The notes under the pieces: generated by a model
Seen by the model: the letters and a program-made list of their open reading frames with translations, nothing else
What the model was told of the DNA's origin: nothing
The model's database searches: none
Program-made: the position numbers and the translations under genes
In this document: piece after piece, positions 1 through 64,000 of the stretch
Numbering within the stretch: the first letter of the stretch is position 1
Layout of the letters: the number at the start of each line of letters is the position of its first letter
Assembly: GCF_004785955.1 (NCBI RefSeq)
Contig: NZ_SJER01000004.1
Location: 248,001-312,000, forward strand
Length of the DNA: 64,000 bases
Reading direction: 5' to 3'
From: Halostella litorea
GTDB taxonomy: Archaea > Halobacteriota > Halobacteria > Halobacteriales > Natronoarchaeaceae

Positions 1-1
1 C

Positions 2-667
2 GGCTTCCAGGCGATCACCGAGAGCGCGAAACCGGGCAAGCGCGAGTCGGAGGTGTGGGGCGACGCCGTCCGGGAACTGTGGCGTCACGGCGCGATGGCC
101 CAGGGCGGCTACGTCACCTCGGGGCCGAACACCTGGCCGAAACACCAGGCCAACACCACCGACCGCGCGATCCGGCCGGGCGACCTCGTCTACGCCGACT
201 TCTACAACATCGGCTACCTCGGCTACCGCTCGTGTTACTACCGCACGTTCTCCATGGGCGAACCGACGCAGGCCCAGCAGGACGCCTACGAGAAGGCCCG
301 CGACGACCTGTACGACGTGCTCGAACGCATCGAACCGGGCGCGACCACCGACGAGATATGCCGCGGCTTCCCCGACGAGGAGGGCGAGCACATGGACTGG
401 TACGACGCCGACGAGTTCTGGCAGATGACGACGAACCACTGGGCCCACGGCCTCGGGCTCCAGCTGTACGAGCAGCCGCTCATCTGGCGCGGCCTCTCGC
501 CCGAGCATCCCATCGAAATCGAGGAGGGGATGACGATGGCCGTCGAGACGATGCAGCCCGCCGAGCGACAGGGCGTCCGCGTCGAGGAGATGGTCGTCGT
601 CCGCGAGAACGGCGTCGAGATCCTGAGCCAGTGGCCCGTCGAGGAGATCACGCGGATCGACCACTAA
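2..667 (+). CDS. M24 family (creatinase/aminopeptidase P fold) protein, 5' truncated by window edge
   Basis: This is the C-terminal 221 residues of a pita-bread-fold M24 protein; the frame is open from base 2, so the true start lies outside the window. An apparent GTG at 53 is internal. The fold signatures present are a first metal Asp (GDLVYADF), the His loop (NHWAHGLGLQLYEQP) and two Glu positions (EEGMTMAVETMQP and GVRVEEMV). The second Asp of the usual GYxSDxTRTF motif is missing: here it reads GYRSCYYRTF. One metal ligand is therefore lost, so the metal site may be altered or mononuclear, and peptidase activity is doubtful. M24 members with this GYR-CYYRTF motif are usually annotated as Xaa-Pro peptidase-like; the substrate is unknown. 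It lies 150 bp upstream of the EthD gene on the same strand. Confidence 0.8.
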   Translation, partial: GFQAITESAKPGKRESEVWGDAVRELWRHGAMAQGGYVTSGPNTWPKHQANTTDRAIRPGDLVYADFYNIGYLGYRSCYYRTFSMGEPTQAQQDAYEKARDDLYDVLERIEPGATTDEICRGFPDEEGEHMDWYDADEFWQMTTNHWAHGLGLQLYEQPLIWRGLSPEHPIEIEEGMTMAVETMQPAERQGVRVEEMVVVRENGVEILSQWPVEEITRIDH

Positions 668-783
668 CCCGGCCGACCCACTGATTTCGTCCGCCCGGAC
701 TGCGACGCGACGCCGTCGGTGCCGTAGCGCGCCGCGGCCAGCGCCGTCCGAGTTCTACACCACGCCGCGCGTGTTCCACACGA

Positions 784-790
784 TTTATAA
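784..790 (+). promoter_or_regulatory. TATA box of the EthD gene
   Basis: TTTATAA lies 25-31 nt before the ATG at 815, the spacing expected for an archaeal TATA box driving a leaderless transcript. Confidence 0.55.
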
Positions 791-814
791 TCGCGTACGG
801 CGACGGTTCCGACG

Positions 815-1558
815 ATGTACAAGCACGTCGCCCTGCTCGTGCGGCAGGAGGGGATGAGCCACGAGGAGTTCGTGGAGTACTGGCAGGAGAACCACACGCC
901 GATCGCCCGCGAGATCGAGGGGGTCACCCGCTACCAGACCGTACTCCCGACGGACCCCGAGAACGCGGAGTTCGACGGGCTCGCGGAGCTGTACTTCGAG
1001 AGCCTCGACGACCTCCATGCCGCGCTCGGCAGCCCGGGGAGCCGCGACTACGACCCGACGAAGGAGGTCGCCGCGGAGGCCCGGGAGGACGTGAACAACT
1101 TCCTCGACGTCGAGGAGCGCCCGCGGTTCATCGGCGAGGAGATCGTCCAGAAGGACGAAGTCGACGGCGACACCGACGGCCTGTACAAGCACTCCGCGTT
1201 CCTCGTGCGGCAGGAGGGGATGAGCCACGAGGAGTTCGTGGAGCACTGGCAGGAGAACCACACGCCCATCGCCCGGGAGATAGAGGGCGTCGTCCGGTAC
1301 GCGACGGTGCTCCCGACGGACCCCGAGAACGCGGAGTTCGACGGCGTCGCGGAACTGTACTTCGAGGACCTGGAGGCGCTCTACGACGCGCTCGGCAGTG
1401 AGGGGACGCGGGACTACGACCCGGACCGCGGGAAGGCAAAGGAGGCCCGGGAGGACGTGGACAACTTCCTCGCCGTGGAGGAGCGCCCGCGGTTCATCGG
1501 CCGCGAGACCGTCCAGAAGCGGGGGACCGACGCGACCGCCCGCGGCGACGACGCCTGA
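815..1558 (+). CDS. Tandem EthD-domain protein
   Basis: The 247-residue protein consists of two nearly identical EthD-type dimeric alpha/beta-barrel domains (about residues 1-115 and 123-238) joined by a short acidic linker. Each copy begins LYKH/MYKH, followed by LVRQEGMSHEEFVE and HTPIAREIEGV. EthD domains normally act as homodimers in degradative enzymes (ether degradation, muconolactone-isomerase-like or monooxygenase roles), so the fusion probably makes an intramolecular pseudodimer. The DNA of the two halves is also very alike (repeat period 366 bp). The ATG at 815 follows a TATA box at leaderless distance. The stop is 1 bp before the ATG of the HD-domain gene, so the two are translationally linked. 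The substrate cannot be read from the sequence. Confidence 0.8.
   Translation: MYKHVALLVRQEGMSHEEFVEYWQENHTPIAREIEGVTRYQTVLPTDPENAEFDGLAELYFESLDDLHAALGSPGSRDYDPTKEVAAEAREDVNNFLDVEERPRFIGEEIVQKDEVDGDTDGLYKHSAFLVRQEGMSHEEFVEHWQENHTPIAREIEGVVRYATVLPTDPENAEFDGVAELYFEDLEALYDALGSEGTRDYDPDRGKAKEAREDVDNFLAVEERPRFIGRETVQKRGTDATARGDDA
836..1270 (+). repeat. Internal 366-bp tandem duplication within the EthD gene
   Basis: The stretch beginning CTCGTGCGGCAGGAGG at 836 recurs at 1202, with near-identity over about 65 bp and clear similarity through the rest of both halves. The period is 366 bp (122 codons). Confidence 0.8.
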
Positions 1559-1559
1559 C

Positions 1560-2144
1560 ATGCCGGACTACGACGCGCAGGTCCGCGACGCGTTCCCGGA
1601 ACTCGCCGACATCGAGGACGACGACCTTCGCGAAAAGGTCGTCGAGGCGTGGCGGCTCGGCCTCGAACGCGGCGGCTGGTCCCACGTCGAGGCCATCCCG
1701 TACGCCTGGAACATCCATGAGGTCACGAACGTCGAGCACGTCCGCGGCGTGACCCGCATCGCCGCCGACGCGGCCGCCCAGCAGCGCGACTTCCACGGCG
1801 CGGACCCCGACCTGGACGTCGTCCGCGCTGCCTGCCTGCTGCACGACGTCGGGAAGTGCTACGAGTACGTCGACCACGTCGACGGGGAACTGGTCGACCC
1901 GGACCCGGAGTACGCGACCGATGAAATCCCTCACTCGCTGTCGGGCTACGCGCTCGCCCACGAGGTCGGCTGCCCGCTCGCGGTCCAGCGCGCGATCCCG
2001 CATTTCATCGGCGAGATCCCATCCAGAACCCTCGAAGCGGAACTGGTCAAGTCCGCAAACTCCGCGTCGTCGAACGCCATCACGCAGGCCGCGATGGGAA
2101 TCAGCCTGCAGGAGTGGGTCGACGAGTACTCGCAGACGCAGTAG
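1560..2144 (+). CDS. HD-domain (metal-dependent phosphohydrolase-fold) protein
   Basis: The 194-residue protein carries the HD-superfamily pattern: His in EHVRGV, the HD doublet in LLHDVGK, then a downstream His in PHSLSGYALAH. These are ligands of a metal site that hydrolyses phosphate esters or nucleotides. The ATG at 1560 is chosen because it starts 1 bp after the EthD stop; the frame is open further upstream but overlaps that gene. The coupling suggests both act in one catabolic or clean-up step. The specific substrate is unknown. Confidence 0.75.
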   Translation: MPDYDAQVRDAFPELADIEDDDLREKVVEAWRLGLERGGWSHVEAIPYAWNIHEVTNVEHVRGVTRIAADAAAQQRDFHGADPDLDVVRAACLLHDVGKCYEYVDHVDGELVDPDPEYATDEIPHSLSGYALAHEVGCPLAVQRAIPHFIGEIPSRTLEAELVKSANSASSNAITQAAMGISLQEWVDEYSQTQ

Positions 2145-2212
2145 GTTCGGTCCGACTCACGCGGTCGGAAACGACCCGCAGATCCGCAGGCTCCGAGACG
2201 CTGAGTACCGAC

Positions 2213-2998
2213 CTACCGCCGCCCGGAGATGACGGTCACCTCGGTGCGCTGCGGGAACGTCTCCTCGGGACGCTGGGCGAGGCGTTCGCGCAGGGCCGAC
2301 TCGAACGCGGCCTTCTCCTCCCCGAACCGGTCCGGCGAGCAGTACGACAGCGAGAAGGCGTAACCCACGACTGCGTCGACGGTCCACTCCCGTTCGACCG
2401 CGAACGTCGCCGCCTCGACGTCGTCGAACCCGACCGACTCGACGAGTTCGTCCCAGGGGTCTTCGGCGGAGTGGTCGACCGGCCCGGTCCGCTCGGGCAG
2501 TTCGTCGAGGTACTCCGCGGCGAGGTCGTATACTGCGTCCTGCCAGCCTTCGGTCCCGCGGGTGAACCACTCCTCGTCGTCGAGGATGGCGACGCCCCCG
2601 CCCGGTTCGAGAAGCCCGCGAAGGCGCTCCAGCGTCTCACGTTCGTCCATCCAGTGAAACGAGCGCCCCATCGTGGCGAGCCCGAACCCGCCCAGTTCAC
2701 CCGAGAGGTCCGCGTCGGACCCGATGACCCACGTCAGGTTCTCTCGACCGGCGGCCTCGGCCCGCCGTTCCGCCTGCCTGAGCATCGCCTCGTTCGGATC
2801 CATCCCGACCGCCTCGCCGACGTGCGCGGCGAGGGGCACTGCGATCTGTCCGGCCCCGCAGCCCAGATCGAGGACGCGGGTGTCCCCGTCCAGGTCGAAC
2901 CGCTCGCGGAGGTACGACAGCGCCGCGTCCCCGTATCCGGGGCGGTGCTTGGCGTAATACTCCTCGGTCCCTCCGAACGGGCCGTCGTCATCGCTCAT
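2213..2998 (-). CDS. Class I SAM-dependent methyltransferase
   Basis: A 261-residue Rossmann methyltransferase. Motif I is VLDLGCGAGQIAVPLA (about residues 42-57), followed by an acidic post-I residue in GMDPNEAML. The N-terminal EEYYAKHRPGY and the central GRSFHWMD resemble the UbiE/trans-aconitate-type small-molecule methyltransferases. It converges with the HD gene and has no obvious partner. The methyl acceptor cannot be inferred. Confidence 0.8.
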   Translation of the reverse strand: MSDDDGPFGGTEEYYAKHRPGYGDAALSYLRERFDLDGDTRVLDLGCGAGQIAVPLAAHVGEAVGMDPNEAMLRQAERRAEAAGRENLTWVIGSDADLSGELGGFGLATMGRSFHWMDERETLERLRGLLEPGGGVAILDDEEWFTRGTEGWQDAVYDLAAEYLDELPERTGPVDHSAEDPWDELVESVGFDDVEAATFAVEREWTVDAVVGYAFSLSYCSPDRFGEEKAAFESALRERLAQRPEETFPQRTEVTVISGRR

Positions 2999-3092
2999 GG
3001 TTGTCTCTCTGTCCCGTTTTCACGGGATCTCGACGTTCCGTTTTCCCGCGTATCGTCGTTCCGCGATTCGAGTAGCTGGGTAGTCCCCGCCC

Positions 3093-4055
3093 TCACTCCA
3101 GCGGCTCCAGTCCGGCCTCCTCCCGCAACACGTTGGCGTACTGCCGGAACCCGGCTTCGAGGTCGTACTCGGGATCGTAGCCGAGGTCCTCCTGTGCGGC
3201 CGTCATGTCGAGCCGCTGGGTCCACGGTAGCTCGCCCTCGTCCGAGACCGTCAGGTCCGCGTCGGGCATGAGTTCCCGCATCGTCTCGGCGGCCTCCCGG
3301 ATCGTCGCCAGTTCGCCGCGGACGTTGTAGACGCGCTGGGAGAGGTCCGCCTCCGGCGCGAGCGCCGCCCGGCGGAACGCCTGCGCCACGTCGGCGACGT
3401 GCTGCCAGTCGATCGCCTGGTCGCCGTACTCGACGCTGAACGGCTCGCCGAGGGCGGGCTTCTCGACGATGTTGGCGAGGAACGCCGACCCGCCGGTCTC
3501 GCGGTACGGGCCGTACGCGACCGTCGGCCGGAGCGCCACGTCGGAGACGCCGAACTCCTCGCGGTAGACGCGCGCCTGGTGTTCGTTGTACCCCTTGCTC
3601 GCGCCGTACAGCGTGTCGGGGTAGACGAGGTCGTCCTCGGTCACCCAGTCATCGTAGTTCTCGGGCGGGGCGTAGATGGCGGCGCTGGAGGCCCACGCGA
3701 CGCGCTCGACCTGGTCGGAGAGCGTCCGCGCGGCCTCGAACACGTTGTTCGTCCCCTCGACGTTGACCTTCATCGCAGCCCGGGGGTTGTCCTCGGCCGC
3801 GTTCGTCAGCAGCGCCGCGAGGTGGACGACGTGGGTCGTCCCCGTCTCGCGGACCGCCCGCACTACGTCGGTCGGATCCGTCACGTCCCCGCGCCGCACC
3901 GCCACGTCGTCGGCGACGCCGAGCTTCCCCAGTATCTCCGTGTCCGTCGAGAGGTCGTAGGCGACCACGTCGTGGCCGTGGTCGACGAACTCCTTCGCGA
4001 CGTAGGAGCCGATGAAGCCGGTACCGCCCGTGACCAGTACGGTCGATGATGACAT
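3093..4055 (-). CDS. NAD(P)-dependent epimerase/dehydratase (extended SDR)
   Basis: The 320-residue extended short-chain dehydrogenase has the cofactor motif TGGTGFIG (residues 9-16), Asp34 following beta-2 (VVAYDLS), a Ser pair at 123-124 (WASSAAIY) and the catalytic YxxxK at Tyr150/Lys154 (YGASK). These match the UDP-glucose 4-epimerase-like branch, which also holds L-threonine dehydrogenase-like and sugar-acid enzymes, so the substrate is open. The start is set at the ATG giving MSSSTVLVTGG; an upstream in-frame start would add 29 residues lacking homology features. It lies directly downstream of the ThDP enzyme gene on the same strand. Confidence 0.8.
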   Translation of the reverse strand: MSSSTVLVTGGTGFIGSYVAKEFVDHGHDVVAYDLSTDTEILGKLGVADDVAVRRGDVTDPTDVVRAVRETGTTHVVHLAALLTNAAEDNPRAAMKVNVEGTNNVFEAARTLSDQVERVAWASSAAIYAPPENYDDWVTEDDLVYPDTLYGASKGYNEHQARVYREEFGVSDVALRPTVAYGPYRETGGSAFLANIVEKPALGEPFSVEYGDQAIDWQHVADVAQAFRRAALAPEADLSQRVYNVRGELATIREAAETMRELMPDADLTVSDEGELPWTQRLDMTAAQEDLGYDPEYDLEAGFRQYANVLREEAGLEPLE

Positions 4056-4142
4056 ACGAACCACTGCCCGGCGGAGGGTGAAAAGTGTATCCGTGTCGGA
4101 TCGAGGGCGGGGAGCCAGCCTCGGGGCGAACCCCACCGCCAC

Positions 4143-5828
4143 CTACTCGTGGAGGCCGCCGACCGAGGCGTAGAACGAGGACTGGAGCGTCTCGGCCATG
4201 TCCTGCTCGCGGTCGATCCGCACGTCGACGACGGTCGGGTTGTCCGACGCCGTCGCCTCGTCCAGCGCGTCGCGCAGGTCGGCGGGCGTCGTCGCCCGGA
4301 GTCCGTCGGCGCCGAACGCGCGGGCGGCGGCGACGAAGTCCGTGTCGTGGAACTCGACGCCGGCGACGTCGCCGTCCATCTGCCGGACCATCCCGAGGCT
4401 GGTGTCGTTGAGGACGACGAACGTCGGGGCGACGCCCTGCTGGACGGCCGTCTCGACGCTGGTCATCGTCATGGCGAAGCCGCCGTCGCCCGCGACCGCT
4501 ATCACGTCGCCGTCGGTCTCCAGCGCCGCCGACACCGCCGCCGGCGCTGCCCAGCCCATCGCGCCGACGCCGCCGCTGCCGTAGTACGTGCCCGTCGCCG
4601 GGGCCTGGAGGTAGTTCAGCAGCCAGAAGCGGTTGTTCCCGGAGTCGGCCGTGACGACGGTGTCCTCGTCGACGACGCGCTCTATCTCCTTCACCGCGCG
4701 CTGGGGGAGGATCGGCGAGGCGTCGGAGTCGCATTCGGGGACGTGGAACGACTCCCGCGCGCGCTCGGCGCGTTCTTCCGCCCAGTCGTTGCTCGCCCCG
4801 CCGGCCTCGGCCAGCGCGCCCAGGCTCTCGGCGGCGTCGCCGATCAGGCCGACGTCGGCGGGGTACACCCACCCCGCGTTCCGCGAGTCGATGTCCGCGT
4901 GCACGATAGTCTGCTCGTCGGGCCGGATGAACTCCGGGGCCTGCCAGTTCGTGTCCATTGGGTTGAGCCGGCAGCCCACCACGAGCAGCGCGTCGGCTTC
5001 ACTGACGACCTGATTCGCCCCTTCGTGGCCGAACGAGCCGATCACGCCGGCGGCCAGCGGATGCGTCTCCGCGATGGTCGACTTGCCGAGGTAGGAGGTG
5101 GCGACGGCGGCGTCGTACGCCTCCGCGACCGCCCGCAGTTCGTCGTACGCGTCCGCCGCGTGGACGCCGTTCCCGGCGACGACGACGGGGCGATCGGCCG
5201 CCTCCAGCGCCTCCGCGGCGCGTGCCACGTCCTCCGCGGTCGGCCGGGACTCCCACGTCCGGGTCTGGCGCTCGTCGTCCCACACCGGCGGCAACACGTC
5301 GCCGTCGAACTCCTCGGTGACGGCGTCGCCGTCCAGCACGATGGCGGTCGGCCCGGGCCGCCCCGCGACGGCGTGTTTGAACGCCAACTGGAGGCTGCGG
5401 ACCGTCTCGGTCGGCGACCGCGGGAACCAGTGTTCCTTCGTCACGGCGTCCAGTATCTTCGGCAGTTCGAGGCCGCCGTAGTCGCCCCGGGACTGCTGGT
5501 ACGGCGCGACCGTGGAGTAGTTCCCCCGCTCCGAGGCCTCGGTGATCGTCACCATCGGCGACGACCCGAGGCGGGCCTCCATCTGGCCGATGGAGCCGAG
5601 GCTGCCGATCCACGGCCCCTGCCCGGTGAGCACGCCGGGCGACCCGGTCAACCGGCCGTGCATCTCCGCCATGACGCTGGCTTCGCGCTCGTCTCGGGGT
5701 CTGACGACGTCGACCGACGACTCCTGAAGCCCCTCGAACAGTTCGATCGCGCGCCCGCCAGGGTAGCCGAAGACGCGCTCGACGCCGAGGTTCTCCAGCG
5801 ACTCGACGAGCCTGTCGCTCGTGTCCAT
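4143..5828 (-). CDS. Thiamine diphosphate-dependent enzyme, acetolactate synthase-like
   Basis: A 561-residue protein with the three-domain layout of the acetolactate synthase/pyruvate oxidase family: an N-terminal PYR domain with an activating Glu in the RDEREASVMAEMHGR segment, a central DHS-like domain, and a C-terminal PP domain with GDGGFAMTMTSVE...LNDTS for Mg-ThDP binding. It probably carries out 2-oxoacid decarboxylation or carboligation. Its isolation from ilvN/ilvC argues against a role as the housekeeping acetolactate synthase. The ATG at 5828 (MDTSDRLVESL) is preferred because family similarity begins there. The neighbouring SDR gene lies 87 bp downstream and may be co-transcribed. 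Confidence 0.78.
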   Translation of the reverse strand: MDTSDRLVESLENLGVERVFGYPGGRAIELFEGLQESSVDVVRPRDEREASVMAEMHGRLTGSPGVLTGQGPWIGSLGSIGQMEARLGSSPMVTITEASERGNYSTVAPYQQSRGDYGGLELPKILDAVTKEHWFPRSPTETVRSLQLAFKHAVAGRPGPTAIVLDGDAVTEEFDGDVLPPVWDDERQTRTWESRPTAEDVARAAEALEAADRPVVVAGNGVHAADAYDELRAVAEAYDAAVATSYLGKSTIAETHPLAAGVIGSFGHEGANQVVSEADALLVVGCRLNPMDTNWQAPEFIRPDEQTIVHADIDSRNAGWVYPADVGLIGDAAESLGALAEAGGASNDWAEERAERARESFHVPECDSDASPILPQRAVKEIERVVDEDTVVTADSGNNRFWLLNYLQAPATGTYYGSGGVGAMGWAAPAAVSAALETDGDVIAVAGDGGFAMTMTSVETAVQQGVAPTFVVLNDTSLGMVRQMDGDVAGVEFHDTDFVAAARAFGADGLRATTPADLRDALDEATASDNPTVVDVRIDREQDMAETLQSSFYASVGGLHE

Positions 5829-5941
5829 GGGGCCGTGTACCCCGGCCCCCCACTTCGGTGTTCCCCCATCGACCGCGGCCCCGGTCGGGGCCGCGGACCG
5901 AGACCGCCAAGAACTATAATGGTTCCTCAAGAGCGTCCGGT

Positions 5942-6946
5942 ATGGAGATCGGCACGGGACTGTTCACCTGCCAGCGCCGCCCGGACGACGACCGCCCGAC
6001 CGGCGACCTGTACGACGAGATGCTCACGCTCGGCGAGGCCATCGACGACGCCGGCCTCGCCAGCGCGTGGGTGTCCGAACATCACTTCATGGAGGACGGC
6101 TACCTCTCGGCCCCGATGCCGGCGCTCGGCGCGCTCGCGGCCGCCACCGACGACGTGGAGATAGGCACATGCATCGCGCTCGCGCCGCTGTACGACCCCG
6201 TCCGGCTGGCCGAGGACGCGGCCACGGTCGACCTGCTCTCCGGCGGGCGGACGACGCTCGGCCTCGCGATCGGTTCGAACCCCGGCGAGTTCGAGGGCTT
6301 TGGCGTCCCGGTCGACGAGCGCGCCGAACGGCTCGCGGACGCCGTCTCCGTCCTCCGGGGGGCGTGGTCCGAGGGGGCCCTCGACTACGACGCCGAGTTC
6401 AGCGACGCCGACCCGGACGTGACGGTGACGCCGAAGCCCGAGGGCGACCTCCCGGTCATGCTCGGCGGCGCGGCCAAACCCGCGGTCAGGCGCGCGGCCC
6501 GGACGGCCGACGCCTGGTGTGCGCCCTCCGCGCTCTCCGTCGAGGGGGTCCGCAAGCGCAAGGAGGACATCGAGCGCGTCCGCGAGGAGGAGGGCCTCGA
6601 CGGCGACTTCACCGTGTACGTCCTCCAGCACGGCTTCGTCGGCGACTCGAAGGCGGACGCCTGGGAGCGGATGCGCGACGGCTACCTCTACCTCCAGCGG
6701 CGCTACGAGGAGATCTTCTCCGGCGAGTCCGTCGACGAACTGTCCGACGAGCGCGTGGAGGAACTGAAAGAGCAGGCGATCTACGGGACGCCGGACGACG
6801 TGATCGACGGGCTGGAACGCTACCGCGACGCGCTCGGCGACGACGTCCACTTCATCCTGCGGACGTACCACCCCGGGATCGGCACCGACGAGATGGTCGA
6901 GTGCGTGAACCGCCTCGGCGACGAAGTCGTCCCGCACTTCGAGTGA
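5942..6946 (+). CDS. LLM-class flavin-dependent oxidoreductase
   Basis: The 334-residue TIM-barrel protein is of the luciferase-like monooxygenase / F420-reductase class: an N-terminal MEIGTGLFTCQ strand, VSEHHFMEDGY, a GGRTTLGLAIGS cofactor-phosphate loop and GTPDDVIDGLERY near the C-terminus. Either FMN or F420 could be used. The ATG at 5942 is chosen because the barrel's first strand starts there. The gene is divergent from the ThDP enzyme gene, so the 113-bp gap must hold both promoters. The substrate is unknown. Confidence 0.8.
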   Translation: MEIGTGLFTCQRRPDDDRPTGDLYDEMLTLGEAIDDAGLASAWVSEHHFMEDGYLSAPMPALGALAAATDDVEIGTCIALAPLYDPVRLAEDAATVDLLSGGRTTLGLAIGSNPGEFEGFGVPVDERAERLADAVSVLRGAWSEGALDYDAEFSDADPDVTVTPKPEGDLPVMLGGAAKPAVRRAARTADAWCAPSALSVEGVRKRKEDIERVREEEGLDGDFTVYVLQHGFVGDSKADAWERMRDGYLYLQRRYEEIFSGESVDELSDERVEELKEQAIYGTPDDVIDGLERYRDALGDDVHFILRTYHPGIGTDEMVECVNRLGDEVVPHFE

Positions 6947-7357
6947 CGCCGCGGCGCCCCGCCGGTTCATCTCCGCCGTCCGCGGTCCGGGACCAAGTTA
7001 AAACAAGATTATAATTGGAGTAATTGTACGAACTTTAATCATGATTTCCGGTTGAAACGGTAATCGCAGGTCACGACCCGATACCCGGCCGAAATGGCGT
7101 CGAAACCGCCAATTCGGTGTAATCGGTCCGCGGTCGATCGTTCGAAGACCGCTCCGACTCTCACCCGAGGATATCACACAAAATATCGCGCCTCAGTGGT
7201 TGGATACCCGGAAACAGATCAACCAGCGCCCGAAATAATACCCTTAGAAACAAATTCGAAATTTCATATCTGCTGAACGAACAGGTCCGCCCGAAGTCGT
7301 CGGTGCCGGATGCGGTCCGACGGGGACCGCCGTCCCCGGCCAGTCACCGCGGCACGG
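6947..7357. other. 410-bp intergenic stretch between convergent genes, with AT-rich islands
   Basis: No gene is supported here. AT-rich islands at about 6995-7045 and 7190-7275 stand out against the GC-rich background. A 60-codon open frame (7094-7276) has no recognisable features. A stem-loop lies at 7321-7338, just past the dgoD stop. Confidence 0.5.
7321..7338 (-). terminator. Candidate stem-loop downstream of dgoD
   Basis: CGGGGAC and GTCCCCG form a perfect 7-bp stem with a 4-nt loop, 20 nt past the dgoD stop codon. There is no T-run, so a terminator role is only a suggestion. Confidence 0.3.
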
Positions 7358-8509
7358 TCACCACTCGGCGACGCTCCCGTCGTCGTGGGTCCAGACCGGA
7401 TTGTGCCAGTCGACGTCCTGCTCGGCGCGCTCGCGGACGTACGCCTCGTCGATGTCGATCCCGAGTCCCGGTTCCTCGGGGAGGTCGATGTAGCCGTCCT
7501 CGTAGTCGAACACGTCCGGGTCGGCGAGGTAGTCCAGCACGTCGTTCGTCTCGTTGTAGTGGATGCCGAGGCTCTGCTCCTGGATCAGCGCGTTCGGCGA
7601 GCAGGCGTCGACCTGCACGCAGGAGGCCAGCGCGATGGGACCGAGCGGGCAGTGGGGCGCGAGCGCCACGTCGTACGCCTCGGCCATCGCGGCTATCTTC
7701 TTGACCTCGGTGATGCCGCCGGCGTGGGACAGATCCGGCTGGATGATGTCGACCGCGCCCGCCTCGAACACCTCCTTGAAGTCCCACCGCGAGTACATCC
7801 GCTCGCCCGTCGCGATGGGCACGGTGGTGTGGGCCGCGATGTCCGGGAGCGCCTCGTTGTTCTCGGGCAACACCGGCTCCTCGACGAACATCGGGTCAAA
7901 CTCCTCGATGGCGGCCGCGATCCGCTTTGCCATCGACTTCGAGACGCGGCCGTGGAAGTCGACGCCGATGTCCACGTCGTCGCCGACCGCCTCCCGGACC
8001 TCGCGGACCCTGTTCCGAGCGCCCTCGATGGCCCGGGGGGTGTCGACGTGGCGCAGGTCGGCGGTGGCGTTCATCTTGAGCGCCGTAAAGCCCGCGTCGA
8101 CGCGCTCGGCGGCGGCCTCGCCGACGTCGGACGGTTCGTCGCCGCCGATCCACGAGTAGATGCGGATGCGGTCGCGGGCCTTGCCGCCGAGCAGTTCGTA
8201 CACCGGGACGCCGAGGTGTTTGCCCTTGATGTCCCAGAGCGCCTGGTCGATGCCGGCGATGGCCGACATCAGGACGGGGCCGCCCCGATAGAAGCCGCCG
8301 CGGTAGAGCCGCTGCCAGTGGTGTTCGATGTCGCGGGGGTCCTCGCCGACCATGTAGCCGTCCATCAGTTCCTCGACGGCCGCTCGCACGGACTTCGAGC
8401 GCCCCTCGACGACCGGTTCGCCCCAGCCGACGGTGCCGTCGTCGGTTTCCATCTTCAGGAAGAGCCAGCGCGGCGGGACCTCGAACAGTTCGTAGTCGGT
8501 TATTTTCAT
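7358..8509 (-). CDS. dgoD: Galactonate dehydratase-type enolase-superfamily enzyme
   Basis: A 383-residue mandelate-racemase-group enzyme that matches the D-galactonate dehydratase pattern almost end to end: PPRWLFLKMETDDG, GFYRGGPVLMSAIAGIDQ, DLSHAGGI, APHCPLGPIAL. The Mg ligands are Asp184, Glu210 and Glu236, with catalytic His186 and His286, one residue off the numbering I recall for E. coli DgoD. The family reaction is D-galactonate to 2-keto-3-deoxygalactonate plus water. Haloarchaeal homologues may also take other sugar acids such as xylonate or gluconate. It lies downstream of the IclR gene on the same strand and has its own TATA box. A GGTCGGCCGACC palindrome at 8597-8608 lies between the two genes and could be an operator. 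Confidence 0.88.
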   Translation of the reverse strand: MKITDYELFEVPPRWLFLKMETDDGTVGWGEPVVEGRSKSVRAAVEELMDGYMVGEDPRDIEHHWQRLYRGGFYRGGPVLMSAIAGIDQALWDIKGKHLGVPVYELLGGKARDRIRIYSWIGGDEPSDVGEAAAERVDAGFTALKMNATADLRHVDTPRAIEGARNRVREVREAVGDDVDIGVDFHGRVSKSMAKRIAAAIEEFDPMFVEEPVLPENNEALPDIAAHTTVPIATGERMYSRWDFKEVFEAGAVDIIQPDLSHAGGITEVKKIAAMAEAYDVALAPHCPLGPIALASCVQVDACSPNALIQEQSLGIHYNETNDVLDYLADPDVFDYEDGYIDLPEEPGLGIDIDEAYVRERAEQDVDWHNPVWTHDDGSVAEW

Positions 8510-8533
8510 CCTGTCCTAGGCAGGGTAATCCCG

Positions 8534-8541
8534 TTATTTAT
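8534..8541 (-). promoter_or_regulatory. dgoD TATA box
   Basis: On the minus strand ATAAATAA lies 25-32 nt upstream of the dgoD ATG (8509), implying a leaderless transcript. Confidence 0.6.
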
Positions 8542-8753
8542 GCCTTGTTTCCTGCGCGCGCGAGGGTCGCGACCGGAATCGTCGGTCAGAAACCGTGGTC
8601 GGCCGACCGTGTCGGTGAGACCCCACGGAGGGGCGGGTCACTTCCCCTCCCAGCCCCGATTACGCTACTATGGCTGTAATCGAGACGGGACTATCCGCGC
8701 AATATCGGAACTCTGTTCGACATCGTAAAACCGGGCTTCCCCGAAGTCGGCCG

Positions 8754-9512
8754 TCAGGCGAGCACGAAGTCGAGCTGTATCACGTTCGCCGTGTCCTGGA
8801 CGGCCTCGCAAAGCTCCTCGCGACGGTCAGGCTCGGTGAACTGGCTGCACGGCCCGGACACGCTTATCGACCCGAGCGGCTCCCCCTCCACCAGCACCGG
8901 CGTGGCGATGCAACAGAGCCCCTCGACGCTCTCCTCGTTGTCGAAGGAGACCCCGGAGTCCCGGATTTCGGCCAGTTCCTCGTGGAGCGCCTCCCGGGAG
9001 GTGATCGTCTGCGACGTGAACTCGGGGAGGCCGTGCTCGTCCACGATGGCGTCGACCCGCGACTCCGGGAGGTGCGCGAGGATGGCCTTCCCGGTGGCGG
9101 TCGCGTGCATCGGGCGCTGCTCGCCGAGGGACATGTACGCCTCGGTCGACCCGCTCGGGTTCGTCGCGTACACGCACGTCCCGCGGCCGCCCTCCTCGAT
9201 GACGAGGTTCGTCCGCTCGCCGGTGTCGGCGGCCAGCGAGTCCACCTCCGCTTTCCCCTCCCGGTACAGGTCGACGTCATGCTGGACGGACGCGCCGAGG
9301 CGGAGGTACTGACAGCTGAGCCGGTATCGCCCGTCCTCCTTCACGAGGTAGCCGGCCTCGCGGAGCGTGTTCAGGTGCGTGTACACGGTGCTTTTCGCGA
9401 GGTCGACCTCCGACGCGATGGCGGACACGCCGACCGGCCCCTCCCGTTCGATCGCTTCGACGATATCGTACGAACGTTCGATCGCGCCGATCGTTTTCGG
9501 GGAATCACTCAT
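8754..9512 (-). CDS. IclR-family transcriptional regulator
   Basis: The 252-residue protein has an N-terminal winged helix (GAIERSYDIVEAIE, then STVYTHLNTLREAGYL, about residues 8-60) and a C-terminal IclR effector-binding domain (LGEQRPMHATATGKAILAHLPE). In haloarchaea such regulators usually control an adjacent sugar or aromatic catabolic gene; the first gene downstream is dgoD, a plausible target. The E1 alpha/beta genes lie upstream on the same strand. Its own promoter region carries alternating GATC (GATCGATCGATC) just before the start. Confidence 0.85.
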   Translation of the reverse strand: MSDSPKTIGAIERSYDIVEAIEREGPVGVSAIASEVDLAKSTVYTHLNTLREAGYLVKEDGRYRLSCQYLRLGASVQHDVDLYREGKAEVDSLAADTGERTNLVIEEGGRGTCVYATNPSGSTEAYMSLGEQRPMHATATGKAILAHLPESRVDAIVDEHGLPEFTSQTITSREALHEELAEIRDSGVSFDNEESVEGLCCIATPVLVEGEPLGSISVSGPCSQFTEPDRREELCEAVQDTANVIQLDFVLA

Positions 9513-9694
9513 GATCGATCGATACAGGGACTGCGCTGATAGTGTTTTCGCACCGATTGGACGGGCGTCTCACATAGTCGAACGCCCGGTCGACCGGTCG
9601 GGACGCCCAACGCAGCGACCCCAGCCGCCACGCGACCGTCGAAACGGCCCGATTCGACCCCGGGTGTGAGCGTGACGGCCCTGACCCGGGGCGT

Positions 9695-10669
9695 TCAGTA
9701 GTCGACCGTCTCCCGGATCGCCTCCTCGATGCGGGGCGGCTGGGGGATGTAGAAGTCCTCCATCGCCAGCAGCGGCACGGGCACGTCGAACCCCGTCACC
9801 CGGTTGACCGGCGCTTCGAGGTACATCAGCGCCTCGTCGTTGATGGTGGCGATAAGCTCGCCGGCGAACCCGCCGGTCTTCGGGGCCTCGTGGACGACGA
9901 CGCACCGGCCCGTCTTCTTGACGGACTCGACGACCGTCTCGCGGTCGAGCGGCGAGATGGAGCGGAGGTCGACCAGTTCCACGTCGACGTCGTCGAGCGC
10001 GTCGACGGCCTCCCGGGTCTTGTGCATCATCGCGCCCCAGGCGACCACGGTGACGTCCTCGCCCTCCTCGCGGACGGCCGCTTTCCCGAGCGGTTCGGTG
10101 TACGTCCCCTCGGGCACCTCCTCGCGGAACGAACGGTAGACGTGCTTCGGCTCCATGAACAGCACGGGGTCGGGGTCCCGCACCGCGCTGATGAGCATCC
10201 CCTTGGCGTCGTGGGGCGTGCTCGGGACCGCGACCTTGAGGCCCGGGATGTGCGCGTACGCCGCCTCCAAGCTCTCGGAGTGGTGTTCGAGCGCGCGGAC
10301 GCCGGCCCCGTACGGGGTGCGAACGGTCATCGGCGCGGTGAGTTCGCCGCGGGTCCGCCACCGGATCCGGCTGGCGTTGGTGACCAACTGGTCGAACGCC
10401 GGCGGGAGGAACCCGGAGAACTGGATCTCGGCGATCGGGCGGTAGCCGTAGGTGGCGAGGCCGACCGCCGCGCCGACGATGCCGATCTCCGAGAGCGGCG
10501 TGTCGAGGACGCGATCGCCGCCGTACTCGTCCAGCAGGCCCTCGGTCGCGCGGAACACGCCGCCGGACTGGGCGACGTCCTCCCCGAAGACGAGCGTCCG
10601 GTCGTCGTTGCCCATCTCCTCGTGCAATGCGTCGTTTATCGCCTCGACGATGGTGGCCTCCATGGTCAC
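9695..10669 (-). CDS. 2-oxoacid dehydrogenase E1 component, beta subunit
   Basis: The 324-residue transketolase-like subunit (PYR plus C-terminal domains) is of the pyruvate / branched-chain 2-oxoacid / acetoin dehydrogenase E1 beta type. Typical stretches are FGEDVAQSGGVFRATEGL, DTPLSEIGIVGAAVGLA and a C-terminal VTGFDVPVPLLAMEDFY. It is translationally coupled to E1 alpha by a 4-base overlap if the GTG at 10669 is used. An ATG at 10663, just after a GGGGTGA Shine-Dalgarno-like sequence, is an equally good start. No E2 or E3 gene follows, so the complex partner must be encoded elsewhere or absent. Confidence 0.87.
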   Translation of the reverse strand: MTMEATIVEAINDALHEEMGNDDRTLVFGEDVAQSGGVFRATEGLLDEYGGDRVLDTPLSEIGIVGAAVGLATYGYRPIAEIQFSGFLPPAFDQLVTNASRIRWRTRGELTAPMTVRTPYGAGVRALEHHSESLEAAYAHIPGLKVAVPSTPHDAKGMLISAVRDPDPVLFMEPKHVYRSFREEVPEGTYTEPLGKAAVREEGEDVTVVAWGAMMHKTREAVDALDDVDVELVDLRSISPLDRETVVESVKKTGRCVVVHEAPKTGGFAGELIATINDEALMYLEAPVNRVTGFDVPVPLLAMEDFYIPQPPRIEEAIRETVDY

Positions 10670-11823
10670 CCCTTGGGCCGCCGTTCGATGTAGTCGTACA
10701 TGTCGGGGCGACGCTCCAGCAGGTCCTCGAACTCGTCGAACTGGCGGCGCAGCTCCGGGGGCGTCTCCGCGTGGAGGTGTTCGAAGATTTCGGACACCTC
10801 GCGCTCCGCGAAGTCGTCGGCGGCGTCGACCGCCTCGTCGAACATCTCGTCGACCTCCTCACGGAGCGCCTCCTCGTCGATATCGTCGTACAGCCCCTCC
10901 GCGCGCAGGAACTCGCGGTACCGCTCCAGCGGGTCGCGCTCGGCCCACTCCTCGACCTCCTCGTCGTCGCGGTACCGGTTGGGGTCGTCGCTCGTGGTGT
11001 GGGCCGCACGCCGGTACGTGACGGCCTCGACGAGCACCGGGTTGCCGGCGAGCGCCCGATCGCGGGCGGCCGAAACCGCCTCGTACACGGCGAGCACGTC
11101 GTTGCCGTCGACGCGGATGCCGTCGATCCCGTAGCCGACCGCCTTCTGGGCGACGGAGTCGGCGGCGGTCTGGCCGTCGAACGACAGCGAGATGGCGTAC
11201 TGGTTGTTCTGCGTGAAAAACACCGCCGGCGCGTCGATGACGCCCGCGAAGTTGATCCCCTCGTGGAACGCGCCGGTCGACGTCGCGCCGTCGCCGAGGT
11301 TGGCGAAGGCGACGGCGTCCGCGCCGTCCAGTTTCATCCCCCACGCGGTGCCCGCGGCGACCGGGATGTGGGACCCGATGGAGATCGCGACGCCGAAGGC
11401 GTTCACGCCCTCCATCTTCGAGGCGTCCTCGATCCCGCGCCAGTACAGCAGGAGGTCCCGGAGCGAGAGCCCGTGGATGAGCAGCGTCGCCGCCTCCCGG
11501 CCGTACGGGAACACGCGGTCGGCGTCGTCGAGCGCGAAGCCGCTCCCCACGATGCTGGCCTCCTGCCCGCGCCCGGAGGCGTACGTGCCGAGCCGTCCCC
11601 GACGCTGGAGTTTGGTCGCGCGCTCGTCGACGACCCGCTGGAGCACCATCCAGCGGTAGAGGTCCCGCAGCGTCTCGTCGTCCACGTCCGGCACCGCGTC
11701 CGGATCGTACGTTCCGTCCGGTTCGAGGATCCGGTGGATGCCGACGTCGACGTCCGCCTCCGACAGCGTCTCCACGTCGGCGTCGACGGATCCTGCAGTT
11801 AACGGTCGCAAGTCCTCGCTCAT
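10666..11823 (-). CDS. 2-oxoacid dehydrogenase E1 component, alpha subunit
   Basis: A 385-residue ThDP-binding subunit. The ThDP/Mg motif begins at GDGATSTGAFHEGINFA and ends in TQNNQYAIS. The phosphorylation-loop-like stretch RRAAHTTSDDPNRYR is typical of branched-chain/acetoin E1 alpha. With the downstream beta subunit it should form an alpha2beta2 E1 that decarboxylates a 2-oxoacid and acylates a lipoyl domain. Haloarchaea are known to carry several such E1 pairs with unclear substrates; which 2-oxoacid is used here cannot be read. A TATA-like GTTAAACG lies at 11857-11864. Confidence 0.87.
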   Translation of the reverse strand: MSEDLRPLTAGSVDADVETLSEADVDVGIHRILEPDGTYDPDAVPDVDDETLRDLYRWMVLQRVVDERATKLQRRGRLGTYASGRGQEASIVGSGFALDDADRVFPYGREAATLLIHGLSLRDLLLYWRGIEDASKMEGVNAFGVAISIGSHIPVAAGTAWGMKLDGADAVAFANLGDGATSTGAFHEGINFAGVIDAPAVFFTQNNQYAISLSFDGQTAADSVAQKAVGYGIDGIRVDGNDVLAVYEAVSAARDRALAGNPVLVEAVTYRRAAHTTSDDPNRYRDDEEVEEWAERDPLERYREFLRAEGLYDDIDEEALREEVDEMFDEAVDAADDFAEREVSEIFEHLHAETPPELRRQFDEFEDLLERRPDMYDYIERRPKG

Positions 11824-11993
11824 TCGGTACTCACGTCTGATCCCGAGAGAACATAACGTTTAACATTTATTGAATGTGGCTGTCATGTGGGGGAGACGGA
11901 GACGCATCGCGGTCTCACCCGTCCTGACCGTCCCGACCGGCGTAAGGCGCGGTCCCGTGGAACGTTAGTGGATATTGGTGAGGAATACCCAAA

Positions 11994-12001
11994 GCTATAT
12001 G
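11994..12001 (+). promoter_or_regulatory. TATA box of the Liv-type binding-protein gene
   Basis: The AT-rich GCTATATG lies 27-34 nt before the ATG at 12028, consistent with a (near-)leaderless promoter for the transporter operon. Confidence 0.5.
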
Positions 12002-12027
12002 CGGGGTGGCAACACAGTACCGGTAGA

Positions 12028-13278
12028 ATGTCCGAGAACAGCAAGCAGGGGGAGAGTCCATCCACTAGAAGACGCGACGTTCTCCGCGCGACCGCGGGCG
12101 TCGGCGCGACGAGCCTCGTCGGCGTAACGGGCTGTCTCACAGGCGGCGGCGACGGCGATTCGATCTCCATCGGCTGGCTCTATCCGCACACCGGGCCATA
12201 CAGCGGCCTCGCGGCCTACCAGGAGGAGGGCGCGAAGCTGGCGATCGAGCAGCTCAACGACGACGGCGGCATCGACGGCAACGAGATCGAGGCGTTCCAC
12301 GACGACTCCCAGGCCGACCCCCAGACCGCCCGGCAGGTCGCGCGGCGGTTCGTCGAGGACGAGGGCGTCGACGCGCTGTTTGGCACCATCTCTAGCTCGG
12401 CCGGCTCCGCGGTCCAGTCCTACGCCGAGCAGCGCGACATCCCGTTTTTCCCGGACATCGCGGCCGACGAGATCACGATGGACTCGTGTACGCGGAACAC
12501 GTTCCGCTACGAGACCCGCGCCTCCCAGACCGCGACCGCGGCGGCCGGCTGGGCCGTCGAGAACTTCGGAACCAACGTGTGGGTCCACAACGCGGACTAC
12601 CTCTGGGGCAACAGCGTCGCGAGCGCCTGGAAGAACCAGGCGCAGGCGGCAAACAGCGACGTGAACATCGTCGGGGAGACGACGAGCGAACTCGGCGCGA
12701 CCGACTTCTCGTCGTACATCAGCCAGATGGCCGACTCCGACGCCGACTGGGTCGTCACCGGCGTCAACGGCGGCGACGCCGTGCAGTTCCTCAAGCAGGC
12801 ACAGAGCTCCGGGCTGAAAGACGAGATGACCATCGTCAGCCCGGTCAACTCCTTCCAGTTCATCCGGAAGGCCGCGCCGGAGGCCGCCGTCGGCACGTAC
12901 GGGGCGATCCGCTACTTCGAGGGGTACGACTCCCCGGAGAACGACTCGTTCGTCTCGGACTACGAGGACCGCTGGGACCAGCCCCCGGACAACTTCGCGC
13001 ACGTCTCCTGGACGCACATGAACATGTACGCCCAGGCGGTCGAGGAGGCCGGCGGTACCGGGCTGGACGATCTGGTCGACGCCCTGACCAGCATCGAGTA
13101 CACGTCCCCGATGGGGCCGACGCAGTTCCGGGAGTGCGACCACCAGGCCGTCCGCCCGTACAACGTCGGCGAGATCGTCGAGCCCGACGAGTACGACTGG
13201 CCCTCCATCAACGTCATGGAGACGGTGTCCGCCGACGACACCATGCTCCCCTGCGAGGAGACGGGCTGTGACTTCTAG
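12028..13278 (+). CDS. ABC transporter substrate-binding lipoprotein, branched-chain amino acid/amide type
   Basis: The 416-residue type I periplasmic-binding-fold protein (Peripla_BP_6) starts with a twin-arginine signal (TRRRDVLRATAGVG) and a lipobox ending at Cys (GVTGC), so it is exported folded and anchored to the outer face of the membrane. The mature part begins SISIGWLYPHTGPYSG, the usual first strand of the urea/short-chain amide/branched-chain group. It is followed within 6 bp by the fused permease gene, forming a five-gene operon with two ATPases and an FAD oxidase. That context suggests a 2-hydroxyacid or related organic acid as ligand, but this is inference. The ATG at 12028 is chosen from the signal peptide. 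Confidence 0.85.
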   Translation: MSENSKQGESPSTRRRDVLRATAGVGATSLVGVTGCLTGGGDGDSISIGWLYPHTGPYSGLAAYQEEGAKLAIEQLNDDGGIDGNEIEAFHDDSQADPQTARQVARRFVEDEGVDALFGTISSSAGSAVQSYAEQRDIPFFPDIAADEITMDSCTRNTFRYETRASQTATAAAGWAVENFGTNVWVHNADYLWGNSVASAWKNQAQAANSDVNIVGETTSELGATDFSSYISQMADSDADWVVTGVNGGDAVQFLKQAQSSGLKDEMTIVSPVNSFQFIRKAAPEAAVGTYGAIRYFEGYDSPENDSFVSDYEDRWDQPPDNFAHVSWTHMNMYAQAVEEAGGTGLDDLVDALTSIEYTSPMGPTQFRECDHQAVRPYNVGEIVEPDEYDWPSINVMETVSADDTMLPCEETGCDF

Positions 13279-13284
13279 TCCCCG

Positions 13285-15237
13285 ATGACTAGCGCATCCC
13301 TGTTCGTCACGCAGCTGCTCAACGGGCTCACGCTGGGGATCCTGTATCTCCTGATCGCGGCGGGGCTGTCCGTCATCTTCGGCATGACGGACATCATCAA
13401 CTTCGCCCACGGGGCGATGTACATGCTCGGCGCGTACCTGGGCCTCTCCGTGATCGACGTGACGGGGAGCTTCTGGCTCGCGTTGCTGGTCGCGCCGGTG
13501 CTCGTCGGCGTGCTGGGCGGCGTGATAGAGCGGCTGACCCTCCACCGGATCTACGACCGCGACCCCCTGTACCACATCATCCTGACGTTCGGGGTGATGC
13601 TGATGATCACCGAGGGGGTCGAGTACCTCTGGGGCAGCCAGCCACAGCAGTTCTCGACGCCCGAGATACTCTCCGGGTCGGCCGCGCTCGAACTCGGCTC
13701 GATCGCGATCAGCTACCCGGTGTACAAGCTGTTCCTGGTCGCCGCGGGGGCCACCGTCGCGGGGCTGGTCTGGGCGCTGTTCCGCTACACCGAGTTCGGA
13801 CTCATCGTCCGCGCCGGGGCGCAGAACCCCGACACCGTGCGGCTGCTCGGGATCGACGTGTCGAACTACTTCACGCTCGTATTCGCGCTGGGTGCCGGGC
13901 TCGCCGGGGCGGCCGGCGTGCTCGCCGCGCCGTTCCTGAGCGTCTCCCCGACGATGGGGGACTCGATCCTGATCATCGCCTTCATCACCGTCGTCGTCGG
14001 CGGTCTGGGGAGCTTCCGCGGCTCCGCCATCGCCGCCATCCTCATCGGGCTGGTGGAGTCGCTGGGGAACGTGTTCGTCCCCCAGCTCACCGGCTTCTCC
14101 GTGTACCTGCTGATGATCCTCGTGTTGCTCCTGCGGCCGCAGGGGCTGCTCGGGGAGTACAAGGTGCGCGACGCCTCGACGAAGGTGTCGTTCGACGAGG
14201 TGATCCCGCCGATCCGGCTCACGTCGCTGCCCGTGCTCGCGACGCTCGGCGTGCTGGCCCTCGTGCCGTTCGGGATCGACGTCATCTACACCCAGTACTA
14301 CGTCGGCCTGCTCTCGCTCATCTTCATCTGGGCGCTGCTGGCGCTGAGCCTCGACATCGTCATGGGCTACATGGGCCTGCTGTCGTTCGGCCACGCGGCG
14401 TTCTGGGGGATCGGCGCGTACGTCACCGTGTACGCCACGGTGAACTACGTCGACCAGTTCCTGTTCGCGCTGGTCCTGGCGGCGCTCGCCTGCGGCGTCG
14501 TCGCCTGGGGCATCGGCGCGCTGTCGATCCGGCTCACGGGCGTCTACTTCGCCATGATCACGCTGGCGTTCGCGGAACTGTTCCACCAGGTCGCCGTCAC
14601 CTGGTCGGAGGTGACCGGCGGCGTCAACGGCCTGCTCATGCCGATCCCCTCGATGTTCGGGATCGACCTGGGCGACACGACGGCGTTTTACTACCTCACG
14701 CTGGTCGTGATGGTGCTGACGTACGCGGCGGCGGTCAGGGTGCTGGACTCGCCGTTCGGCCGCGTGGTCAAGGCGATCCGCGAGAGCGAGCGCCGGACCG
14801 CGTCGCTGGGCTACGACACGAACAAGTTCAAGCGCCGGGCCTTCGCGTTCTCCGGGATCGTCGGCGGCCTCGCCGGCGGGCTGTTCGCCGGCTACAACTG
14901 GTTCGTCAGCCCCGAGGCGCTCCACTGGACCGTCTCGGGCGACGCCGTCGTCGCCATGATGCTCGGCGGCATGGGCACCCTGTTCGGCCCGATGATCGGC
15001 GCGGGCGTGTTCATCGGGATCAGCGAGGGAGCGTCGGCGTACGTCGACAACTGGCGGTTCTTCCTGGGGCTGTTCCTGGTGCTCATCGTCATGTTCGCCC
15101 CGCGGGGAATCGCCAGCCTGCCGCGGGTGGTCGCCGGCTCGCGGTTGGGCGGCCGGCTGCCGTCGTTCGGCGACCGCGAGGACCCGGACGTGGCGGGCTA
15201 CGAGGGTGCGGCGGCACAGGAGGGTGAGAAGGAATGA
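13285..15237 (+). CDS. livHM: Fused LivH-LivM branched-chain-type ABC permease
   Basis: A 650-residue membrane protein in which the two permeases of a branched-chain-type importer are joined. Residues 1 to about 290 are LivH-like (LNGLTLGILYLLIAAGLSVIFGM...INFAHG; later VVGGLGSFRGSAIAA). After a short charged linker, residues about 310-625 are LivM-like (ALSLDIVMGYMGLLSFGHAAFWGIGAY; GGMGTLFGPMIGAG). Each half has several hydrophobic helices. The last codons overlap the ATG of the next gene by 4 bases (ATGA), so translation is coupled. Confidence 0.88.
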   Translation: MTSASLFVTQLLNGLTLGILYLLIAAGLSVIFGMTDIINFAHGAMYMLGAYLGLSVIDVTGSFWLALLVAPVLVGVLGGVIERLTLHRIYDRDPLYHIILTFGVMLMITEGVEYLWGSQPQQFSTPEILSGSAALELGSIAISYPVYKLFLVAAGATVAGLVWALFRYTEFGLIVRAGAQNPDTVRLLGIDVSNYFTLVFALGAGLAGAAGVLAAPFLSVSPTMGDSILIIAFITVVVGGLGSFRGSAIAAILIGLVESLGNVFVPQLTGFSVYLLMILVLLLRPQGLLGEYKVRDASTKVSFDEVIPPIRLTSLPVLATLGVLALVPFGIDVIYTQYYVGLLSLIFIWALLALSLDIVMGYMGLLSFGHAAFWGIGAYVTVYATVNYVDQFLFALVLAALACGVVAWGIGALSIRLTGVYFAMITLAFAELFHQVAVTWSEVTGGVNGLLMPIPSMFGIDLGDTTAFYYLTLVVMVLTYAAAVRVLDSPFGRVVKAIRESERRTASLGYDTNKFKRRAFAFSGIVGGLAGGLFAGYNWFVSPEALHWTVSGDAVVAMMLGGMGTLFGPMIGAGVFIGISEGASAYVDNWRFFLGLFLVLIVMFAPRGIASLPRVVAGSRLGGRLPSFGDREDPDVAGYEGAAAQEGEKE

Positions 15238-15986
15238 CGATACTCGAAACCGACGACCTGACGAAGAAGTTCGGGAGCCTCGTGGCGGTCGACGACGTGA
15301 GCCTCTCCGTGTCGGCCGGCGAGGTCCGGTCGATCATCGGGCCGAACGGCGCGGGGAAGTCGACGCTGTTCGACCTCATCACGGGGATCCAGCAGCCGAC
15401 GTCTGGCACCATCACGTTCGACGGCACGGACGTCACGGGGATGGCGTCCCACGAGATCGCACAGCGCGGAATGTCCCGGTCGTTCCAGATCACGGACGTG
15501 TTCGGCGGCCTCACCGCGCTGGAGAACGTCCAGGTGGCGGCGCAGGTCGACGACTCGCGCCGGAGTTCGATGTGGCGCGACGCCGACGGCCTGACGGACG
15601 TCCACGACACGGCGATGGGCGTCCTCGAGGACATCGGGCTCGCCGACCGGCCGCACCAGCGCGCGTCCGACTTCGCGTACGGCGACCGCCGCAAATTGGA
15701 GATCGGGCTGGCCGTCGCCAACGACCCCGAACTGCTCCTGCTGGACGAGCCCACGGCTGGCATGGGGTCGGACGACACGACCGCGACCGTCGAGATGGTC
15801 CAGCGCCTCGCCGAGGAACGCGAGTTCACGGTGATGCTCATCGAACACGACCTGGAGATCGTGATGAACGTCTCGGACCGCATCACCGTCCTGCAGGACG
15901 GGCAGGTGATCGCCGAGGGGTCCCCGACGACGATACAGGGCGACTCGGCCGTCCAGGAGGCGTATCTGGGGGGTGTTTCGGCGTGA
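15234..15986 (+). CDS. livG: ABC transporter ATP-binding protein, LivG type
   Basis: A 250-residue ATPase with Walker A GPNGAGKST (residues about 38-46), a degenerate signature SDFAYGDRRKLEIGLA replacing LSGGQ, Walker B LLLLDEPTAGM and a switch His in LIEHDLEIV. The long insert after Walker A (RSFQITDVFGGLTALENV) is typical of LivG. It drives the fused permease together with LivF. Its stop overlaps the GTG start of livF by 4 bases. Confidence 0.88.
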   Translation: MTILETDDLTKKFGSLVAVDDVSLSVSAGEVRSIIGPNGAGKSTLFDLITGIQQPTSGTITFDGTDVTGMASHEIAQRGMSRSFQITDVFGGLTALENVQVAAQVDDSRRSSMWRDADGLTDVHDTAMGVLEDIGLADRPHQRASDFAYGDRRKLEIGLAVANDPELLLLDEPTAGMGSDDTTATVEMVQRLAEEREFTVMLIEHDLEIVMNVSDRITVLQDGQVIAEGSPTTIQGDSAVQEAYLGGVSA

Positions 15987-16708
15987 GCGACCCCCTGCTC
16001 TCGCTCGACGACGTCCACGCCGCCTACGGCGAGAGCCACATCCTCAGGGGCGTCTCGATGGACGTCGCCGAGGGCGAAGTCGTCTCGCTGGTCGGCCGCA
16101 ACGGCGCGGGGAAGACGACGACGCTCCGGAGCATCGTCGGCGTCCTCGAACCGTTCGAGGGGACGGTCACGTTCGACGGCGAGGACGTGACGGCCCTGCC
16201 CGAGCACGCGCGCGTGAGCAAGGGGATCCAGTACGTGCCCGAGGACCGCCAGGCGTTCCCCGACCTGACCGTCGAGGAGAACCTGCGGATGGGCGCCTTG
16301 CGGGCCGACGGCGACGGGATCTACACCATCGACGAGGTGTACGACGTGTTCCCGCGGCTCCGCGAGCGCCGGGGGCAGTCGGGCTCCCACCTGAGCGGCG
16401 GCGAACAGCAGATGCTCGTCATCGCCCGCGCGCTGGTCGGCCGGACGAAACTCCTCCTGCTGGACGAACCGACGGAGGGGCTGGCCCCACAGATCGTCGA
16501 GGACGTGCTCGACGTCATCGACCGGATCCGGGAGGCGGGCGTCACCATCCTGCTCGTCGAGCAGAACGTCCACGCCGCGATGGCGACTGCGGACCGCCAC
16601 TACGTCATCGACAAGGGCGGGATCGTCTTCGAGGGCGACACGGACGCGCTCGAAGCCAACCGGGAGATCCAGGAGCGCCACCTGGGCGTCGGCGCGGGTG
16701 GGGGGTGA
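15983..16708 (+). CDS. livF: ABC transporter ATP-binding protein, LivF type
   Basis: A 241-residue ATPase with Walker A GRNGAGKTTT, signature LSGGEQQM, Walker B LLLLDEPTEGLAP and H-loop LVEQNVHAA, where Gln replaces His as is usual in LivF. The GTG at 15983 is chosen because it overlaps the livG TGA (GTGA) and starts just before the LSLDDVHAAYGESHIL strand; the frame is open much further upstream inside livG. It forms the ATPase pair of the transporter with LivG. Confidence 0.87.
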   Translation: MSDPLLSLDDVHAAYGESHILRGVSMDVAEGEVVSLVGRNGAGKTTTLRSIVGVLEPFEGTVTFDGEDVTALPEHARVSKGIQYVPEDRQAFPDLTVEENLRMGALRADGDGIYTIDEVYDVFPRLRERRGQSGSHLSGGEQQMLVIARALVGRTKLLLLDEPTEGLAPQIVEDVLDVIDRIREAGVTILLVEQNVHAAMATADRHYVIDKGGIVFEGDTDALEANREIQERHLGVGAGGG

Positions 16709-16712
16709 CCCG

Positions 16713-18095
16713 ATGAGCTTCGAGTTCCTGGCCGAGACCGGGATCCCGGAGGACCGCATCGCCACGCACGAGCAGTCGCTGTCGGACCACAGCAGCGACT
16801 GGGGGACGCCCGAGGGCGAGGGGTCGCCCCCGGACGTCGTCGTCTGGCCCGAGACCACCGAGGAGGTGTCGGCGGTGCTCGCGGCGGCCAACGAGCGCGG
16901 CATTCCCGTGACGCCGTACGCCGCCGGGACCAGTCTGGAGGGCCACGCGGTGCCCCTCGAGGGCGGCATCAGCCTGGACATGACGAAGATGGACCGGGTG
17001 CTCGACGTGCGGCCGGAGGACTTCCAGCTTGACGTCCAGCCGGGCGCGCTCGGGTCGGCGGTCGACGAGGCCGCGGGCGACCACGGCCTCTTCTTCCCGC
17101 CGCTGCCCTCGTCGGGGAAGATTTCGACGATCGGCGGGATGATCGCCAACGACGCAAGCGGGATGCAGACCGTGAAGTACGGCGAGATCCACGACTGGGT
17201 GCTCCGGCTGGAGGCCGTCCTCGCCGACGGAACGGTGATAGAGACCGGCAGCAAGGCGGCCAAGACCTCCGCCGGGTACAACCTGATGGATCTGCTCGTC
17301 GGGAGCGAGGGGACGCTGGCGGTGGTCACGGAGGCGACGCTCGAACTGGCGGGCATCCCCGAGCAGGTCCGGGGCGGCCGGATAATCTTCGACAGCCGGA
17401 CGGACGCGTCGGCGGCCATCTCCGACGTCGTGCAGTGGGGCGTCGACGTGGCGAAGATCGAACTGATCGACGAACTGAGCGCGTCGATGGCGAACCGCTA
17501 CCTCGACGCCGACCTGCCCGACGCGCCGATGGCGTTCGTCGAGTTCCACCGGAACCACGACGTCGAGACGGAGATCGAGTTCTGCCGCTCCATCGTCGCC
17601 GAGTACGACCCCGTCGACGTTGACATCGGACAGTCCGGCCGCGAGATGGCCGAGATGTGGGAGGTCCGCGAGGAGATGGCGACGGCGCTGAAACAGTACG
17701 ACGCGGACCTGGAGATGCTCACCTCGGGCGACGTCACCGTCCCGATAAGCAAGTACGCGGACCTCGTCGAGTTCATCTCGACGCTGGAGGCGGAACACGA
17801 CCTGGAGATCCCCTCCTTCGGACACGCCGGGGACGGGAACATCCACTACACGGTGATGGTCCGGAAGGGCGACGACGAGCACCGGGCGCTCGGCGAGCGC
17901 GTCGACGAGGAGATCGTGCGCCACGCCATCGACCTGGGCGGCACGTCGACCGGGGAACACGGCGTCGGCATGGGGAAACGGAAGTACCTGCCCGACGAGT
18001 ACTCCGAGGGCACCGTCGACGCGATGCGGCGGGTCAAGGCGGCCCTCGACCCCAACGGCATCCTCAATCCGGGCAAGGTGTTCCCGTCGGAGTAG
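16713..18095 (+). CDS. FAD-linked oxidase (D-lactate/glycolate dehydrogenase, GlcD-like)
   Basis: A 460-residue PCMH/VAO-fold flavoprotein. The FAD-binding stretch is TPYAAGTSLEGHAVPLEGG and the second FAD loop is GMIANDASGMQTVKYG. The C-terminal FAD-linked oxidase domain includes SFGHAGDGNIHYTVM and GTSTGEHGVGMGKRKYL. It oxidises a 2-hydroxyacid such as D-lactate or glycolate to the 2-oxoacid and passes electrons to the membrane quinone pool or an electron carrier. The ATG at 16713 follows a GGGGGGTGA Shine-Dalgarno-like run and lies 4 bp past the livF stop, so it is the last gene of the transporter operon. This suggests the importer brings in its substrate or a precursor. Confidence 0.85.
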   Translation: MSFEFLAETGIPEDRIATHEQSLSDHSSDWGTPEGEGSPPDVVVWPETTEEVSAVLAAANERGIPVTPYAAGTSLEGHAVPLEGGISLDMTKMDRVLDVRPEDFQLDVQPGALGSAVDEAAGDHGLFFPPLPSSGKISTIGGMIANDASGMQTVKYGEIHDWVLRLEAVLADGTVIETGSKAAKTSAGYNLMDLLVGSEGTLAVVTEATLELAGIPEQVRGGRIIFDSRTDASAAISDVVQWGVDVAKIELIDELSASMANRYLDADLPDAPMAFVEFHRNHDVETEIEFCRSIVAEYDPVDVDIGQSGREMAEMWEVREEMATALKQYDADLEMLTSGDVTVPISKYADLVEFISTLEAEHDLEIPSFGHAGDGNIHYTVMVRKGDDEHRALGERVDEEIVRHAIDLGGTSTGEHGVGMGKRKYLPDEYSEGTVDAMRRVKAALDPNGILNPGKVFPSE

Positions 18096-18120
18096 CGGCG
18101 CGGTCCCCGCTCCCCGGCGC

Positions 18121-18759
18121 TTACGTGAACAGATCCTCGAACAGCGACGCCTGCGCCCGGCGGAGCCGTTCGAGGAACGCGGACTTGCTGATCCCGATGG
18201 CCGCGGCCACCTCGCCGGCGTCGGCCTCGCGCGGGACCGAGAAGTAGCCCATCCGCACCGCGACCTGGATGCTCTCCAGTTGCGCCGGCGTGAGGTCCCA
18301 GCGCCGGGCGACCGGTTCGTCGTCCTCCGTCCGGAGCGGGTAGACGCGTTCGAGGTGGACGCCGACCGTCTCCCCGGCCCGCTCCATCACCCCCTTGAGC
18401 ACGTCGTGGCCGACGACGGCCCCGGTGAGCAGCGCCTCGCCGGGCCGGTACTGGATCGACTCCACGAGCAGCCCCTCGCTGATCAGTTCGTGGACCACGC
18501 AGGGCTCCTTCGAGAGACAGCGGAAGTTGTCCCGGTCGTCCGTCCGGGAGCGGTGGAGATAGCGGATCCGGTCGTCGGCGTCGAGCCACGCCGCCAGCCG
18601 GTCGTCCGCCGTCGCGCTGAACTGCAGGAGGACGTAGCCGTCGCCGCGCAACTGGGGCGGCTGGGCGGTGACGACCGTGCCGGTCTCCCGGGTCGCCTCG
18701 GCGAGCGGGCAGTCGTCGCCCTCGACCCGGAACTCCACCATCAGGCACTCCTCGATCAT
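18121..18759 (-). CDS. HTH-10 (Bat-type) transcriptional regulator
   Basis: A 212-residue regulator with an N-terminal bacterio-opsin-activator-like ligand domain and a C-terminal HTH-10 helix-turn-helix (AQLESIQVAVRMGYFSVPRE...AAAIGISKSAFLERLRRAQ). It sits beside the phenylacetate genes and is divergent from the MaoC gene, so it is a candidate regulator of aromatic catabolism. TTTTAAG lies upstream of its start (minus strand, about 18786-18792). Confidence 0.83.
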   Translation of the reverse strand: MIEECLMVEFRVEGDDCPLAEATRETGTVVTAQPPQLRGDGYVLLQFSATADDRLAAWLDADDRIRYLHRSRTDDRDNFRCLSKEPCVVHELISEGLLVESIQYRPGEALLTGAVVGHDVLKGVMERAGETVGVHLERVYPLRTEDDEPVARRWDLTPAQLESIQVAVRMGYFSVPREADAGEVAAAIGISKSAFLERLRRAQASLFEDLFT

Positions 18760-18918
18760 CCTACCGGGTAGTGGGCGGCGGCGAACTTAAAACGTCGATA
18801 TGTGGCGGGTCGCGTTTATCCCGCCGGTCTCCGTAATTCATCGGCCGCCGCAGGCGCTCTCGGCGCATCTCAGGGGGCTTGAGAAAGGTATTTGTACAAC
18901 GATAGTGATAAAACGATC

Positions 18919-19377
18919 GTGCCATACAGCTACGAACCCCATCACTTCGAGGACTTCGAGGTAGGCGAGGAGTTCCGGAGCGTCGGCCGGACGGTCACGG
19001 AGACCGACTTCGTCAACCACTCGATGTTCACCGGGGACTGGACGGAGCTCCACACGAACAAGGAGTACGCGGAGGACGGGAACTTCGGCGAGCGCGTCGC
19101 CCACGGGCCGATGACGTTCTCGCTCGCCACCGGGCTGGTGTACCGCTGTGGCTTCCTCGAACGGACGGTGCTCGCGTTCCTGGGGATGAACTACATGGAC
19201 ATCCCGAACCCGGTGTTCGTCGACGACACCGTCCAGCTGGAGATGGAGGTGACGGAGGCCCGCGAGATATCCAGCCGCGACGACTCGGGGCTGGTGATCA
19301 TCGACTCGACGATGACCAACCAGGATGACGAGGTCGTCTTCGAGGGCGACATGAAGTTCCTCATCCAGAAGGAGTAA
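18919..19377 (+). CDS. MaoC-like hot-dog dehydratase
   Basis: A 152-residue hot-dog-fold protein of the MaoC/R-hydratase group: FEDFEVGEEF at the N-terminus, the catalytic Asp/His segment around TETDFVNHSMFTGDWTELHTNKEYA and AHGPMTFSLATGL. The family adds water across an enoyl-CoA double bond. Beside paa genes it may act on an unsaturated CoA ester from phenylacetate ring cleavage, which is inference. A GTG at 18919 (VPYSYEPHHF) is chosen; an in-frame TTG at 18892 would add nine residues of low similarity. Confidence 0.78.
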   Translation: MPYSYEPHHFEDFEVGEEFRSVGRTVTETDFVNHSMFTGDWTELHTNKEYAEDGNFGERVAHGPMTFSLATGLVYRCGFLERTVLAFLGMNYMDIPNPVFVDDTVQLEMEVTEAREISSRDDSGLVIIDSTMTNQDDEVVFEGDMKFLIQKE

Positions 19378-19432
19378 CCCCGCTTCGGCCCAGTCGCCGA
19401 GCGGATCGCCGCCGAGACGACCGGCGACCGGC

Positions 19433-19603
19433 CTACTCGAACTTCTCGAAGGGCTGCTCGCAGTCGTTGCAGTAGTGCATCGACCGGCACAGCGACGGCC
19501 CCTTCGGGTGGTCGCGCTCGGTGTTCTCCGAACCGCAGTACGGGCATTCGGCGGGCGCGTGCTCGCCCTCGGTCTGTACCGACGGGTCGTTGCCCCAGCT
19601 CAT
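19433..19603 (-). CDS. Split C-terminal zinc-ribbon part of PaaD (56 aa)
   Basis: This 56-residue protein has four Cys in two pairs that form a zinc ribbon: AECPYCGSENTE and SMHYCNDCEQPFEKFE, with a further Cys in PSLCRSMHY. The sequence matches the C-terminal tail of bacterial PaaD as I recall it (CPRC ... ACKALYRCDSCREPFDYF), which there is one polypeptide with the MIP18 domain. Its ATG overlaps the stop of the MIP18-domain gene by 4 bases (ATGA). It is therefore translated with that gene and probably binds it to mature the diiron/Fe-S parts of the phenylacetyl-CoA epoxidase. It is the last gene of paaABCD. Confidence 0.82.
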   Translation of the reverse strand: MSWGNDPSVQTEGEHAPAECPYCGSENTERDHPKGPSLCRSMHYCNDCEQPFEKFE

Positions 19604-20034
19604 ACGCTCAGCCCGAACTCCCGCAGGTCATCCCGGCCCTGTTCGGTGACCATCTCCAGCGTCCACTCGGGGCTCCACACCAGTTGCAGGTCGGCGTCGT
19701 CGACGCCGTCGACCGCCGCGACGGTGTCCGTGACCTCCTCGGTCAGCATGTCCCGGGCCGGACAGCCCGTGTACGTCAGCGTCATCAGCACCGTCACGTC
19801 GACGCCGTCGTCGCCCTCGGTCACGTCGACGCCGTAGATGAGCCCCAGGTCGACGATGCTGACCGGCATCTCCGGGTCCTCGACCCCGTAGAGGGCGTCC
19901 CACACGTCGGCTTCGACGCCCTCCGCGCCCTCGCCGGTCGCCGGCAGGTCCTCAACGCTCCCGCCCTCGCGGTACTCCGTGTACTGGCAGGGGGTCGCGT
20001 CCGCGTCGCCGTCCGTCGGGAGTTCGCTGCTCAT
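19600..20034 (-). CDS. paaD: PaaD-type MIP18/DUF59 protein (phenylacetyl-CoA epoxidase assembly)
   Basis: A 144-residue MIP18 (DUF59)-fold protein: VWDALYGVEDPEMPVSIVDLGLIYGV, then the Cys-containing loop TLTYTGCPARDML and VWSPEWTLEMVTEQGRDDLREFGLSV. This equals the N-terminal domain of bacterial PaaD and ends exactly where the bacterial protein continues into its zinc ribbon. The family acts in Fe-S or metal-centre maturation, here for the PaaABC monooxygenase. It is 1 bp downstream of paaC. Confidence 0.87.
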   Translation of the reverse strand: MSSELPTDGDADATPCQYTEYREGGSVEDLPATGEGAEGVEADVWDALYGVEDPEMPVSIVDLGLIYGVDVTEGDDGVDVTVLMTLTYTGCPARDMLTEEVTDTVAAVDGVDDADLQLVWSPEWTLEMVTEQGRDDLREFGLSV

Positions 20035-20035
20035 C

Positions 20036-20869
20036 TCAGGCGGGGTCCTCCATCAGCTTCGTGGCCTCCTGCCGGCCGAGTTCGTGGTAGGTGCTCGTGA
20101 ACTCGTCGTGCAGGGGCGGCCAGTGCTCGGTGTGGGACCCGTCCCGGCCCACCTCTCCGGGCAGTTCGTCGCGGGTGATCTCCCCGTCGGCGGCTATCGG
20201 TACGTCGAGCCCGTAGCCCTCCAGCTTCGGGACGACGGTCGAGAGCCACGTCTCGCCCATCTCCTCGAGGGATTCGGTCCGGTAGCCCTCCGCGACGATC
20301 CGCGACTCGACGTCGGGGTCGGTCGGCTCGAACAGCGTGAGCGCGTACGGGAACAGCCGGTCGACCGCCTCCTGCAGCCGACGGCGGCCGTCGTCGTCCG
20401 CCGCGAGCCGTTCGAGCCAGTTCTCGGCGTGTTCCATGTGGAACTCCTCCTCGCCCTGGATCTTCCCGACGCGGTCGGCGATCGGGGCGTACGACGACTC
20501 CGCGAGCGCGTCGAGCCGGAGGTCCTCCGCGACGTCGTACAGGTACGTCCGGACGACGGCGTCGGCCCAGTCGCCCTCCTCGAAGGGCAGTTCCGTCAGC
20601 GTGCTGTGGCGGAACGCGTCGGCGTCGCGCTCGTACAGCAGGCTCGGCTCGTCGTAGTCGAACCGCCCCAGCAGGTCGTACCAGAGCCGCGCGTGGCCGA
20701 GTTCGTCCTGCGCGATGTTCGACAGCGCGAGGTCGGACTCCAGCGTCGGCGCGCGCACCTGCCACTCGGTGTAGCGCTCCGCGGCGACGAACTCGTCGTC
20801 GGCGAGGCGGAAGAGCAGGTGTTCGACCGCTTCGCGCTGCTCGTCGTCGAGTTCCTCCTCGGCGGCCAT
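20036..20869 (-). CDS. paaC: 1,2-phenylacetyl-CoA epoxidase, subunit PaaC
   Basis: The 277-residue ferritin-like structural subunit (LLFRLADDEFVAAERYTEW, SNIAQDELGHARLWYDLLG, GEEEFHMEHAENWLERL) pairs with PaaA in the multicomponent monooxygenase that epoxidises the ring of phenylacetyl-CoA. It keeps a carboxylate/His-rich core, but in the family the catalytic diiron site is in PaaA. Start and stop codons overlap by 1 base with the paaB end (TGATG), showing tight coupling. Confidence 0.9.
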   Translation of the reverse strand: MAAEEELDDEQREAVEHLLFRLADDEFVAAERYTEWQVRAPTLESDLALSNIAQDELGHARLWYDLLGRFDYDEPSLLYERDADAFRHSTLTELPFEEGDWADAVVRTYLYDVAEDLRLDALAESSYAPIADRVGKIQGEEEFHMEHAENWLERLAADDDGRRRLQEAVDRLFPYALTLFEPTDPDVESRIVAEGYRTESLEEMGETWLSTVVPKLEGYGLDVPIAADGEITRDELPGEVGRDGSHTEHWPPLHDEFTSTYHELGRQEATKLMEDPA

Positions 20870-21183
20870 CAGCTCTCACCCCGCTGGCGCTCGGCCTCGG
20901 CCTGCTCGTTCGTCGACTCCTCGACCTCCTCGGCGGGCGGCTGCACGTCGTAGGCGGTCGCCCACCGGTAGGACTTGTCCGTCGTGCCGCCGAAATGCGC
21001 GTCCTCGGTGTCGACCTCGGCGACTTCGGGCTGCGGGACGACCCAGAGGCTGTTGGTCGGCTTCCGGCGGCCGTGCTGGATCTCCGCGAACAGCTTTGCC
21101 ATCTCGCGGTCCGGCGCGTGGACGTTCCCGCAGTGGGTGTGGTACTGTCCCGCCTTCTCCTGTCGGAACACTTCCCAGATCAT
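20869..21183 (-). CDS. paaB: 1,2-phenylacetyl-CoA epoxidase, subunit PaaB
   Basis: A 104-residue small subunit with the family hallmarks WEVFRQEKAGQYHTHCGNVHAPDREMA and SLWVVPQPEV. PaaB bridges PaaAC dimers in the bacterial enzyme. Its C-terminal tail (about residues 85-104) is Glu/Gln-rich, a halophilic extension. It lies 3 bp after paaA. Confidence 0.9.
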   Translation of the reverse strand: MIWEVFRQEKAGQYHTHCGNVHAPDREMAKLFAEIQHGRRKPTNSLWVVPQPEVAEVDTEDAHFGGTTDKSYRWATAYDVQPPAEEVEESTNEQAEAERQRGES

Positions 21184-21186
21184 GGT

Positions 21187-22128
21187 TCAGTCTGCCGCCG
21201 CGGCGGTGTTGCCGGCGGTCGGTCCGTCGTCGCTCTCGATGGCCTCCCGGACCCACTCGACGGCCTGCCGGGCGTTGCCCCGGCCCTCGATCTGGCCGAC
21301 GCCGGGCTCGTAGTCGTTCTTGGCGATGGTGAAAAACTCCTCCCAGTCCAGGTCGTCCTCCTCGACCTCGAACGTGCCGTCGTCGTTCTCGCGGATGCGC
21401 GGCTCGTCGGGGATCTCCAGGCCGTACTTCCGGGCCTTCGGGAGGTACTGGTTGAGGAAGGCGTTGCGCAGTTCGTCGTTGGTCATCGTCTTCAGGCCGA
21501 CGTCCGCGGCGAAGTCGTGGTGGGTGGACTTGTCGTCGGTCGGGCCGAAGAACTGGATGATCCGGGGCCACCACTCGTCGAACGCGTCCTGGAGCATCTC
21601 CTGTTCCTTCTTCGAGCCGGTCGCGAGCTCCCGCATGATGGACTCGCCGTGCTTGACGTGGAACCCCTCCTCGAAGCAGATCTTGTCCATGGCGTGGGCG
21701 TAGGGCTCCCAGCTGGAGCGCTTGAGCGTCGCCTGCCGGCGCATCGCCGCGCCGTCGACGAAGAAGGCGATCATCGGCACCTCGGCCCACGACTCCATTG
21801 GGTAGTGGAAGCAGTTGAGGAACTTCCCGTCGCCGTTTGCGAGGTCCGAGAGCATCTCCTCGCGGGTCTTGACGCCCAGCGACTCGGCGGCCCGGTACAG
21901 CATCTGCCCGTGGCCGATCTCGTCTTGCACCTTCGCGCTGAAGGCGAGTTTGCGGTCGAGGCTCGGGGCCTTGCGGATGAACGGGCGCTCCAGGTACGCG
22001 CCCATGATCTCGCTGTTGGCGTGGAACTCCAGCATCCGGGTGGCGGCCTCGCGGTACTCTCGGGGCAGGTCGTCGCTGGGGCTGAACTCCCGCGGCCCCG
22101 CGCGTTCTTTCACTGCTTCGATGTTCAT
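21187..22128 (-). CDS. paaA: 1,2-phenylacetyl-CoA epoxidase, catalytic subunit PaaA
   Basis: The 313-residue ferritin-like catalytic subunit contains paired carboxylate/His helices for the diiron site (HANSEIMGAYLERPFI; DEIGHGQMLYRAAE; EEGFHVKHGE). It activates O2 to form ring-1,2-epoxyphenylacetyl-CoA, the first committed step of aerobic phenylacetate breakdown after PaaK. It is first in the operon paaA-paaB-paaC-paaD-zinc ribbon. A strong TATA box (TATATAAAA, 22186-22194) lies upstream. No PaaE-type reductase is seen in the window. Confidence 0.92.
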   Translation of the reverse strand: MNIEAVKERAGPREFSPSDDLPREYREAATRMLEFHANSEIMGAYLERPFIRKAPSLDRKLAFSAKVQDEIGHGQMLYRAAESLGVKTREEMLSDLANGDGKFLNCFHYPMESWAEVPMIAFFVDGAAMRRQATLKRSSWEPYAHAMDKICFEEGFHVKHGESIMRELATGSKKEQEMLQDAFDEWWPRIIQFFGPTDDKSTHHDFAADVGLKTMTNDELRNAFLNQYLPKARKYGLEIPDEPRIRENDDGTFEVEEDDLDWEEFFTIAKNDYEPGVGQIEGRGNARQAVEWVREAIESDDGPTAGNTAAAAD

Positions 22129-22185
22129 GGTCTATACGGACAAACACTCCCGACGAGCATAGGAGTTAACCGCCACATGGGCGGG

Positions 22186-22194
22186 TTTTATATA
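22186..22194 (-). promoter_or_regulatory. paaA TATA box
   Basis: TATATAAAA on the minus strand, about 60 nt upstream of the paaA ATG, predicts a 5' leader of about 30 nt for the paa operon. Confidence 0.6.
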
Positions 22195-22283
22195 CTGCTC
22201 CCGATGACGTTCGCCGGCCGACGGCGCGGGCCGGCCCCGCGGCGAACCGTAGCTATTTGGCCCCGACCGCCGATGTCGGCGGT

Positions 22284-22682
22284 ATGTCGGACGACCCCGT
22301 ACGGACGCGCATCGAGAGCGACCCCTACTGCGAGGCGCTCGGGATCGAACTGGCCGAACTGGGCGACGGCACCGCCCGGACGGAACTGACCGTCGGCGAG
22401 GACCACCGCAACTTCCACGGCACGCTCCATGGCGGCGCGATATACTCGCTGGCGGACGCGGCGTTCGCCGCGGCGTCGAACAGCCGCGGCGAGACGGCGT
22501 TCGCGCTGGAGACGAACATCTCCTACCTGGACATGGTCGACGTCGGGACGACGCTCGTCGCGGAGGCGACCGAAACCCACGCCGGCGGCCGGACGGCGGA
22601 GTACGCCGTCGAGGTGAGCGCGGGCGACGACAGGATCGCGACGTTCCGGGGCCGGGTGTACAGGCCGGACGGCGGGGAGTGA
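22284..22682 (+). CDS. paaI: PaaI-type hot-dog thioesterase
   Basis: A 132-residue hot-dog acyl-CoA thioesterase with the PaaI/4HBT core HRNFHGTLHGGAIYSLADAAFAAASNSRG and the strand ISYLDMVDVGTTLVAEA. In phenylacetate catabolism PaaI hydrolyses hydroxyphenylacetyl-CoA or dead-end CoA esters to release CoA. It is transcribed divergently from paaA. The ATG at 22284 (MSDDPVRTRIES) is preferred; an upstream in-frame start adds only nine residues. Confidence 0.85.
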   Translation: MSDDPVRTRIESDPYCEALGIELAELGDGTARTELTVGEDHRNFHGTLHGGAIYSLADAAFAAASNSRGETAFALETNISYLDMVDVGTTLVAEATETHAGGRTAEYAVEVSAGDDRIATFRGRVYRPDGGE

Positions 22683-22724
22683 GAGATCACGGCGCCGGCG
22701 GGCCGCCGACCGGGTAGGGCCGAC

Positions 22725-24011
22725 TTAGCGGTGGTCGTAGACGCGCTTTACCTTCCCGACCTCGGTCCGTTCGATCGAGCCGTACTCGACGAGGTCCAAC
22801 TCGTCGGGGGTGAACACGAGGACGTTCTTCAGCCGCTCCAGGATCTCGTCGTGCAGCGCGTCCGCGTCGCCGGTGAAGCCCTCCGCGAGTTCGACGGTGA
22901 TCTCGATGCGGTCGAGGTTGTCCTCCTGGTAGAGGTCGATGCGGTACTGCGGTTCGACGCCCTCGAACTCCAGGACGACGTCCTCGATTTCGCTGGGGTA
23001 GACGTTCGCGCCGCGGACGATGAGCAGGTCGTCCGCCCGGCCGGTGACGTTGTCCATCCGGACCATCGTCCGCCCGCAGTCGCACTCCTCGTAGTTCAGC
23101 GTCGTCAGGTCCCCGGTGCGGTAGCGCAGGACCGGCAGCGCGTCCTTCGACAGCGTCGTCAGGACGAGTTCGCCCTCCTCGCCCTCGGGCAGGGGTTCGC
23201 CGGTCGAGGGGTCGACCACCTCGGGGTAGAAGTGGTCCTCGAAGATGTGGAGGCCGTCCTGTACCTCGTGGCACTCGTTGGAGACGCCCGGGCCGATGAT
23301 CTCCGAGAGGCCGTAGATGTCGATGCCGTTGACGCCGAGCCGTTCCTCGATCGCCTCCCGCATGGGGTCGGTGCAGGGCTCCGCGCCGAACATCACCGTC
23401 GACAGCGGGAGTTCCTCCAGGTCGATGCCCATCTCCTCGGCCGTCTCGTCGAGGTAGAGGGCGTAGGAGGGCGTACAGGCGATCACGTCGCTTTCGAGGT
23501 CCTGCAGCAACTCGATCTGGCGCTGGGTCTGCCCGCCGCCGATGGGGATCACCGTCGCGCCGAGTTCCTCGATGCCCTGGTGTAAGCCCTGGCCGCCGGT
23601 GAACAGCCCGTAGCCGTAGGCGTTCTGGACGGTGTCGCCCGGCTCGACGCCGCCGGCGGCGAGACAGCGCGCGACGACCTCCTTCCACACGTCGAGGTCG
23701 TCGTCGGTGTAGGCGACGATCTTCGGCTTCCCGGTCGTGCCCGACGAGGCGTGGATCCGCCGGACCTCGTCGTGGTCGACCGCGAACATGCCGTCCGGGT
23801 ACGTGTCCCGGAAGTCCTCCTTCGTCGTGAACGGGAGGTCGGTGATGTCCTCGACGCCCCGGAACTCGTCCGGCGTGATCCCTCGTTCCTCGAGCAGTTC
23901 ACGGTAGAACGGTACCTCCTCGTAGGCGGTTTCGACGGTCTCCTGCAGCCGCTCGTCCTGTAGCTCCCGAAGCTCCGACCTGGGGGCCGTCTCGACCTCG
24001 TTGTAGATCAT
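22725..24011 (-). CDS. paaK: Phenylacetate-CoA ligase
   Basis: The 428-residue adenylate-forming enzyme is of the PaaK group: AMP/P-loop motif HASSGTTGKPKIVAYT, adenine-binding MFGAEPCTDPMREAIEE, YGLSEIIGPGVS, motif YRTGDLT and a C-terminal Lys-containing PaaK domain (ERTEVGKVKRVYDHR). It makes phenylacetyl-CoA from phenylacetate, ATP and CoA, feeding PaaABC. It has its own promoter (AATAATTTTTTATG at 24037-24050) and a GGAGGG ribosome-binding-like sequence before the ATG. Confidence 0.9.
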   Translation of the reverse strand: MIYNEVETAPRSELRELQDERLQETVETAYEEVPFYRELLEERGITPDEFRGVEDITDLPFTTKEDFRDTYPDGMFAVDHDEVRRIHASSGTTGKPKIVAYTDDDLDVWKEVVARCLAAGGVEPGDTVQNAYGYGLFTGGQGLHQGIEELGATVIPIGGGQTQRQIELLQDLESDVIACTPSYALYLDETAEEMGIDLEELPLSTVMFGAEPCTDPMREAIEERLGVNGIDIYGLSEIIGPGVSNECHEVQDGLHIFEDHFYPEVVDPSTGEPLPEGEEGELVLTTLSKDALPVLRYRTGDLTTLNYEECDCGRTMVRMDNVTGRADDLLIVRGANVYPSEIEDVVLEFEGVEPQYRIDLYQEDNLDRIEITVELAEGFTGDADALHDEILERLKNVLVFTPDELDLVEYGSIERTEVGKVKRVYDHR

Positions 24012-24036
24012 CCTCGTCCGATCCCTCCGTGGTTCT

Positions 24037-24050
24037 CATAAAAAATTATT
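24037..24050 (-). promoter_or_regulatory. paaK TATA region
   Basis: An AT-only run (TTTTTTATG on the minus strand) lies 26-39 nt before the paaK ATG. It is the only AT-rich element in the gap. Confidence 0.5.
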
Positions 24051-24141
24051 CGGGTCGCGTCGCGGGGACACAGCCGAGCGGCGTGTGCCCTCCGACGGCG
24101 ACCCGTCCGGGACGGCGAGGGCGGCCACCGCAGGGCCGCGG

Positions 24142-26661
24142 TCAGTCGCTCGACGCCGTCTCCTCGACCTCGGCGTCGACGGCGACCGTCCCGACGCCGT
24201 ACCGGGTCCACAGCACCAGCAGGCTCGGCAGCACCAGCAGGCTCACCAGGAACGACGTGACGAGCGCGATGACGACGATGCCGCCGAAGCTCTCCAGTAG
24301 CGGGTTCGGGACGAGCGCGATCGCCGCCAACGCGCCGGCGGAGGTGAGGGTGCTGCCGAGGAGCGCGCCCCCGGTGCCCGTCACCGCCGCGCGCAGCGCC
24401 TCGGTCGAGGACCTGCCCGCGGCCAGTTCGTCGGCGAAGCGGTCGCCGACGTGGATGTTGTAGTCGACACCCAGCCCGATGACCAGGCTCATCAGCAGCG
24501 CCGTCAGGATGGTAAGCGGGATCGACAGCAGGTACATCCCGCCGATGACGAGCCCGACGACCAACACGATGGGCACGGCGACGACCGTGCCCAGCGTCGC
24601 GCTCCCGTGCATGTACCGGAACGCGGCGGTCAGGGCGACCGCGATCGCAAGCAGCGCGACGGCCATCGTCAGGACGATCCCGCCCACGATCTCACCGAGT
24701 ACGGCGGCGTTGATGGCGAGCGACCCCGCGGGGGTCGCCGTGCGCACCCCGTCCTCGGCCATCGCGGCGGCCCCGTCCTCCAGTTTCGGGGCCGCCGAAC
24801 TGGCGTCGGCGTACGACGCGTCCAGCGACAGCCTCACGAGGACGGAGCGGTACTCGCCGCCCCGCCGCTCGACGACGCGCTCGGCGGCGTCGGCGTCCGC
24901 GGCGTAGAAGGCGTCGTACACGGCCGAGAGGTTCCGGTCGGGGACGCCGTTCCCGTCGGTGTCGGCCCGTTCGAGGACGGCGGCGAACGTCTCGTTCTCG
25001 GCGGCGACGCGGCGCATCTCGGTCGTCGGCGAGCGCTCGCCCCGGACGCCGCTCTCGGTGACGAGCAGCCCCGTCTCGTCGATCCGGCCGACGCCGGCGT
25101 CGATGTCTTCGAGCGTGTCGGGGTCGGTCACGTTCCCCTCGACCAGTATCCGCGACTGTATCGCGTCGTCGGAGCTCGCGGGCTGGTACACCTGCTCGAC
25201 GTGCTGTTGCTGTTCGGCCACGTCGCTTGGCTCCCAGCCGAGCGGGTCGGGGAGTTGCTGTTTCCACTCGGCGACCTCGCCGGTGGACTGCTGGAAGCTC
25301 TCCTCCTCCAGGCCGGTCCACGCGAGGCCGCCGGCGGCGGCGATCAGGACGGAGAGCACGAGGACGGCCGGGGCGGCCCGCTTCGCGAGCGTCACGCAAC
25401 TCCCCAGGGCGGGGCGGAGGTAGGTGCCGTGCCCGAGCGGCGTCTTCCGCCGGTCGAGCCCGAACCGTTCGAGCAGACCGTCGACGCTGATCTTCAGGGC
25501 CGGCACGACGGTGACGAAGATGAGCAGCGCCGAGACGACCCCGAGCGTGATGCTTATCCCCAGGTCGCGGATCACCGGGAGCGGGTTCACGAGGTTCGCC
25601 AGGAACCCGATCGAGGCGGTCACCGTCACGAGGATGAGCGCCGTGGAGACGAGGCGGACGCCCCGGCCCATCGGCTCGCGGATCCCCTCTTCGGGGCCGC
25701 GTTGCTCCCGGTAGCGGTTGAACACGTGGAAGCCGAAGTCGATGCTCAGCCCGGAGATGAGCACCACCGGGACGATGCTGATCGTGCCGGCGCTGACGCC
25801 GAGCCAGCCGAGCAGCCCGAACATCCACAGCACCGACAGCGCGACGCCGGTCATCCCGACGGCGACGTCGACGAGGTCACGGTACCCGAACGCGAGCACG
25901 GTCAGCACCACGAGCAACGCGACCGGGAGCACGAGTTCGACCATCTCGCCGAAGAAGTGGTCGTTGGCCTCGGCGTACGCGTCGGCGTTCAGCACGAAGA
26001 TGCCGTCGTCGGAGCGCGCCTCCGCGGTCTCGTACAGCGCCGTGTCGGCGTCGCTCAGCGTCTCCTCGTCGGCGTTCGCGTCGAGGACGACCAGTATCCG
26101 CCGGTCGGTCGAACTGGCGGCGTCGCCGTGGCCGGCCGGGAGGAACCGCGCCGCGGCCGGGTTCCCGGCGACCACCTGCTCGACGTGGGTCTCGACCTGC
26201 GCGGCGCTTGCGTTCTCCAGCGCCGCGACCTGCTCGTCGAGCGTCGCGTTCGCGTCGCCCGCCGCCCGGGCGGCCACGAGGTTCTCGATGCCCCGAACGC
26301 CGTCGCCGTGGAGGGCGGCGCGCACGTCGGCGTTCCCGGTTATCTCCTGTTGGTACCGCAACCCGGCGAGCAGCGACGACTTCGAGAGGGCGTTGCCGTC
26401 CTCGGTCCGGACGTAGACGGACCGGACGGTCCTGTTCGACCGTTCCGCGGAGCCGTTTCCGTAGTTGGCGTCGATGTACTGGGCCTTTTCGACGGACTCC
26501 AGGTGCTGGAAGTCCTCGGCCGACCCGCCGGCCTGGCTCGTCGTGTCGAGCTGGGGGATGCCCGCGACGACGAGCCCCGTCAGGAGCACCATCACGAGCA
26601 GCGTGGCCCGGTTGTGCTCCGTGACGGCATCGACCGCCTGCCGCAGTTTCGAGCGTAACAT
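24142..26661 (-). CDS. MMPL/RND-family membrane transporter
   Basis: An 839-residue RND-superfamily protein of the MMPL/HAE3-like type. It has an N-terminal helix (ATLLVMVLLTGLVVAGIP), a first extracellular domain (about residues 40-240), a block of helices including SGLSIDFGFHVFNRYREQRG, then a second extracellular domain and a second helix block with IGLGVDYNIHVGDRFADEL and SAGALAAIALVPNPLLESFG. The repeated GLGVDYxxH-type motif is the proton-relay segment of the family. It probably exports or moves lipids or hydrophobic compounds. The ATG at 26661 is used; a GTG at 26676 adds five residues. Its promoter carries two ATAGCTAG boxes shared with nearby regulatory genes. Confidence 0.85.
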   Translation of the reverse strand: MLRSKLRQAVDAVTEHNRATLLVMVLLTGLVVAGIPQLDTTSQAGGSAEDFQHLESVEKAQYIDANYGNGSAERSNRTVRSVYVRTEDGNALSKSSLLAGLRYQQEITGNADVRAALHGDGVRGIENLVAARAAGDANATLDEQVAALENASAAQVETHVEQVVAGNPAAARFLPAGHGDAASSTDRRILVVLDANADEETLSDADTALYETAEARSDDGIFVLNADAYAEANDHFFGEMVELVLPVALLVVLTVLAFGYRDLVDVAVGMTGVALSVLWMFGLLGWLGVSAGTISIVPVVLISGLSIDFGFHVFNRYREQRGPEEGIREPMGRGVRLVSTALILVTVTASIGFLANLVNPLPVIRDLGISITLGVVSALLIFVTVVPALKISVDGLLERFGLDRRKTPLGHGTYLRPALGSCVTLAKRAAPAVLVLSVLIAAAGGLAWTGLEEESFQQSTGEVAEWKQQLPDPLGWEPSDVAEQQQHVEQVYQPASSDDAIQSRILVEGNVTDPDTLEDIDAGVGRIDETGLLVTESGVRGERSPTTEMRRVAAENETFAAVLERADTDGNGVPDRNLSAVYDAFYAADADAAERVVERRGGEYRSVLVRLSLDASYADASSAAPKLEDGAAAMAEDGVRTATPAGSLAINAAVLGEIVGGIVLTMAVALLAIAVALTAAFRYMHGSATLGTVVAVPIVLVVGLVIGGMYLLSIPLTILTALLMSLVIGLGVDYNIHVGDRFADELAAGRSSTEALRAAVTGTGGALLGSTLTSAGALAAIALVPNPLLESFGGIVVIALVTSFLVSLLVLPSLLVLWTRYGVGTVAVDAEVEETASSD

Positions 26662-26701
26662 CGTGTGTACCGGCACGGCCCGCCTCCCCCTTAGTTCGGA
26701 T

Positions 26702-26741
26702 GCTAGCTATTCGGGGGTGCGTTCCGCCGGGGGCTAGCTAT
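26702..26741 (-). promoter_or_regulatory. Pair of ATAGCTAGC boxes upstream of the MMPL gene
   Basis: ATAGCTAGC occurs at 26702-26710 and 26733-26741 (minus orientation). The proximal copy continues as N-TCCGA-N-CTAAGGGGG, like the element before the histidine kinase at 29.5 kb. Confidence 0.6.
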
Positions 26742-26797
26742 ACTGATTCGCGGCTGTCGCCGGTGTCGTGGGGACGGTCGACCCCGGCCGGCGGGTG

Positions 26798-28327
26798 TCA
26801 CTCGCGCTCGCCGGCGAGGAACTCCCCGAGCAGCTTCGCCTGGCCCGCACGGAGGTGGTGGAGCAGCGTCGGCGCGGTGATGTCGAGCGCCTCCGCGACC
26901 TCGGCGGCGCTGCTGCCCCGCGGCGACTCGAAATAGTCGGCGTAGTACGCCGTCCGGAGCGCGTTCTCCTGCCGGTCGGTCAGCCGCTCGCTCAGCGCGT
27001 CCCTGAACTCCCGTGCGGTCGCGACCTCGCGCTCCCGCTCGCGCTTCGCGGTCACCGTCGCGTCGTGGGTCCGGGTGACCGTCTCGGCGATCCGCCGCAC
27101 GTCCTCGTCGGGCGGGAGTTCGACGGCGACCTCCCCCTCCCCGTCCGCGAACGTCGCGGACTCGACGGTGACGCCCAGCGAGGCCAGCCGCCCCAGAAGC
27201 GTCTCCGCCGGGAGCGCCAGTTCGAGCCGGCCGGCGTCGCCACGCTCGTCGATGACCCGGGCCGACCGGACGTCGCTCCGGTCGGCGACCGCGTCCGCGA
27301 CCGCCCGCGGGCCGGCATCGCGCACGGCGAGGTAACAGCGGACTCCCTCCGTCCCCGGGACGACGCCGTCGACCGACAGTTCGGCGTCGCCCGCCGCGGC
27401 GACGAGCGGGTCGTCCCCGCCGGTCACGGACAGCGTCAGCTCCACGACGGTGTCGGCGCGCAGCAGGTTCCGGTTCCGCGCCGCGTTCACCGCGAACCCG
27501 GCCATCTCCCCGAGCGTGCCGAAGCTCTCGCGCTCCCGCTCGGAGAAGGCGTCCCGGTCGGTCGTGTAGACGGCGACGACGCCGTACACGCTCGCCCCGT
27601 AGGAAAGCGGGATCGCAAGCAGCGACTGGAGGCCGTCGGCGAAGGCGGCGCGCCGCACGGGCTCGGGCACCGACTCGTCGGCACCGACCGGCTGGACGAC
27701 CGTCGGCTCGCCCGACTCCATCGCCCGCCGCTCGGGCACGTCGTCGCCCCGGTCGAGCGAGGCCTCGACGCGGTCGAGCGTCCGCCCCGTCTCGCCGGCG
27801 CTCGCGCGCACCACGACATCGTCGCTCCCGAGTTCGCGCTCGCCGACCCACGCGAACTCGTAGATGTCCGTCTCGCCCAGGCGCTCGCAGATGGTCTCCG
27901 CGATCGCCTCGCGGTCGGACGCCTCGACGAGTTCCGCCAGCACGTCGGCGATGAGCCGGTTGATGATCGTCACCCGCTCTAGGTCGGCGTCGCGCTCGGC
28001 CAGCCGTCGCTCCGTCCGGTAGCGGTCGGTCACGTCGCGCAGGTACAGCGCGACCCGGTCCCCGAGCGGCACTATCGTCACCGCGAGCCACGTCTCCAGT
28101 TCCGGGTAGTACTCCTCGACTGCCGTCTCCGCCTCCGGCGGCGCGTCGAACGCCCGCGGCACGGCGGCCTCGACGGAGTCGGGGAACACCGCCCCGATGG
28201 GCTCGCCGGCGGCACCCGCCCCGTCGACGGCGAGCAGGTCGGCCGCGGCGTCGTTGACGGCGCGCACGGTGCCGTCGGGGTCGACCTCCACCATCCCGAC
28301 GGGCGCGCGCTCGAAGCGGTCGTCCAT
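26798..28327 (-). CDS. PAS-GAF-HTH10 (Bat-like) transcriptional regulator
   Basis: A 509-residue Bat-type regulator: an N-terminal PAS domain (RAPVGMVEVDPDGTVRAVNDAAADLL), a second sensory segment ending in LYLRDVTDRYRTERRLAERD, a GAF domain (about residues 120-260; QSLLAIPLSYGASVYGVVAVY), the bacterio-opsin-activator domain, and a C-terminal HTH-10 (LTDRQENALRTAYYADYFESPRGS...ALDITAPTLLHHLRAGQ). It probably senses redox, light or a small ligand and controls nearby promoters. It lies immediately upstream of the MMPL gene on the same strand. Confidence 0.85.
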   Translation of the reverse strand: MDDRFERAPVGMVEVDPDGTVRAVNDAAADLLAVDGAGAAGEPIGAVFPDSVEAAVPRAFDAPPEAETAVEEYYPELETWLAVTIVPLGDRVALYLRDVTDRYRTERRLAERDADLERVTIINRLIADVLAELVEASDREAIAETICERLGETDIYEFAWVGERELGSDDVVVRASAGETGRTLDRVEASLDRGDDVPERRAMESGEPTVVQPVGADESVPEPVRRAAFADGLQSLLAIPLSYGASVYGVVAVYTTDRDAFSERERESFGTLGEMAGFAVNAARNRNLLRADTVVELTLSVTGGDDPLVAAAGDAELSVDGVVPGTEGVRCYLAVRDAGPRAVADAVADRSDVRSARVIDERGDAGRLELALPAETLLGRLASLGVTVESATFADGEGEVAVELPPDEDVRRIAETVTRTHDATVTAKREREREVATAREFRDALSERLTDRQENALRTAYYADYFESPRGSSAAEVAEALDITAPTLLHHLRAGQAKLLGEFLAGERE

Positions 28328-28352
28328 GGGTACGCGTCAGCCGGCGGAACAA

Positions 28353-29411
28353 TCAGTCCTCCGGGTCGGCCTCGCCGGCCGGTTCGACGCCGCGGAACTC
28401 GACCCGCGTGCCGCCGCCGGCGGGCGACACAAGTTGCCGGGTCCAGCCGTGCAGGTCCGCGATCCGCGCGACGATCGCCAGCCCGAGTCCGGCACCGTGC
28501 TCGTCCGTGCTGTACCCCGGTTCGAACGCCCGCTCCCGCCGGTCGGCGGGGATCCCGACGCCGTCGTCGGCGACGTAGAACCCGTCGGCGTCGTCGAGCG
28601 GCCCGACGGCGACGGTGACGGATCCGTCCGCGGCCCCGTGCTCCGCGGTGTCCTGACGAGCCTGTGAGTCGGGGCCCGTCGAGCCGTGCTCGACGGCGTT
28701 CCGGAACAGGTTCTCGAAGAGGCGGCTCACCCGGTCCGGGTCGGCGACGGTCGTCGGCAGCGGCCCGTCGACGCGCAGCGCCGCCTCCCCCGTGTCGACG
28801 GTGTCCCAGGCCCGCTCCGCGACGGTCCCGAGGTCGACGGTCTGGTCCGGTTCCACCACGGTCTCCCCCCGCGCGAGAGTGAGCACGTCCTCGATGATGC
28901 GCTCCATGCGGTCGTGGGCCTGCTCGACGTAGTCGAAATGCTCAGGCTCGTCGTGTTCGCGCCCGGCCCGGAGGCGGGTCCTCGCCACGTCGAGCGGGTT
29001 CCTGAGGTCGTGGCTGACGACGCTGGCGACGTGGTCGACGCCGAGCGCTCCCGCGTCGTCCCCGAGAGCGTCGGCCTCCACCAGCAGGAGGAACCCCTGC
29101 TCGTCGCCCTCGGGCGGGATCGCCCGGACGTGATACGTGCGGCCGTCCGCCGCGTCGCCGTCGGCGACCCCGAGCCGCAGGTCCCCGCCCTCGGCGAGTA
29201 CGCGGTCGACGTCGCCGGCCTCGACCGCGAGCCCCAGCGACGCGAGGCAGTCCGCGACGGGCGTGCCCGCTGCGACGACGCCGAACTCCCGCTCGAAGGC
29301 GTCGTCGACCGCGCGGACCGTCGGCGTTCCGTCGGCCGTGTCGTACCGACACACCGGCCCCGGATAGCGTCCGGCGGGGATCGCCCACGGGTCGCCGGGT
29401 TCGTCCGTCAT
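28353..29411 (-). CDS. Soluble sensor histidine kinase
   Basis: A 352-residue cytoplasmic kinase: an N-terminal PAS-like domain (residues about 15-120), a HisKA dimerisation helix with the phospho-acceptor in VSHDLRNPLDVARTRL, and a HATPase_c domain with N-box LFENLFRNAVEHG, G1 VADDGVGIP and G2 GAGLGLAIVARI. There are no membrane segments. The ATG at 29411 follows GGGAGGG and is preferred over an in-frame GTG 87 bp upstream. It is followed within 26 bp by the PAS-GAF-HTH10 gene, so the two may form one operon. Confidence 0.85.
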   Translation of the reverse strand: MTDEPGDPWAIPAGRYPGPVCRYDTADGTPTVRAVDDAFEREFGVVAAGTPVADCLASLGLAVEAGDVDRVLAEGGDLRLGVADGDAADGRTYHVRAIPPEGDEQGFLLLVEADALGDDAGALGVDHVASVVSHDLRNPLDVARTRLRAGREHDEPEHFDYVEQAHDRMERIIEDVLTLARGETVVEPDQTVDLGTVAERAWDTVDTGEAALRVDGPLPTTVADPDRVSRLFENLFRNAVEHGSTGPDSQARQDTAEHGAADGSVTVAVGPLDDADGFYVADDGVGIPADRRERAFEPGYSTDEHGAGLGLAIVARIADLHGWTRQLVSPAGGGTRVEFRGVEPAGEADPED

Positions 29412-29422
29412 CCCTCCCGACT

Positions 29423-29491
29423 CACCCCCTTCCCGCCGACGGTGTCCGCGCCGGGGCCGCCCCGGTCCCGCTCGCCGTCCTGCCCGGTCAT
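29423..29491 (-). CDS. Possible 22-codon leader peptide gene
   Basis: An ATG about 30 nt after the ATAGCTAG/CTAAGG element opens a 22-codon frame (begins MTGQDGERDRGG) that ends 11 nt before the histidine kinase ATG, over the GGGAGGG sequence. Its position at the likely 5' end of the transcript suggests a leader, but nothing in the peptide is recognisable. Confidence 0.25.
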
Positions 29492-29502
29492 GCGTCACGC
29501 TT

Positions 29503-29538
29503 CGGGCTCCCCCGCCTTAGTATCGGAGTCTAGCTATA
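29503..29538 (-). promoter_or_regulatory. ATAGCTAG element upstream of the histidine kinase
   Basis: Reading on the minus strand: ATAGCTAG, two bases, TCCGA, three bases, CTAAGGCGGGG. The same layout occurs upstream of the MMPL gene and, less exactly, upstream of the winged-helix gene. Confidence 0.55.
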
Positions 29539-29554
29539 CAGACCCCCGTCCGCC

Positions 29555-31174
29555 TCACTCGCTTCGGTCGGGCACGGTCAACCGGACCGTCGTTCCGCCG
29601 GACGTGTCGAACGAGAGCGTCCCGTTGAGCTTCCGCACGCTCCACTTGAGCAGCCACAGGCCGAGCCCGGTGCCGTGCTGGAGCGGGGTCTCCGTCTCGG
29701 CGTCGAGCGAGTCGAGTTCCGAGTCGGGGATCCCCGGCCCGTCGTCCGCGACGGTTATCACGTACCCCGAATCCGACCTCTCGACCGTCGCGGTCACCGA
29801 CTCGGCGGCGTGTTCGACGGCGTTCTCGACCGCGCTCCGGACCGCCAGACGGAGGGCCTCCCAGTCGGTGACCAGCGGCGCGCGCTCCGGGACGTCGACT
29901 ATGACCCGGTCGTCGCCGGTTGCGGCCGCGAGCTCCCGGACGACCGCCGACAGGTCCGCCTCGCTGTACCGGGTGGGTCGGGAGACGAGCTGGTCGATCT
30001 CCCGCGCCTTCGCGCTGAGCGTGGCCAGTTCGTCGGCAGACTCGCGGATCTCGGCGGCGTACCCGTCACTGCTCTCGGCCTCGATGGCCTCCGCGTTCCC
30101 CTTGATGGCGTCGACCCGGTTCCGGAGGTTGTGCCGGAGGACGCGGTTCAACACCTCCAGGCGCTGCTTCCGGAGCTCCCGCTCGGTCACGTCGCGCAGG
30201 CTGAGCAGGGAGCCGAGCTGTCGGCCGTGCTGGTCGGTGAACGCCGTCACCTGCGGGTCGAACCGACGGTTCCCGACGGCCGTCGCCAGTTCGACCGTGT
30301 CGGTCTCCCGCAGTTCGTCGACCGTCCGGCCGACAAGCGACGCGAACGAGCCGCCGAGCGGGTCGGTCGGGTCGACGCCCAGCCGTTCGGCGGCCGTCTC
30401 GTTTATCTTGATCACCCGTCCCTCGCGGTCGACCACGACGACGAGGTCGTCGGTCTCGCGGGGGATCGCCCGCTCCCCCAGGGCCCCGGCCGCCGGCGTC
30501 GACTGGAACATCCCGAACCGGACCACCGACAGCGTGAGGCAGACCGCGGGCACCGCGAACGCGAGCGCGTAGACGGCGAAGATGGTCGCGTCCGAGGTCC
30601 GGCCGACCATGGTGCCGATCGAGTTTATCAGCACCAGCGGGGCCGTCCCCGCGAGGGTGAGGCTGACGCCCTGCCACGTCGACAGGTGCCCGAACTCGTA
30701 CGACGTCCGCAGGAGCAGGTAGCTGCCCACGGCGACGAGCGCGAACACGTACAGCAGCGAAAACGTCGCGAGGAGCTGGGTGAGGACCGTCGGGTGGCCG
30801 GACGACTGAATCGCGATGAGCCCGACGATGCCGACGACCGGGACCGAGATTAGCCCGGCGGTTCGCAGCCGAAACGCCGTGACCCGTCCGGTGTACCGGA
30901 GGGAGAACAGTATCCACGGCACCATCGAGACCACCCACCCCGTGAGCGCCACGCTCCGCCACAGCGGCATCCTCGCCTCCGGCACCTCCGTTCCGCCGGC
31001 GAGCGCGACGGCCCCGCTGGCGACGGCCGTCAACCCCAGCACCGCGGCGACCGTGGCGAACCCGTTCGCCCCCGGTTCGTCCCAGCGTCGATAGCAGTGG
31101 CCCCCCAGCCAGCACAGCACGGTCCCGGCCAGTAGCGCGACGCCGACCAGTCCGTTCTCCAGGGAGACCGCCAT
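29555..31174 (-). CDS. Membrane histidine kinase with 7TM-type N-terminus and PAS domain
   Basis: A 539-residue kinase. The first about 220 residues contain seven or so hydrophobic helices (the N-terminal 7TM sensor module of haloarchaeal kinases). They are followed by a PAS domain (DDLVVVVDREGRVIKINETAAERLG), a HisKA-like helix with RVLRHNLRNRVDAIKGNAEAI, and a HATPase_c domain with SAVENAVEHA, VADDGPGIP and GTGLGLWLLKW. It probably senses a membrane or extracellular signal; its partner could be the HalX regulator 600 bp away. The ATG at 31174 (MAVSLENGLVGVALLAG) is chosen so that the first helix starts directly. Confidence 0.85.
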   Translation of the reverse strand: MAVSLENGLVGVALLAGTVLCWLGGHCYRRWDEPGANGFATVAAVLGLTAVASGAVALAGGTEVPEARMPLWRSVALTGWVVSMVPWILFSLRYTGRVTAFRLRTAGLISVPVVGIVGLIAIQSSGHPTVLTQLLATFSLLYVFALVAVGSYLLLRTSYEFGHLSTWQGVSLTLAGTAPLVLINSIGTMVGRTSDATIFAVYALAFAVPAVCLTLSVVRFGMFQSTPAAGALGERAIPRETDDLVVVVDREGRVIKINETAAERLGVDPTDPLGGSFASLVGRTVDELRETDTVELATAVGNRRFDPQVTAFTDQHGRQLGSLLSLRDVTERELRKQRLEVLNRVLRHNLRNRVDAIKGNAEAIEAESSDGYAAEIRESADELATLSAKAREIDQLVSRPTRYSEADLSAVVRELAAATGDDRVIVDVPERAPLVTDWEALRLAVRSAVENAVEHAAESVTATVERSDSGYVITVADDGPGIPDSELDSLDAETETPLQHGTGLGLWLLKWSVRKLNGTLSFDTSGGTTVRLTVPDRSE

Positions 31175-31280
31175 TGCTACACACGTCAGCGACCAGGCAC
31201 AATACAGCAACGGTTCGCGGTCGCGTTCGGCCCGGGAACGCAGGCTGCGGACGGGGGTCCGGGGCTGCGCGGTCCACGTA

Positions 31281-31334
31281 GCTAGCCATCCCGAGCGGTC
31301 CGGTCCGAATAGCTAGCCCCCGTATCCAGGGGGA
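31281..31334 (+). promoter_or_regulatory. AGCTAGC boxes upstream of the winged-helix gene
   Basis: TAGCTAGCCATCCCG (from 31279) and AATAGCTAGCCCCCG (from 31308) followed by ATCCAGGGGG resemble the boxes upstream of the MMPL and kinase genes. They lie between divergent genes (7TM kinase and winged-helix protein). Confidence 0.5.
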
Positions 31335-31354
31335 TCGGGGTGGTTCGACGCCGT

Positions 31355-31768
31355 ATGACGACGCCACAGCCCGTCACGAACGACCGCTCCGACGCCACCA
31401 CAGGGAGGCGGCGACCGGCTGGTTCCGCCCCGACGGCTTCTGCGGACGAACTGCTCGAACTGCTCGGGGACGACCACGCCCGGCGGGTGCTTCGGGCGGT
31501 CGCTGACCGCCCCCGGACCGGGCGGGAACTGGTGGCCGCGCTCGACGCCTCGAAGTCGACCGTCTACCGCCGGCTCGAACGGCTGGAGGCCGCCGGCCTC
31601 GCGGAATCGACCCTGACGATCGACCCCGACGGCAATCACCGCAAGCGGTTCCACGCCGTCGACGCGGTGCTCGAATTCGACCTCAGCCCGGGCGGCCTGA
31701 GCGTCTCGGTTGGAACCGGGGCGGGGAGCGACGTGCGGGCGAACCGGGTGGTCCACGCGGACGACTGA
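31355..31768 (+). CDS. Winged-helix (ArsR-like) DNA-binding protein
   Basis: A 137-residue protein with a disordered N-terminus and a winged helix at about residues 32-100 (DELLELLGDDHARRVLRAVADR...ALDASKSTVYRRLERLEAAGL). The C-terminal 30 residues are low complexity. It is transcribed divergently from the 7TM kinase, with AGCTAGC boxes between them, so it may autoregulate and control the island. Confidence 0.75.
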   Translation: MTTPQPVTNDRSDATTGRRRPAGSAPTASADELLELLGDDHARRVLRAVADRPRTGRELVAALDASKSTVYRRLERLEAAGLAESTLTIDPDGNHRKRFHAVDAVLEFDLSPGGLSVSVGTGAGSDVRANRVVHADD

Positions 31769-31784
31769 CCGGCCGCCCCGCGGA

Positions 31785-32366
31785 TCACCTGCTCTCGCGG
31801 CTAACGGAGTCGAACCGTTCGAACAGGGCGGCCGGGTCGTCGAGCAGGCGACGGGCACGCCGCTCCAGCCGCTCGGCCCGCGTCGTGGCGTCCCGATACC
31901 CCTCATGGTCCTCCAGACGTTCGGCCGGGAGTTCCGCCTCGATGACGCGGCGCTTCGCCTCGAGGCTGAAGTACTCCCCGAGGGTCTCGTACCCCAGCGT
32001 AGTGCACTGCTGCTCGACGGCCGTCCGGACGTCCTCACGCTCGACCGGCTTGCAGAGGTAGTCGTCGAACGGCATGTCCAGCACGTCGAACCCCGGGTCG
32101 ATGGCGGTCACCATGATGACCCGGCCGTCGAACCCGCGGTCGTCGAGCGCGTCGAGCACGTCGTCGCCCGACAGCCCCGGCATGTGCCGGTCGAGGAGGA
32201 CCACGTCGACGTCGCCCTCGGCGACGGCCGAGAGGGCGGGCTCGCCGCCGTACACGGTGTCGACGGCACAGAGGCCCCGCAGGCGGAGGGCGTAGGCGTC
32301 GGCCACCTGCTTCTCGTCGTCCACGACGAGCGCCCGCGGCAGCGGTTCGTCCGTGCGGTCTCCCAT
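31785..32366 (-). CDS. HalX-domain response regulator
   Basis: A 193-residue response regulator: a receiver domain (residues about 12-125; acidic pocket VVDDEKQVA, phospho-acceptor Asp in VVLLDRHMPGLSG, switch Thr in IMVTAID, Lys in LCKPVERE) followed by the HalX domain (SLEAKRRVIEAELPAERLEDHEGY...ERLERRARRLLDD). HalX proteins are the usual partners of haloarchaeal histidine kinases, and two kinases are nearby. The ATG at 32366 gives MGDRTDEPLPRALVV; the upstream open frame lacks family features. Confidence 0.87.
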   Translation of the reverse strand: MGDRTDEPLPRALVVDDEKQVADAYALRLRGLCAVDTVYGGEPALSAVAEGDVDVVLLDRHMPGLSGDDVLDALDDRGFDGRVIMVTAIDPGFDVLDMPFDDYLCKPVEREDVRTAVEQQCTTLGYETLGEYFSLEAKRRVIEAELPAERLEDHEGYRDATTRAERLERRARRLLDDPAALFERFDSVSRESR

Positions 32367-32443
32367 CGTTACGTGGAACACGATCCCGGAGTGACAAAAC
32401 GTGATTGGTGTGGCGGCGGGCGGGAGCTTCGTACCCTCGCAGA

Positions 32444-33802
32444 TCACGCGTCCCCGACGGCCGCCTCGAGCGCATCGGTCGCCGCGTCGACGTCGACGGA
32501 TTCGCCGCTCACCAGCCAGTCGTCGACGGCTCCGAGCAACGCCTCTACCGTCCCCGGCGCGAGCGTGAGTTCCACGGCCGGGAGGCGCTCGTCGGCGTCC
32601 CGATACGCCAGCGCGACGGCCGACAGCGGCGGGTCGAACCGCTCGGGCGGGACGTCCGTCCGGGGCGGCACGGATCCGCGCGGAACGGCCGGGTTCTCGC
32701 TGTCCTCGGGGTTCGGATCCGGACGCGCCGCGGCCGACGACGGACGGTTGAACGCGACCTGGCCGGCCTTCGTGCTCGCGAACGCGAGCCACGCCGCCGC
32801 CCCGTCCGGGGAGGCGGAGTCCGCCGTCGGGACGAACGCCTCGTACCGGACGACCGGCGCGTCCCCGAGGCCGACGAGGCCCCAGCTACCGTCGCCTTCG
32901 GGTTCATTCCGGTGGCCGAACCCGGCCCGACGGAGGTACGACGACAGCCACGACCCGGCCTGAACGGCGGCCGCCTCCCCGTTCCCGACCCGGCGGCCCG
33001 CTTCGGCGAACGTCCCGCTCGAACGGTCCCCGGCGGCGAGGAGGCGTGCCGTCGCCGACACCGCTTCGCGGACGGCGGACCGGCCGCCGTCGCCCGAGAG
33101 GAACCGCCGGTACGCCCCGGGGTCGTCGGCGGCGAGCAGGGCGGTGAACAACTGGAGCGTGGACCTCGGCCAGACGAGCGCGTGGGCGAACGGCCGCGCG
33201 TCGACCGACGACCTCGCGACTGCCTCGACGGCCCCGAGGAGTCCGTCGACGGACGAGAGTGACGCGGGGTCGATCCCGGCGGCGGCGAGGACGTCGACGT
33301 TGTAGTAGACGGTATCGACCCGGAAGGCGGCGACCGGGACGGCCCGGTAGGCTCCGCCCCGCCGACACGCTTCCCGGGCGAGCGGCGGGTGCGCGTCCGC
33401 GGCGTCGCCGACCCACGCGTCCTCGACGGTCGACAGCGAGCCGTCGAACGGGGCCAGGTTCCCGCCCGGCACGGTTCCGAACACCTCCGGCGGGTCGCCG
33501 CCCTCGATGCGTCGGCCCACGAGTTCGTCGACGCTTAGGTCCGCCACGGTCCGCACGTCCGTCGCCACCGCCGGGTGGGCGTCGCCGAACGCCGCGGTGA
33601 ACGACTCGCTCGCGACCCGGTCGGGGCCGGACGTCCAGTTGTGCAGGACCTCGACCGGCGTTCCCGTCTCGGTGGGCCCGCTCGTCGCCGTCGGGTCGCC
33701 GGACGACGCGCAGCCGACGAGGCTTCCGAAGCCCCCCGTGGCGAGCGCGGCCAGCAGCGGCCGTCGCCGGGAGGTCGGCTGGGCTTCCGGGGGACCAGTC
33801 AT
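32444..33802 (-). CDS. Orphan extracellular solute-binding lipoprotein (sugar type)
   Basis: The 452-residue family 1 binding protein has a twin-arginine signal (SRRRPLLAALATGG) and lipobox (SLVGC), then a type II binding fold beginning VEVLHNWTSGPDRVAS. It is a distant paralogue of the sugar-binding protein at 56.0-57.3 kb (EVLHGWTGGDGSDA). No permease or ATPase adjoins it. The neighbours are a HalX regulator and histidine kinases, so it may deliver a ligand signal to a sensor kinase rather than to a transporter, or share a transporter elsewhere. Confidence 0.8.
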   Translation of the reverse strand: MTGPPEAQPTSRRRPLLAALATGGFGSLVGCASSGDPTATSGPTETGTPVEVLHNWTSGPDRVASESFTAAFGDAHPAVATDVRTVADLSVDELVGRRIEGGDPPEVFGTVPGGNLAPFDGSLSTVEDAWVGDAADAHPPLAREACRRGGAYRAVPVAAFRVDTVYYNVDVLAAAGIDPASLSSVDGLLGAVEAVARSSVDARPFAHALVWPRSTLQLFTALLAADDPGAYRRFLSGDGGRSAVREAVSATARLLAAGDRSSGTFAEAGRRVGNGEAAAVQAGSWLSSYLRRAGFGHRNEPEGDGSWGLVGLGDAPVVRYEAFVPTADSASPDGAAAWLAFASTKAGQVAFNRPSSAAARPDPNPEDSENPAVPRGSVPPRTDVPPERFDPPLSAVALAYRDADERLPAVELTLAPGTVEALLGAVDDWLVSGESVDVDAATDALEAAVGDA

Positions 33803-34073
33803 CGATCCAGGTGGTTCGCCGATGAGCTACAAATGTTTTCCGCCGCAGACGAAGCGTATCTATCTCCCGAATCGTCGGAACACTCCATCGAGCGATGGGC
33901 CTTCGCCCGTCCGGCCGACCACACGAATCGCTCCGCGCATCCCCCCGTGCTCTCATCGGGGTGGACCCCGTCGAAACTCGGCCTCCCGAAACCCCTCGTA
34001 CGGTCCCGACCGAGCGACCTTTGCTCCGGGACGGAGGGGCAACGTTTTTTCCGTCGACCGCCTGTCACCGATC

Positions 34074-34319
34074 ATGGACCTACAAGAGATCGAGGAACTC
34101 ATCGAATCGCACGTGCCCGACGCCGAGGCCGAAGTGATCCAGCCTCGCGGCCCCGAGGACGACGACCACCTCGCCGCCCGCGTCGTCTCCCCCGCGTTCG
34201 AGGGGAAGTCGCTCGTCGACCAGCACGAACTCGTCTACGACGCGCTGGAGGGGCGCATGACCGAGGACATCCACGCGCTCGAACTGAAGACGTACACGCC
34301 CGACGAGGCCCCGGCCTGA
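34074..34319 (+). CDS. BolA/IbaG-family protein
   Basis: An 81-residue BolA-like protein with a class II KH-like fold: DLQEIEELIESHVPDAEAEVIQP, then the DHLAARVVSPAFEGKSLVDQHELVYDAL motif with the conserved His that ligates a shared Fe-S cluster. The ATG at 34074 is chosen; upstream in-frame codons lack similarity. The CGFS glutaredoxin follows 63 bp downstream on the same strand, the classical partner in [2Fe-2S] cluster trafficking. Confidence 0.85.
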   Translation: MDLQEIEELIESHVPDAEAEVIQPRGPEDDDHLAARVVSPAFEGKSLVDQHELVYDALEGRMTEDIHALELKTYTPDEAPA

Positions 34320-34382
34320 CGCCGCCGGTCCCCGACCGCCGACAGCGGTAGGCATTTGTTTCCGGGACCGCTCCGGTGTGGT

Positions 34383-34724
34383 ATGGGATTCGAACCGACT
34401 GCGGACCTCTCGCCTGAGGAAGCACAGGAGCGCGTCGACAGCGCCATCGAGGAAAACGAGGTCGTCCTGTTCATGAAGGGGACCGAACTGATGCCCCAGT
34501 GTGGCTTCTCCCGCCGCGCGCTCGGCCTGATCGACCAGCACCGCGACGAGTACGAAACCGTCGACGTGCTCGAAGCCCTCGACGAGTACCGCGAAGCCCT
34601 CGAAGCACACAGCGGCTGGGAGACGATCCCCCAGACGTTCGTCGACGGCGAGTTCGTCGGCGGCAGCGACATCCTCGCGGAACTCGACGAGCGCGGCGAA
34701 CTCGCCGACGAACTGTCGGCGTAA
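34383..34724 (+). CDS. Monothiol CGFS glutaredoxin (Grx4 type)
   Basis: A 113-residue monothiol glutaredoxin with active site PQCGFS (Cys40), preceded by VVLFMKGTELM and followed by the cis-Pro loop WETIPQTFVDGEFVGGSD. Such proteins bind a bridging [2Fe-2S] cluster with glutathione-like thiols or a BolA partner and hand clusters on. The ATG at 34383 follows a likely short leader. The N-terminal 20 residues (DLSPEEAQERVDSAI) are the usual helix. Confidence 0.88.
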   Translation: MGFEPTADLSPEEAQERVDSAIEENEVVLFMKGTELMPQCGFSRRALGLIDQHRDEYETVDVLEALDEYREALEAHSGWETIPQTFVDGEFVGGSDILAELDERGELADELSA

Positions 34725-34728
34725 CTGC

Positions 34729-35214
34729 CTAGTCCACGTACTCGTACCCCCACTCGGACAGCGTCGCCGCGATGGCCTCGGCGTCGGCCGTCGCCACCAT
34801 CGCCTCGCGGACGTCTAACTTCTTCAGGTCCTTCTCGCGGATGTCCAGTTCGTCGGCGACGGCGTCCATGATCGCGTCCTCCGCCGCGGAGTACTCGTCC
34901 CGGAGGAAGAACTGGTGGACGTTGTCGCGGTCCTCCTTGACCCGCGAACGCCGGAGGACCCACGGGATCTCCGTCGGTTCGTCGTCCCCGTCGTCGCTGT
35001 TGCCCGCATCGTCGGTGTCGTCGGTCGCGTCGTCGTCTCCTCCTCGTGACTGGTCGCGGTCGTCACGCTGTCCGCGGCGGTCGGCCCGCTCGTTCGTCGA
35101 CGGTGACTCCGCGGTCGACTCCTCCGCCGGGACCTCGGGCTCGCCTTCGGCTCCCCCGTCGTCGGGCTCCACAGGGTCGTCGGCGAACGGGTCGTCGCCG
35201 GCTCCGGACTTCAT
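34729..35214 (-). CDS. Acidic ParA-operon partner protein (putative centromere-binding/adaptor)
   Basis: A 161-residue protein with a long disordered Asp/Glu-rich first half (residues 1-85) and a compact C-terminal part starting IPWVLRRSRVKEDRDNVHQFFLRDE and ending ISEW-like (TLSEWGYEYVD). The basic RRSRVKEDR patch may contact DNA. Its ATG overlaps the parA stop by 4 bases, so it is translated with parA. By position it would be the ParB-equivalent of this partition module, but no ParB, ribbon-helix-helix or known HTH motif is evident. The function is inference. Confidence 0.6.
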   Translation of the reverse strand: MKSGAGDDPFADDPVEPDDGGAEGEPEVPAEESTAESPSTNERADRRGQRDDRDQSRGGDDDATDDTDDAGNSDDGDDEPTEIPWVLRRSRVKEDRDNVHQFFLRDEYSAAEDAIMDAVADELDIREKDLKKLDVREAMVATADAEAIAATLSEWGYEYVD

Positions 35215-36059
35215 TCGAACTCACCCTCGATTCCGGCCGCGAGGTCGTCGTACTTCTCCAGGGTCTCCAGTTCGTACTCGCCGTTGGGCTCGCGTTCGTC
35301 CTCCAGCACGCCGTAGGCCGAGGTGCGGTGGTCCCACATGTTCTGCATCAGGCTCGCCCGCTCCCTGAACACGACCGGCAGGTCGAAGTCCGACGCCTTC
35401 AGTTCCTCCAGCTGTGTCTCCTGGGTGTTGGTGCGCTTGAACCCCACCGGCACGACGCCGAGCACGCCGACCTGGATGCCGACTTCCTCCTCCAGGCCGG
35501 TCACCAGGTCGTCGAGTCCGCGGATGCTCAGCGCGCCCTTCCCGGATAACTCGACTGGCAGGAGCACCGACCGCGTGGCGAAGATGGCGTTGTTCAGCGC
35601 GTCCCCCGGCGTCGCCTGCGGGTCGCAGATGATCACGTCGTAGTCGCCCGGCACGTCGTTCTCCCGGAGCACCCGGAGCAACTGCTCGTGTTTCGGCCAC
35701 TCGTAGTCGTCGTCCGGGTGCATGTCCTCCTCTATCTCCGCGGCCTTCATCAGGTTCCGCGTGAGGTTCTCCAGCATGTTGTGGCTCGGGATCACGTCGA
35801 CCCCGGCCTCGTCGGTCTCCCGGATCAGGTCGCGGAACTCTCCCTTCGGCCGTCCGATGAGGTGCCGGACGAGGTTGTCGGCGGTGCCGTCCGACCGGTC
35901 GTCGTCCACCTCGAACAGGTAGCTCAGGCTCCCTTCCTGCGGGTCGAGGTCGATGCAGAGCACGTCGTGGCCGCGCCGGGCGTGCGCGACGGCGAGGTTT
36001 GCCGCCGTCGTCGTCTTCCCGACGCCGCCGGCCTCCGAGTACGTCGTGTACGTGATCAT
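35211..36059 (-). CDS. parA: ParA/Soj-family partition ATPase
   Basis: A 282-residue ParA-type ATPase: P-loop AGGVGKTTTAANLA (about residues 10-23), Walker A' LCIDLDPQEGSLSYLF, Walker B VIICDPQATPGDAL and PVELSGKGALSIRGL. The signature lysine of the deviant Walker A (KGGxGKT) is Ala here, which is unusual for the family. It is the first gene of a two-gene operon with the acidic partner. Upstream lies a 13-bp iteron array that overlaps its promoter, consistent with centromere plus autoregulation. Confidence 0.88.
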   Translation of the reverse strand: MITYTTYSEAGGVGKTTTAANLAVAHARRGHDVLCIDLDPQEGSLSYLFEVDDDRSDGTADNLVRHLIGRPKGEFRDLIRETDEAGVDVIPSHNMLENLTRNLMKAAEIEEDMHPDDDYEWPKHEQLLRVLRENDVPGDYDVIICDPQATPGDALNNAIFATRSVLLPVELSGKGALSIRGLDDLVTGLEEEVGIQVGVLGVVPVGFKRTNTQETQLEELKASDFDLPVVFRERASLMQNMWDHRTSAYGVLEDEREPNGEYELETLEKYDDLAAGIEGEFE

Positions 36060-36066
36060 GACCGGT

Positions 36067-36362
36067 CAGTCGCACTGATGGGTCATAAATCATGGCTATA
36101 CTTGACAGTGTTACTGAACAGTCACACTGACCAGTAATACTGTGTGGTGTTGCTGATTGGTGGATCTGGACAGTCGTCCGGGCCCTACAGACTGCCCGGG
36201 GATACTGTCGCTGTCGAGGTGCAGTCTTGTGGTTTTGACTGTTCCGTTGGGCTGACTGAGCGAACGTACTGTCGAGTATCGCTGCCCAGTTGGACTATTG
36301 CGTTACACTGGCTAGTCAAACTGACCAGTTACACTGTTCAGGATGTCTGGTCAATGCTACTG
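36067..36362. repeat. 13-bp palindromic iteron array upstream of parA (candidate parS/centromere)
   Basis: About 23 consecutive 13-bp units with core CAGT-N3-ACTG and a 2-bp spacer. Units start at 36067 and every 13 bp to 36210, then, after a 1-bp phase slip, at 36222 and every 13 bp to 36352. Perfect palindromic cores are at 36067, 36106, 36119, 36132 and 36326; most others keep the ACTG half. The units at 36080 and 36093 are degenerate and hold the parA TATA-like sequences (ATTTATGA, TATAGCC). The repeat is too short and the spacing too tight for CRISPR. Confidence 0.85.
36084..36091 (-). promoter_or_regulatory. parA TATA box inside the iteron array
   Basis: ATTTATGA on the minus strand lies 25-32 nt before the parA ATG (36059), in the degenerate unit of the array, with an intact iteron at the predicted transcription start. 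Confidence 0.5.
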
Positions 36363-36444
36363 ACTACACCCTCTCGATACGGCCCGTCCCGGGAGGGCTT
36401 ACCCGCCCCGGTGGGGAGTCCCCGACCGCGGTCCCGGGGGAGTA

Positions 36445-36473
36445 TGTACACACTATCTGTTTCTATTGTACAC
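36445..36473 (+). promoter_or_regulatory. TGTACAC repeats and ACACTATCTGT upstream of the DoeA-like gene
   Basis: TGTACAC occurs at 36445-36451 and 36467-36473, and ACACTATCTGT lies at 36450-36460. The 11-mer recurs in the BCCT promoter (46548-46558, minus orientation). Paired TGTACA also precedes the class III aminotransferase gene. Confidence 0.5.
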
Positions 36474-36515
36474 GAAAAAGTTATACTGGCGCTCGTCGAT
36501 CGTTCACAGGAGACA

Positions 36516-37697
36516 ATGCCAGGGGACGTCTTCGGCCCGGCGGAGTACGAGCGACGGATCGAACGGACGAAAGAGCGGATGCGCGAGGAGGGGCTGGACG
36601 CGCTGGTCGTCTCGGACCCGGCGAACATGAACTACCTCTCGGGGTACGACGGCTGGTCGTTCTACGTCCACCAGGCGGTCGTCGTCACGGCCGAGCGCGA
36701 CGAACCGGTGTGGATCGGGCGCGGCCAGGACTCGAACGGGGCCCGCGCGACGACGTGGCTCTCGGAGGAGAGCATCCACTCCTACAGCGACGACCACGTC
36801 CACTCCCCGTACGACCTCCACCCGACCGACTACTTCGCCGAGGTGCTGGAGGCGCTGGACGTCGAGGACGGCCGGATCGGCGTGGAGATGGACGCCTACT
36901 ACTTCACCGCGAAGGCGTACACGCGGCTCCAGTCGAACCTGCCTGAGGCGGAATTCGAGGATGCGACGCTGCTGGTCAACTGGGTGCGCGCGGTCAAGTC
37001 CGACGCGGAACTGGAGTACATGCGACAGGCCGCACGCATCTCCGAGAACGCGATGGCCGCGGGGCTCGACGCCGTCGGCGAGGGCGTCCCCGAGTACGAA
37101 GTCGCGGCGGAGATATACGACGCGCTGATCCGCGGCACCGACGACTTCGGCGGCGACTACCCCTCCATCGTCCCGCTGATGCCGTCGGGCGACCACACCG
37201 GCACGCCCCACCTCACGTGGACCGACAGGCGTTTCGAGGAGGGCGACCCCGTCATCATCGAACTGTCGGGCTGCCGGCACCGCTACCACTCGCCGCTCGC
37301 GCGGACGACGTTCGTCGGCGACCCGCCCGAGAAGCTGGCCGAGACCACCGACATCGTCGTGGAGGGGCTGAACGCGGCGCTCGACGCGGTCGAGCCGGGC
37401 GTCACCTGCGAGGAGGTCGAGGCGGCGTGGCGCGACGTGATCTCGAGCTACGGCATCGAGAAGGAGGAGCGGATCGCGTACTCGATGGGCCTGGGCTACC
37501 CGCCGGACTGGGGCGAACACACCGCCAGCATCCGGCCGGGCGACACGACGGAACTGGAGGAGGGCATGACGTTCCACATGATCCCGGGCATCTGGCAGGA
37601 CGACGTGGGCACCGAACTGAGCGAGACGTTCCACGTCACCAGCGACGGCGCGGAGGTGCTGGCCGACTTCCCGCGGGAACTGTTCTCGACGCGGTGA
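36516..37697 (+). CDS. doeA: Ectoine hydrolase-like M24 protein (DoeA/EutD type)
   Basis: A 393-residue creatinase-fold protein whose N-domain (DALVVSDPANMNYLSGYDGWSFYVHQ; VWIGRGQDSNGARATTWLSEE; SPYDLHPTDYFAEVLE) matches the ectoine hydrolase pattern as I recall it. In the catalytic domain the M24 metal ligands are replaced: Glu249 and Pro260 for the two Asp, Ser-Met-Gly-Leu-Gly (323-327) for the His loop, Ile-Pro-Gly (356-358) for Glu-Pro-Gly; only Glu370 remains. DoeA/EutD is known to lack the metals and opens the ectoine ring to N-acetyl-diaminobutyrate. The ATG at 36516 follows AGGAG. Neighbouring M20 deacylases, a class III aminotransferase and a BCCT transporter fit the pathway. The alternative is a general M24 pseudo-peptidase. 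Confidence 0.72.
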   Translation: MPGDVFGPAEYERRIERTKERMREEGLDALVVSDPANMNYLSGYDGWSFYVHQAVVVTAERDEPVWIGRGQDSNGARATTWLSEESIHSYSDDHVHSPYDLHPTDYFAEVLEALDVEDGRIGVEMDAYYFTAKAYTRLQSNLPEAEFEDATLLVNWVRAVKSDAELEYMRQAARISENAMAAGLDAVGEGVPEYEVAAEIYDALIRGTDDFGGDYPSIVPLMPSGDHTGTPHLTWTDRRFEEGDPVIIELSGCRHRYHSPLARTTFVGDPPEKLAETTDIVVEGLNAALDAVEPGVTCEEVEAAWRDVISSYGIEKEERIAYSMGLGYPPDWGEHTASIRPGDTTELEEGMTFHMIPGIWQDDVGTELSETFHVTSDGAEVLADFPRELFSTR

Positions 37698-37706
37698 ACG
37701 TCGGCA

Positions 37707-38141
37707 TCAGCTCGGATCGTACGGATTCGTCGCCGTGTCGAGGCGATAGACGTCCTCGGCCGCGTCGAAGTCGTCGTCGAACGCGTACAGGTAGCCAAGC
37801 CCTTCGGTCCGCATGTACGCGACGAGGCACGCGTCGACGAACGAGAGCGGTTCGTACTGCCTGAACAGGGCTTTCCCCGTCGCGAGGCCGTCCGCCGTGA
37901 GCGAGTCGATGTGGAATCGCGCGTTCTCCTCGATCCGGTCGAGCAGGTCCACGGCCGCGGGGTGTCCGGCGTGGGTGACGAGCCCGTTGAGGGTTTCGGC
38001 GAGCACGTAATCGAGGACGACCGCTTCGGGGAGCGTCCCGTCGTCGACCCCCCGAAGGATCGGGAGCGCGTCGTCGTGGGCGCCGTCCCCCCGATAGGCC
38101 GCAGCGAAGAGGACGGTCGTATCGAACAGCGCGCGGGGCAT
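37707..38141 (-). CDS. vapC: VapC-type PIN-domain ribonuclease toxin
   Basis: A 144-residue PIN-domain protein with the acidic active-site set: Asp in MPRALFDTTVLF, Glu in YVLAETLNGL, Asp in LSFVDACLVAYM and Asp in YAFDDDFD. VapC toxins cleave tRNA or rRNA when not held by VapB. Its ATG directly abuts the stop of the antitoxin gene. Confidence 0.87.
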   Translation of the reverse strand: MPRALFDTTVLFAAAYRGDGAHDDALPILRGVDDGTLPEAVVLDYVLAETLNGLVTHAGHPAAVDLLDRIEENARFHIDSLTADGLATGKALFRQYEPLSFVDACLVAYMRTEGLGYLYAFDDDFDAAEDVYRLDTATNPYDPS

Positions 38142-38390
38142 CTACTCGTCGACGCCCCAGGCGTCGTGGTCGGCGGTCACGTCGGTCGCTTCCGCTCCCT
38201 CGTACCCCTCGAACTCGGCGAACGTTCCCGTCTCCTGCCGGACGACCCGGACCCGGACGCTCCCGTCGTCCTCCACGTGCCACCGGAGCTGGTCGCCGTC
38301 GTCGATCCCCAGTTCGCGACGGATCTTGGCCGGGATGTTCGCCTGGTTGCCCGACACCTTGCTCTCGGCGTCGGTTCGGTCGCTGCTCAT
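38142..38390 (-). CDS. vapB: VapB-type AbrB-domain antitoxin
   Basis: An 82-residue protein with an N-terminal swapped-hairpin AbrB domain (KVSGNQANIPAKIRRELGIDDGDQLRWHV) and an acidic C-terminal tail that would plug the VapC active site. It is the first gene of the pair and probably represses its own promoter by binding the perfect palindrome at 38423-38440, next to the TATA box. Confidence 0.87.
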   Translation of the reverse strand: MSSDRTDAESKVSGNQANIPAKIRRELGIDDGDQLRWHVEDDGSVRVRVVRQETGTFAEFEGYEGAEATDVTADHDAWGVDE

Positions 38391-38410
38391 ATCGAAAGCG
38401 ACGGCTCGGC

Positions 38411-38440
38411 CCGATAAAAACCTAGTGTGAGATCACACTA
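38411..38440 (-). promoter_or_regulatory. vapBC promoter with 18-bp palindromic operator
   Basis: TAGTGTGA-GA-TCACACTA at 38423-38440 is a perfect inverted repeat. It abuts a TATA-like GGTTTTTATC (minus strand, 38411-38420) about 25 nt from the vapB ATG. Confidence 0.7.
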
Positions 38441-38478
38441 CCGATTACGTCGCGGTCCGACCGTCCGTCTTCTGCTAG

Positions 38479-39450
38479 TTACCGTCCTTCCGGCGCGAGG
38501 ACGACGTTCTCCAACTCGCCGCCCTCGTCCAGCGCCGCGACGTTGCGCGCGACGATGTCGGCAAGCCGTTCCCAGTGCTTCGGCGTGTGGCCGCCGGTGT
38601 GGGGCGTGATCAGGCAGTTCTCCAGGTCCCAGAGCGGGTGGTCCGCCGGCAGCGGTTCGGGGTCGGTCACGTCCAGCGCCGCGCCGCGGATCTTGTTGGA
38701 CTGCAGGGCGGCGACCAGCGCGTCCGTGTCGACGATCCCGCCCCGGGCGGCGTTGACGACGACGGCGTTCGGCGGCAGCGTCGCGAGTTCGGCCTCGCCG
38801 ACGAGGCCGCGCGTCAGGTCCGTCAGCGGGCAGGCGATCACGACGTAGTCGCTTCGGGCGAACGCGTCGTGGACGGCGTCCTCGTCGAAGCCGACGACCT
38901 CGTCAGTCGGGCCGCCCTTCTCGGGCGTGTAGCGGACGCCGACCGTGTCGACCTCGAACCCCTGCAGGCGCTGCGCGACGGCCCGCCCGATGGAGCCGAG
39001 ACCGATGATAGCGACCGTGCTGTCGGTGAACTCGCTCGACTGGAAGTGTCGCCACTCGCCGTTCTGTTTGCGCCGCCAGCCCTCGTGGAGGCGGCGGGCG
39101 AACACGAGCATGTTCCCGATCGCCTGCTCGGCGATGCCCGGGGCGTGGATGCCGCCCGCGTTCGTCAGGGCGATGCCGCGCTCGGCCAGCGCGTCCGTCG
39201 GAACGTGGTCGGTCCCGGCGAACGTGCAGGCGAACAGTTCCAGCCGTTCGGCGCGGTCGAGCAGGGCCTCGTCGATATCGATCCCGGTCACGACGCGGGC
39301 GGTCTCGACCAGTTCGCGCTCCTCCGCGGGGGTGCGGGCCAGCGCGACCTCGCGGTCGGGCAGTCGCTCCCGGAGGCGGTCTGCGTACGATGCCATCGAC
39401 AGTCCTTCCGTCCCCTCGCGGAGGACGGCTATCTCTGGTGTGTCGCTCAT
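38479..39450 (-). CDS. D-isomer-specific 2-hydroxyacid dehydrogenase
   Basis: A 323-residue NAD(P)-dependent dehydrogenase: N-terminal catalytic domain, GLGSIGRAVAQRLQGFEVDTVGVRYT nucleotide-binding motif (about residues 149-174), the Arg of NAARGGIVD, Glu in DVTDPEPLPADHPLW and the catalytic His in ITPHTGGHTPKH. The substrate may be glycerate, glyoxylate/hydroxypyruvate or a longer hydroxyacid. It is divergent from the M20/threonine-dehydratase operon, and a serine-glyoxylate-type aminotransferase follows that operon, so a hydroxypyruvate/glyoxylate link is possible. Confidence 0.83.
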   Translation of the reverse strand: MSDTPEIAVLREGTEGLSMASYADRLRERLPDREVALARTPAEERELVETARVVTGIDIDEALLDRAERLELFACTFAGTDHVPTDALAERGIALTNAGGIHAPGIAEQAIGNMLVFARRLHEGWRRKQNGEWRHFQSSEFTDSTVAIIGLGSIGRAVAQRLQGFEVDTVGVRYTPEKGGPTDEVVGFDEDAVHDAFARSDYVVIACPLTDLTRGLVGEAELATLPPNAVVVNAARGGIVDTDALVAALQSNKIRGAALDVTDPEPLPADHPLWDLENCLITPHTGGHTPKHWERLADIVARNVAALDEGGELENVVLAPEGR

Positions 39451-39578
39451 GGGGTGGGTCCCGCGCCGGTGGACGCGGCTCGGCCTGTGAAACGCCCGAC
39501 GCCCTCTTAGTCTTTTGTGTATCTGGTATTAACGGGAACTGTGTATAGTTAAGGTGGTGGAGCGTGTTAGCGACGGCC

Positions 39579-40859
39579 ATGCACGAACCTATCCGGGACA
39601 GGCTGACGAGCCTCCGCCGCGGGTTCCACCGCCACCCCGAACCCGCCTGGCGCGAGTTCTACACCACGCACCGACTCGTCGAGGAACTGCGGGGGATCGG
39701 CGTCGACGAACTCGCCGTCGGCCCGGACGCCTACGACCCCGCCGACAGGATGGCCGTGCCCGACGGCGACGCGTTCGAGCCGTGGCTGGACCGGGCGCGG
39801 GAGCGGGGTGCCGACGACGACCTGCTGGAGCGGATGGCGGGCGGGAACACCGGCGTCGTCGCCGTGCTGGAGCGGGGCGACGGGCCGGCGGTCGGCCTCC
39901 GGGTCGACATCGACGGCCTGTTCGTCGAGGAGTCGACCGCGGACGGCCACCGCCCGGCCGAGGAGGGGTTCCGGTCGGGCATCGACGGGACGATGCACGC
40001 GTGCGGCCACGACGTCCACATGACGTGGGGGCTGGCCGTCCTGGAGGCGATCAAGGACAGCGAGTTCGAGGGCCGCTTCGTCGTCTTCTTCCAGCCCGCG
40101 GAGGAGGTGGGCGGCGGCGGGAACCCGATGGCCCGGAGCCGTTTCGCCGACGGGCTGGACTACCTCTTTGCCGCACACGTCGGCCTCGACCACCCCTCCG
40201 GCGAGATGGTCGCCGGCATCGAGAAGCCCCTGGCGATGTGCCACGTCGACGTGACGTTCGAGGGCACCTCCGCACATGCGGGCAAGGCCCCGAACCAGGG
40301 CGACAACGCCGTGCAGGCGCTCGGGACGGCGATCACCAACGCGTACGGCATCCCCCGCCACGAGGACGGGATGACCCGGGTCAACCTCGGCCGGGTCGAG
40401 GGCGGTACCGCGAGCAACGTCATCGCCGAGCGCGCCCACGCGGAGGCGGAGGCCCGCGGCGAGACCACCGAACTGATGGAGTACACGAAGGCCCGGCTCC
40501 GCCGCGTCGTGCGCTCGGCGGCGCGGATGCACGGCTGCACCGCCGACTTCGAGGTGGTCAGCGAATCGCCCCGCGCCGACAGCGACCCCGAACTGGTCGA
40601 CGTGATCGCCGAGGCCGCGGCGGGCGTCGCCGGCGTGGACACGGTCGTCCCGACCGCCGACTTCGGCGCGAGCGAGGACGCGACGTTCCTCATGGAGCGC
40701 GTCCAGGAGGCGGGCGGCCTCGCCGCGTACTGCATCGTCGGGACGGACCACCCGACGAGCCACCACACGCCGACGTTCGACGTGGACGAGGACAGCATCG
40801 CGACGGGCGTCGCCGTGCTGACCGAATCGATCCTTGCGACCGCGGAGGTCGGGCCGTGA
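39579..40859 (+). CDS. M20-family amidohydrolase/deacylase (paralogue A)
   Basis: A 426-residue M20 (AbgB/carboxypeptidase-like) zinc hydrolase: HPEPAWREFYTT N-terminus, metal ligands in MHACGHDVHMTWG, catalytic Glu pair in FFQPAEEVGGGG, a lid domain with ECDV-type dimerisation, and the last ligand His in DHPTSHHTPTFDVD. It shares most of its length with the M20 gene at 47.4-48.7 kb. In this setting it could deacetylate N-acetyl-diaminobutyrate, taking the place of bacterial DoeB, which belongs to a different fold; this is inference. The ATG at 39579 is preferred over a GTG 15 bp upstream. The stop overlaps the next GTG. Confidence 0.82.
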   Translation: MHEPIRDRLTSLRRGFHRHPEPAWREFYTTHRLVEELRGIGVDELAVGPDAYDPADRMAVPDGDAFEPWLDRARERGADDDLLERMAGGNTGVVAVLERGDGPAVGLRVDIDGLFVEESTADGHRPAEEGFRSGIDGTMHACGHDVHMTWGLAVLEAIKDSEFEGRFVVFFQPAEEVGGGGNPMARSRFADGLDYLFAAHVGLDHPSGEMVAGIEKPLAMCHVDVTFEGTSAHAGKAPNQGDNAVQALGTAITNAYGIPRHEDGMTRVNLGRVEGGTASNVIAERAHAEAEARGETTELMEYTKARLRRVVRSAARMHGCTADFEVVSESPRADSDPELVDVIAEAAAGVAGVDTVVPTADFGASEDATFLMERVQEAGGLAAYCIVGTDHPTSHHTPTFDVDEDSIATGVAVLTESILATAEVGP

Positions 40860-42094
40860 ACGCGGACGACGTCGTCACCGCGGCGGACGTGCGGGCCGAC
40901 CGCGACCGACTGGGCGACGTGGTCCACCGGACACCGCTCGACACCTCGACCACGCTCGCCGAGCGCAGCGGCGCGGCCGCGGTCGGGCTGAAGCTGGAGA
41001 ACGTCCAGCGCACGGGCTCGTTCAAGATCCGCGGCGCGTACAACCGGATGGCTCAGCTCGCGCCGGACGAGCGCGAACGCGGCGTGATCACGGCCAGCGC
41101 CGGGAACCACGCGCAGGGCGTCGCGCTGGCCGGCGACCTGCTGGGCGTCGAGACGACGGTCGTGGTCCCGGAGGTGACGCCCGCGGCGAAGGTCGAGGCC
41201 ACCCGGGGCTACGGCGCGGAGGTCGTCGTCGAGGGCGACATCTACGAGCGCTCCTACGAGCACGCGCTGGAATTGGCCGAGCGCGAGGGCCTGACGTTCG
41301 TCCACCCGTTCGACGACGCGGCGGTCATCGCGGGGCAGGGCACGGTCGGGCTGGAGATCGTCGAGGCCTTCCCCGACCCGGACACCGTCCTCGTCTCGGT
41401 CGGCGGCGGCGGGCTGATATCCGGGATCGCGACCGCGCTGAAGGCCCGGGACCCCGACGTCCGCGTCGTCGGCGTCCAGCCCGAGGGCGCGGCCCACGCG
41501 AAGCCGTCGCTGGAGGCGAGGGAGATCCGCGAACTGCCCGGCGTCGACACCGTCGCGGAGGGGATCGCAGACACCCGCCTGCTGGAGAAGACGTTCGCCG
41601 TGATGTCCGAGCGCGTTGACGACGTTGTCGCCGTCTCGGACCGGGAACTGGCCGTCGCGGTGACGGTGCTCGCCGAGCGCGCGAAGACGGTCGCGGAGGC
41701 GGCCGGCGCTGCCCCCGTCGCCGCCCTGCTCTCCGGGGCAGTCGACGTGAGGGGCGAGCGCGTCGCCGCGGTCGTCTCCGGGGGCAACGTGAACCTGAGC
41801 GAGCACGCCGAACTGACGCGGACCGGGCTACACGAACTCGACCGGTACGCCGAGGCCCGTCTCGCGCTGGACGGCTGGCCGACCGCGCTCGGCCGGGTGG
41901 CGGAAGTCGTCGAAGCGCGCGGGGCCGAACTCGACGCCGCCGAGCGTGCGCGGCGAACGGCCGGCGACGACCCGAACCGGACGCCGCTCTCGGTCGGGAT
42001 CGAGGGCGCGGGGGCCGAACACCTCCGCGAGGTGCTCGCCGCGCTCGATGCCCGCGACGGCGTGGCGGTCGTCTCGTCGACGCTGGCGCGGTAG
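40856..42094 (+). CDS. Threonine ammonia-lyase-like PLP enzyme with C-terminal ACT-type domain
   Basis: A 412-residue fold-type II PLP enzyme. The Schiff-base Lys lies in TGSFKIRGAYNRM, the substrate loop is TASAGNHAQGVALA and the phosphate-binding loop is VGGGGLISGIATA. A C-terminal ACT-like domain (about residues 330-412) is typical of catabolic threonine dehydratases. The GTG start overlaps the M20 stop (GTGA), so the two are co-translated. Bacterial ectoine-utilisation clusters include a threonine-dehydratase-like EutB; this gene may play that part on a hydroxy-diaminobutyrate, or it may simply deaminate threonine/serine. Confidence 0.83.
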   Translation: MNADDVVTAADVRADRDRLGDVVHRTPLDTSTTLAERSGAAAVGLKLENVQRTGSFKIRGAYNRMAQLAPDERERGVITASAGNHAQGVALAGDLLGVETTVVVPEVTPAAKVEATRGYGAEVVVEGDIYERSYEHALELAEREGLTFVHPFDDAAVIAGQGTVGLEIVEAFPDPDTVLVSVGGGGLISGIATALKARDPDVRVVGVQPEGAAHAKPSLEAREIRELPGVDTVAEGIADTRLLEKTFAVMSERVDDVVAVSDRELAVAVTVLAERAKTVAEAAGAAPVAALLSGAVDVRGERVAAVVSGGNVNLSEHAELTRTGLHELDRYAEARLALDGWPTALGRVAEVVEARGAELDAAERARRTAGDDPNRTPLSVGIEGAGAEHLREVLAALDARDGVAVVSSTLAR

Positions 42095-42169
42095 CCGGGC
42101 GGTCAGAATTCGCTCTATCACAACACCCATCCCTCTCTACGGTGAAGGGATCGGTGTCTACCCGATCAC

Positions 42170-43282
42170 ATGACCGAGAAACGCGAGTACACCGGCGACT
42201 ACGCCGACAAGACCCTGTACATCCCCGGCCCGACCGAGGTCCGCGACGACGTCATCGACGCGATGGCCGAGCCGATGTTCGGCCACCGCATGGACCGGAT
42301 GACGGACCTGTACACGACCATCGTCGAGGACACGAAGGAGTTCCTCGGCACCGACAACGAGGTCGTGATCCTCACCGCCTCCGGCACCGAGTTCTGGGAG
42401 GCGTCGACGCTCAACCTCGTCGACGAGAACATCCTCGTGCCGACCTGCGGGAGCTTCAGCGAGCGCCACGCCAACGTCGCCGAACGGCTCGGCAAGGACG
42501 TCGACCGGCTGGAGTACGACTGGGGCGAGGCGATCAAGCCCGAGGACATCCGCGCCGAACTCGAAGCCAGCGACGAGGGGTACGACGTGGTCGCGACCGT
42601 GATGAACGAGAGTTCGACCGGCGTCCGCAACCCCATCGAGGAGATCGGCGACGTGGTCGCGGAGTACCCGGACACGTACTTCGTCGTCGACGCCGTCTCC
42701 GCGCTGGGGGGCGACCACGTCGACATCGACGCCCACGGCATCGACGTCATCTTCGCGTCCACGCAGAAGGCCTTCGCCATGCCGCCGGGGCTGGCGGTCT
42801 GTGTCGTCAGCGACGAGGCCTACGAGCGCGAACTGGAGAAGGAGTCGGCGTCGTGGTACGGCGGCTTCCAGCGGACCATCGACTACTACGAGCGCAAGGG
42901 CCAGACCCACTCGACGCCCGCGATCCCGGTCATGCTCGCGTACCGCAAGCAGATGAAACACATGCTCGACGAGGGCCACGAGGCCCGCAGCGAGCGCCAC
43001 CGCGAGATGGCGGAGTACACCCGCGACTGGGCGCGCGAACACTTCGACGTGTTCCCCGAGGCGGGGTACGAGTCCCAGACCGTCTCCTGTATCGAGAACA
43101 CGCAGGGTATCGACGTCGCCGCCACCATCGAGGCGGTGTCCGAGGAGTACGACTTCGCGTTCTCGAACGGCTACGGCTCCCAGCTCGGCGAGGAGACGTT
43201 CCGCATCGGCCACATGGGCGAACACGACGTCGAGAGCATCCGGGCGCTGACCGACGCCATCGAGGACGTCGCCGACCTGTAA
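42170..43282 (+). CDS. Class V aminotransferase (alanine/serine-glyoxylate type)
   Basis: A 370-residue PLP aminotransferase of the AGXT/SPT group: LYIPGPTEVRDDVIDAM, VILTASGTEFWEAS, Asp in FVVDAVSALGGD and the PLP Lys in FASTQKAFAMPPG. It moves the amino group of alanine, serine or a similar donor to glyoxylate or pyruvate. A short inverted repeat (ATCGGTGTCTACCCGAT) lies just before the ATG. It could drain amino groups released by the adjacent pathway. Confidence 0.83.
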   Translation: MTEKREYTGDYADKTLYIPGPTEVRDDVIDAMAEPMFGHRMDRMTDLYTTIVEDTKEFLGTDNEVVILTASGTEFWEASTLNLVDENILVPTCGSFSERHANVAERLGKDVDRLEYDWGEAIKPEDIRAELEASDEGYDVVATVMNESSTGVRNPIEEIGDVVAEYPDTYFVVDAVSALGGDHVDIDAHGIDVIFASTQKAFAMPPGLAVCVVSDEAYERELEKESASWYGGFQRTIDYYERKGQTHSTPAIPVMLAYRKQMKHMLDEGHEARSERHREMAEYTRDWAREHFDVFPEAGYESQTVSCIENTQGIDVAATIEAVSEEYDFAFSNGYGSQLGEETFRIGHMGEHDVESIRALTDAIEDVADL

Positions 43283-43303
43283 GGATAGCTCGCGGGGGTC
43301 GGG

Positions 43304-44644
43304 CTACTCCGCCGCCGCTGCCGCGTCGAGGAAGATGCTCGTGCCCATCTCGATCTCGCGGTGCGTGGAGTCCAGCGGCGGGAGCAGGCGGATCGTCTTC
43401 TTGCCGCAGCCGAGCGTGAGCAGGCCGCGCTCCAGCGACTCCTTCACGACGGTGTCCCGGCGGCTCGGCGCGTCGAACTCGACGGCGAGCATCAGGCCCT
43501 TGCCGCGCACGTCGACGACGCAGTCGGGCGCGCCGTCCCGCAGCATCTCCTTGGCCTGCCGGCCGCGCTCGGTGGCGTTGTCGAGCAGGTCGTGCTCCTC
43601 GATGGCCTCCAGCGTGAACGCCCCCATCATCGAGCCGAGCACGTCGCCGCCGCCGAACGTCGAGCCGAGTCGGTTCTTCTCCGAGGGGAAGATCTCCGAC
43701 CGGGAGATCGTCGCGCCGACGCGGAGCGCCTTCGCGCTGGCTATCACGTCCGGCTCGATCGGGTAGTGGTCTATCGCCCACGTCTCGCCGGTGCGGCCGA
43801 CGCCGGACTGTATCTCGTCGACGACGATCGGGATGTCGTGGGCGTCGCAGACGTCGCCGACCTCGGCCATGAAATCCTCGCTGGGGAAGCGGTACCCCCC
43901 GACGCCCTGGATGGGTTCGAGGATCACGAACGCGACCTCGTCGGGGTTGACGTGGCCCTGCGGCGCGAGCATGTTCCGCAGCTGCGAGCCGCCGCCGGCG
44001 AAGAAGCCGCAGTCGCAGGTCTCCGCGGAGCAGGCGCGGTCGTCGCAGAACGGCACCGTCTGGATCCCCGCGATCTCGGGGTAGTGGCGGGTGTACACCT
44101 CCTTGGACTTCGTCAGCGACAGCGTGCCCAGCGTCCGCCCGTGGAAGCTGTCCGCGAACGCGACGCCGTACTTCGCGGCGGGCGCGTGGTCGTGGGTGAT
44201 CTTCACCGCGTTCTCGACGGCCTCCGCGCCGGAGTTCGAGAGGAAGACGGTGTCCATCCCGTACTGGCTGGAGACGTCGACCAGTTTCTCCATCAGGTGG
44301 CTCGACCCCGGGAACTGTGCGTCCTCGGGGTCCGGGCCGGCCCCGAAGTACATGTCCTGGCCGGCGATCTTCATCGGCTCCACGAGGTCGAACTCGCGGA
44401 GCTTCGACGTGACCTTCCCGTTGTTGTACCCGAGCGGGGCCGCGCCGATGTGGCAGGTGAAATCCAGGAGGACGTTGCCGTCGACGTCCGTGACGAAGGG
44501 GCCGTCCGCCTCCCGCGTCACGTCCCAGACGAACTCGTGGGAGTACTCGCTGGGCGCGGCGTGTTCGCCGTGGAACTCGACCCACTTGCGGGCGTTCGGG
44601 CCGGGAAGCGCGTCCGCGTCCGGCTCGGCCGTGTCCCTATCCAT
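43304..44644 (-). CDS. Class III aminotransferase (omega/diaminobutyrate-type)
   Basis: A 446-residue class III PLP aminotransferase: VFLSNSGAEAVENAVKITHDHAP, a GRTLGTLSLTKSK loop, VDEIQSGVGRTGETW and the PLP Lys (GSTFGGGDVLGSM follows the region). It contains a Cys-rich insert at about residues 197-215 (CDDRACSAETCDCGFF) that is uncommon. In the ectoine pathway a class III enzyme (DoeD) converts diaminobutyrate to aspartate semialdehyde, which suits this gene, but 4-aminobutyrate or ornithine are alternatives. Paired TGTACA boxes lie 13-25 nt upstream of the ATG. Confidence 0.8.
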   Translation of the reverse strand: MDRDTAEPDADALPGPNARKWVEFHGEHAAPSEYSHEFVWDVTREADGPFVTDVDGNVLLDFTCHIGAAPLGYNNGKVTSKLREFDLVEPMKIAGQDMYFGAGPDPEDAQFPGSSHLMEKLVDVSSQYGMDTVFLSNSGAEAVENAVKITHDHAPAAKYGVAFADSFHGRTLGTLSLTKSKEVYTRHYPEIAGIQTVPFCDDRACSAETCDCGFFAGGGSQLRNMLAPQGHVNPDEVAFVILEPIQGVGGYRFPSEDFMAEVGDVCDAHDIPIVVDEIQSGVGRTGETWAIDHYPIEPDVIASAKALRVGATISRSEIFPSEKNRLGSTFGGGDVLGSMMGAFTLEAIEEHDLLDNATERGRQAKEMLRDGAPDCVVDVRGKGLMLAVEFDAPSRRDTVVKESLERGLLTLGCGKKTIRLLPPLDSTHREIEMGTSIFLDAAAAAE

Positions 44645-44656
44645 ACACAGAATACG

Positions 44657-44669
44657 TGTACAATGTACA
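44657..44669 (-). promoter_or_regulatory. Paired TGTACA boxes upstream of the aminotransferase
   Basis: Two TGTACA palindromes (44657-44662 and 44664-44669) lie between a TATA-like TTTTAA and the start codon, where a repressor could block transcription. Similar TGTACAC sites precede the DoeA-like gene. Confidence 0.45.
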
Positions 44670-44762
44670 TTAAAACTTGTTATAGATACCGGAGTTGCCG
44701 GGACGCCCCCGGCCGCTACGTCGAACCGCGCACCGCAGTCAAAAAGGCGTTTCGCGGCGCTG

Positions 44763-46406
44763 TCAGTCGTCGTCGGATTCGACCGGCCCGCCGGGACCGG
44801 AGGGCGAATCGCGTTCGGCCCTCCGACCCGACCCGATGAGCACGGTCTCGTCCTGCAGCAACACCCGGCCGTACTTCGAACTGAAGTCCCTGATCAGCGA
44901 CAGCATCGCGAGGAAGCAGACGAACGCGAACGGCGCGCCGGTTATGATCACCGCGTTCTGGAGCGCGCTCGTCCCGCCCTCGCCGCCGATGATCATGAGG
45001 ATCGCGGCGGTCATGCCGAGGACGACGCCCCAGAAGATCCGGTTGATAGTCGACGGACTGGCCTTGCCGCCGGTGGTCATCATCGAGACGGCCAGCGTCG
45101 AGGAGTCGGCCGACGTGATGAAGAACGTCGTGACGAGGACCATGAACGCGATCATGAACACCGTTCCCAGGGGGAACGCCTCGAAGAGGATGAACCCCGA
45201 CACCTCCGGCGTGCCGTTGGCGATCACGGTGCTGAAGTCCGCCACGCCGGTGTGGTGGTACCGCAGCGCGGTGCCGCCGACGAACGTGAACCACGGGATG
45301 GTCGCGGCCGAAGTCGCGCCGATGCCCGTGAACGCGACTTCGCGGACGGTCCGGCCCTTGGAGATGCGGGCGATGAACAGGCCCGCGAAGGGCGACCACG
45401 AGAGCGCCCACGCCCAGTAGAAGACGGTCCAGGAGTTCATCCATCCCGTCCCGCCGTCGCCGCCGGCCCCCGTGTAGAGGCTCATCGACGTGAAGTCGGC
45501 GATCATGCCGCCCATGGCCTGCGAGCCGAGCAGGAGCAGGAACAGCGTCGGCCCCAGGATGAACGTCGCCGCCATCAGGATGACGAACAGGATCATGTTG
45601 AAGTTCGACAGCCTGCGGATCCCCCTGTCGACGCCCAGCACCATCGATATCGTAAACAGGAGCGTCATCGTCGTCACCACGAGGAGGATGCCGGCGTTCC
45701 CGAGGTCGATCCCCCACTGGTAGCTGAGTCCGGCGATGAACTGGCTGCCGATGAAGCCAAGCGACGTCGCCACGCCGCCGATCGTCGCGAAGACGGCGAG
45801 GATGTCGACGACCTTCGCGAACGGGCCGTCGAGGTTCTCCTTCCCGATGATCGGCGTCAGCGCCGAGGAGACCCGCAGCGGGACGTCATCGTAGTTGTAC
45901 GCGAAGTAGCTGATCGCGAGTCCCATGATCGTGAACACGGCCAACTGGGGCAGCGCCCAGTGGAACAGCGTCTGCTGGATCGCGATCGGGATCGCCTCGC
46001 TCGTGCCGCCCTCGACGCCGAACAGCGGCGACGGGTTGTCGTAGTAGAACAGCGCCTCGGTCGGGCCCCAGAACACGACGCCGGCCGCGAACCCGGCGGA
46101 GTACAGCATCGCGAAGTACGACAGGAAGCTGTACTCGGGGTCCGAATCGCCCATCTTGATCTTCCCCCACGGCCCCACGATCAGGAACAGCAGGAAGAGG
46201 ACGATCAGGAACACGATCACCAGCAGCGCCCAGTTCAGGTACGTGACGACCCAGTTGTAGACGGTCCCGATCGTTTCCGTGACGAGCGTCTCGTTGACGA
46301 AGAACGCGCCGATCACGCCGACGGTCAGCAGCGCCCCGAACGTGAAGACGATCGGGTCGATCTCCTCTACGAACTCCTCGACCATCCCCTGGCTGCCGTC
46401 GCTCAC
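44763..46406 (-). CDS. BCCT-family compatible-solute transporter
   Basis: A 547-residue secondary transporter of the betaine-carnitine-choline type with about 12 membrane helices. It has the aromatic box segment SLYTGAGGDGGTGWMNSWTVFYWAWALSWSPFAGLF and the preceding GPTEALFYYDNPSP. It couples Na+ or H+ to uptake of quaternary ammonium compounds or ectoines. A GTG at 46406 with GGGGTGAG before it is used; an ATG at 46385 is possible. Its promoter shares ACACTATCTGT with the DoeA-like gene, supporting use of the imported solute as substrate. Confidence 0.88.
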   Translation of the reverse strand: MSDGSQGMVEEFVEEIDPIVFTFGALLTVGVIGAFFVNETLVTETIGTVYNWVVTYLNWALLVIVFLIVLFLLFLIVGPWGKIKMGDSDPEYSFLSYFAMLYSAGFAAGVVFWGPTEALFYYDNPSPLFGVEGGTSEAIPIAIQQTLFHWALPQLAVFTIMGLAISYFAYNYDDVPLRVSSALTPIIGKENLDGPFAKVVDILAVFATIGGVATSLGFIGSQFIAGLSYQWGIDLGNAGILLVVTTMTLLFTISMVLGVDRGIRRLSNFNMILFVILMAATFILGPTLFLLLLGSQAMGGMIADFTSMSLYTGAGGDGGTGWMNSWTVFYWAWALSWSPFAGLFIARISKGRTVREVAFTGIGATSAATIPWFTFVGGTALRYHHTGVADFSTVIANGTPEVSGFILFEAFPLGTVFMIAFMVLVTTFFITSADSSTLAVSMMTTGGKASPSTINRIFWGVVLGMTAAILMIIGGEGGTSALQNAVIITGAPFAFVCFLAMLSLIRDFSSKYGRVLLQDETVLIGSGRRAERDSPSGPGGPVESDDD

Positions 46407-46512
46407 GGGTTCTCACCCCCTTGGTTCGGCAGGGTTCTCCGATTCTCCGTCCGATGCCCCGATCTGCCGCCCACCATGGCGAGCGTTGCCATGGCATACT
46501 CGATTATCGTTT

Positions 46513-46558
46513 ACACTATAAGGTTTTCGTTTCCGTACCTAACATATACAGATAGTGT
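46513..46558 (-). promoter_or_regulatory. ACACTAT inverted repeats upstream of the BCCT gene
   Basis: ACACTAT at 46513-46519 and its reverse complement within ACAGATAGTGT at 46548-46558 flank a 32-bp AT-rich segment. The latter is an exact 11-base match to the DoeA-like promoter. Confidence 0.5.
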
Positions 46559-46692
46559 TTATAACTGGGGTGGGATCGGCGGGAACTACGACTCGACTCC
46601 GAGTAAACCGATTTCGTTCGCGACGCCCAGGGCTGGCGACGTGCACTCCCGAGGAAAACGACCGGCGACACCTGACCGCCCGACCGACGACG

Positions 46693-47340
46693 CTACTTCG
46701 TCAGCTCCTCGACCGTCCGCTCGCGGGCCCGCTCGCTCTCCGACACCCGCGACGCGAACTCGTCGACGCTGTCCTTTATCTCCTCACGGGTCGCCTCCGG
46801 CGAGAACTCGTCGGACATCGTGAGCAGGCGGACGAACGCCCGCAGTTCCTCGTCGGTGATCTGGGCGAACTCGTCGTTCTCCAGCTTGTCGACGACCTCG
46901 TCGACGTCTATCTGGCCGACCGGGTCGACGTTGAACTCCACGTTGACCATCCGGTAGTTCGACCCCGCGAGCTTCTGTTCGGCCTTGCCCACGCCCTCGG
47001 ACAGCATGTCCTTGAACGGCGTGTAGTAGCCCATCGTCCCGAGGTGGAGGAACGCGAGCATGTCGGTGACACCCTGGGTCAGCCCCTCGCGCTCCCCGTC
47101 GTCGGGGTCGAACACGGTGTCGCGGTCCCGCTCCTCGAGGCACTCGAAGAGGATGCTGAAATCCAGTATCGCGTTCTGGACGCGCCGGCGGATCCGGTTT
47201 CGCTTCTGTTTTTTCGAGTGGTCGGTGTAGTCGGTCTTCCGGCCGAGCAGGAAGTCGCGGTCGGAGGGCGTGAGTATCCCGCGCGGGCGGTCGGAGTCGG
47301 CGGCGGTCCGCAACTGGTCCGGTACGTCGTTCCCGTCCAT
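46693..47340 (-). CDS. Haloarchaeal protein of unknown function (RGILTPSDRDFL family)
   Basis: A 215-residue acidic protein without a recognised enzymatic motif. It begins with an 18-residue leader, then RGILTPSDRDFLLGRKTDYTD and a basic stretch KKQKRNRIRRRVQNAILDFSIL. The rest is helical. Related proteins with the RG(I/V)L-PSDRxFL signature recur in haloarchaea, but I know no function. It lies between the BCCT and M20 genes, all on the minus strand. The ATG at 47340 is preceded by TTCTGTGT, as is the ATG of the aminotransferase at 44644. Confidence 0.7.
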   Translation of the reverse strand: MDGNDVPDQLRTAADSDRPRGILTPSDRDFLLGRKTDYTDHSKKQKRNRIRRRVQNAILDFSILFECLEERDRDTVFDPDDGEREGLTQGVTDMLAFLHLGTMGYYTPFKDMLSEGVGKAEQKLAGSNYRMVNVEFNVDPVGQIDVDEVVDKLENDEFAQITDEELRAFVRLLTMSDEFSPEATREEIKDSVDEFASRVSESERARERTVEELTK

Positions 47341-47447
47341 ACACAGAAAGCGCGTACCCGACCGAATTAATGGTTGTGGTCGGCCCGGCGCGGACGGTTC
47401 CGCGCGGCAAACGGTGTACGATTTTCGTATTCGCCGCCCGCCCGCGG

Positions 47448-48722
47448 CTACCTCGCGGGGAGGTCGACGACCGCGTCCCGGAGGAGTTCGACGGCGATCG
47501 GGAGGCTCGCCTCGTCCACGTCGAACGTCGGCGTGTGGTGGCTCGTCGGGTGGTCGGCACCCACGATGCAGTACGTCGCCAGCCCGCCGCCCTCCCGGAC
47601 GCGCTCCATGAGGTACGCGACGTCCTCGCTCGCGCCGAACTCCGCCGACGGGACCACCGTGTCCACGCCGGTCACGCCCTCGGCGACGGCGGCGACGCGG
47701 TCGCGGAGTTCGGGGTCGCTGTCGGCGCGGGGCGACTCGCTGACGACCCTGACGGTCACGTCGCAGTCGTGCATCTCGGCGGCGGCGTACAGCACCCGCT
47801 CCAGTTCCGTCCGGGTGTACTCCATCAGCGCCGTCGTCTCGCCGCGGATCTCGCCGTGGAGCGTCACCTCCTCGGCGACGACGTTGCTGGCGGTGCCGCC
47901 CTCGACGCGGCCGAAGTTCACCCGCGTCATCCCGTCCTCGTGGCGGGGGATCGCGTAGGCGTTCTGTACCGCCGTCGCCATCGCCTGCATTGCGTTGGCC
48001 CCCTCGTTTGGCGACTTGCCGGCGTGGGCGCTCGCCCCCTCGAACGTCGCCGTCAGGTGGGCCATCGCCAGCGGCTTCTCGACCCCGGCGACGACGGTCC
48101 CCGTCGGGTTGTCGAGGCCGACGTGGAGCGCGAACAGGTAGTCCACGTCGTCGACGTAGCCGCTCTCGGCCATCGACTTCCCCCCGCCGGATATCTCCTC
48201 GGCGGGCTGGAACACCACCTTGAACGTGCCCGCGAAGTCGCTCTCCTTCACCGCCGCGAGCGCGCCGATCCCGATGGCGACGTGGGCGTCGTGGCCGCAG
48301 GCGTGCATGTACCCGTCGTGCTCCGACCGGAACCCCTCGTCGGCCGGCCGGTGGCCCGGTTCGTCCGCCTCCGACAGCGAGATGGCGTCCATGTCGACCC
48401 TGAGCGCGACCGTCGGCGCGCCGTCGCCTTCGAGTACGGCGATAGCGCCCGTGTACCCGCCGGCGGTGCGGTCCAGCACGTCGGGGTCGACGCCGGCGAC
48501 CCGGGCGCGCTCGACCCAGGGCGCTATCTCCCCGTCGGTCGGTTCGGCCATCCGCTCGTCGGGGGCGTGTGCCTCCCGGCCGACGGCCAGTTCGTCGACG
48601 CCGATCCGCTCGACCTCCTCGACGATGCGGGCGGTCGTCTGGTACTCCCGCCACCCCGGTTCGGGCCGCCTGTGGAACTCGCGCCGCAGGTCCCGTAACC
48701 GGTTCCGCACGTCGAAGAACAT
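47448..48722 (-). CDS. M20-family amidohydrolase/deacylase (paralogue B)
   Basis: A 424-residue M20 hydrolase closely related to the one at 39.6 kb: HRRPEPGWREYQTT, MHACGHDAHVAIG, FQPAEEISGGGKSM, NVVAEEVTLHGEIRGETTALMEYT and DHPTSHHTPTFDVDE. All zinc-ligand and catalytic Glu positions appear intact. The pair of paralogues bracketing the aminotransferases and BCCT gene suggests two related N-acyl substrates, for example derived from ectoine and 5-hydroxyectoine; this is inference. The ATG at 48722 is used because similarity starts with MFFDVRNRLRDL. Confidence 0.82.
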   Translation of the reverse strand: MFFDVRNRLRDLRREFHRRPEPGWREYQTTARIVEEVERIGVDELAVGREAHAPDERMAEPTDGEIAPWVERARVAGVDPDVLDRTAGGYTGAIAVLEGDGAPTVALRVDMDAISLSEADEPGHRPADEGFRSEHDGYMHACGHDAHVAIGIGALAAVKESDFAGTFKVVFQPAEEISGGGKSMAESGYVDDVDYLFALHVGLDNPTGTVVAGVEKPLAMAHLTATFEGASAHAGKSPNEGANAMQAMATAVQNAYAIPRHEDGMTRVNFGRVEGGTASNVVAEEVTLHGEIRGETTALMEYTRTELERVLYAAAEMHDCDVTVRVVSESPRADSDPELRDRVAAVAEGVTGVDTVVPSAEFGASEDVAYLMERVREGGGLATYCIVGADHPTSHHTPTFDVDEASLPIAVELLRDAVVDLPAR

Positions 48723-48856
48723 TCTCGGCGTTGGTTCGACACGGAGATACTTAACTGTGGCCGGACCCGCCGGCGGTTTGGGTCCCCGCAACGGCGTAGC
48801 CCCTCGGCGTTGTCGCCGCGTATCGGGGCGTACGGGGGCCGTTTGGGGAAACCCTC

Positions 48857-48885
48857 TTGCCGTCACGGCGTAACGTGACAGGCAA
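48857..48885 (+). promoter_or_regulatory. Inverted repeat abutting the exporter ATPase start codon
   Basis: TTGCC-G-TCACG (48857-48867) pairs with CGTGA-CA-GGCAA (48874-48885), immediately before the ATG at 48886. It could be an operator for a repressor or a start-occluding stem-loop. Confidence 0.4.
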
Positions 48886-49833
48886 ATGGCGGGAACCGAT
48901 CCGGTCGTTCGTGTCTCCGACCTCCGGAAGGAGTACGGGTCGACGACCGCCGTCGACGGCGTCTCGTTCGAGATCCGCGCCGGCGAGATATTCGGCCTGC
49001 TCGGGCCGAACGGCGCCGGCAAGACGACGACCGTCGAACTGCTCCAGGGCCTTCGCACCCCGACGAGCGGCGACGCGACCGTCCTCGGCCTCGACCTCCG
49101 GGACGACCTCTACCGGATCAAAGACCGGATCGGGGTCGTCCCGCAGTCGTTTCACACCTTCGAACGGCTCTCCGTCCGCGAGAACGTCGCGCTCATGCGC
49201 GACCTGTACTTCGACCCCCTGTCGGTCGACACGGTGCTCGAACGGCTGGACCTCGACGACTGGGCCGACGAGCCGTTCGCGTCGCTGTCGGGGGGTTTCC
49301 AGCGCCGGACCGGCATCGCGATGGCGCTCGTCTCCGACCCGGACGTCCTGTTTCTGGACGAACCCACGACCGGGCTGGACCCGGCCGCCAGACGCGCGAC
49401 GTGGCAGCGGATTCAGGCGCTCCCCGACCGGGGGACGACCGTCGTTCTGACGACCCACTACATGGACGAGATCGAGTTCCTCGCCGACCGCGTCGCGCTC
49501 ATGGTCGACGGCCGGATCGAGGCCGTCGACACCGTCCCGGCGCTCGTCGAGCGGTACGCGGGCAGCGTCAGGGTGGTCGTCTCCCTCCCGGAGTCGGCCG
49601 ACGACGGCGACGACCGGGTCGCGTCGGTGCTGCGTGATCGTGCGCGCGAGACCTACCGGCCGAACGACCGGAAACTGATCGGCATCTTCGACGACCGGGG
49701 GGCGGCCCAGCGGACGTTCAGCGAACTTCACGGGACTGATCACGCCGGCTCGGTCGAACTGGTCAGCGCCGGGATGGAGGACGTCTTCCTCGAAGTCGCC
49801 GGGCGTCCCCTCGACGCGGGGGGCGTTCGATGA
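48886..49833 (+). CDS. ABC-2 type exporter ATP-binding protein
   Basis: A 315-residue ATPase of the DrrA/NatA type: Walker A GPNGAGKTTTVELL, signature LSGGFQRRTG, Walker B VLFLDEPTTGLDP, switch His in LTTHYMDEIEFLA, and a C-terminal extension of about 80 residues. It powers the membrane protein encoded directly downstream with a 4-base overlap (ATGA). The exported substrate is unknown (drug, lipid or ion). Confidence 0.87.
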   Translation: MAGTDPVVRVSDLRKEYGSTTAVDGVSFEIRAGEIFGLLGPNGAGKTTTVELLQGLRTPTSGDATVLGLDLRDDLYRIKDRIGVVPQSFHTFERLSVRENVALMRDLYFDPLSVDTVLERLDLDDWADEPFASLSGGFQRRTGIAMALVSDPDVLFLDEPTTGLDPAARRATWQRIQALPDRGTTVVLTTHYMDEIEFLADRVALMVDGRIEAVDTVPALVERYAGSVRVVVSLPESADDGDDRVASVLRDRARETYRPNDRKLIGIFDDRGAAQRTFSELHGTDHAGSVELVSAGMEDVFLEVAGRPLDAGGVR

Positions 49834-51074
49834 CCCGACTGACGAGCCTCACGGCGACGCTGCTCCGCGACTGGGCGCGGAACCGGGAGGCCGTGTTCTT
49901 CGCGCTGTTTTTCCCGCTCATCCTGCTTCTCATCTTCAGTACGGTGTTCGCCGGCGGCGCGACCGAGTTCGACCTCGCCGTCCAGAACAACGACGTCGAC
50001 GGGAACGGCACCCCGACGGCGCTGTCGGCGACGTTCGTCGACGCGCTCGAACGGGCGGGCCCCCTCGACGTGGAGCGCGTCGACCCCGACCGCGACCTGT
50101 CCGACGCCGACCGGCTCGAGGAACGGACCGGCCACCGGCGGGTTCTCGTCATCCCGGAGGGGTTCCACGAGCGCGTCCGGGCCGGCAGCGGGCGCGTCCG
50201 GATGGCCGTGATCCGGGACACTATCGAGCGGGCCGGGGGCAACGTGACCGACGAACAGCGGACGGCGCTCGAAGGAGTGGGCGCGAACGCCACGCAGGGC
50301 AACCTCTCGGGCGCGTCCCCGGTCGAAGTGACGCTCCTGACCTCGCCCGACGACGACGCCGCCGGGGCCGTCGGGAGCGTCCTCGACAGCGTCGTCGGCA
50401 GGTTCAACGACCGCTCGATCGGCGTCGAGGAGCCGCCCGTGACGGTTCACACCGAGGAACGCGGCCCCGAGCGCCTCGGCGGGGTGGACTACTTCCTGCC
50501 GGCGTTCATCGTCGCCACGGTCCTCATCAACGGGGTCATGACGGTCCCCTCGGCGGTCGCGACGCTCAAACGCGACGGGACGCTGAAGCGCCTCGCCGCG
50601 ACGCCGCTCCGGAAACACGAGTGGGTCCTGGCGAACGTGATCCAGCAGTCGATCCTTGCGGTGGGGGTCACCGGGGTGATGCTCGCGGTGGCCCGGGTCG
50701 CCTTCGGCGTCCAGGTCGTCCCGGGTCCGCTGTCGATCGCACTGGTCGTCGTCGGCGCGGTCGCGTTCACTGCTCTCGGGATGGTCGTCGGCGGACTGAT
50801 CCGCGATCCGGGGTCGGCGATCAGCCTCGGCGGCGCCATCGCGTTCCCGCTCATGTTCGTTTCGGGGATCTTCTGGGAACTGGACCTCATGCCGGCGACG
50901 CTCCAGCGAGTCGCCGAGTACAGCCCGGTCACGCACTATCACCGGAGCCTCCGCCAGTTGCTCATCCTGGACTCGACGGACGGCGTGGCGAGCACGTTCG
51001 CCGTCCTCCTCGCCCTGGCTGCCGTCTTCCTCGTCGGCGCGCTCTACGCCACCCGCTGGCAGGAGTTCGACTGA
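49830..51074 (+). CDS. ABC-2 type exporter permease
   Basis: A 414-residue membrane protein: one N-terminal helix (REAVFFALFFPLILLLIFSTVFAGG), a large extracellular domain (about residues 55-220), then five C-terminal helices with the ABC-2 segment TLKRLAATPLRKHEWVLAN and PLMFVSGIFWELDLMP. It forms the channel with the upstream ATPase. Confidence 0.87.
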   Translation: MTRLTSLTATLLRDWARNREAVFFALFFPLILLLIFSTVFAGGATEFDLAVQNNDVDGNGTPTALSATFVDALERAGPLDVERVDPDRDLSDADRLEERTGHRRVLVIPEGFHERVRAGSGRVRMAVIRDTIERAGGNVTDEQRTALEGVGANATQGNLSGASPVEVTLLTSPDDDAAGAVGSVLDSVVGRFNDRSIGVEEPPVTVHTEERGPERLGGVDYFLPAFIVATVLINGVMTVPSAVATLKRDGTLKRLAATPLRKHEWVLANVIQQSILAVGVTGVMLAVARVAFGVQVVPGPLSIALVVVGAVAFTALGMVVGGLIRDPGSAISLGGAIAFPLMFVSGIFWELDLMPATLQRVAEYSPVTHYHRSLRQLLILDSTDGVASTFAVLLALAAVFLVGALYATRWQEFD

Positions 51075-51776
51075 CCGGGCCCGGCGGTCGCTTACCTCCG
51101 TCCGCTGGCCGAAGGCCGTCCCGTCAATTCGACTCGGACTGTGTCCCACGGACAGCGACGCCGGCGAACTGGCTACTGGTGACGACTAGACAGCCGCGTG
51201 GAACTTGAATCGATCCCACTCTCACCGGCACTCATCTCGTTGAAACAGAATAATAAAAATAAGGTTAGTAAGGACGTACCATAATTATACAAACTATTCT
51301 ATACGGCGACGGAGCGGGCCCTCGCTACGGCAGTCCCCGACGGTATCGAACCCGGTCCGAACGCCGTCTTTGCGAGTCGGCGTCGGATCAGTGCTACGAC
51401 GTGAAGAGGACAGCCGGTAGAGATGGGCGGATAGAGCCAGTAAGGTCGTGGTAAACGTGTCTCTACCGTGATGGTCCACGCGGGCCTCGGGACGGATTCT
51501 GACTGGGCCTTCGATCGTTCAACACTCTATCCGTGTACTTCGGCAACCCCGTTCTGGCGAAATATGGGAACTGAATTTGACTCAAATACCAGATAAAATA
51601 CTATACTTCCAAATTGGTATATTTGGATCAGAACTGTGGATTCGGCCCATCCCACGAAGCCGGTGGGAGCGCACAGCTATCGAACAAGTGTTACGAAGCG
51701 TCGCCGCCAGACACGTGTCGAGTTCGGGCGTGGATAGACCGGAACTCCGTCGCCCGAAGGCCGCTCGGCGCGGGCG
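51075..51776. other. 700-bp intergenic stretch, AT-rich in places
   Basis: No gene is supported. AT-rich patches lie at 51246-51300 and 51560-51640. An inverted repeat CCAAAT-N6-ATTTGG is at 51609-51626. A 61-codon minus-strand frame (51294-51479) has no recognised features. The base composition differs from its surroundings, so it may be a decayed insertion. Confidence 0.5.
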
Positions 51777-52925
51777 CTACTTCGCGAGGGGTTCGACGCC
51801 CGACCGGGCGAAGTCCACCGTGCGGTTCTTGACGGCCTCGCCGGTCTCACGGTCGAAGAGGTGGATCGCCTCCTCGGGGAAGCCGACGGTGACGCGGTCC
51901 CCGCGGGCGACGTTCGGGTCGCCTTCCGTCGTGGCGACGAACTCCGCCGACGTCTCCGGGTTCTCGAACCGGAGGTGGATGATGTTCTCGTTGCCCATCG
52001 GCTCGACGACGGACACCTCCGCCTCGAACTGCTGTCCGCCCTTCTCGGGTTCCGCAACGTGGATGTCCTCCGGCCGGATCCCGAACGCGATGCCGGTCAC
52101 GCCGTCGATGTCGGCGGCCAGTTCCTCCGACAGCGGGTACTCGAACGCGTCGGTCATCACGCGGCCGGCCTCGTGTTCCCCGTCGAAGAAGTTCATCGAC
52201 GGCTCGCCGAGGAACCCAGCGACAAACCGGTTTGCCGGCTCGTGGTAGCATTCGAGGGGCGTGCCGACCTGCTGGAGTTCGCCGCGGTCGAGGATGGCGA
52301 TCCGGTCGCCCATCGTCATCGCCTCGGTCTGGTCGTGGGTGACGTACACCGTCGTGACGCCCAGTTGCTCCTGGAGGTGCTGGAGCTCCGTACGCATCTC
52401 GGCGCGGAGCTTCGCGTCCAGGTTGCTGAGCGGTTCGTCCATGAGGAACACCTCGGGGTCGCGGACGATTGCGCGGCCCAGCGCGACGCGCTGTTGCTGG
52501 CCGCCCGAGAGCTCGTTGGGCTTGCGGTCCAGCAGGTCCTCGATCCCCATCATCTCGGCCGTCTCCTCGACGATCGAGGCCACCTCGTCGTTCGGCGTGT
52601 CCGTCGACTGTTTGATCCCGAAGGACATGTTCGCCCGGACCGACTTGTGCGGGTAGAGCGCGTACGACTGGAACACCATCGCGATGTCGCGCTCCTGGGC
52701 GGAGACGTCGTTGATGGACTCGCCGTCGAGCCGTACGTGGCCGTCGGTGACGTCCTCGAGGCCGGCGATCATCCGGAGCGTCGTCGACTTCCCGCAGCCC
52801 GACGGACCGACCAGCACGAGGAAGTCGCCGTCGGGCACCTCGATCGAGACGTCGTCGACAGCGACGACGCTCGCGTCCTCGTCCTGGTACACCTTGGTTA
52901 TCTCGTCAAGTTCTAGCTCAACCAT
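51777..52925 (-). CDS. xacK: Pentose ABC transporter ATP-binding protein, XacK/XacJ type
   Basis: A 382-residue CUT1-type ATPase (MalK/UgpC-like): Walker A GPSGCGKSTTLRMIAGLE, signature LSGGQQQRVALGRAI, Walker B VFLMDEPLSNLDAKLRAEMR, H-loop THDQTEAMTMGDRIAIL and a C-terminal TOBE/OB regulatory domain (about residues 240-375). It is paralogous to the ATPase encoded just upstream. Two ATPases in one sugar operon are known in the Haloferax xacGHIJK xylose/arabinose importer. The symbol is by position (last of five). Confidence 0.8.
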   Translation of the reverse strand: MVELELDEITKVYQDEDASVVAVDDVSIEVPDGDFLVLVGPSGCGKSTTLRMIAGLEDVTDGHVRLDGESINDVSAQERDIAMVFQSYALYPHKSVRANMSFGIKQSTDTPNDEVASIVEETAEMMGIEDLLDRKPNELSGGQQQRVALGRAIVRDPEVFLMDEPLSNLDAKLRAEMRTELQHLQEQLGVTTVYVTHDQTEAMTMGDRIAILDRGELQQVGTPLECYHEPANRFVAGFLGEPSMNFFDGEHEAGRVMTDAFEYPLSEELAADIDGVTGIAFGIRPEDIHVAEPEKGGQQFEAEVSVVEPMGNENIIHLRFENPETSAEFVATTEGDPNVARGDRVTVGFPEEAIHLFDRETGEAVKNRTVDFARSGVEPLAK

Positions 52926-52926
52926 G

Positions 52927-54111
52927 TTACACCTGCGTGAGTTCCTGTTTCGAGCCGTCCCGGGGGTTCCGGAGCGCCGCGCCGCTCCCGCCGTCGAAGA
53001 CGTGGATCCGGTCGGGATCGATGCCCACGACGACTTCCTCCCCGGCGTCGAAGACGTTCATCCCGTCGGTCACCGCCCGCAACACGTCGTGTTCGGTCGT
53101 CGTCTCGGAGTGTGCGAGGTGGACCACGTTCCGGTCCCCGTGGGTTTCGTTCACCGTGACGACCATGCGGAACTCGTGGTCGCCCAGGTCAGCGGGGTCC
53201 GTTCCCTCGGCGGGTCGGAGGTCGATCGACTCCGGGCGGACCCCGATCACGACGTCCTCGGTCTCACCGACTGCGTCGGCGATCCGCGGCGGGAACGGGT
53301 ACTCGATGTGCTCGCCGACGAACGTCCCCTCGGACCGACGGCCCGTGAGGAAGTTCATCGAGGGTTCGCCGATGAACCCCGCGACGAACTGGTTCGCGGG
53401 CTCGTGGTACACCTCCAGCGGCTCGCCGACCTGCTGCAGGCGGCCGTCGTTCAGCACCGCGATCCGGTCGCCCATCGTCATCGCCTCGGTCTGGTCGTGG
53501 GTGACGTACACCGTCGTCACGCCGAGGTCGGCCTGGAGGCTCTGGAGCTCCGTGCGCATCTCCGCGCGGAGCTTCGCGTCGAGATTCGCCAGCGGCTCGT
53601 CCATGAGGAACACCTCGGGGTCGCGCACGATGGCGCGGCCGAGCGCAACGCGCTGTTGCTGGCCGCCCGAGAGCTCGTCGGGCTTGCGGTCCAGCAGTTC
53701 CGCGATGTCGAGGTCCGCGGCGGTGTCCTCGACCTGCTGGTCCATCCTGGCGGCGGCGGAGTAGCCGGCCTGCTCCTCTCCGTCCTCCGGCTCGTCTACC
53801 TCCTCTTCCTCGAGCCCGAACCGGATGTTCTCCCGGACCGTCATGTGCGGGTAGAGCGCGTAGTCCTGGAACACCATCGCGATGTTCCGGTTCTGGGGCA
53901 CGCGGTAGTTCATGTGCTCGCCGTCGATGTAGAGGTTCCCCGACGTGGGTGATTCGAGGCCGGCGATCATCCGGAGCGTGGTCGACTTCCCACAGCCCGA
54001 CGGGCCGACGAGCACGAGGAACTCCCCGTCCTCGACGTCTATCGTTACGTCTTCGACGGCGACTTCGCTCCCGTAGCGCTTCGTCAGGCGGTCGAGTTGA
54101 ATGCGTCCCAT
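52927..54111 (-). CDS. xacJ: Pentose ABC transporter ATP-binding protein, XacJ/XacK type
   Basis: A 394-residue CUT1-type ATPase with the same motifs (GPSGCGKSTTLRMIAGLE, LSGGQQQRVALGRAI, VFLMDEPLANLDAKLRAEMR, THDQTEAMTMGDRIAVL) and a C-terminal TOBE domain. It carries an extra Glu-rich insert of about 20 residues (EEEEVDEPEDGEEQAGY) in the helical domain that its neighbour lacks. It ends 1 bp before the second ATPase gene and starts 3 bp after the permease gene. Confidence 0.8.
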   Translation of the reverse strand: MGRIQLDRLTKRYGSEVAVEDVTIDVEDGEFLVLVGPSGCGKSTTLRMIAGLESPTSGNLYIDGEHMNYRVPQNRNIAMVFQDYALYPHMTVRENIRFGLEEEEVDEPEDGEEQAGYSAAARMDQQVEDTAADLDIAELLDRKPDELSGGQQQRVALGRAIVRDPEVFLMDEPLANLDAKLRAEMRTELQSLQADLGVTTVYVTHDQTEAMTMGDRIAVLNDGRLQQVGEPLEVYHEPANQFVAGFIGEPSMNFLTGRRSEGTFVGEHIEYPFPPRIADAVGETEDVVIGVRPESIDLRPAEGTDPADLGDHEFRMVVTVNETHGDRNVVHLAHSETTTEHDVLRAVTDGMNVFDAGEEVVVGIDPDRIHVFDGGSGAALRNPRDGSKQELTQV

Positions 54112-54114
54112 GGG

Positions 54115-55047
54115 TTACCCACTCTCCGTGCGCAGCCCTTTCGCGAACTGTTCGGCGAACGCCACGTACAGGATGATCGTCGGCAGCGCGGCGAGGAACG
54201 CCGCGGACATCCGGATCCCGAAGTCGATCCCGGACGTCGACGTCCCGATCGCCGGCAGGATCAGCGTCACCGGCGCGGCGGGGTTGTTCGCGCTCGTGAT
54301 GAGCGTAAACGAGAACAGGAACTCGTTGTATATCTGCGTGAACTGGTAGATGAACACGACGCCGAACATCGGCTTCGAGATGGGCAACACGATGCGGCGG
54401 TAGATCTTCGTGATGCTCGCCCCGTCTATCTTCGCCGCCTCCACCAGCGAGTTCGGGAGCCCCTTGTAGTACGACCGGAACAGGATCGTACAGATGGGGA
54501 TGCCGTACGCGACGTGCGTGATGACCAGCGGCACGAGCTGGGAGTGGTGGCCCTGCAGCAGCGGCACGGCCGCGAACGTCGGTTCGAGCATCCGCCCCAG
54601 CGGGAAGATGTTGTTCCAGAAGCGCGCGAGCGGCACGAGGACGGCCTGGTACGGCACGAACACGCCGACCAGGAACAGCGACAGCAGCGCCAGCTGGCCG
54701 CGCCAGCGCACCATCGTGAGGCCGAACGCCGCCATGCTCGCCAGCAACACGTTGATGATGGTCGCCGGGATGGCCATGAGCAGCGAGTTGATGAACGCGG
54801 TCGACAGCCGGTCGAATGCGAACTCGAGGTTCGAGAGCGTGAACCCCTGTCCTGCCGGCGGCGCGAACGGCAGCGACCGCGCGACCGCCTCGTTCGTCTT
54901 CAGCGCCGTCATGATGCCGGTCTGAAGGGGGACGAGGAAGAAGCCGAGGAAGAGCACGACCAGCGTGTACTGGCCGACCCGCCTGAGGCTGACGTCCTCG
55001 ACGAGCGATACGACGTCGATGTTCGGTCGGGATGTGGACTGAGACAT
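54115..55047 (-). CDS. xacI: Pentose ABC transporter permease, XacI (MalG-like)
   Basis: A 310-residue CUT1 permease with six predicted helices and the EAA loop (LVEAAKIDGASITKIYRRIVLPISKP), the site that docks the ATPases. It lies 1 bp after the MalF-like permease gene. The symbol follows the gene order of the Haloferax xac operon. Confidence 0.82.
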   Translation of the reverse strand: MSQSTSRPNIDVVSLVEDVSLRRVGQYTLVVLFLGFFLVPLQTGIMTALKTNEAVARSLPFAPPAGQGFTLSNLEFAFDRLSTAFINSLLMAIPATIINVLLASMAAFGLTMVRWRGQLALLSLFLVGVFVPYQAVLVPLARFWNNIFPLGRMLEPTFAAVPLLQGHHSQLVPLVITHVAYGIPICTILFRSYYKGLPNSLVEAAKIDGASITKIYRRIVLPISKPMFGVVFIYQFTQIYNEFLFSFTLITSANNPAAPVTLILPAIGTSTSGIDFGIRMSAAFLAALPTIILYVAFAEQFAKGLRTESG

Positions 55048-55048
55048 G

Positions 55049-56011
55049 TTAGAGGCTCCCCTGTCGGTACTGGTAGTAGAGGTACGGTGCGATCACGCCG
55101 AGCGCGAGCAGCAACAGCATGGTGGCGATGGCCGCGCCGTACGCCCACTTCCCGAACTTGAACGCCTGCCGGACCATCAGCGTGGCGAGGATGTCCGTGC
55201 CGTTCGGCGGCCGGTACTGCCCGACCAGCGCGTAGAGGAAGGTAAACGCCTTGAGCGCGAACACCATCAGCACGACGGCGGCGCTCACCGACGACTCCTT
55301 CAGCTGGGGGATGATGATGCTGACGTACGTGCGGAACGTGCTCGCGCCGTCGACCCTCGCGGCCTCGAACTGGTCCGACGGGATCGACTGCAGCCCCGCC
55401 AGATACACCACCATCGCGTAGCCGCTGAACTGCCACACCAGCGCGAAGATGACCGCCGCGAGCGCGAAGTCGGGGTTGCCGAGCCAGTTGATCGACTCGA
55501 AGCCAAGTCCCTCGATTATCACGGTGAGCACGCCGTTTTCCTGGTTGTACATCCACAGCCAGAGCTGTGCGGTGACGACGAACGACAGCGCCATCGGCAG
55601 CAGGTAGGCCGTCTGTATCTTCTCCTTGAACCTGATGCCGTGGTCGAGCAGCACCGCGAGGAACAGCCCCAGTCCGAGCGAGACGCTGGTGAACGCGACC
55701 AGCAACACGAAGTTGTTGAACGCGGCCCGGCGGAACGCCTCGTTGCCGACCGCCGTCCGGTACATCTCGAGGTCGAAGCTCTCGAACGTGGGCTGGCTGA
55801 GCCCGGCGTAGTCGGTGAACGATATCGCGAGGTTGTAGCCGATCCCGCCGTAGACGGCGACGGCCATGAGGAGAAACGGGATGCCCCAGTACGGCGACGA
55901 CCTGACGAAGTCGCTGTTCAGGAAGTACCTGAGCTTCGTCCGCCAGCCGACCGGCTCCTCGTCCGGCATCTCGGGGTCGTTGGTGGGTTGTGTTGCCATC
56001 GAGCTAGTCAT
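55049..56011 (-). CDS. xacH: Pentose ABC transporter permease, XacH (MalF-like)
   Basis: A 320-residue CUT1 permease: an N-terminal cytoplasmic stretch, six predicted helices starting at YWGIPFLLMAVAVYGGIGY, and the EAA loop FEAARVDGASTFRTYVSIIIPQL. It follows the binding-protein gene by 7 bp, with an ATG at 56011 (a second ATG four codons later is possible). Confidence 0.82.
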   Translation of the reverse strand: MTSSMATQPTNDPEMPDEEPVGWRTKLRYFLNSDFVRSSPYWGIPFLLMAVAVYGGIGYNLAISFTDYAGLSQPTFESFDLEMYRTAVGNEAFRRAAFNNFVLLVAFTSVSLGLGLFLAVLLDHGIRFKEKIQTAYLLPMALSFVVTAQLWLWMYNQENGVLTVIIEGLGFESINWLGNPDFALAAVIFALVWQFSGYAMVVYLAGLQSIPSDQFEAARVDGASTFRTYVSIIIPQLKESSVSAAVVLMVFALKAFTFLYALVGQYRPPNGTDILATLMVRQAFKFGKWAYGAAIATMLLLLALGVIAPYLYYQYRQGSL

Positions 56012-56018
56012 CTATGCG

Positions 56019-57308
56019 CTACTGGGAGACGGCTTCGAGCAGCCCGTCGGCGGCGGCCTCCGCGTCGTAGGGGCCCATGAAGTTGTTCCCGATAGCGCTC
56101 TTGCAGTCGTTCATGGCTTCGGGTTCCACGGCGAGGCCGTGGGCTATCGTCGGCGGGTAGGCGTCCGAACTCGTGAGGTCCTCGTAGGTCATCGCGAGGA
56201 AGTCGGTCAGTTCGCTCGAATCGATGTCGGTCCGGAGCGGCACGGAGCCCTTGAGGTTGTTGAACGCGACCTGGGCCTCCTTCGTGCCGATGAACTTCTG
56301 CCACGACACCGTCTTCTCCCGCGTCGGGTTGCTCCCCGGCGTGACGAAGGCGTCGACGTGGTAGAAGTACAGCCCCTCGGTCCCCGGGAACGGGATCCAG
56401 TCCCACTGCTCGCCGTAGTTGAACTCGTCGTCGGCGCGGAACATCCCGTACAGCCAGTTCCCGCCGTGGATGCACGCCGCCTCGTCGGCGATGAGCTTCT
56501 GGGCGGCCTGCGTGTACCCGATGGACGACGCGTCCTCGGTGATGTAGTTCTCCTGGATCTCCTGCAGCGTTTCGAGGGCGTCGATGACGGCGCCCCTGTC
56601 ACCGTCGCCCGCGATGAAGTCCTCGTACGCCTCGACCCCGCTCTGGCTCGTGAGGATCTGCGCCCACGTCTGGAGCCCGAGGAACGGGGCCTGCATCCCG
56701 TGGGCGAACGCCGTGTAGTCCGTCTCCGAGTCGATGGTTTCGAGCGCGTCGACGAAGTCCGGCACGCTCCCCAGGCTCGACGGGTCGATGCCGGCCTCCT
56801 CGAACGCCGCCGTGTTGTAGAACAGGTTGTTCAGTCGGTGTGACCCGATCGGGACGGCGGGCATCTTGTCGTTGAACGTACAGAGGTCGACGACCCGGTC
56901 CTGCATGCTGTCCTTGTAACCCTCCGCTTCCCAGACGTCCTCCTCGAGGTCCATGAGGCTCCCGCGGTAGCGTTCGAGGTTCTTGCCCGGCCAGTTGGCG
57001 AACGCGCCCATCGGGTTCGAGTTCGTCAGCCGGCGGAGCACCGTCGTGTTCAGCTCGACGTTCCCCTGCCCGCCGACCGCCTTGATGTTCGAGTCGAGGT
57101 CGGGGTACTCGTCGTTGAACAGTTCGGTGAGCTCGTTGATCGCGTCCGAGCCGTCGCCGCCCGTCCATCCGTGGAGCACCTCCAGCGTCTCGTCGCTGCT
57201 CTCGTCGCCGCCGAGACAGCCGGCCGCGCCGGCCGCGACCGCTCCCGCGATACCACCGAGATACGCACGTCTGTCGATACCGGCCACCTGATCGTTACTA
57301 TCGACCAT
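56019..57308 (-). CDS. xacG: Pentose ABC transporter binding lipoprotein, XacG type
   Basis: A 429-residue family 1 (CUT1) binding protein with a TAT-type signal (GIDRRAYLGGIAGAVAAGAAGC) and lipobox Cys, then EVLHGWTGGDGSDAINELTELF. It leads the five-gene operon binding protein - permease - permease - ATPase - ATPase, the order of Haloferax xacGHIJK, which imports xylose and arabinose. Neighbouring Gfo6-, FAH- and semialdehyde-dehydrogenase-type genes support pentose. The ATG at 57308 follows a TATA box at leaderless distance; an ATG two codons upstream is possible. Confidence 0.82.
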   Translation of the reverse strand: MVDSNDQVAGIDRRAYLGGIAGAVAAGAAGCLGGDESSDETLEVLHGWTGGDGSDAINELTELFNDEYPDLDSNIKAVGGQGNVELNTTVLRRLTNSNPMGAFANWPGKNLERYRGSLMDLEEDVWEAEGYKDSMQDRVVDLCTFNDKMPAVPIGSHRLNNLFYNTAAFEEAGIDPSSLGSVPDFVDALETIDSETDYTAFAHGMQAPFLGLQTWAQILTSQSGVEAYEDFIAGDGDRGAVIDALETLQEIQENYITEDASSIGYTQAAQKLIADEAACIHGGNWLYGMFRADDEFNYGEQWDWIPFPGTEGLYFYHVDAFVTPGSNPTREKTVSWQKFIGTKEAQVAFNNLKGSVPLRTDIDSSELTDFLAMTYEDLTSSDAYPPTIAHGLAVEPEAMNDCKSAIGNNFMGPYDAEAAADGLLEAVSQ

Positions 57309-57333
57309 GTACATTACCACACATGCATAACAG

Positions 57334-57342
57334 TATATAAAT
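57334..57342 (-). promoter_or_regulatory. xacG TATA box
   Basis: ATTTATATA on the minus strand lies 26-34 nt before the xacG ATG, giving a leaderless or nearly leaderless operon transcript. Confidence 0.65.
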
Positions 57343-57935
57343 CTACTGGAGAGGGTGAAAACCGACCCCACGCATTGGGATACCACGCCCGCCAGTTCAC
57401 CGCGTAACCGCGGTGAGAGACGCTGTCGGTGGCGATTTTCCTATTGGCTGTGCTAGCCTGCTGTCGGCAGTACACCTCGGTCTCTCCGGTCTTGGCCGCG
57501 TGGGTGGTGTGGTTCCGGTATCAGCGGATAACAGCCCGCGTTGCCGACGCGGCCCCCGGGCATCGACTGACGGTCGAGGTACCGGCCGTCGGCGCACGTC
57601 TCCCGCTGGCCCCGACCAGTACGGCGATTCGATCACGATCGACCGTGTCGATATGGTTCCGGCCACAGCGGAACGGCGGCGTGGCTATCCGCGGGAGCGG
57701 CGGGGAATAGCGGACTGATTACGAACATAGATATGTAAAGAAACGAGCGATTGATTTCCGGTGTCAGCGGAAAACCGCGGGAAACGCAGGGGCGACGGAG
57801 CGGGGGGCTACCTGACCTCGTCGGCAATGCCCAGCGTGCCGAGGCGCGATGGCGGGACGTGTTCGGGTCCTCCGGATCGTAATATCTGCCGCTACCCAAA
57901 TCGACCTGCGTGTGAAAGCTGAACCGAGCGGTTGC
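57343..57935. other. Divergent intergenic region between xacG and xacF
   Basis: About 600 bp without a supported gene. It holds the ACGAACATA-N4-TGTAAA motif at 57721-57739 and an AT-rich GTAATATC at 57879-57886 near xacF. A 93-codon plus-strand frame (57429-57710) with a hydrophobic start has no clear start signal or family. Confidence 0.5.
57721..57739 (+). promoter_or_regulatory. ACGAACATA-N4-TGTAAA motif, copy 1
   Basis: Sequence ACGAACATA GATA TGTAAA. The same 15 defined bases with the same spacing occur at 63920-63938 beside the FAH-type dehydratase gene. Confidence 0.55.
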
Positions 57936-59378
57936 ATGACGGATACGAACGAGAACTACGTTAACGGAGAGTGGGTTCCGGCGGCGACCGGCGAGACAGT
58001 CGACGTCGTGAACCCCGCGAACCCCGACGAGGTCGTCGCACGCTACCAGCAGTCCGGCACCGAGGCCGCGACCGACGCGGTCGAGGCCGCGGCCGACGCC
58101 GCCTCGGACTGGGCCGACACGCCCGGGCCGGACCGCGGCGCGGTCCTCCGCGATGCCGGCGCGATCCTGGACGACAGGAAGGACGAACTGACCGATCAAC
58201 TCGTCGCCGAGGAGGGCAAGGCCCGCCCCGAGGCGGCGGGCGAGGTACAGCGGGCCATCGATATCTTCTACTACTTCGCGGAGAAGGCCCGCGACCTCGG
58301 CGGGAGCCTGAAGTCGGCGAGCGGTCGCGACACCTCCCTCTACACGGTCGAGGAGCCGGTCGGCGTCGCGGCGCTCATCACGCCGTGGAACTACCCCATC
58401 GCGATCCCGGCCTGGAAGCTCGCGCCGGCGCTGGCCACCGGCAACAGCGTCGTCCTCAAGCCGGCGAGCGCCGCGCCCGGCCCGGCCGTCGCGCTCGCGG
58501 AGGCGCTCGACGAGGCGGGGCTGCCGGACGGCGTCCTCAACCTCGTCACCGGCCCGGGCAGCAGCGTCGGCAGCACGTTCGTCGAACACGACGCCGTCGA
58601 CGCCGTCTCGTTCACCGGCAGCAGCGAGGTCGGCGAGATGGTGTACGACCAGGCGACCGACGCCGGCAAGCGCGCCCAGATGGAGATGGGCGGGAAGAAC
58701 CCGACGGTGGTCGGCGCGTCGGCCGACCCTGCGGAGGCCGCGGAGATAGTCGCGAACGGCGGGTTCGGGACGACCGGCCAGTCTTGTACCGCGTGTTCCC
58801 GCGCCGTCGTCCACGAGGACGTGTACGACGAGTTCGTCGACGAACTGGTTGCGCGGGCGGAGGCGATCGACATCGGCCCCGGCAGCGACGCCGAGATGGG
58901 CCCGCAGGTCAGCGAGAGCGAGCGCGACGGCACCCTTGAGTACATCGGGATCGCCGAGGACGAGGGGGCGACCCTCGCCGCCGGCGGCGGCGTCCCCGCG
59001 GAGTACGACGAGGGCTACTTCGTGGAGCCGACGGTGTTCACCGACGTCGAGCCGGACTACCGGATCGCCCAGGAGGAGGTGTTCGGGCCGGTCGTCGCGG
59101 TCATCGAAGTCGAGGACTTCGACGAGGGCCTCGCCGTTGCCAACGACGTCGAGTACGGCCTCTCCGCCAGCGTCGTCACCGACGACCACACGGAAGCAAA
59201 GCGGTTCCTCTCGGAGGCCGAGGCCGGCGTGGTGAAGGTCAACGAGAAGACGACCGGGCTGGAACTGCACGTCCCCTTCGGCGGGTTCAAGCGCTCGTCC
59301 TCGGAGACGTGGCGCGAGCAGGGCGACGCCGGCATCGACTTCTACACCATCAGCAAGACGGTGTACGACAACTACTGA
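57936..59378 (+). CDS. xacF: Aldehyde dehydrogenase, 2-oxoglutarate semialdehyde type
   Basis: A 480-residue NAD(P)-dependent aldehyde dehydrogenase: TPWNYPIAIPAWKLAPAL, Asn/cofactor motif FTGSSEVGEMVY, catalytic Glu in MEMGGKNPTVV, nucleophile Cys in GQSCTACSRAVV and EEVFGPVVAVIE. In the oxidative pentose pathway XacF turns 2-oxoglutarate semialdehyde into 2-oxoglutarate; the adjoining transporter, Xdh and FAH-type genes point to this. It might also oxidise aspartate semialdehyde from ectoine breakdown. The ATG at 57936 (MTDTNENYVNGEWV) is chosen. Confidence 0.82.
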   Translation: MTDTNENYVNGEWVPAATGETVDVVNPANPDEVVARYQQSGTEAATDAVEAAADAASDWADTPGPDRGAVLRDAGAILDDRKDELTDQLVAEEGKARPEAAGEVQRAIDIFYYFAEKARDLGGSLKSASGRDTSLYTVEEPVGVAALITPWNYPIAIPAWKLAPALATGNSVVLKPASAAPGPAVALAEALDEAGLPDGVLNLVTGPGSSVGSTFVEHDAVDAVSFTGSSEVGEMVYDQATDAGKRAQMEMGGKNPTVVGASADPAEAAEIVANGGFGTTGQSCTACSRAVVHEDVYDEFVDELVARAEAIDIGPGSDAEMGPQVSESERDGTLEYIGIAEDEGATLAAGGGVPAEYDEGYFVEPTVFTDVEPDYRIAQEEVFGPVVAVIEVEDFDEGLAVANDVEYGLSASVVTDDHTEAKRFLSEAEAGVVKVNEKTTGLELHVPFGGFKRSSSETWREQGDAGIDFYTISKTVYDNY

Positions 59379-59449
59379 ACCGGCCGCAGCCGGGGGACGG
59401 GACGGCTGCGCGTCTGTGACGTCGCACGGACGCGCGGCCGGACGGGGCT

Positions 59450-59914
59450 TCAGTCCGATCCGGTGTGGATCGTGACGAAGCCGTCGAAGTTGAGGATGAC
59501 GCGCTGGGCGAAGTCGCCGAAGATGGCCTTGCCGGCCGGCGAACGGCGCTCGCTGGTGATGAAGACGTGGTCGCAGCCGAAGTCCTCGGAGGCGTCGAGC
59601 GTCGCCGTCCCGTAGCCGCCGTCGATGACGCGGACGACGGCCTCGTACTCGACGTCGGCCCCGTCGAGCGTCTCCTCGACGTACGCTTCGAGCGCATCCT
59701 CGGCCGCGTCGACGAACTCGGCCTGGTTGTCGTAGGTGACGCCCTCGACGCCGCCCAGCGCCTCGAACTTCTCGACGCCGGACCCGAGCTGGCGCTCGGT
59801 GGCGAACGTCAACACGACGAGCGGGGCGTCGGCCCCGCGCGCTTGCTGTGCGGCTTCCCGGAGGAGCCCCTCGTGTGGCTCCGCGTCCTTGATGACGACT
59901 AACCCTCGGTCCAT
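59450..59914 (-). CDS. UspA-family (universal stress) protein
   Basis: A 154-residue UspA-like protein (GLVVIKDAEPHEGLLREAAQQARG; DHVFITSERRSPAGKAIFGDFAQRVILNFDGFVTI). The final ATP-binding glycine motif GxxGS is weakly kept (SPAGKAIFGDF). It lies between the aldehyde dehydrogenase and the GntP permease genes, on the opposite strand to both. Its ligand is unknown; single-domain Usp proteins are often linked to membrane transporters in haloarchaea. Confidence 0.75.
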   Translation of the reverse strand: MDRGLVVIKDAEPHEGLLREAAQQARGADAPLVVLTFATERQLGSGVEKFEALGGVEGVTYDNQAEFVDAAEDALEAYVEETLDGADVEYEAVVRVIDGGYGTATLDASEDFGCDHVFITSERRSPAGKAIFGDFAQRVILNFDGFVTIHTGSD

Positions 59915-60006
59915 AGTCGACGCGAGGAACCGCTGTGCGTTAAAAGTACCGACGGCGCGCCGGCGCGCCCGGCAAAAATCCATCATTCGTGTAACCGTTC
60001 CACAAA

Positions 60007-60015
60007 TATTTATAA
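60007..60015 (+). promoter_or_regulatory. gntP TATA box
   Basis: TATTTATAA lies 30-38 nt before the ATG at 60045, the only AT-rich element in the gap. Confidence 0.55.
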
Positions 60016-60044
60016 CCGTGCAGTGAGGTGTTCCCATCCGGAGA

Positions 60045-61442
60045 ATGTCAGCAACGTTTCCAGCGTTAGCAGCGTTACTCATCGGTGTGGCAGTCGTCGT
60101 ACTGTTCCTCGTCGTGTGGGACCTCCCCGCGTTCGTTGGGCTGGTGCTCTCGGCGTTCATCGTCGGCACCGTGAACGCCTACTTCCTCCCGGAGGTCGCG
60201 TTCGGGAGCATCCCGAGCCAGGTCGCCGCCGCGTTCGGGGAGAACATGGCCGGGATCGGTATCCCGATCCTGATGGCCGCCATCATCGGAAAGTCGATGA
60301 CCGAGTCGGGGGCGGCAAACCGCATCGTCCGGTCGTTCCAGGCGGTCCTCTCCGACGAGAACGCCGACTTCGCCCTTTGGGGGAGCAGCACGATCCTCTC
60401 CATCCCGGTGTTCTTCGACAACGTGTTCTACCTGATGGCCCCGCTCGCCCGCTCGATGCGCGCACGAATCGGGGGCAACTACGCCCTCTACATCGCCGTC
60501 GTCGGCGGCGGCGGGACCGCCGCACACGCGTTCGTGCCGCCGACGCCCGGTCCCCTTGCCGTCGCACAGGAGTTGGGTGCCGGCGAGTCCATCCTCGGGA
60601 TGACGATCGTCGTCGGCCTCGCGGTCGCGATCCCGTCCGCGCTCGTCGCCGGCGTCGGCTACGGCCGGTTCATCAACAAGCGCATGGAGATCCCGCTCCG
60701 GGACTCGATGGGGACGACCGCCGAGGACTTGGAGCGGCAGGCCCAGAAGTCCGCGGGGAACCTGCCGGGGTTCTTCGAGTCGCTGCTGCCGGTCCTCGTC
60801 GCCGTCCTGTTCATCGCCTCCGGTACGTTCGTGGACACCTTCGAGGGGACGTACCCGACGCTGGAGCGCTTCCAATCGGTCACGAACTTCGTCGGCGACG
60901 CGAACTTCGCGCTGACGATCGCGGCCATGGTCGCCGCGCTGACGTACCTCCGCATGGACGACTTCCCGCGGCAGGTCTGGCAGGACGAACTCACCGAGGC
61001 GCTGCAAAACGGCGGTAACATCGCCGCCATCACGGCCGCCGGCGGCGCGTTCGGCGCGATGCTGGCCGCCTCCAACATCGGCGGCGTCATCGCGGACGCG
61101 CTGAGCGACGTCGGTATCGGGCTGCTCGTCACCGCGTGGCTCATCGCCGCCATCGTCCGCATCGCCCAGGGGTCGGCGACCGTCGCGATGATCACGACCG
61201 GCGGCATCATGGCCCCGCTTGTCCCCGATCTCGCGGTCCACCCGGCCTACCTCGTCGTCGCCATCGGCGCGGGCGGCATCACCACGTCGTGGTACAACGA
61301 CTCCGGCTTCTGGATCGTCAAGGAGATCGGCGGCCTCACGCAGGCCGAGACGTTCAAGGCCTGGACCGCGGTCACGTCGATCCTCTCGGTCGTCGCGCTG
61401 TTTATCATCCTGCTGTACTCGACGCTGTTCCCGCTCGCGTAG
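60045..61442 (+). CDS. GntP-family sugar-acid:H+ symporter
   Basis: A 465-residue permease of the gluconate (GntP) family with about 12 hydrophobic helices. Characteristic segments are GKSMTESGAANRIVRSF, SIPVFFDNVFYLMAPLARSM, HAFVPPTPGPLAVAQEL and QGSATVAMITTGGIMAP. Members take up gluconate, idonate or related aldonates; xylonate or arabinonate would fit the neighbours. An ATG at 60045 follows GGAGA and a TATA box. Confidence 0.88.
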   Translation: MSATFPALAALLIGVAVVVLFLVVWDLPAFVGLVLSAFIVGTVNAYFLPEVAFGSIPSQVAAAFGENMAGIGIPILMAAIIGKSMTESGAANRIVRSFQAVLSDENADFALWGSSTILSIPVFFDNVFYLMAPLARSMRARIGGNYALYIAVVGGGGTAAHAFVPPTPGPLAVAQELGAGESILGMTIVVGLAVAIPSALVAGVGYGRFINKRMEIPLRDSMGTTAEDLERQAQKSAGNLPGFFESLLPVLVAVLFIASGTFVDTFEGTYPTLERFQSVTNFVGDANFALTIAAMVAALTYLRMDDFPRQVWQDELTEALQNGGNIAAITAAGGAFGAMLAASNIGGVIADALSDVGIGLLVTAWLIAAIVRIAQGSATVAMITTGGIMAPLVPDLAVHPAYLVVAIGAGGITTSWYNDSGFWIVKEIGGLTQAETFKAWTAVTSILSVVALFIILLYSTLFPLA

Positions 61443-61570
61443 CGCGAGAGCGGCGTTTCCGTCCGCGGTGTATCGTTTTCCGCACGCCAACGTCCCGAGT
61501 CAGAATCGTCCGGTATGCGTCACTTCTTCCGTCACTCCGTCTCGCTTGAGAAACCTGCGGACGGCCGGCC

Positions 61571-62641
61571 CTAGTCCAGCGTGACCGTCGTCCCCGACGC
61601 CGCCGATTCGTGGAGGGCTTCGAGGACGCGCATGTCGTAGCGGCCGTGTTCCCCGTCCGCGTAGATCGGCTCGCCCGAGAGCACGCGGTCGGCGAAGTAG
61701 TCGAACTCCTCGGTCATCTCGTTGACGTCGTCCGCCGACGCCGAGAACTCCCGGTCGCCGGTTTCGAGCGAGAGCGCACACTCCATGTGGAACGCCGGCG
61801 AGAGCGTGAGTTGCCCCTCGGTCCCCGTGATCGTCAGTTCGGTGTCCTCGTAGGCGTTCTGCGTCGCGGTGAACGCCGCGTGGACGCCGTCGTCGTAGAC
61901 GGCGGTGGCCGTCGAGCGCTCGTCAGGGACGTCCGCGAAGGCGTCGTGGGTCGACGCCATCTGGGCCTGCACCGAGACCGGGTCCGAGTCGAGGACGAAC
62001 CGCGTCGTGTTGATCGGATAGATGCCCAGGTCCATCATCGACGTCCCGTAGCCGGTCGCGTCCGGGTCGAGCCGCCACTGGTCCGGGTCGTCGATGATCG
62101 AGAGCAGCGACTGCGAGTTGTTCCCGTATACCTGAACCGGCTCGCCGATGGCCCCGCTCTGGACCAGTTCGCGCGCTCGCCGCACCGCCGGCTCCGTATG
62201 CATCCGGTAGGCGACCATCAGCGGGATCCCGCCGTCGTCGGCCGCCTCGACCATCCGGTCGGCGCGCTCGACGCTCGCCTCCATCGGCTTCTCGCAGAGC
62301 ACGGCCTTGCCGAGGTCGGCGGCCGTCTCGACGTATTCGAGGTGGTAGGCGTTGGGCGTCGCGACGTAGACGGCGTCGTACTCGTCGCTCGCCTCGCCGT
62401 CGTGGTACTCCGCGCCGGAGATTGCGTGGGGTACGTCGGCCTCGTCCGCGAACCGCTCCGCTTTCTCCCGCGAGCGGCTCACGAGCACCGTCGCCTCGCA
62501 GAGGTCCGTGTCCCGGATCGCGGGGATGGCCTCGTCGATGGTCCACCAGCCGAGCCCGACGAGCGCGAGCCTGAGCGTTCCCTCCGTCGTCCCCTGCCAG
62601 TCCCGTTCCGTGAACGAGTCGACCGTTTCTGGGATACCCAT
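61571..62641 (-). CDS. xdh: D-xylose 1-dehydrogenase (Gfo6/Xdh-type, GFO/IDH/MocA family)
   Basis: A 356-residue Gfo/Idh/MocA oxidoreductase: cofactor loop VGLGWWTIDEAIPAI, DAVYVATPNAYHL, the EKP catalytic motif LCEKPMEASVERADRM, YRMHTEPAVRRA and MDLGIYPINTTRF. The FTERDWQ...LALVGLGWWT start and these stretches match the haloarchaeal Gfo6 D-xylose dehydrogenase pattern as I recall it (xylose plus NADP to xylono-lactone). The ATG at 62641 has a TATA box (ATTTATG, 62666-62672) at leaderless distance. Confidence 0.84.
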   Translation of the reverse strand: MGIPETVDSFTERDWQGTTEGTLRLALVGLGWWTIDEAIPAIRDTDLCEATVLVSRSREKAERFADEADVPHAISGAEYHDGEASDEYDAVYVATPNAYHLEYVETAADLGKAVLCEKPMEASVERADRMVEAADDGGIPLMVAYRMHTEPAVRRARELVQSGAIGEPVQVYGNNSQSLLSIIDDPDQWRLDPDATGYGTSMMDLGIYPINTTRFVLDSDPVSVQAQMASTHDAFADVPDERSTATAVYDDGVHAAFTATQNAYEDTELTITGTEGQLTLSPAFHMECALSLETGDREFSASADDVNEMTEEFDYFADRVLSGEPIYADGEHGRYDMRVLEALHESAASGTTVTLD

Positions 62642-62665
62642 ACCACGCCTTCGGCGGGGAAGTGT

Positions 62666-62672
62666 CATAAAT
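62666..62672 (-). promoter_or_regulatory. xdh TATA box
   Basis: ATTTATG on the minus strand lies 25-31 nt before the xdh ATG. Confidence 0.55.
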
Positions 62673-62706
62673 GGTCATGCCTCGACGCTGGTTTCGACGA
62701 ACGTCG

Positions 62707-62713
62707 TATAAAG
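62707..62713 (+). promoter_or_regulatory. TATA box of the small zinc-ribbon gene
   Basis: TATAAAG lies 32-38 nt before the ATG at 62745. Confidence 0.5.
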
Positions 62714-62744
62714 AATTATGTGTCCGTCGAACACACCGACCCGT

Positions 62745-62846
62745 ATGCGCTGGAAGTGCCCACGGTGTTCCGGTAGCGTGAAGCGTAGAAACGGCTCGCT
62801 CGTCTGTGATACCTGTGGCCACGCGCCCAGACACGGCGCGGACTGA
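62745..62846 (+). CDS. 33-residue CPxC zinc-ribbon micro-protein
   Basis: A 33-residue protein with two Cys pairs at canonical spacing: KCPRC near the N-terminus and CDTC 13 residues later, with a basic loop (SVKRRNG) between them. Haloarchaea are known to encode many CPxCG zinc-finger micro-proteins under 70 residues with roles in adaptation and regulation. It has a TATA box at a suitable distance and is divergent from xdh. Too short for standard gene callers, it would often be missed. A role as a local regulator is speculation. Confidence 0.65.
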   Translation: MRWKCPRCSGSVKRRNGSLVCDTCGHAPRHGAD

Positions 62847-62957
62847 CCGCTCGCCGAGCAGTCGGTCCGGGTCGGTGCGGTGCGCGCGGTCGAACCATGA
62901 GGGTCCGGGGTCGTCGGTGTCCCGCCTGCCGACACGGGCGGGTCGGGTGGCCGTCGG

Positions 62958-63827
62958 CTACAGCTGTTCGACGGGGTTCACCAGCGTCCCGACGTTCTCG
63001 ATCTCGATGTTGACGACGTCGCCCTCCTCCAGGGTGAAGCCGTCCGGCGGGATGATCGACGTCCCGGTCAGGAGCGCGGTCGACTCGGGGACGTAGTTGT
63101 AGCGGCGGAAGAACTCCGCCAGTTCGTCGCAGGTCCGGACCATCTCGCTCGTCGACGTCGACTCCGTGAACGCGACGTCGCCGTCGCGCTCGATGGTGAG
63201 CGTCATCTCGACGTCGTGGGGGTCGCCGATGGTCTCCTCGGTGACGATGCAGGGCCCGATCGCGCAGCTCTTGTCGTAGATCTTGCTCTGCGGGAGGTAG
63301 AGGAGGTTCTCGCGTTCGATCTCGCGGCTACAGACGTCGTTGCCGACGGTGTAACCGACGATCTCCCCGTCGTGGAGCACCATCGTGAACTCGGGTTCCG
63401 GCACGTCCCAGTCGGAGTCCCCGCGGATGCCGACGGCGTCGTCCGGGCCGACCGTCCGCGTCGGCGTCGCCTTGAAGTACACCTCGGGGCGGTCGCCCTC
63501 GTACGCGCCAAGGTACGCCTCCTCCAGGCCGCCTTCCCCCTCGCGGGACTCCTGACTGATGGCGTACGTGACGCCCGCGCCCCACACCTCGTCGGGGTCG
63601 AAGGGCCGGATCAGGTTGTCACGGACCGTCTCACGGTCGATATCCGGCGCGTCCGCGAGGTGGCGGCGCGCGACGTCGTCGACGTTCTGGTCCGTCAGCG
63701 ACGCGGCGTCGGCGAGTTGCATAAACGAACTCGGCCCGGGCTCCGTCGCCGTCAGGTCGTACGTGCCCTCCCCGTCCTCCGCAATGAGCGACACAGTTTC
63801 GTCTCTCTGTATGCGGTAGTATCGCAT
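62958..63827 (-). CDS. xacE: 2-keto-3-deoxypentonate dehydratase (FAH family, XacE/KdxD type)
   Basis: A 289-residue fumarylacetoacetate-hydrolase-fold enzyme: VWGAGVTYAISQESR, EVYFKATPTRTVGPDDAV, metal ligands in PEPEFTMVLHDG, YTVGNDVCSREIERENLLYLPQSKIYDKSCAIGP and LLTGTSIIPPDGFTLEEGDVV. In haloarchaea this group dehydrates 2-keto-3-deoxy-xylonate/arabinonate to 2-oxoglutarate semialdehyde, the step before XacF. With the Xdh-type gene and the transporter it gives most of an oxidative pentose pathway; a xylonate dehydratase and lactonase are not seen locally. A TATA box (ATATTTA, 63852-63858) precedes the ATG at leaderless distance. Confidence 0.85.
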   Translation of the reverse strand: MRYYRIQRDETVSLIAEDGEGTYDLTATEPGPSSFMQLADAASLTDQNVDDVARRHLADAPDIDRETVRDNLIRPFDPDEVWGAGVTYAISQESREGEGGLEEAYLGAYEGDRPEVYFKATPTRTVGPDDAVGIRGDSDWDVPEPEFTMVLHDGEIVGYTVGNDVCSREIERENLLYLPQSKIYDKSCAIGPCIVTEETIGDPHDVEMTLTIERDGDVAFTESTSTSEMVRTCDELAEFFRRYNYVPESTALLTGTSIIPPDGFTLEEGDVVNIEIENVGTLVNPVEQL

Positions 63828-63851
63828 ATCCCCACGTGTACTACCGACCGG

Positions 63852-63858
63852 TAAATAT
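63852..63858 (-). promoter_or_regulatory. xacE TATA box
   Basis: ATATTTA on the minus strand lies 25-31 nt before the xacE ATG. Confidence 0.55.
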
Positions 63859-63919
63859 CTTTGTGTTTCGGCTGAATCTAAGCGTCCGGTGATGCCGGAC
63901 GGCGATCCTGCTGAGATTT

Positions 63920-63938
63920 ACGAACATATGGTTGTAAA
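63920..63938 (+). promoter_or_regulatory. ACGAACATA-N4-TGTAAA motif, copy 2
   Basis: Sequence ACGAACATA TGGT TGTAAA, matching the copy at 57721-57739 in all 15 defined bases. It sits between xacE and a probable rightward gene starting near 63965. Confidence 0.55.
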
Positions 63939-63964
63939 CTAACCCTGAGAGGGGATCGATCCCG

Positions 63965-64000
63965 ATGGTCCCGTCGGGGCCCGTTCCGGCGATGGCGGAA
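63965..64000 (+). CDS. Possible start of a rightward gene, cut by the window end
   Basis: An ATG at 63965 opens a frame that runs to the window end (begins MVPSGPVPAMAE). The TGTAAAC of the upstream motif lies about 30 nt before it and could act as its TATA element. Twelve codons are too few to identify it. Confidence 0.3.
   Translation, partial: MVPSGPVPAMAE

Follow-up and report, generated by a model that had tools for sequence, protein, structure and literature searches.

A 13-bp tandem repeat array beside parA as the probable centromere of haloarchaeal plasmids

In the window, which denotes the whole stretch of 64,000 nucleotides of Halostella litorea DNA analysed here, a gene for a ParA-type ATPase is followed by a small second gene, hereafter the partner, and preceded by a tandem array of 13-bp units (Table 1). 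The genes beyond parA and the partner lie on the opposite strand, and the operon consists of two genes; the DoeA-like ectoine hydrolase gene on the far side of the array is outside the partition module. The ParA protein possesses a nucleotide-binding domain of the ParA/MinD type, with Pfam matches to AAA_31 (E 4.7e-21) and CbiA (E 1.3e-14) and profile matches in the PDB to Soj/ParA-type chains. Elsewhere in the window, positions 816-1519 hold a tandem duplication whose period is 366 bp and whose copies are 84% alike.

Table 1. Positions of the genes, the repeat array and the associated features (window coordinates unless a contig is named)
Feature	Position	Strand	Basis or remark
Partner, 161 aa, proposed centromere-binding protein	34729..35214	-	overlaps parA stop by 4 nt
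Coding stretch for the C-terminal 84 partner residues, including the strand-like segment VHQFFLR	34732..34983	-	
parA, 282-aa ParA-type ATPase, Walker A SEAGGVGKTT	35211..36059	-	Pfam AAA_31, CbiA
Array block A, 12 positions 13 bp apart, reaching the parA start codon	36061..36216		autocorrelation, core scoring
TATA-like TTTATGA of the parA promoter, within the array	36083..36089	-	sequence; 24-30 bp before parA start
Inter-block stretch of 38 bp, poor in-register matches, 1-bp register shift	36217..36254		core scoring
Array block B, 9 positions 13 bp apart, core as in block A	36255..36371		core scoring
DoeA-like ectoine hydrolase, divergent neighbour across the array	36516..37697	+	Pfam M24; NCBIfam DoeA below cut-off
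Satellite of the window's genome (G000), five positions in 13-bp register	G000:C3:241345-241406 (L045:7345-7406)		about 6.6 kb to the left of the window

The array, whose core is ACTG-N2-CAGT (equivalently CAGT-N3-ACTG), spans positions 36061-36371. The autocorrelation of 36061-36375 is 0.47 for lag 13 and between 0.39 and 0.43 for its multiples 26, 39, and 52; most other lags give 0.18-0.28, and lags 17, 30, and 56 give 0.32-0.34. The chain score of the array is 129, as against a mean of 66.6 (SD 3.7, maximum 79) for 300 dinucleotide shuffles. When the window was cut into 182 non-overlapping tiles of 350 bp, 13 was the best period in a single tile, that of the array, and z exceeded 3 at period 13 in one tile only, the one at 36051 (z 15.3). 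Autocorrelation, shuffles, and tile survey thus confirm the 13-bp repeat array that an earlier note on this DNA had placed beside parA, with some adjustment of its details. Instead of about 23 units, the positions in register number nearer 21 (12 in block A and 9 in block B), 18 of which score at least 5 of 8 bases. The single 1-bp phase slip described there corresponds to the difference in register between the two blocks; continuation of the second register across the inter-block stretch gives scores of 5 (at 36216), 2, and 1 of 8, and an out-of-register match of 7 of 8 bases lies within that stretch at 36238. Its five perfect CAGT-N3-ACTG cores were counted correctly and are all located within the array (36067, 36106, 36119, 36132, and 36326), a sixth occurring in the window at 56398, and three perfect ACTG-N2-CAGT cores are found in the array at 36113, 36126, and 36320. 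It had also been stated that the two worst units overlap the TATA box, which holds for the unit at 36087 (2 of 8, the worst of block A) but not for the unit at 36074 (6 of 8), both of which are overlapped by TTTATGA. A tandem-repeat finder, proposed in the same note as a check, did report period 13 (TRF on the window), but as two short fragments of the array and nothing longer; autocorrelation was needed to show the array.

The distribution of this ParA and of the repeats beside its gene was surveyed across haloarchaeal genomes. ParA matches at E<=1e-50 are present in 234 of 392 genomes of the order, and at 1e-40 in 26 of 246 genomes drawn from the phylum, all 26 belonging to the window's order. 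The sample examined comprised 134 loci, namely 34 parA loci from genome searches and 100 chosen among the matches listed, with places whose upstream DNA ran off the contig end skipped (L018 was kept with 128 bp upstream). In each locus, up to 350 bp before parA was scored for the best of periods 7-30 and for z at period 13 (z13). The best upstream period was 13 in 113 loci and 26 in a further 12 (125 of 134 together), and z13 exceeded 3 in 118 and 5 in 93 of the 134; the arrays were looked for beside parA, so the link between array and parA arises partly by selection. Upstream of the three closest parA orthologues (L008, L009, and L010), z13 is 12.1, 11.0, and 9.0, and the periodicity that had been set beforehand as a check on close orthologues is therefore present. 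Among the nine loci with another best upstream period, L030, L038, and L057 have a strong downstream array, and L024, L028, L029, L036, L089, and L107 have none, L107 and L036 still keeping an upstream z13 of 4.1 and 3.2. Three of these (L024, L028, and L029) are among the 17 loci whose partner carries the segment VHQ and have weak upstream arrays (z13 0.6-1.9). A repeat site at the operon, as in ParABS-type systems, is accordingly found upstream in 125 of 134 loci and downstream in three further loci.

In 86 of the 134 loci, a separate conserved palindromic word, GTCTGAC, starts 41-45 bp upstream of parA, just ahead of the TATA position; it is common to many partner groups with differing array cores. 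In the region from -350 to -90 a single locus has it, and 251 kb of sequence following the parA start contain it 17 times. It is absent from the parA promoter of the window.

A gene directly downstream of parA, again as in ParABS-type systems, is present in 134 of 134 loci, in the form of an ORF of at least 70 aa that overlaps or abuts the parA stop, with a gap of -4 in 110 loci, -1 in 22, and +2 in 2. The partner of the window consists of an N-terminal MKSGAGDDPFAD, an acidic linker, and a conserved C-terminal domain of about 75 aa; this domain was recognized by eye in the partner translations of the 134 loci, and DPF, SPF, or NPF occurs close to the N-terminus in 104 of them. In a Pfam scan of ten partners (that of the window and nine others), none exceeded any family cut-off, nor did any of nine partners scanned against NCBIfam, and a profile of 16 partners compared with solved structures in the PDB gave nothing better than E 0.2. 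The same Pfam, NCBIfam, and PDB searches detected no kinship with SegB, for which the PDB set may lack a chain.

Structural models of the partner are weak, with a mean AlphaFold pLDDT of 49.7 for the whole protein and 61.9 for the C-terminal domain alone. Foldseek with such a weak model returned nothing at E<=0.001, and the low-score fold matches of the domain model were only helical domains of the KAP1 and UBA types. By eye only, the domain looks strand-helix-helix. A ribbon-helix-helix fold was tried and found no support, with an hhalign probability of 2% against RHH_1 proteins; that comparison included one poorly extracted RHH row (L161) and 15 shuffled controls, one of which scored unexplainedly high. 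Given weak models and no informative fold match, a ribbon-helix-helix fold of the partner is no more than tentative.

The repeat word itself differs from lineage to lineage. Repeat cores were obtained with a circular 13-state model trained separately on each of the 134 loci, and the cores by lineage include ACTG..CAGT, CAAA-based, TATAGCTATA, TTCA-based, TAGCTA, ACTAAC-based, and AGCCAGCTGGCT. The core word thus varies across lineages, and the 13-bp spacing is the common feature. The scope is broader than the earlier description supposed, its CAGT/ACTG word being replaced by others in other clades. Palindromy of the per-locus repeat, evaluated against column shuffles, reached p<=0.05 in 72 of the 134 loci only.

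Differences in the core tend to be accompanied by differences in a strand-like segment of the partner. The segment VHQ tends to accompany the core ACTG..CAGT (ACTGNNCAGT), RLT a CAAA-based core, QVP the core TATAGCTATA, and TVQ the core TCTTAGA. Among locus pairs less than 50% identical outside the segment, which were drawn from few lineages, the 71 pairs sharing x1-x3 have a mean core similarity of 0.713, compared with 0.395 for the 4853 others. The loci are not independent: at 50% identity, the 108 loci with z13>4 form 9 clusters, with 59 loci in the largest. Among the 36 pairs of these 9 clusters, the highest core similarity (0.74) belongs to the sole pair with VHQ as the majority segment in both; the link is weakened because the runner-up pair (0.73) shares no segment. 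A ranking of single columns also failed to single out the segment, the best columns being x -4 and x 30, with x1 third. These comparisons are suggestive of a correspondence, or code, between partner segment and repeat core.

Arrays are also found away from the promoter. In 14 of 21 loci with the QRP segment, which come mostly from the genus of Haloarcula, the 350 bp that follow the partner give a z13 above 4, compared with 0 of 113 among the non-QRP loci. The downstream core in QRP loci is mostly TAGCTA and resembles the upstream units of the QRP clade and its near kin, its similarity to upstream cores being 0.61 for QRP, 0.62 for QQP, and 0.57 for QVP, as against 0.30-0.43 for five other groups. 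In pHH400 (L157), for example, the array is picked up in windows from 7291 onward, the end of the partner being at 7226, and in pNG700 (L156) it is picked up in windows from 6091 onward, past the IS6 transposase gene that follows the partner. In both plasmids, the upstream array is short and lies beside a tyrosine recombinase gene that ends about 100 bp upstream of parA (L157 4665-5900; L156 2664-3899).

Further copies, referred to as satellites, were sought with a two-unit pattern in the window's genome and three others of its genus (G000, G001, G003, and G004). With at most two mismatches, all 22 of the matches listed fall on the parA contig, and satellites distant from parA account for 4 of the 22. 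With at most three mismatches, 15, 18, 12, and 11 matches are listed in the four genomes, and the 3-mismatch matches are partly chance because the reversed pattern also gives 5, 3, 10, and 2. Chaining of positions in fetched stretches yields satellites of 5 (G000), 5 (G003), 4 (G001), and 3 (G004) positions, and G001 has another satellite in the form of a two-unit match; the G000 and G003 satellites fit the two-unit pattern only at three mismatches, the level at which chance matches occur. The satellites of G000 and G003 start within the final 18 bp of one gene, extend across the gap to the same convergent gene, and lie 1.7 and 2.5 kb from orc1/cdc6 genes that are 92% identical to each other. 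The other three satellites are situated between genes (ORFs read by eye), one each in G001 and G004 beside the same gene pair. In a sliding scan for arrays, the short satellites of L146 and L149 went unflagged, and isolated weak windows were flagged at other places (L045:14071, L148:10321, and L158:7111).

These positions bear on the view that the array is only a long operator, with the partner acting as an autorepressor of the parA operon and partition, if any, proceeding via another site. That view would account for the covering of the parA promoter by the array in the window and for the upstream location in most loci, and it is at odds with the downstream arrays of the QRP loci and with the two satellites at convergent gene ends; moreover, a repeat run of about 300 bp far exceeds the need of a repressor. 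An operator alone is accordingly improbable, and a centromere is favoured over it because of the arrays away from the promoter and the satellites on the parA contig.

Haloarchaea are polyploid and contain several large replicons each. The module of array, parA, and partner is present on many of their large plasmids and sometimes on chromosome-sized contigs. This ParA occurs in 180 plasmid records, and among plasmids of cultured strains the module is carried by pNRC200 (Halobacterium NRC-1), pHH400 (Haloarcula hispanica), and pHME132 (Haloferax mediterranei). Some parA genes lie on chromosome-sized contigs, with strong arrays in L022 and L115 and weak arrays in L024, L028, and L029. One contig, G001:C5, carries two parA modules (L009 and L014) that differ in partner segment and array core, and may be a merged replicon. 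In a viral collection, a search by ParA alignment gave four matches, three of them full-length; the window ParA alone gave no match there. No match was found in the phage records. Three contigs of the viral collection (L151-L153, 47-54 kb) carry the parA-partner module with a best upstream period of 13 (z13 3.2, 6.8, and 4.8), and, by eye, the core TCTTAGA together with the partner segment TVQ.

The window itself is part of contig C3, which has 383,975 bp of a 3.75 Mb assembly; rRNA was looked for in this assembly and none was found, so C3 could not be placed by rRNA. The contig carries one orc1/cdc6 gene, one of eight Cdc6_C matches in the genome. The presence of this gene on C3, the proximity of one satellite to an orc1/cdc6 gene, and the fact that short tandem repeats are typical of iterons would agree with an iteron-type replication origin or a cluster of Orc1-binding sites. 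No Orc1 gene borders the main array, however, that of C3 being about 39 kb away, and no annotated replication initiator is located within 4-6 kb at four named plasmid loci in an incomplete gene table, where one gene near L158 encodes an unspecified AAA family ATPase. Moreover, array cores tend to follow the partner, and an origin is very unlikely.

The ATPase differs in one respect from the deviant Walker A box KGGXXK[S/T]. The signature lysine is found in none of the 134 ParA proteins, being replaced by alanine in 132 and by serine in 2, with a Walker A of SEAGGVGKTT or near variants, and it is present in the six other ParA-like matches of the window's genome. Because the lysine is absent from all 134, the motor may have a mode of action different from that of textbook ParA. 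The same feature invites a comparison with McdA, whose Walker A is given as SGGQGKT in a review table (PMC9178275), and whose type 1 form in beta-cyanobacteria is described as lacking the signature lysine in PMC8262871. A ParA-like protein of this kind could position a non-DNA cargo, for instance a protein complex in the way that McdA moves carboxysomes, with the array serving only in regulation. Long DNA arrays beside the genes, the many plasmid records holding this ParA, and the confinement of close two-unit matches, among the matches listed, to the parA contig all speak against such a role, and it is extremely unlikely.

The reading that best fits the loci compared is that the array is the centromere (parS-like) of the array-parA-partner module, to which the partner binds, and which serves as operator too where it covers the promoter. 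We consider this highly probable on comparative sequence grounds, and the earlier proposal of a centromere is supported by the recurrent 13-bp beat, the constant partner, the promoter-distant arrays, and the satellites. As to mechanism, we infer that the conserved C-terminal domain of the partner would bind the array, probably as one dimer on each 13-bp unit, with successive dimers then winding along the DNA. The N-terminal peptide, held at the tip of a long acidic linker, would probably contact ParA and stimulate its ATPase, and nucleoid-bound ParA would then move or space the plasmids. Where the array lies over the parA promoter, binding of the partner would repress the operon, and satellite arrays on the parA contig may be secondary loading sites. 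A broader proposal is that these arrays constitute a distinct class of archaeal centromere, in which a fixed 13-bp beat carries a lineage-specific word read by an unannotated family of binding proteins, giving an incompatibility code per megaplasmid, and in which the ParA motor works without the signature lysine; this remains tentative, and slightly less than even weight is given to it.

The presence of the module on pNRC200, pHH400, and pHME132 makes active partition directly testable in cultured haloarchaea. Additionally, the module could supply partition cassettes for stable archaeal vectors, could explain plasmid incompatibility, and could allow the study of ParA chemistry without the signature lysine. 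If the broader proposal is true, the lineage-specific repeat word would give each haloarchaeal megaplasmid its own segregation identity.

Among known partition systems, type Ib modules of bacterial plasmids, such as ParF-ParG-parH and delta-omega-parS, are characterized by a short ParA, a small centromere-binding protein, and repeats that cover the promoter. The haloarchaeal module resembles them in its short ParA without an N-terminal DNA-binding domain, in the small second gene directly downstream, and in an array of short repeats that covers the operon promoter and is likely both centromere and operator. It differs from them in its 13-bp units, in a partner matching no family, in the replacement of the signature lysine by alanine or serine, and in the restriction of its ParA matches, in the 246 genomes drawn from the phylum, to the window's order. 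Among the papers listed in searches of the open-licence literature, no description of a haloarchaeal plasmid centromere or par site was found, and ParA and ParB do not appear as whole words in PMC2841640 and PMC7776575.

Archaeal systems offer further points of comparison. In SegAB of Sulfolobales, according to the available part of PMC12284271, SegB recognizes 13-bp palindromes, TCTAGASTCTAGA, which are dispersed around the chromosome, and tandem arrays are not described in that part. The same source indicates a shared arrangement, a ParA-type ATPase with an overlapping partner gene that encodes an archaeal DNA-binding protein there and a proposed one here, and palindromic sites, some upstream of the operon and others at further places in the replicon. 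Unlike SegAB, the array of the window consists of tandem units with the core ACTG-N2-CAGT instead of sites of the TCTAGASTCTAGA type. In the AspA-ParB-ParA system of Sulfolobus pNOB8, AspA binds a site upstream of its own gene and, by spreading, covers more than 200 bp, as stated in the accessible parts of PMC5120986 and PMC9178275. Within what those parts convey, both are archaeal partition systems of plasmids with a small DNA-binding protein, here a proposed one, and pNOB8 differs in having three proteins and one 23-bp palindrome, as against two genes and about 21 tandem units in the window. Finally, the secondary replicons of Deinococcus radiodurans have direct repeats upstream of parAB with a parS-like function; as far as the available portion of PMC7671480 describes it, that system differs from the haloarchaeal module in being bacterial, in its ParB partners, and in its other repeats.
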